From Rhodospirillales bacterium (GTDB lineage: Bacteria; Pseudomonadota; Alphaproteobacteria; Acetobacterales; Acetobacteraceae): a stretch of 18,229 nucleotides of DNA. The position numbers and the translations under genes are program-made. The DNA is taken from positions 1 to 18,229 of the forward strand of contig CAHJXG010000460.1 in the NCBI GenBank assembly GCA_903644035.1, given 5' to 3'. The notes under the pieces are model-generated. The model was not told where the DNA came from. It saw nothing but the letters and a program-made list of their open reading frames with translations, and did not search any database. Shown here piece by piece: positions 1 through 18,229 of the stretch (its first letter is position 1; each line of letters opens with the position of its first letter).

Positions 1-452
1 GGGCTCGTGACCCGGCCGAACTCCGCGTCCCGCCGCATCGCGGCATCAAGGCGCGCATCGAGATGGCGCTGGACGGCGGACATCAGGTGGCCGAGATCGA
101 CGGGCTTCGGGATGACCTCGTCGAACGCGCCCTCGGCCGTCGCCCCCTTGCTCGCCAAGGAGGCCGGCGATCCCGTCAGCGCGATGAGCACGGGGCGCGC
201 ATCCGCGCCCATCAGGTCGCGGATCAGCCGTGCCATGGCAAAGCCGTTGAGCTCCGGCAGCTTGTAGTCGCACAGCACCAGGTCGTACTTGCGCTCCCGA
301 ACCTTCCACAGGGCATCCAAGCCGTTGGCTGCCGTCTCGACCTCAAGACACTGCGACGCAAAGACCGAGGTGAGTATTTCCCGCTGCAGCGGATCATCCT
401 CCACGAGCAGGATGCGGCTTGGCCCTGGCTGACGCTGGTGTTCTGGATGCAA
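1..452 (-). CDS. Response regulator receiver (REC) domain protein, partial at left edge
   Basis: Reading the minus strand gives a typical CheY-like receiver domain. It has an SRILLVEDD opening with the acidic pair at about residues 18-19, the phospho-acceptor Asp at about 62 in LVLCDYKLPELNG, a conserved Thr at about 93 in IALTG, and the Lys at about 116 in VIPKPVD. All residues needed for phosphorylation by a histidine kinase are present. The frame is still open at base 1, after roughly 20 residues beyond the last helix, so any output domain is outside the window. No ATG precedes the domain. I chose TTG at 452 because a G-rich stretch (AGCGGGG) lies just upstream. GTG at 500 in the same frame is an alternative, and an in-frame stop lies further upstream. 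The gene diverges from the acyltransferase gene. The partner kinase is not visible. Confidence 0.8.
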   Translation of the reverse strand, partial: MHPEHQRQPGPSRILLVEDDPLQREILTSVFASQCLEVETAANGLDALWKVRERKYDLVLCDYKLPELNGFAMARLIRDLMGADARPVLIALTGSPASLASKGATAEGAFDEVIPKPVDLGHLMSAVQRHLDARLDAAMRRDAEFGRVTS

Positions 453-500
453 GACAAACCCCGCTGGCAGGCCCCGGCTCCAAACCGAGGCAGTATGCAC

Positions 501-815
501 GAAGCCGTGATAGCATGGTTCCAAACAGGCTTAAGCCTCTGTTATGCTAGTTAATGTCGAGGCCGCGTTAAGGTACGTTGGCCGACGGCTTCCGTTTTGG
601 CTGTCCCGCATCTGCGGGGATCACGCCACCCTGCGGTTCCGCGCCTTGCCTGCGTCAGGCCCCGGTCACCCTGCGCCAGGCGAAAGGACGTTGGACGGGG
701 CGCCCGCGGCTCTCGTCCCCGTGGGCCGCGGTGGCACCGCCTTCGTCAAGGCCGGCGAGGTTGACACCGGACATCTCGCCTCCTTTTGATACACTACCGT
801 TAAGGGAGGGCCTGC
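501..815. other. Non-coding gap between divergent genes
   Basis: I find no convincing gene here. The short open frames have no family resemblance and no good ribosome-binding sites. The stretch holds two small hairpins, CCCGCA/TGCGGG at 605-618 and GCCTG/CAGGC at 648-660, and a CACCCTGCG word repeated about 40 bases apart. A TTGACA at 761-766 resembles a -35 box for the acyltransferase gene. However, the only nearby -10-like sequence (GATACA, 788-793) is about 21 bases further on, too far for a good sigma-70 promoter. Confidence 0.5.
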
Positions 816-818
816 TTG
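803..818 (+). promoter_or_regulatory. Ribosome-binding site selecting a TTG start
   Basis: AGGGAGGG at about 803-810 lies about 6 bases before TTG (816-818) but about 15 bases before the in-frame ATG at 825. The spacing favours TTG as the true start of the acyltransferase gene. Confidence 0.55.
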
Positions 819-2057
819 CCTCGGATGAAATATCTTGATGGCTTGCGAGGGCTTGCTGCCCTTCAGGTGGTCTTGTTCCATTACGGCAACATATTCCTGC
901 CCGTCGCGGTCGGCTCCGGCACCCTGCGGTTCCTGACGAACGGGCTGTCCGCTGTCTACCTGTTCTTCTTGATGTCGGGCGTGGTTCTCACCTACAGCTT
1001 CGAGCGCAGGCCCCGTGCTGTCGGAGCCGGCATCACGGGCCGGGTTGTGCGGCTCGGCCTGCCGCTCGGTGCCGCGGCGCTCATCGGCGCGGCGTTCATG
1101 TTCGTGCTCCCCGAGACCTTCAGGGAAGCGGCCACCCTCGCGCACTCGAACTGGACGGCGAGGTTCTACACGGGGGCCTATCGTCCCGTTTACGTCATCA
1201 TGGATGCGACCGGCCTGACGACCATTCTCGGCTACTCCGGAACGTCCATCTTCGAGGCGCTCCGGCCCTTCCTGCCGCCGCAGACCGCGTCGATGGACCA
1301 GCCGTTCTGGACGCTGCATATCGAGTTGTGGGGATCGCTGCTGGTGCTCGCGCTGGTCTACGCGCATGCAAGGTCACGGTGGCTGCATGGCGCCGCCGTC
1401 GTTGCGGCCAGCGCGCTGACCGGCGCTCACCCGCTCGGCCTGTTCATCGTGGGCCACGTCACCGCCCTCGCCCTCGCGGACTCGCGCCTCGATGCGATCA
1501 TGCGCCGCCGCTGGGTGGTCGGCGCGGGGCTGGGCCTGTTGCTCGCGGGCGTGATCGTCTGCACGCATAACGGGCTGCCCTTCGTTCGCGGCCTGGGACA
1601 GCTGCTGATGCTCGGGAAGCTCATTCCCGTCCAGGAATACTTCAATTGGAACGACGAGTTCGCGGCGGTGCTGATCTTCTTCGGGATCCTGCTGGCCTCC
1701 CCGATACAGGAGGTTCTGCAGCTGCCGGCAATCCAGCAGCTCGGGCGGCTGTCGTTCCCGATCTACCTGCTGCATTGGCCGGTGATGATGACACTGGGCT
1801 CCGCCGTCTTCCTGGCGGCGCTGCCCTATGCCGGCCAGGTTCTGGCGGCGATCACGGCCCTGGCCATCGGCGGCGCGCTGACGTTGCTCCTGAGCGACCT
1901 CTTTGAGCGCCGCATCGACGCGCCGGCCGTCTCGCTCAGCCGCCGCCTGCGCGATGCGGCTGGCGCACCGGTGCAAGGTGGCGGTCGGGACGGCGCTCAG
2001 GGCCATGCGACCTATTCCAAATTGAGACACGACCGGCTAGACAGCCAGTCACCATGA
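816..2057 (+). CDS. Acyltransferase-3 (OafA-type) integral membrane protein
   Basis: The 413-residue protein begins MPRMKYLDGLRGLAALQVVLFHYG. That is the characteristic N-terminus of acyltransferase family 3: a Y-L-D-G-L-R-G box followed by the conserved His (residue 22) in the first membrane helix. About ten hydrophobic segments follow, and the protein ends in a short polar tail rich in Arg. Family members transfer acetyl, succinyl or similar groups to cell-surface sugars, lipopolysaccharide, exopolysaccharide or small molecules at the inner membrane; the acceptor cannot be read from sequence. The TTG start is supported by the Shine-Dalgarno spacing, and ATG at 825 would remove three residues. 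No polysaccharide genes lie beside it and it appears to be a single-gene unit. Confidence 0.85.
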   Translation: MPRMKYLDGLRGLAALQVVLFHYGNIFLPVAVGSGTLRFLTNGLSAVYLFFLMSGVVLTYSFERRPRAVGAGITGRVVRLGLPLGAAALIGAAFMFVLPETFREAATLAHSNWTARFYTGAYRPVYVIMDATGLTTILGYSGTSIFEALRPFLPPQTASMDQPFWTLHIELWGSLLVLALVYAHARSRWLHGAAVVAASALTGAHPLGLFIVGHVTALALADSRLDAIMRRRWVVGAGLGLLLAGVIVCTHNGLPFVRGLGQLLMLGKLIPVQEYFNWNDEFAAVLIFFGILLASPIQEVLQLPAIQQLGRLSFPIYLLHWPVMMTLGSAVFLAALPYAGQVLAAITALAIGGALTLLLSDLFERRIDAPAVSLSRRLRDAAGAPVQGGGRDGAQGHATYSKLRHDRLDSQSP

Positions 2058-2099
2058 GGTAGCCTGGTGGGACCTGACGGCGTGCTGCGATGCCGCGAG

Positions 2100-2128
2100 G
2101 GGAAGGTGTCCCGAGGACGCCCCTTCCC
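2100..2128 (+). terminator. Hairpin after the acyltransferase gene
   Basis: GGGAAGG (2100-2106) pairs with CCTTCCC (2122-2128), and an inner GTCC/GGAC stem (2108-2111 with 2115-2118) closes on a CGA loop. It lies 43 bases after the stop codon. No T-run follows, so it could be a weak terminator or a leader structure of the downstream operon. Confidence 0.3.
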
Positions 2129-2170
2129 GGACCCTTCGCGCCGGGACCTCTCACCAGGGTGGATGGGCAA

Positions 2171-2193
2171 GAAACCGGTGCAGTTGAAACCGG
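2171..2193 (+). repeat. Direct repeat GAAACCGG x2 in operon leader
   Basis: GAAACCGG occurs at 2171-2178 and again at 2186-2193, 15 bases apart, directly upstream of the ABC-operon ribosome-binding site. It might be a pair of regulator half-sites or chance. Confidence 0.35.
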
Positions 2194-2209
2194 CAGGAAG
2201 GGGAAGACC

Positions 2210-3562
2210 ATGCGACCGCTGCTACGAACCGTGAGTGCCGCCGTCCTGTTCGCCGGGGCGCTGCTGGCGACGCCGCCCGCCCAGGCGCAGGGCTGGGACA
2301 TCGCCAAGGCCGCCGCGCCCTACAAGGGCACCCAGCTCAACGTGATCTTCCTGGATCGGCCGGGCTACCGCGCCATCATCAAGCTGCTGCCGGAGTTCGA
2401 GAAGCAGACGGGCATCAAGGTCAACTACGAGATCGTCCCCTACGAGAACACCCGCGAGAAGGAGGTGCTCAACTTCAACTCGAAGGGCGACCTCTCGATC
2501 GCGCTCGTGGACCTGGTCTGGATCGGTGAGTTCGCGGAGAACGGCTGGATCGTGCCGGTCAGCAAGCTCTCGGGCGACGCCGCGATCACCGATCCCAACC
2601 TGAACCTCAAGGGCTTCTTCCCGCTGCTGCTCGACGCCTTCGGCTCCTGGGGCGGGACGACCTACGGCCTGCCGTTCGACAACTACTCGGGCCTGCTGTT
2701 CTACAACAAGTGCATGCTGAAGGACGCCGGCTTCGACAAGCCGCCCGCCACCTGGGACGAGCTGGCCAACACCTATGCGCCGAAGCTGACCGTTCCTGCC
2801 AAGAAGCAGTACGGCTACGCGCTGCAGTCGCTCCGCGGCGAGACGCAGTCGGCCGACAGCTTCATGCGGATGCTCTGGCCCGCCGGCGGCTCGCTGCTGG
2901 ACAAGTCGTTCCGCTCGAACCTCGGATCCAAGGACAGCCAGGCCGGGCTGCAGTTCCGCCAGGACCTGATGAAGTACATGCCCCCGGGCGTCGTCAGCTG
3001 GGACCATGCGGAGGCGGTCAATGCCTTCGCGCAGAACCAAGTCGCCATGATCACCGAATGGTCGGCGTTCTACTCGACCGTCACCGATCCCAAGACCTCC
3101 AAGCTCGGCGACTGCCTGGGCGTCGCGCCGGAGCCGGCCGGGGCGGCGGGCCGCCTGCCGGCGCTGGGCGGCTTCTCGCTCGCCGTCGCCTCGCAGGCGC
3201 CGGAGAAGGAGCAGAAGGCGGCCTGGATCTTCATCCAGTGGGCGACGTCGGAGGCCATCGCCAAGCCCTATGTGCAGGCAGGCGGCGTGTCGGGCCGCAT
3301 GGCGGTCTATGACGACCCGGCCATCAAGTCCGCCTACCAGTTCGTGGACCCCATGGTCGCCTCCTGGCAGAAGGGCGTGCCGGAGTTCCGGCCGCGCTTC
3401 CCGGCCTGGCCCGCGGTGTCGGAGGTCGTCGGCGAGTTCGGCTCGAAGATGATGCTGGGCGAGCTGACCGTCGAGCAGGGCGCGAAGGAGATCGGCACCC
3501 GGATGGAAGCCATCCTGCAGAAGGAAGGCTACTACGACGGTAAGAAGAAGCTGATCCAATAA
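2210..3562 (+). CDS. Sugar ABC transporter substrate-binding protein (family 1)
   Basis: The 450-residue protein has a Sec signal peptide: MRPLLRT, a hydrophobic core, then PPAQA with cleavage expected after about residue 26. The mature domain follows the extracellular solute-binding family 1 pattern (MalE/UgpB class), including IIKLLPEFEKQTGIKVNYEIVPY near the start, TYGLPFDNYSGLLFYNK in the middle and a late ALGGFSLAVAS segment. It would capture a sugar or polyol in the periplasm for the permeases downstream. I start at ATG 2210, which has AGGAAGGGG about 6 bases before it and leads directly into the signal peptide. A longer frame from 2090 would add 40 unconvincing residues. It is the first gene of a five-gene operon. 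The ligand is not readable, but the SDR at the operon end suggests a polyol or ketose. Confidence 0.9.
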   Translation: MRPLLRTVSAAVLFAGALLATPPAQAQGWDIAKAAAPYKGTQLNVIFLDRPGYRAIIKLLPEFEKQTGIKVNYEIVPYENTREKEVLNFNSKGDLSIALVDLVWIGEFAENGWIVPVSKLSGDAAITDPNLNLKGFFPLLLDAFGSWGGTTYGLPFDNYSGLLFYNKCMLKDAGFDKPPATWDELANTYAPKLTVPAKKQYGYALQSLRGETQSADSFMRMLWPAGGSLLDKSFRSNLGSKDSQAGLQFRQDLMKYMPPGVVSWDHAEAVNAFAQNQVAMITEWSAFYSTVTDPKTSKLGDCLGVAPEPAGAAGRLPALGGFSLAVASQAPEKEQKAAWIFIQWATSEAIAKPYVQAGGVSGRMAVYDDPAIKSAYQFVDPMVASWQKGVPEFRPRFPAWPAVSEVVGEFGSKMMLGELTVEQGAKEIGTRMEAILQKEGYYDGKKKLIQ

Positions 3563-3585
3563 CGGCTTCGGCCCTGTCCGACTGC

Positions 3586-3614
3586 GCGGGGACCGGCCGA
3601 CAGGCGGTCCCCGC
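3586..3614 (+). terminator. Intercistronic stem-loop between binding protein and permease genes
   Basis: GCGGGGACCG (3586-3595) is exactly complementary to CGGTCCCCGC (3605-3614), with a 9-base loop. It sits in the 85-base gap after the binding-protein gene. There is no T-run, so it is more likely an mRNA-stabilising or partly terminating hairpin that lets the binding protein outnumber the permeases, as known for other binding-protein operons. Confidence 0.55.
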
Positions 3615-3647
3615 ATCCCGGCGCACGCGCCGCCTCCTCAGGGCTGG

Positions 3648-4565
3648 GTGACTGCCTGCATGTCCGCCGCACCACCGCGACGCTCCTATTCCGGCTACGG
3701 GCGCTTCACGCCGCTGTGGTTCCTGGCCCCGGCGGTCCTGGCGCTGCTGGTGATCGGCATCTACCCCACGCTGTTCGCCCTGGTGACGTCGCTCCGCCAG
3801 TATAACCTCACCCGGTCGCGCGACGGCTTCCCGTTCATAGGCCTCGCCAACTACCAGCAGGTGCTCAGCGACCCGACCTTCTGGGAGACGCTGGGCCGGA
3901 CCGCCAAGTTCTTCCTGTGCGTGATGCCGGCCGAGATCGGGCTGGGCCTCGGCATCGCGCTGCTGCTGCACCAGCCGGGCCTTGGGGCGCTGCGCGCCCT
4001 GGCGCGGGTGTCGCTCGTCATCCCGCTCGCCACCACCTACGCGGTCGTGGGCCTGCTCGGCCGGCTGATCTTCAACCGGGACTTCGGCATCGCCAACGGC
4101 TTCATCGGGCTGTTCGGCGTGCCGGCGTTCGACTGGCTGGGCAACAGCGCCGGGGCGTTCGCGGCCATCTGCATCATGGACGTGTGGCAGTGGACGCCGT
4201 TCTGCGCGCTGATCTTCCTGTCGGGCCTGTCCATGGTCCCCGTCGAGATCGAGGAGGCCGCCCGGCTGGAAACCGGCAGCAAGGCCGCGCTGCTGCGCAA
4301 CGTGCAGCTGCCCTATCTGCTGCCGGGCTTCACCGCCATGCTGATCCTGCGCTCGGCCGACGTGCTGAAGCTGTTCGACGTGGTGTTCACCATGACCCGG
4401 GGCGGCCCGGGGGCGGCCACCGAGCTGATCTCGGTCTACATCCAGCGCGTGGGCTTCCGGGTGTTCGACCTCGGCACGGCGTCGGCGCAGGCGCTGCTGC
4501 TGCTGGTCATCACCATCATCCTGGCCCGCGTGTATATCCGCTTCTTCTACCGGGAGATCGAGTGA
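3648..4565 (+). CDS. Sugar ABC transporter permease (MalF/UgpA type)
   Basis: The 305-residue inner-membrane protein has about six hydrophobic helices. Near residues 200-220 it carries the cytoplasmic EAA loop (EIEEAARLETGSKAALLRNV followed by LPYLLPG), which docks onto the ATPase. The segment FTMTRGGPGAATELISVYIQ near the end is typical of MalF/UgpA-family sugar permeases. I take GTG at 3648 because AGGG lies 4 bases before it. ATG at 3660 is in frame and would shorten the protein by four residues. The stop codon overlaps the start of the next permease by one base (TGATG), indicating translational coupling. Its partner is the second permease, and together they form the membrane channel. Confidence 0.9.
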   Translation: MTACMSAAPPRRSYSGYGRFTPLWFLAPAVLALLVIGIYPTLFALVTSLRQYNLTRSRDGFPFIGLANYQQVLSDPTFWETLGRTAKFFLCVMPAEIGLGLGIALLLHQPGLGALRALARVSLVIPLATTYAVVGLLGRLIFNRDFGIANGFIGLFGVPAFDWLGNSAGAFAAICIMDVWQWTPFCALIFLSGLSMVPVEIEEAARLETGSKAALLRNVQLPYLLPGFTAMLILRSADVLKLFDVVFTMTRGGPGAATELISVYIQRVGFRVFDLGTASAQALLLLVITIILARVYIRFFYREIE

Positions 4566-5380
4566 TGCCGCGCTTCGGGCGACTGCTGCACGGCGCTGGG
4601 CTGCTGCTCGTCTTCGCGGTGACGATCTTCCCGTTCTACTGGATGGTGTCGTCCTCGTTCAAGACGCAGACCGACCTGCTCGCCTCGCCGCCGGTCTGGC
4701 TGTTCACGCCGACGCTCGCCAACTACGCCGAGGTGTTCGCCGACCAGAAGGTGGTGGGCGCCATCGTCAACTCGCTGATCGTCGCGGTGTTCAGCACCCT
4801 GCTGGCGGTGGTGCTCGGCACGCCCGCGGCCTTTGCGCTCGCGCGCTACGACTTCCGCGGCAAGTCGGACCTTTGGTTCTGGTTCATCTCGAACCGCTTC
4901 ATCAGCCCCATCGTGCTGGCGCTGCCGATCTACCTCGTGGCGCAGAACATCGGCCTGCTCGACACCCACCTCATCCTGATCCTGGTCTACATCACCTTCA
5001 TCCTGCCCATCGTCGTCTGGATCTGCACCGACCAGTTCCGCTCGATCCCCCGGGATCTGGAGGAGGCGGCGCGGCTTGAGGGCGCCAGCCAGTTCGACAT
5101 CTTCTGGCGCATCTACTTGCCGCTCGGCGTGCCCGGCATCGCGGTCTCGGCGATCTTCGGCTTCATTTTCTCCTGGAACGAGCTGCTGTACGCGCTCGTG
5201 CTCACCCGCCGCGCCGTGCAGACCGCGCCGGTGGTGGCGACCAGCTTCATGTCGGGCTACGAGCTGCCCTGGGGGAAGATCATGGCGACCGGCACCGTGA
5301 TCGTGCTGCCGGTGACGATCTTCGCGCTGCTGGTGTCGCGCCACATGGTGCGCGGCCTCACCATGGGCGCAACCAAATGA
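4565..5380 (+). CDS. Sugar ABC transporter permease (MalG/UgpE type)
   Basis: The 271-residue protein has about six membrane helices and an EAA loop near residues 163-190 (DLEEAARLEGASQFDIFWRI then YLPLGVPG). The opening helix with FPFYWMVSSSFK is characteristic of MalG/UgpE-family carbohydrate permeases. ATG at 4565 shares its A with the stop codon of the preceding permease, so the two are translationally coupled and made in equal amounts. It acts as the second half of the transmembrane pore. Confidence 0.92.
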   Translation: MPRFGRLLHGAGLLLVFAVTIFPFYWMVSSSFKTQTDLLASPPVWLFTPTLANYAEVFADQKVVGAIVNSLIVAVFSTLLAVVLGTPAAFALARYDFRGKSDLWFWFISNRFISPIVLALPIYLVAQNIGLLDTHLILILVYITFILPIVVWICTDQFRSIPRDLEEAARLEGASQFDIFWRIYLPLGVPGIAVSAIFGFIFSWNELLYALVLTRRAVQTAPVVATSFMSGYELPWGKIMATGTVIVLPVTIFALLVSRHMVRGLTMGATK

Positions 5381-5402
5381 CGGCCAAGGAGGGCGCGCGC
5401 GC

Positions 5403-6497
<1,095 letters not shown>

Positions 6498-6520
6498 CAC
6501 CGCGAACACGGGAGAGGACC

Positions 6521-7246
6521 ATGGATTTCAGCGGCAAGGCCGTGCTGGTGACGGGGGCCGGCAAGGGCATCGGATACGCCACGGCGATGTACCTGGCGGA
6601 CCGGGGCGCGGAGGTCGTGGCGCTCAGCCGCTCGGCGGCGGACCTTGAGAGCCTGAAGGCCAAGATCGGCTGCCGCATCCGGGCCGTCGATCTGGCCGAC
6701 GCCGACGACACCCGCGCCGCCGCGCAGGAGGCGGTGCCCGTCGATTTCCTGGTCAACTGCGCCGGCACGACCGAGCTTGACGCCTTCGTCGATCTCCCGG
6801 TCGAGACCTTCGACACGCTGATGGCGGTGAACTGCCGGGCGCCCATGATCCTGAGCCAGGTCTACGCCCGCGACCGGCTGGCGCGCGGCCTGCCCGGCGC
6901 CATCGTCAACGTGTCCAGCATGTCGTCCTTCATCGGCTTCGCCGACCACGCCGCCTACTGCGCCTCCAAGGGCGCGCTCGACGGGATGACGCGGGTGATG
7001 GCCAACGAGCTGGGCCGCCAGGGCATCCGGGTCAACGCGGTCAACCCCGTCGTCACCCTGACGCCCATGGCCGAGAAGGCCTGGAGCGACCCGGCCAAAT
7101 CCGGCCCCATGCTGTTCCGCATCCCGCTCGGCCGCTTCGTCCAGCCGGACGAGGTGGCGAGCGTGATCGCCTACCTGCTGTCGGACGCCGCCACCATGGT
7201 GAACGGCGTGTGCATGCCGGTCGATGGCGGGTTCCTCATCAACTGA
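6521..7246 (+). CDS. SDR oxidoreductase, L-xylulose/carbonyl reductase-like
   Basis: The 241-residue classical short-chain dehydrogenase has the cofactor motif TGAGKGIG at 11-18, NCAG at 79-82, and the catalytic Ser133, Tyr146 and Lys150 (YCASK). From memory it resembles dicarbonyl/L-xylulose reductase (DCXR). The resemblance covers the spacing of the triad and the C-terminal run NPVVTLTPMAEKAWSDP, FRIPLGRF and the VDGGF ending. Such enzymes interconvert polyols and ketoses (for example xylitol and L-xylulose) with NADP(H). The Arg in ALSRS after beta-2 also fits NADP(H). ATG at 6521 has GGAG 6 bases upstream. It is the last gene of the ABC operon, 23 bases after the ATPase, implying that the imported substrate is its substrate. 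It converges with acdS, leaving only 9 bases between the stop codons. The exact substrate is an inference. Confidence 0.88.
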   Translation: MDFSGKAVLVTGAGKGIGYATAMYLADRGAEVVALSRSAADLESLKAKIGCRIRAVDLADADDTRAAAQEAVPVDFLVNCAGTTELDAFVDLPVETFDTLMAVNCRAPMILSQVYARDRLARGLPGAIVNVSSMSSFIGFADHAAYCASKGALDGMTRVMANELGRQGIRVNAVNPVVTLTPMAEKAWSDPAKSGPMLFRIPLGRFVQPDEVASVIAYLLSDAATMVNGVCMPVDGGFLIN

Positions 7247-7255
7247 CCCGGCGCG

Positions 7256-8266
7256 TCAGCCGTTGCGGAACGTGTAGCTGTAGCCGTTCAGCGCCGGGGC
7301 GCCGCCGAGATGCGCGTAGAGCACCTTTGATCCCTTCGGGAAGTAGCCCTTCTGCACGAGGTCGATCATCCCCTGCATGGACTTGCCCTCGTAAACCGGG
7401 TCGGTGATCATCCCCTCCAGCCGGGCGGACAGGCGGATGGCCTCGACCGTCTCCTTCGACGGCACGCCGTAGACGGGGTAGGCGTAGTCTTCGAGCAGGA
7501 CGATGTCGTCCTCCGTGACGTCCTGCCCGCCGATAAGGTCCGCGGTCTTCTGCGCGATGTCGAGCACCTGGGCCTTGGTCTGGGCCGGCGTGCCGGAGGC
7601 GTCGATGCCGATGACGTTGCGCGCCCGCCCGTCGGCGGCGAACCCCACCACCATGCCGGCATGGGTCGAGCCGGTGACGGTGCACACGACGATGAAGTCG
7701 AACCGCAGGCCCATCTCGGCCTCCTGCGCCCGCACCTCCTCGGCGAACCCGACATAGCCCAGGCCGCCAAGCTTGTGCACGGAGGCGCCGGCCGGGATGG
7801 CGTAGGGCCTGCCGCCCTTGGCCTTCACGTCCTCGATGGCGCGCGTCCAGCTCTCGCGGATGCCGATGTCGAAGCCGTCGTCCACCAGCTGCGTCTCGGC
7901 GCCCATGATGCGGGACAGCAGGATGTTGCCGACACGGTCGTAGACCGCATCCTCGTGCGGCACCCAGCTTTCCTGGATCAGGCGGCACTTCATGCCGATC
8001 TTGGCCGCGACGGCCGCCACCATGCGCGTGTGGTTGGACTGGACGCCGCCGATGGAGACCAGGGTGTCGGCGTTGCTCGCGATGGCGTCGGGCACGATGT
8101 ACTCGAGCTTCCGGAGCTTGTTGCCGCCATAGGCCAGGCCCGAGTTGCAGTCCTCGCGCTTGGCATAGAGTTCGATGCCGCCGCCCAGGTGCTCCGTCAA
8201 GCGGGCCAGCCTCTCGATGGGCGTGGGGCCAAACGTCAGCTTGTAGCGTTCGAATTTCGAGAGCAC
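7256..8266 (-). CDS. acdS: 1-aminocyclopropane-1-carboxylate (ACC) deaminase
   Basis: The 336-residue PLP enzyme converts ACC, the plant ethylene precursor, to 2-oxobutanoate and ammonia. The PLP-binding Lys is residue 50 in [11 protein letters not shown], and the conserved Ser77 lies in [10 protein letters not shown]. The residues known to separate true ACC deaminases from D-cysteine desulfhydrases are present: Tyr-Glu at 292-293 in DPVYEGK and Leu320 in AHLGGAP. Desulfhydrases have Thr at the last two of these sites. Length matches the family (about 338). The start is GTG at 8266, giving [20 protein letters not shown], the usual N-terminus, with AAGGGA about 9 bases upstream. It is divergent from an Lrp-type regulator, the classical acdS-acdR arrangement. 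The enzyme is cytoplasmic and supplies nitrogen and carbon. Confidence 0.95.
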
Positions 8267-8332
8267 CGGGGCCGTTCCCTTAAATATGTGAGGCCTTCAT
8301 GCTACCAACTCAAGCCAGGAATGTGCTCTCAG

Positions 8333-8395
8333 ATTTCAGGGTGGCTGCGGCCTATGACGCCTAGATCTCCGGGCTGAAATCCAAAAGCCTTTCAG
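8333..8395. promoter_or_regulatory. Candidate AcdR operator: three TTTCAG half-sites
   Basis: The acdS-acdR intergenic region contains ATTTCAG (8333-8339), its reverse complement CTGAAAT (8374-8380) and TTTCAG (8390-8395). The last two form an inverted repeat, CTGAAA-N10-TTTCAG. The first two are centred about 41 bases apart, near four helical turns. Lrp-family regulators bind such spaced, weakly symmetric sites. The AcdR assignment is inferred from position. Confidence 0.45.
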
Positions 8396-8398
8396 TCT

Positions 8399-8412
8399 GG
8401 AGCCGCGTCATA
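8399..8412 (+). promoter_or_regulatory. Ribosome-binding site pointing to an ATA start
   Basis: GGAG at 8399-8402 is followed by 7 bases and then ATA at 8410-8412, in frame with the Lrp-type regulator. No ATG, GTG or TTG occurs between the upstream in-frame TAG and the internal ATG at 8488. The spacing is ideal for ATA and useless for ATG 8488. Confidence 0.5.
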
Positions 8413-8889
8413 AAAGCATCTTCCGAGCAACAGCCGCTCGACCAGATCGACAGCAGGATCATCCGGCTGCTGCAGGCGGAGGGCCGCATGAGCAATGCGG
8501 ACATCGCCAAGCGCGTGAACACGAGCGCCGCCACCTGTCACCGCCGCATCCAGCGGTTGTTCGAGGACGGCACCATCAACGCCGTCCGTGCGCAGGTCGC
8601 CCCCGACAGGGTGGGCCGGGGCTGCCTGGTGATCGTGGGCGTCGTCCTGGACCGCTCGACCCCGGAGAGCTTCGCCGCCTTCGAGGCAGCCGCGCGGTCC
8701 ATGCCGATGATCCTGGACTGCCATCTGGTCGCCGGCGACTTCGACTACTTCCTGAAGATCCGGGTGCGGGATCTGGCCGACTTCAACCGGCTGCACGGCG
8801 AGAGGCTGATCGCGCTCCCAGGCGTCCGGCAGACGCGGACGTTCTTCGTGATGAAGGAGGTCGTCGATAACGCCCCGCTGAACCTGTAG
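8410..8889 (+). CDS. acdR: Lrp/AsnC-family regulator of ACC deaminase, non-canonical ATA start
   Basis: Read from ATA 8410 the protein is 159 residues, the normal size of Lrp/AsnC regulators. LDQIDSRIIRLLQAEGRMSN forms helix 1, the helix-turn-helix follows (ADIAKRVNTSAATCHRRIQRL), and then the ligand-binding AsnC/RAM domain runs from about residue 65 to the end, including HLVAGDFDYFLKIRV and LPGVRQTRTFFVMKEV. The first conventional start, ATG 8488, would delete helix 1 and leave a 133-residue protein with a damaged DNA-binding domain. Divergence from acdS matches known acdR genes, whose products activate acdS in response to ACC and act as Lrp-type oligomers. The ATA could be a real rare start, or a mutated ATG that lowers or abolishes expression. 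Family assignment is firm; the start is inferred. Confidence 0.8.
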   Translation: MKASSEQQPLDQIDSRIIRLLQAEGRMSNADIAKRVNTSAATCHRRIQRLFEDGTINAVRAQVAPDRVGRGCLVIVGVVLDRSTPESFAAFEAAARSMPMILDCHLVAGDFDYFLKIRVRDLADFNRLHGERLIALPGVRQTRTFFVMKEVVDNAPLNL

Positions 8890-8924
8890 GGCCGCAGGCG
8901 CATTTCGGGCGGCCTCCACCGGCT

Positions 8925-8940
8925 TGGCACTTCGCTTGCT
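8925..8940 (+). promoter_or_regulatory. Sigma-54 (RpoN) -24/-12 promoter
   Basis: TGGCAC (8925-8930), five bases, then TTGCT (8936-8940) matches the sigma-54 consensus TGGCAC-N5-TTGCW at every conserved position. The GG and GC are separated by exactly 10 bases. The predicted transcript start is near 8951, giving a 22-base leader that keeps the ribosome-binding site CGGAGG (8959-8964) of the next gene. Such promoters need an AAA+ activator (NtrC/NifA class), which is not seen in the window. Confidence 0.7.
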
Positions 8941-8972
8941 TGTCCAGTCCCGTTCAAGCGGAGGCATTCCTG

Positions 8973-10556
8973 ATGAGACGACGAGAGCTTCTGGCCGCCG
9001 CGGCCCTGGCCGGCGCCCTGCCGCGGCCGTCCATCGCCCAAGGGGCCGCCGCGCGCACGCTGCGGTTCATCCCCGAGGGCAACCTCGCCAATCCCGACCC
9101 GATCTGGACCACCACCACGGTCGCCCGCAACCACGGCTTCCTGATCTACGACACGCTGTTCGGCATGGACGCGAAGCTCGCCCCCAAGCCGCAGATGTGC
9201 GAGGGCTACGCGCTGTCGGACGACAAGCTCACCTGGACCTTCCGGCTCCGCGAGGGGCTGCGGTTCCATGACGGCACGCCGGTCCGCGGCGCCGACTGCA
9301 TCGCCTCCATCAGCCGGTGGAGCAAGCGCGACGGCTTCGGCCAGCGCCTGGCCGCGCAGCTTGAGGGCCTGTCGGCGGCCGATGACCGGAGCTTCACGGT
9401 CAAGCTCACCCGGCCGTTCCCGCTGCTCGCCGCAGCCCTCGCGAAGCCCGCGGCCAACGTGTGCTTCATCATGCCGGAGCGGGTGGCACAGACCGACGCC
9501 TTCACCCAGATCACCGACTTCACGGGATCAGGCCCGTTCCGCTTCGTGCGCGACGAGTGGACGCCGGGGTCGCGCGCGGTCTATGCGCGCTTCGACGGCT
9601 ACGCGCCGCGGCAGGAAGCGCCGGACTTCACCGCCGGCGGCAAGGCCGCGCACTTCGACCGGGTCGAATGGAACATCATTCCAGACTCCGCCACCGCCGC
9701 CGCCGCGATGCAGACGGGCGAGGCGGATTGGTGGCAGACGCCGATCGCCGACCTGCTGCCGCAGCTCCGCCGGATGCGCGGGGTCAAGGTCGTGCCGATG
9801 ACCAGCGTCGGCAGCATCTACATCATCCGCTTCAACCACCTGCACCCGCCGTTCAACAACCCGCTGATGCGGCAGGCCGTGCTGCGGCTGGCGGACCAGA
9901 CCGCGTTCATGCAGGCCGCCTATGGCGACGAGACGAGCGCGTACCGGACCGGGGTGGGCGTGTTCACCCCGGGATCGCCGGCCGCGACCGACCTGGGCCT
10001 CGACGCCGTCACCGGCCCGCGCAGCCTGGATGCGGCCAAACGCCTGGTGGCGGAGGCGGGCTACAAGGGGGAGCGGATCGTCATCATCGCACCCACCGAC
10101 TATCCCTGGCTGGAGGCGTTCTGCCAGGTCACGCGCGACCTGCTGCTGAAGCTCGGGCTGAACGTCGATTACCAGGCGAGCGACTGGGGTACCGTCGTGC
10201 AGCGCCGGGCCAGCAAGGAGCCGGTGGACAAGGGCGGCTGGAGCATCTTCTGCACCGGCTGGGAGGGGCTGAACACGGCCGACCCCGGCGGCCACTACCC
10301 GATCCTCGGCAACGGCGGGAGCGCCTGGTTCGGCTGGCCCACCAGCCCGCGCATCGAGCAGCTCCGCACCGACTGGTTCGAGGCGCCGGACGACGCCGCG
10401 CGCCGCCGGGCGACGGACGCGATCCAGGCGGCGGTGTGGGCGGAGGTGCCCTACGTGCCGCTCGGACAGTTCTTCCAGCCCGCGGCGATGCGGAACACCG
10501 TCACCGGCGTGCTCGACAGCCCGTTCCCGATCTTCTGGAACGCCCGGAAGGGGTGA
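8973..10556 (+). CDS. Orphan ABC substrate-binding protein, family 5 (peptide/nickel type)
   Basis: The 527-residue exported protein begins MRRRELLAAAALAGALPRPSIAQG, a twin-arginine-like leader of the style common in Acetobacteraceae, with cleavage expected after IAQ or nearby. The mature part follows the DppA/OppA-type family 5 layout. It shows LIYDTLFGMDAKLAPKPQM, then LTWTFRLREGLRFHDGTPV near residues 85-105, DFTGSGPFRFVRDEW in the middle and RFNHLHPPFNNPLMRQAVL later. Ligands in this family include peptides, nickel, opines and other amino compounds. ATG 8973 has CGGAGG 8 bases upstream; an extension back to 8940 would overlap the sigma-54 promoter. No permease or ATPase genes adjoin it. 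It follows acdR by 83 bases and converges with the LacI-type gene (15-base gap). The nitrogen-type promoter suggests scavenging of a nitrogenous ligand, which is an inference. Confidence 0.88.
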   Translation: MRRRELLAAAALAGALPRPSIAQGAAARTLRFIPEGNLANPDPIWTTTTVARNHGFLIYDTLFGMDAKLAPKPQMCEGYALSDDKLTWTFRLREGLRFHDGTPVRGADCIASISRWSKRDGFGQRLAAQLEGLSAADDRSFTVKLTRPFPLLAAALAKPAANVCFIMPERVAQTDAFTQITDFTGSGPFRFVRDEWTPGSRAVYARFDGYAPRQEAPDFTAGGKAAHFDRVEWNIIPDSATAAAAMQTGEADWWQTPIADLLPQLRRMRGVKVVPMTSVGSIYIIRFNHLHPPFNNPLMRQAVLRLADQTAFMQAAYGDETSAYRTGVGVFTPGSPAATDLGLDAVTGPRSLDAAKRLVAEAGYKGERIVIIAPTDYPWLEAFCQVTRDLLLKLGLNVDYQASDWGTVVQRRASKEPVDKGGWSIFCTGWEGLNTADPGGHYPILGNGGSAWFGWPTSPRIEQLRTDWFEAPDDAARRRATDAIQAAVWAEVPYVPLGQFFQPAAMRNTVTGVLDSPFPIFWNARKG

Positions 10557-10571
10557 GGGCCAGGGCCGCCC

Positions 10572-11615
10572 TCATGCCGCCGGGGGCAGGTCGCTGCTGC
10601 CGGGGCTGAGCGTCATCGCCCACAGCTCCTGAATCCCTGGCGAGGGCGGAGCTGAGCCGGCGTTGATCCGGTCCACGATCATCGCGCCGAGCCGGGCGCC
10701 GTAGTCGCGCAGCGATACGCGGAAGCAGGTCAGCGCCGGGGTGAGATGCTCGGTGACGCGGTTCTCGCGGAAGCCGATGGCGGCGAGGTCGTGGCCGGGC
10801 CGCAGCCCCGCCTCCCGGAGCCGCCGGTACAGCCCGATGGCCATCGTCTCCTGCAACAGGACGACCGCGGTGGGCCGGTCCGCCATGGCCAGCAGGGCAT
10901 CGGCGAGGTCGCACCCGCCCTCCGGCGCGTCGGGCACGCGCACCACCAGCGCCGGGTCGCAGCCCAGCCCATGGCTGCGCATGGCGGCACGGTAGGCGTG
11001 CTCGAAGATGTGCGCCTGATTCACCTCCCGCCGCATCGTCCCGAGCGCGATCCGGCGGTGGCCGAGCGACGCCAGGCGCGCGACCGCCTGGTCCGCCACG
11101 TCCGCCACGTCGAGGTCGAGCCAGGCGTGGCTGCCGCCCGACAGGCTGCGCCCGAGCGCCACGAAGGGCACGCCGCGGTCAATCAGGAGGTCGATGCGGC
11201 CGTCGATGCGCTGGGTGTCGGAAATGATGAACCCGTCCGCCAGGCGCCGCGCCACAGCCCGGCGCAGGTACTGCTCCTGCTCCGCCGCCGAGCCGCAGGG
11301 CAGGATGACTAGGTCGAGGCCGTGCTCCGCCAGCGCCGGCTGCAGCCCCTCGCACAGGCCGAGGAAGAACGTCTCGCCCATCATCGTGCGGCCGATGTCG
11401 GTGCGGATCGTCAGCGCCACCGCGTCGGTCGTGCCCTGACGCAGGCTGCGGCCGGACTGATCGGGGGCGTAGCCGAGCGCCAGGGACGCCTCCTGCACCA
11501 GGGTGCGCGTCGCGGCGCTCACCTCGGCGCGGCCGTTCATGGCGCGTGACACCGTGCTGACAGAGAGCCTGAGGTGGCGTGCCACGTCGCGTATGCCGGT
11601 GCCCTGCCGCCCCAC
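10572..11615 (-). CDS. LacI-family transcriptional regulator
   Basis: The 347-residue repressor has the LacI helix-turn-helix at about residues 8-27 (IRDVARHLRLSVSTVSRAMN). The hinge follows near 50-60 (LGYAPDQSGRSLRQG), then a periplasmic-binding-protein-like effector domain to the end, with VVLLQETMAIGLYRRLREAG and IGFRENRVTEHLTP as typical blocks. I chose GTG at 11615 because TTGAGG (complement of 11622-11627) lies 6 bases upstream and it gives the usual LacI N-terminus. An open frame reaches 11753 but would run through the operator. It is transcribed divergently from the MFS-dehydratase operon, with a palindromic operator between them, so it probably represses that operon and itself. The inducer is likely a sugar or sugar acid. 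Confidence 0.9.
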   Translation of the reverse strand: MGRQGTGIRDVARHLRLSVSTVSRAMNGRAEVSAATRTLVQEASLALGYAPDQSGRSLRQGTTDAVALTIRTDIGRTMMGETFFLGLCEGLQPALAEHGLDLVILPCGSAAEQEQYLRRAVARRLADGFIISDTQRIDGRIDLLIDRGVPFVALGRSLSGGSHAWLDLDVADVADQAVARLASLGHRRIALGTMRREVNQAHIFEHAYRAAMRSHGLGCDPALVVRVPDAPEGGCDLADALLAMADRPTAVVLLQETMAIGLYRRLREAGLRPGHDLAAIGFRENRVTEHLTPALTCFRVSLRDYGARLGAMIVDRINAGSAPPSPGIQELWAMTLSPGSSDLPPAA

Positions 11616-11644
11616 TTGCCGCCTCAATCGCTGTTCCGCGCCTA

Positions 11645-11650
11645 TTGACA
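11645..11650 (+). promoter_or_regulatory. -35-like box of the MFS-dehydratase operon
   Basis: TTGACA is an exact sigma-70 -35 hexamer. At the normal 17-base spacing the -10 region (about 11668-11673, GAAAGT) is poor. The operator palindrome starts one base further on, so a repressor bound there would block this promoter. Confidence 0.4.
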
Positions 11651-11654
11651 GGAA

Positions 11655-11667
11655 AGAGCATGGCTCT
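11655..11667. repeat. Short inverted repeat AGAGC-ATG-GCTCT
   Basis: A 5-bp perfect inverted repeat with a 3-base centre lies between the -35-like box and the main LacI operator. The two centres are about 20 bases apart, near two helical turns. It could be an auxiliary regulator site. Confidence 0.35.
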
Positions 11668-11673
11668 GAAAGT

Positions 11674-11689
11674 CCGGAAACGTTTCCGG
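11674..11689. promoter_or_regulatory. LacI-type operator palindrome
   Basis: CCGGAAACGTTTCCGG is a perfect 16-bp palindrome with a central CG, the symmetry and centre typical of LacI/GalR-family operators. It lies 59 bases upstream of the repressor's GTG start and about 79 bases upstream of the MFS start, so one site can control both divergent units. Confidence 0.75.
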
Positions 11690-11767
11690 CCAATGACGCG
11701 CCGGCATCAGCAACGCTGTGCGGCGACCCAAGCCTGGGCGCACCATGCAGCAAAGAGGAGAGCGCCC

Positions 11768-13081
11768 GTGACCGACCCGGATGATGCCATCGTACGCAAG
11801 CTCGCCTGGCGGCTGGTGCCGCTGCTGACGTTCAGCTACTTCGTAGCGGTGCTGGACCGCTCGAACATGGGCGTCGCCGCGCTGACCATGAACCGCGATC
11901 TCGGCCTCAGCATGACCGCGTTCGGCGTCGCCGCCGGGGTGTTCTTCGTGCCGTACGTGCTGCTGGAGCTGCCGTCCAACCTCGCCCTCGCCCGGTTCGG
12001 CGCGCGGCTGTGGATCGCGCGCATCATGTTCACCTGGGGGCTGATTTCCGGCGCCCATGCCCTCGTATGGGACGCGCAGAGCCTGTATGTCGCGCGCGCC
12101 TTGCTGGGTGCGGCAGAGGCCGGGTTCGTGCCGGGCGTCATCTTCTACATCACCTTGTGGTTCCCCGCCGCCTATCGCGGCCGGGTCATCGCCGCGTTCT
12201 TCACCGGCATTCCCATCGCACTCGTGCTCGGCACGCCCTTGTCGGGGTTGCTGCTGGAAATGGAGGGCGTGATGGGGCTGCATGGCTGGCAGTGGGTCTA
12301 CCTGGTGGAGGCGGTGCCGGCGCTCGTCCTGGCCGTGGCGATCCCCTTCATCCTGCCGGCCACGCCGGAGCAGGCGCGGTTCCTCACCACGGAGGAGCGG
12401 GAGCGCCTGGTCGCGCGCCTGGCCGAGGAGCGGCAGGAGCGGGAGACTGGCAGCCACGCCGGCCTGCTGCGGACGCTGCTCAGCCCGCGTATCCTGCTGC
12501 TGTGCCTGGGCTATTACGGCCTGACCAACCTCAACGGCGCCATCAGCACGTTCCTGCCGCTGATCCTGCGGGAGTTCGGGGTGAGCAACCTGCAGGCAAG
12601 CTTCCTGGCCGCCATCCCGTACGGGTTCGGCGCCGTCGGCATGGTGGTGCTGGGGCGCTTCGCCGACCGGCCGGGGCGGCGCGGCCTGGCCAACTACGTG
12701 GCGCTGACGATCTCGGTGGCGGGCCTGCTCGCGGCGGCCACCATCGGCGACCCGCTGCTCAAGATGGCGGCGCTGTGCTTCACCGCGTTCGGGGTGTTCG
12801 CCGCCATGCCGGTGTTCTGGGGGCTGCCGACCACGCTGCTGTCCGGCGCCGCCGCGGCAGGCGGCATCGCCATGGTCAACGCGCTCGGCAACCTGTCCAG
12901 CGTGGTCAACCCCTGGGTCATCGGCATGATCCGTGACGCGACGGGCAGCTTCAACGGCGGGCTGTTCTGGCTTGCCGCCATGGCGTGCATGTCGATCGTG
13001 GTCATCACCATCATCTTCTCGCTGTGGGGCAGCCCCAAGGCCGCACGCCCTGGCGGCGCCATCCTCAACGAGGCCCGCTGA
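11768..13081 (+). CDS. MFS transporter, anion:cation symporter (ACS) family
   Basis: The 437-residue protein has about twelve membrane helices with a cytoplasmic loop near the middle rich in Glu and Arg. It follows the ACS pattern of the major facilitator superfamily (phthalate, tartrate, glucarate and galactonate permeases). The opening is RLVPLLTFSYFVAVLDRSNMG, followed by ELPSNLALARFGARLWIARI and an RALLGAAEAGFVPGVIFY block. GTG at 11768 has AGGAG (11756-11760) 7 bases upstream; an open frame from 11579 would run through the operator and is rejected. It is the first gene of a two-gene operon with the dehydratase, which starts one base after its stop codon. It probably imports the sugar acid the dehydratase uses. 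Confidence 0.9.
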   Translation: MTDPDDAIVRKLAWRLVPLLTFSYFVAVLDRSNMGVAALTMNRDLGLSMTAFGVAAGVFFVPYVLLELPSNLALARFGARLWIARIMFTWGLISGAHALVWDAQSLYVARALLGAAEAGFVPGVIFYITLWFPAAYRGRVIAAFFTGIPIALVLGTPLSGLLLEMEGVMGLHGWQWVYLVEAVPALVLAVAIPFILPATPEQARFLTTEERERLVARLAEERQERETGSHAGLLRTLLSPRILLLCLGYYGLTNLNGAISTFLPLILREFGVSNLQASFLAAIPYGFGAVGMVVLGRFADRPGRRGLANYVALTISVAGLLAAATIGDPLLKMAALCFTAFGVFAAMPVFWGLPTTLLSGAAAAGGIAMVNALGNLSSVVNPWVIGMIRDATGSFNGGLFWLAAMACMSIVVITIIFSLWGSPKAARPGGAILNEAR

Positions 13082-13082
13082 C

Positions 13083-14273
13083 ATGCGCATCACCGCCGTC
13101 CGCCTGCGCCGCCTGACCGGCACCCTGCCCACCCAGGGGGACATCTGGGAGGAGCGGCTGGTCCGGCCGCTCGACATCTACGACGAGTACCGGCACAGGA
13201 ACGATTTCGAGGGCGGCGTGCAGACGGCGGACGGGTTCCGCATCGCCACCGTGTTCGTTGAGATCGACACCGACGAGGGCGTCTCCGGCCGCGCCGGGCC
13301 GATCCCGGAGGCGGTGGCCTACATTGTCGCCCACAGCCTGCGCCGGCTGCTACTCGGGCAGGACCCCATCGCGGGGGAGAAGCTGTGGGACCAAATGCAC
13401 CGCGCGATGGTGCATGGGCGCCAGGGCGACGCGATGCTGGCGATCAGCGCCGTCGATTGCGCGCTGTGGGACCTGCGGGGGCGCTGGCTAGGACAGCCGG
13501 TGCACCGGCTGCTCGGTGGCCCGACGCGCGACGCCGTGCCGGCCTACGCCTCCATGCTGGGCTTCGCGGTGCTCGACCTCGGACGGGTGCGGGAGCGGGC
13601 GCTGGAGTACAAGGCGCTCGGCTACGCCGCGCAGAAGTGGTTCTTCCGCCACGGCCCGATGAGCGGCAAGGACGGGCTGCACCAGAACGTCGCGCTGGTG
13701 CGGACGCTGCGCGAGGCGGTCGGCGAGGACTACGACCTGATGTTCGACTGCTGGCAGGCGATGGATGTCGGCTATGTCGTGGACTTGGCCGAGCGGATTG
13801 CCGAGTATCGGCCGCGCTGGCTGGAGGAGTGCGTGATGCCGGACCGCATCGACAGCTACCGCCGCATCAAGGAGCGCATCAGCATCCCGCTCGCGGGCGC
13901 GGAGCACGAGTACACCCGGTGGGGCTTCAAGCGCTTCATCGACGCGGACGCGCTCGACGTGCTGCAGCCCGACATCTACTGGTGCGGCGGCCTGTCGGAG
14001 GCGTTGAAGATCGCCGCCTATGCCACGGCGCACGACTTGGTGACGATCCCGCACGGCCATTCGAGTGGCGCAACCATCCACTTCTCGGTCACGCAGTCGC
14101 CGATCCACACCCCGTATCAGGAATACCTGGTGAAGTGGAACGCCATCCACCAGCATTTCCTGCGCGACCCCGTGGACCCCATCGACGGTCTGATCCACGC
14201 GCCCTCGCTGCCCGGGCTGGGCATGGAGCTTGACCCGGCGAAGATCGAGACCGAAAGCGAGATCTTCGCCTAA
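13083..14273 (+). CDS. Enolase-superfamily sugar-acid dehydratase, L-rhamnonate dehydratase-like
   Basis: The 396-residue protein has the mandelate racemase/muconate lactonising enzyme fold. Likely Mg ligands are Asp222 (MFDCWQAMD), Glu248 or 249 (RWLEE) and Glu274 (AGAEHEYTRWGF). The catalytic dyad is Asp297 (LQPDIYWCGG) with His324 (IPHGHSSG). The KWFFRHGP block at about 185-192, the DCW and EHEYTR-GF signatures and the length recall rhamnonate dehydratase (RhamD), which removes water from an acid sugar to give a 2-keto-3-deoxy acid. Related acids (lyxonate, mannonate, fuconate type) remain possible. ATG 13083 lies one base after the transporter stop, so the genes are tightly coupled. No keto-deoxy acid aldolase or dehydrogenase follows directly. 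The aldolase-type genes 0.6-3.7 kb downstream could complete the route. Confidence 0.88.
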   Translation: MRITAVRLRRLTGTLPTQGDIWEERLVRPLDIYDEYRHRNDFEGGVQTADGFRIATVFVEIDTDEGVSGRAGPIPEAVAYIVAHSLRRLLLGQDPIAGEKLWDQMHRAMVHGRQGDAMLAISAVDCALWDLRGRWLGQPVHRLLGGPTRDAVPAYASMLGFAVLDLGRVRERALEYKALGYAAQKWFFRHGPMSGKDGLHQNVALVRTLREAVGEDYDLMFDCWQAMDVGYVVDLAERIAEYRPRWLEECVMPDRIDSYRRIKERISIPLAGAEHEYTRWGFKRFIDADALDVLQPDIYWCGGLSEALKIAAYATAHDLVTIPHGHSSGATIHFSVTQSPIHTPYQEYLVKWNAIHQHFLRDPVDPIDGLIHAPSLPGLGMELDPAKIETESEIFA

Positions 14274-14280
14274 GCTCGAC

Positions 14281-14337
14281 GGCGCCGCCGGAATGACCCC
14301 GCGGCGCAAGCCGGCCGATAGCCGGGTCAGCGGCGCC
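14281..14337. terminator. Possible bidirectional terminator between convergent genes
   Basis: Between the dehydratase and the minus-strand membrane protein lie nested inverted repeats: GGCGCCG/CGGCGCC (14281-14287 with 14331-14337), TGACCC/GGGTCA (14294-14299 with 14324-14329) and CCGGC/GCCGG (14311-14315 with 14321-14325). The inner arm overlaps the stop codon of the minus-strand gene. There is no T-run. Confidence 0.35.
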
Positions 14338-14785
14338 CGATCAACGCGCCGGCCGCAAGCCCGGCCGCCATCGCGCCATACGCGGCCGCCATCGACCGCT
14401 TGGACAGCACGAACTCCCATCCCGGCGTGAACCGCTTGGGCGTCGCCGTGTAGTCGACGGCTGCGGCAATGGCCGTCATCAGCAGCGCGTCCTGCAACAC
14501 CGGCAGGGCAGCAGGGCGGCGCCGTCCGATCCAACGCTCGAACAGCACCGCCCAGAACAGGGTGGCCGCGTGATGGGTCGCATAGCCGACCGCCGTGTGG
14601 GACAGGTCGGCCTTCGTGAAGAAGGCGGCCCGTTCGCCGTTGAGCCAGTGGCTCGTGGAGTTGACCGGCTGGAGGGCGCCCTTGCCCTCCGCGCGTGCGA
14701 GGAGCGCCAGGGCCACCGTCGACGCGACGCTCGCGCAGGTTCCGGAAACAGCGGCATATCGCAGCGTCCTGGCCCAGCCCGCCAT
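14327..14785 (-). CDS. Small conserved-looking integral membrane protein, function unknown
   Basis: The 152-residue protein has about four hydrophobic segments, near residues 8-30, 63-85, 98-112 and 128-150. Between the first two is a polar loop containing VNSTSHWLNGE, and the second begins HTAVGYATHHAATLFWAVLFE. Clustered His residues and the VDYTATPKRFTPGWEF loop look like conserved features. I recall similar unnamed proteins in proteobacteria but no assigned role. ATG 14785 has GGAG 6 bases upstream, and the codon usage fits a real gene. It is alone on the minus strand, divergent from the isocitrate-lyase-family gene and convergent with the dehydratase. I do not assign a function. Confidence 0.7.
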   Translation of the reverse strand: MAGWARTLRYAAVSGTCASVASTVALALLARAEGKGALQPVNSTSHWLNGERAAFFTKADLSHTAVGYATHHAATLFWAVLFERWIGRRRPAALPVLQDALLMTAIAAAVDYTATPKRFTPGWEFVLSKRSMAAAYGAMAAGLAAGALIGRR

Positions 14786-14916
14786 TCGGAACTCCGTGAA
14801 CAGTAGGCCGACGCAACGCAGGGGCCAGGGAGCCGTTCCCCGGCGCCGTCCCAGGCGAGGTTGCCGGCCTGGCCGCGATGCCGGATCATGCCGCGCACAG
14901 ATCAGGGGGAAACAGG

Positions 14917-15777
14917 ATGCGTCCGCAGGCAGCCGCCATGAAGGCTTTGTTGGATCAACCGCCGATGCAGATCGTGCCCGGCTGCGGCGACGGCATGGGC
15001 GCGCGGCTGGTGCAGGAGGCCGGGTTCAGGATCGCGTTCGCCTCCGGGTCCAGCATCCATGCGATGCGGCTGGCGATGCCGGACATGGACCTGCTGAGCT
15101 TCCCCGAGATGCGCGACGCCGTGGAGGGCATGGTGGGCACGGCGCCCGGCGTGCTGTGGCTCGCCGACGGCGACACCGGCTACGGCAACGCGCTCAGCGT
15201 GCAGCGGACGGTGCGCGAGTACGCGCGTGCCGGGGCGGCCGCGGTGCTGATCGAGGACAAGGTATGGCCGCGGCCGCTCGGCAAGGATGGCGCGAAGCTG
15301 GTGGTGGAGCGCGACGAGGCCCGCCTGCGCATCCGCGCCGCCATCCAGGCCGCCCGGGAAGAGGGCGTGCTGCTGCTGGCCCGCACCGACGCCTGCCGCT
15401 CGCGCGGGTTCACGGAGGCGCTGGCCCGGCTGCGGGAGTTCGTGACAGAGGGGGCCGACATCCTGTTCCTGGACTCGCCGGAGGACGAGGCGCAGATGCG
15501 GGCCTCCGTCGAGGCCTGCGGCGGCAAGCCGTCCGTGTCGGTCACGGCGCCGGCAGGCAAGCACTTCATGCCGGACGACGCCGGGCTGGCGCGCCTCGGC
15601 ATCAAGCTCGCAATCCACCCGCAGGAGGTGCTGGCGGCCACGGTGCACGCCATCAGGGCGGCGCTGGCCGGGCTGAACGGCGGCCCGCGGGCGGCGATGG
15701 CGAGCGCGGCGGAGCTGGCGACGGCGACGCGGTCGGCCGAGTACCTGGAGATGGACGCGCGGCTGGCCGGGAGCTGA
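14917..15777 (+). CDS. Isocitrate lyase/PEP mutase superfamily enzyme without the lyase Cys motif
   Basis: The 286-residue protein has the superfamily's barrel signatures: ADGDTGYG at 83-90 (Mg-binding Asp residues), LIEDK at about 111-115 and LLARTDA at about 153-159, then LFLDSPED. The flexible active-site loop of isocitrate and methylisocitrate lyases, K-K/R-C-G-H, is replaced by WPRPLGKDG. That argues against those two activities. Likelier options are oxaloacetate decarboxylase-like, 2,3-dimethylmalate lyase-like or a C-C lyase on a keto or sugar acid, all cytoplasmic. ATG 14917 has AGGGGGA 6 bases upstream; an open frame from 14878 lacks this. It is followed after 103 bases by an MFS transporter and a class II aldolase, probably functionally linked. 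Confidence 0.82.
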   Translation: MRPQAAAMKALLDQPPMQIVPGCGDGMGARLVQEAGFRIAFASGSSIHAMRLAMPDMDLLSFPEMRDAVEGMVGTAPGVLWLADGDTGYGNALSVQRTVREYARAGAAAVLIEDKVWPRPLGKDGAKLVVERDEARLRIRAAIQAAREEGVLLLARTDACRSRGFTEALARLREFVTEGADILFLDSPEDEAQMRASVEACGGKPSVSVTAPAGKHFMPDDAGLARLGIKLAIHPQEVLAATVHAIRAALAGLNGGPRAAMASAAELATATRSAEYLEMDARLAGS

Positions 15778-15880
15778 CGCAGGCCGCCCACGCTCCGGTC
15801 CCGCCCCGGCGAGCGTTGAGGCTGGCGTCTCCGTCCACGGTTCGATAGGCTCGGCTTAACAAAAACCGGGAGGGACGGCG

Positions 15881-17188
15881 ATGTCGGTCCTAATGAATGA
15901 GGCGGAGCTGGAGCGCTCGGCCGTGCGGCGGGTGACGTGGCGCCTCGTGCCGTTTCTGATCGTGTGCTACTTCGTGGCGTTCCTCGACCGGGTGAACGTC
16001 GGCTTCGCGGCCCTGCAGATGAACCAGGACCTCGGCTTCTCCGCCACCGTCTATGGCTGGGGCGCCGGCATCTTCTTCCTCGGCTACTTCCTGTTCGAGG
16101 TGCCCAGCAACATGGCGCTGGAGCGGGTGGGCGCCCGGAAGTGGATCGCGCGCATCATGGTCACCTGGGGCTTCGTCTCGGCCGCCATGGCGCTGGTGAC
16201 GGGGCCTTGGTCGTTCATGGGGCTGCGCTTCCTGCTGGGCGCCATGGAGGCCGGGTTCTTCCCGGGCATCATCCTCTATCTGACCTATTGGTTCCCGAGC
16301 GAGCACCGGGCCAAGGTCGTCGGCATCTTCATGGTGGCGATCCCGATCAGCAGCCTGCTGGGCTCGCCGATCTCAGGCGCCATCCTGGGCATGAGCGGCG
16401 TGCTGGGCCTGCGCGGCTGGCAGTGGCTGTTCATCCTGGAGGCGGTGCCGTCGGTGCTGCTGGGCATCGCGGTCCTGGTCTGGCTGCCGGACCGGCCCGC
16501 CACGGCGCGCTGGCTGCCGGAGGCCGAGCGGGACTGGCTCAGCCGGCGGCTGGAGATCGAGCGCAGGCGCACGGCGACCGCGCAGACGGTGCCGCTGTGG
16601 CAGGTGCTGAGCCAGCGCAAGGTGCTGCTGCTGGCGCTGGTCTATGCCGGAAGCGTCGCCAGCAGCTACGGCCTGACGCTGTGGCAGCCGCAGATCATCA
16701 AGGGGTTTGGGCTGACGGACCTCGAGACCGGGTTGCTGAACTCCGTGCCGTTCGCGTTCGGCTGCGTCGCGATGATCTGGTGGGGCCGGCGGTCCGACCA
16801 GAAGCGCGAGCGGCTGTGGCACACGGCGATCCCGCTGTTCGTCTGCGCCGCCGGTCTCCTGGCGTGCGTGGCGTTCGCGGCGAGCCTGGTGCCGACCGTG
16901 CTCGCGCTGTGCTTCACCCTGCTGGGCGTCTATGCCGTGAAGGGGCCGTTCTGGGCCACGGCGACCGAGATGCTGCCGGCCGCGACGGCGGCGGCGGGGA
17001 TCGCGGCGATCAACTCCATCGGCAACCTCGCGGGCTTCGTCGGGCCGTTCCTGATCGGCGCCATCAAGGACGCGACCGGCAGCTTCACCCTGGGGCTGCT
17101 GCCGCTGATCGCGTTCGCCGTGGTGGCCGGGTTTGTCGTGCTGGCCATGGGCAAGCAAAGTCCCGCCGTCACCGTCCCGGCGGAGTAG
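15881..17188 (+). CDS. MFS transporter, anion:cation symporter (ACS) family (second copy)
   Basis: The 435-residue protein has about twelve membrane helices. It contains RLVPFLIVCYFVAFLDRVNVGFAAL at the start, EVPSNMALERVGARKWIARI near residue 75, and RFLLGAMEAGFFPGIILYLTYWFP, the ACS-family blocks. It is clearly a paralogue of the transporter at 11768-13081 but not a recent duplicate, since many positions differ. It likely imports an organic or sugar acid with protons. ATG 15881 has GGGAGGG (15868-15874) 6 bases upstream. The stop is 4 bases before the class II aldolase start, so the two are co-transcribed and the aldolase substrate is probably derived from the imported acid. Confidence 0.9.
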   Translation: MSVLMNEAELERSAVRRVTWRLVPFLIVCYFVAFLDRVNVGFAALQMNQDLGFSATVYGWGAGIFFLGYFLFEVPSNMALERVGARKWIARIMVTWGFVSAAMALVTGPWSFMGLRFLLGAMEAGFFPGIILYLTYWFPSEHRAKVVGIFMVAIPISSLLGSPISGAILGMSGVLGLRGWQWLFILEAVPSVLLGIAVLVWLPDRPATARWLPEAERDWLSRRLEIERRRTATAQTVPLWQVLSQRKVLLLALVYAGSVASSYGLTLWQPQIIKGFGLTDLETGLLNSVPFAFGCVAMIWWGRRSDQKRERLWHTAIPLFVCAAGLLACVAFAASLVPTVLALCFTLLGVYAVKGPFWATATEMLPAATAAAGIAAINSIGNLAGFVGPFLIGAIKDATGSFTLGLLPLIAFAVVAGFVVLAMGKQSPAVTVPAE

Positions 17189-17192
17189 GGCC

Positions 17193-17963
17193 ATGCCGGA
17201 CACGCATACGGCCGGCGTCCGCGCCCGGGTGTCGGACGCGGAGTGGCAGGCGCGGCTGGACTGCGCCGCGGTGTACCGCTTGCTGGCGCGTTACGGCATG
17301 AGCGACCTGGTATACAACCACGTGACCCTGCGTATCCCCGTCGAGGGCGAGCGGCTGCTGATCAACCCGTTCGGCTGGCTGTATGAGGAGATCACGGCAT
17401 CCAGCCTGATCACCATCGACCTCGACGGCACGGTGCTGCTCAACCCGCATCCGGACATCGGCATCAACCCGGCGGGCTACGTGATCCACAGCGCCATCCA
17501 CGCCGTGCGCCCCGACGCCGCTTGCGTCATCCACACGCACAGCCGGGCCGGCATGGCGGTGTCGGCCATGCGTTGCGGCCTGCTGCCGCTGACGCAGACC
17601 GCGATGCGCTGCATGCCGGTCGCCTATCACGACTATGAAGGCCCGGCGGTGGATCTCGACGAGCGCAGCCGGCTGCAGCGCGACCTTGGGGACCACCGGT
17701 TCATGGTGCTGCGCAACCACGGCCTGCTGACCACCGGTCCCAGCGCGGCCGAGGCGTTCAACGGCATGTACTGGCTCGAGATGGCCTGCCGCGCCCAGGT
17801 GGACGCCATGGCGGCGCGGGCGGAGCTGACCATGCCGGACGCGCGCACCGTGGACCATGCGGTGCACCAGTACCAGCCCGGAACCCGCCGGCCGTTCGGC
17901 GTGCTGGAATGGCCCGCCATGCTCCGCCTGCTGGACCGCCGGGACCCGGGCTGGCGCGACTAG
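17193..17963 (+). CDS. Class II aldolase/adducin family protein
   Basis: The 256-residue protein has the class II aldolase/adducin fold. Zinc-binding His residues are visible at 114 and 116 (CVIHTHSRAG) and 176 (RNHGLLTTG), and the substrate-phosphate loop region corresponds to SDLVYNHVTLR near residue 37. Family members cleave or epimerise sugar phosphates and related acids (fuculose-P aldolase, ribulose-P epimerase, 3-oxo-acid decarboxylase types). The YNH loop is the adducin-like variant common in unassigned bacterial members, so the reaction is unknown. ATG 17193 follows the transporter stop by 4 bases, with the Shine-Dalgarno GGAG inside the transporter's last codons. The stop codon TAG lies within the left arm of a palindromic repeat, so the last residues may have been shaped by that insertion. 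Confidence 0.88.
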   Translation: MPDTHTAGVRARVSDAEWQARLDCAAVYRLLARYGMSDLVYNHVTLRIPVEGERLLINPFGWLYEEITASSLITIDLDGTVLLNPHPDIGINPAGYVIHSAIHAVRPDAACVIHTHSRAGMAVSAMRCGLLPLTQTAMRCMPVAYHDYEGPAVDLDERSRLQRDLGDHRFMVLRNHGLLTTGPSAAEAFNGMYWLEMACRAQVDAMAARAELTMPDARTVDHAVHQYQPGTRRPFGVLEWPAMLRLLDRRDPGWRD

Positions 17964-18007
17964 TGCTCTGGCGCATTCAGGAAATTCGGCATGTGCCAGA
18001 GCACTAG
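17960..18007. repeat. Palindromic element with 13-bp perfect arms and CTAG ends
   Basis: CTAGTGCTCTGGC (17960-17972) and GCCAGAGCACTAG (17995-18007) are exact reverse complements around a 22-base centre. The element can be read as 10-bp terminal inverted repeats GTGCTCTGGC flanked by TA duplications, as in miniature IS630/IS5-type elements. It supplies the aldolase stop codon. Its mobile nature is an inference. Confidence 0.6.
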
Positions 18008-18068
18008 AGTGGTTTGGTGGACCGATTCAGCCAACGCGCTGAAGCGCGCGTCGGCATCGGACCACTAG
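18004..18068. repeat. Second palindromic element abutting the first
   Basis: Between CTAG at 18004-18007 and CTAG at 18065-18068, AGTGGT (18008-18013) pairs with ACCACT (18061-18066). TGGACCGATTC (from 18018) nearly mirrors GCATCGGACCA (18054-18064), and a central CGCGCT-GA-AGCGCG hairpin lies at 18035-18048. It shares the middle CTAG with the first element. It looks like a MITE or REP-type repeat rather than a simple terminator. Confidence 0.5.
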
Positions 18069-18104
18069 CTTGGCTCATTGCCGCTGCAGGGGAGGACCAC
18101 ACGA

Positions 18105-18229
18105 ATGGCATCACAGCCGATCATCTCACGCCGGGACGGCCTGAAGCTGGCCGCCTCGGCCGCAGCGCTGGGAGGCGGCCCGGCGGCGCGGGCGGCCGAT
18201 GCGCCGACCGTGAGGACGCCGGTGAGCGT
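18105..18229 (+). CDS. Tat-exported protein, N-terminus only (partial at right edge)
   Basis: The first 41 residues are visible. They begin MASQPIISRRDGLKLAASAA and form a twin-arginine signal: SRRDGLK at residues 8-14, then a moderately hydrophobic Ala/Gly stretch, with a cleavage site ARA-AD near residue 30. GGGGAGG (18089-18095) lies about 9 bases before the ATG. The mature domain lies outside the window, so the product is unknown. Folded cofactor enzymes and ABC binding proteins are the usual Tat cargo. The gene lies just after the palindromic repeats and may belong to a separate unit. Confidence 0.7.
   Translation, partial: MASQPIISRRDGLKLAASAAALGGGPAARAADAPTVRTPVS

Follow-up and report, generated by a model that had tools for sequence, protein, structure and literature searches.

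This locus raises two questions: whether a short element in front of an orphan solute-binding protein gene is a working sigma-54 promoter, and whether its place beside genes for ACC deaminase and an AcdR-like regulator tells us anything about its function. The window, by which we mean the whole stretch of 18,229 nucleotides that was analysed, belongs to a metagenome-assembled genome (MAG) of 3.33 Mb in 604 contigs that is 73% complete, and whose close relatives are Acetobacteraceae MAGs. The relevant features are:

7259..8266, minus strand: acdS, ACC deaminase (TIGR01274, 565 bits, cut-off 392)
8365..8889, plus strand: acdR-like Lrp/AsnC open frame (PF01037/PF13404), not conserved with the promoter
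8919..10571 (to 10557 in one), plus strand: block homologous to both sister genomes (blastn)
8925..8930, plus strand: -24 element TGGCAC (TGGCAT in both sister orthologues)
8936..8940, plus strand: -12 element TTGCT (identical in both sister orthologues)
8951..8972, plus strand: putative 22-nt 5' leader with GGAGG, predicted from sequence; CAAGCGGAGGC is invariant in three orthologues
8973..10556, plus strand: SBP_bac_5 solute-binding protein of 527 aa (PF00496, E 5e-67; closest solved chain 8vdx_A, E 1e-149)

Positions 8925-8940 read TGGCACTTCGCTTGCT, which has the form TGGCAC-N5-TTGCT and is the only exact match to it in the whole window. Ten bases separate GG (8926-8927) from GC (8938-8939), the spacing that the initial annotation had given, so that a GG-N10-GC pair at -24/-12 lies within a sequence near TGGCAC-N5-TTGCW, as is characteristic of sigma-54 promoters. 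The accompanying claim that every consensus base is present is true of the wording TGGCAC-N5-7-TTGCT found in an excerpt of PMC12316311, but not of the longer consensus TGGCACG-N4-TTGCW found in an excerpt of PMC3538637, where the base after TGGCAC is G and not T as here. Taking C8939 as -12, transcription would be expected to start at about 8951, and the resulting leader of 22 nt would retain the Shine-Dalgarno sequence GGAGG (8960-8964) ahead of the ATG at 8973, in agreement with the annotated leader. A simple scan of 8200-9100 with an E. coli-type consensus returned no sigma-70-like promoter, where only 0.1 matches are expected in shuffled sequences.

The letters of the site are by themselves weak proof against chance. 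As a control we used the backward pattern of the -24/-12 motif, counted in the identical genomes. The exact TTGCT form occurs four times in the source genome against three backward controls (the TTGCA form four times against none), and the window holds no excess of matches with up to two mismatches (6 against 8.1 expected). The case was therefore built on position, on relatives and on controls across the genus. The genus sample comprises four genomes, our own and three others, two of the four being only 67-73% complete. In these genomes TGGC[AC][CT]-N5-TTGC[AT] has 134 matches and the backward pattern 52, with a p of 8e-10 that is too small, as orthologous sites were each counted. The surroundings of all 134 sites were covered: 71 are intergenic and at most 250 bp 5' of a gene on the same strand, compared with 1 of 30 controls (Fisher p 9e-8, again too small because orthologous sites are not independent). 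The controls placed were 30 of the 52 backward sites, and adding two met in other loci gives 1 of 32. By box, the intergenic sites before a gene make up 35/42 for TGGCAC, 15/24 for TGGCAT, 15/41 for TGGCCC and 6/27 for TGGCCT, and the backward count of TGGCAC forms in the genus, 15, translates into an expectation of 3.7e-5 for each 100 nt upstream of a gene. These assignments depend on gene calls made without annotation by a simple codon-score caller, trained on 16 long frames, that sets some start codons plainly too late, as in L030, which really begins at the start of L031. Of the other sites, 46 fall within called genes, and 17 are neither within a gene nor closely before one; the sites that are kept between genomes or paralogues form 21 clusters, of which 12 are intergenic throughout, 5 intragenic throughout and 4 mixed. 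Since some matches are intragenic, not every match is a promoter. The genus-wide excess and the preference for intergenic positions nevertheless bear out the annotated sigma-54 promoter of the binding-protein gene.

An orthologue of this gene is present in three of the four genus genomes, namely our own and two sisters at 89% (G002 and G003), the best match in the remaining genome (G001) being 52%. In both sister orthologues (2/2), TGGCATTCCGCTTGCT stands at -48 from the ATG, the same distance as in our genome, and in blastn the homologous DNA begins at 8919, six bp 5' of the -24 element. The gene in G003 is flanked by an M20 peptidase-family gene upstream and a purine nucleoside permease gene downstream, and the 300 bp upstream of the gene in G002 match those in G003. 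The start of homology at 8919, together with a different upstream gene in the sisters, indicates that element, leader and gene stay together. Among the three orthologues, the invariant positions are 10/11 in the motif, 4/5 in the spacer, 20/32 in the leader and 4/12 in the 5' flank; the contrast between motif and flank is suggestive, coming from three sequences of which the two sister orthologues resemble each other. The contrast is clearer in a four-species paralogue group compared without gaps (motif 11/11, spacer 1/5, leader 13/35, 5' flank 1/9), which was first noticed via the motif, yet has the motif in all four species.

The element recurs before more distant members of the family. Of 24 genus loci (2 orthologues and 22 paralogous or partial sequences), 7, in three orthologue groups, carry TGGC[AC][CT]-N5-TTGCT at -48 to -52; chance would give about 0.013 matches of this class even across 39 upstream regions, each 250 nt long. 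TGGCCT-N5-TTGCT also stands at -52 before another paralogue. For relatives whose match began within the protein (L011, L016-L020 and some genus loci), we placed the start from the residue offset, which makes those distances approximate. Within 250 nt upstream, 17 of 19 relatives in the genome_contigs set lack the element, four of the 17 showing weak matches elsewhere, and the remaining two are the sister orthologues. A 78% Acidisphaera relative, whose gene stands after those for two permeases and an ATPase, has no such site. The annotated site is kept in both genus orthologues, and once position and relatives are counted the evidence for it is strong. As a separate observation, two family-5 binding-protein genes stand in tandem on one contig of each genome (G000:C578, G003:C52, G001:C395 and G002:C466), and the second gene of the pair has its own TGGCCC-N5-TTGCT element within the gap.

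The protein itself begins with MRRRELL, which by eye looks like a Tat-type N-terminus. No ABC permease gene adjoins 8973..10556, and the gene is, as annotated, an orphan in this contig; its 3' neighbour encodes a LacI-type regulator on the opposite strand, and farther away, at 2090-6497, is an importer of the sugar type with a binding protein, two permeases and an ATPase. Relatives of this binding protein have undergone a large expansion across the genus genomes, with 23, 18, 28 and 35 relatives in G000-G003, respectively, at E <= 0.001. Among plasmid records, 253 match the query, none over more than 80% of it; the 40 matches listed begin within the coding region and are therefore uninformative on the promoter.

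The genes that follow the genus sites suggest what the set may be for. Pfam was run on 40 of the 71 downstream proteins, the other 31 being mostly orthologue duplicates with a few singletons (L075, L084, L109, L114, L116, L122). Solute-binding domains (families 3, 5 and 6, Peripla_BP_5/6 and NMT1 types) occur in 17 of the 40, a purely descriptive count in genomes that are rich in binding-protein genes (18-35 relatives of this protein each). The other transporters are two MFS proteins, a cytosine/purine permease, a dicarboxylate symporter, an ABC permease and an ABC ATPase, and the enzymes include two formamidases/acetamidases (FmdA/AmdA), a flavin amine oxidase, an isochorismatase-family protein and ChaC. 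Four proteins have no plain nitrogen role (an endonuclease, a glycosyltransferase, a Rieske protein and an ice-binding-like repeat), and 8 of the 40 gave no Pfam family at E <= 1e-6. Two -24/-12-like sites, L025 (G000:C102) and L107 (G001:C155), lie 132-150 bp before a highly repetitive protein, which in L025 has a Pfam match to an ice-binding beta-roll. At L086, L163 and L185 such sites precede a conserved stretch, the L185 protein having no Pfam match at E <= 1e-6.

The source genome encodes RpoN (TIGR02395, 373 bits against a cut-off of 277) and has six activator-domain matches over cut-off, four of them strong. NtrC (L059; TIGR01818, 698 bits against 559) has both Walker A and GAFTGA; the latter matters because, according to an excerpt of PMC10274813, the NtrC of Caulobacter lacks this loop. 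NtrX (L062, 688 bits against 600) has GADPIA in place of GAFTGA, and lacking GAFTGA it is probably unable to open sigma-54 promoters itself. A FlbD-like protein with GAFSGA (680 bits) falls below its cut-off of 750, as does a response regulator with GSFTGA (L061, best 382 bits against 503). Neither NifA nor NifH exceeded its cut-off in any of the four genus genomes, two of them only 67-73% complete. NifA sites have the form TGT-N10-ACA, and within 220 bp upstream no such site was found with one mismatch or fewer. The best NtrC-type dyad at the site has 5 mismatches in 12 positions, or 2 in 8 for the short form. Upstream of 66 intergenic sites, no consensus form for NtrC or NifA was enriched, and a de novo search for 4+4 and 5+5 dyads 5' of intergenic sites gave nothing convincing. 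GCCG-N7-CGGC was considered as an enhancer (7/45 against a shuffle maximum of 6) and rejected, as GCCG leads at other gaps too, which we read as G+C bias. No NtrC enhancer was recognised, so the activator remains putative, with NtrC as the best candidate.

The initial annotation had proposed a nitrogen-responsive module of uptake and deamination, and this proposal has to be divided. Its nitrogen-scavenging half is plausible and partly supported. The other half, in which uptake of ACC or a similar amine under nitrogen control is tied to acdS and acdR, draws on adjacency in this contig, on the common direction of acdR and the binding-protein gene, which are 83 bp apart, and on the fact that both functions can serve nitrogen supply. 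However, the neighbourhood is not kept in the genus, and a joint module is therefore not supported. The two sister genomes have acdS (92%) on contigs other than those of the binding-protein gene, and only the acdS stretch of the window matches these contigs, which end 128-169 bp past acdS. With blastn, no acdR homology was found on the upstream side of sister acdS (in 12 of the 16 kb of the G003 contig and all of the G002 contig), and at E <= 1e-25 acdR is found in one of the four genus genomes, our own. The acdS gene is divergent from the acdR frame, and the best -24/-12 match on the acdS-facing strand of 8201-8990 agrees at only 8/11 bases (8471-8486). We consider a module joining the binding protein with acdS very unlikely, and the position of the site beside the ACC deaminase genes looks accidental. 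The first possible in-frame start (ATG, GTG or TTG) of the acdR-like frame is at 8488, within the AsnC-type helix-turn-helix (~8437-8559); this may reflect a rare start, decay or a MAG error.

Other readings of the element itself carry different weights. It could be inert, the gene being transcribed from an undetected sigma-70 promoter or by polymerase reading through from acdR. The acdR frame lies upstream on the same strand, read-through from it is possible because no terminator was found between the two genes, and in the source genome exact TTGCT matches barely outnumber their controls. This reading is nevertheless improbable, as element and leader are kept in the sisters, where acdR is not a neighbour, the motif is enriched between genes and the simple scan gave no sigma-70-like site. 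The conserved block might instead be an operator or an RNA hairpin, CGCTTG (8933-8938) being complementary to CAAGCG (8955-8960) next to the ribosome-binding site, which would account for its conservation. All three orthologues have this inverted repeat; the RNA, however, folds no better than shuffled sequences (z +1.14, +0.51 and +0.29), on which ground we rejected a hairpin. In addition, the -24 half is conserved yet outside the repeat, and by eye the four-species paralogue group has the -24/-12 motif without it, which leaves this the least probable of the readings considered. A genuine sigma-54 promoter might also answer to another enhancer-binding protein and a non-nitrogen signal, the candidates being the FlbD-like protein, L061 or an activator encoded in the missing quarter of the MAG. 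In favour are the GAFSGA and GSFTGA motifs of the first two, the failure to find an NtrC box, the 73% completeness of the genome, and further activator-like matches in G001 and G003. Nevertheless, the many uptake genes and amide/amine-degrading enzymes downstream fit nitrogen better than flagellar or stress control, NtrX is without GAFTGA, and we regard this explanation as unlikely.

The reading we prefer is that RNA polymerase with sigma-54 (RpoN) would read the -24/-12 promoter at 8925-8940 of the gene at 8973. Under nitrogen limitation NtrC, most likely, would open this promoter, one of many in the genus; the cell would then make an extra periplasmic binding protein, which may capture a small nitrogen-containing solute and feed it to a permease encoded elsewhere. 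Sequence shows the element, where it lies and that it is conserved, as well as the regulon-like set of sites and the genes for RpoN and NtrC; the transcription start, activation by NtrC, nitrogen response, substrate and use of a distant permease are inferred. On these grounds it is highly likely that 8925-8940 works as a sigma-54 promoter for the binding-protein gene; its joint control by NtrC and nitrogen limitation is likely, and we give the whole explanation a probability of about 0.75. More speculatively, sigma-54 may run a starvation programme in this genus, which shows no NifH over cut-off, that consists largely of binding proteins, some without permeases of their own, with an expanded family-5 clan spread over the genome and bearing portable -24/-12 promoters, promoter and gene moving as a cassette, and receptors being swapped onto a few shared permeases under nitrogen limitation. 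We hold this broader scenario to be doubtful, but if true, receptor swapping would make sense of the dozens of binding proteins retained in these genomes. More immediately, the analysis gives what was a motif match comparative support as a promoter and sketches the sigma-54 set of the genus, and it cautions that gene adjacency to acdS cannot be read as function.

Among known systems, the locus most resembles the RpoN/NtrC nitrogen-scavenging regulons of Proteobacteria, in which sigma-54 sites likewise precede genes for binding proteins and for amide and amine catabolism, and the NtrC and RpoN genes are present here as well. It differs from them in having no recognisable NtrC box and in leaning towards solute-binding proteins, several of which belong to a single expanded family-5 clan. 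We found no literature on RpoN and NtrC in Acetobacteraceae, but do not claim on that ground that a regulon of this kind is new to science. In Mesorhizobium loti a -24/-12 element is also associated with an ACC deaminase gene, and the annotated precedent of rhizobial acdS under NifA/RpoN control is correct for this species: its acdS promoter is itself of the NifA/RpoN type, and the site drives acdS with NifA2 (excerpt of PMC3538637). The analogy does not extend to our genus, where the site drives the binding protein, no NifA exceeds its cut-off and no NifA-type site lies within the 220 bp upstream. Control of the ACC deaminase gene by AcdR/Lrp has been reviewed (PMC4563596, in excerpt), and the present arrangement of acdS, acdR and binding-protein gene is not described in the excerpts of PMC3538637 or PMC4563596. 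By profile and sequence, the protein belongs with the family-5 solute-binding proteins (SBP_bac_5; 8vdx_A, GsiB/YliB, NikA and DppA), although it scores under the curated cut-off of every one of the 10 NCBIfam models listed. Set beside these systems, the site is very probably a genuine sigma-54 promoter, sound but ordinary as regulatory sites go, and one of a set mostly preceding nutrient-uptake genes in a little-studied genus.
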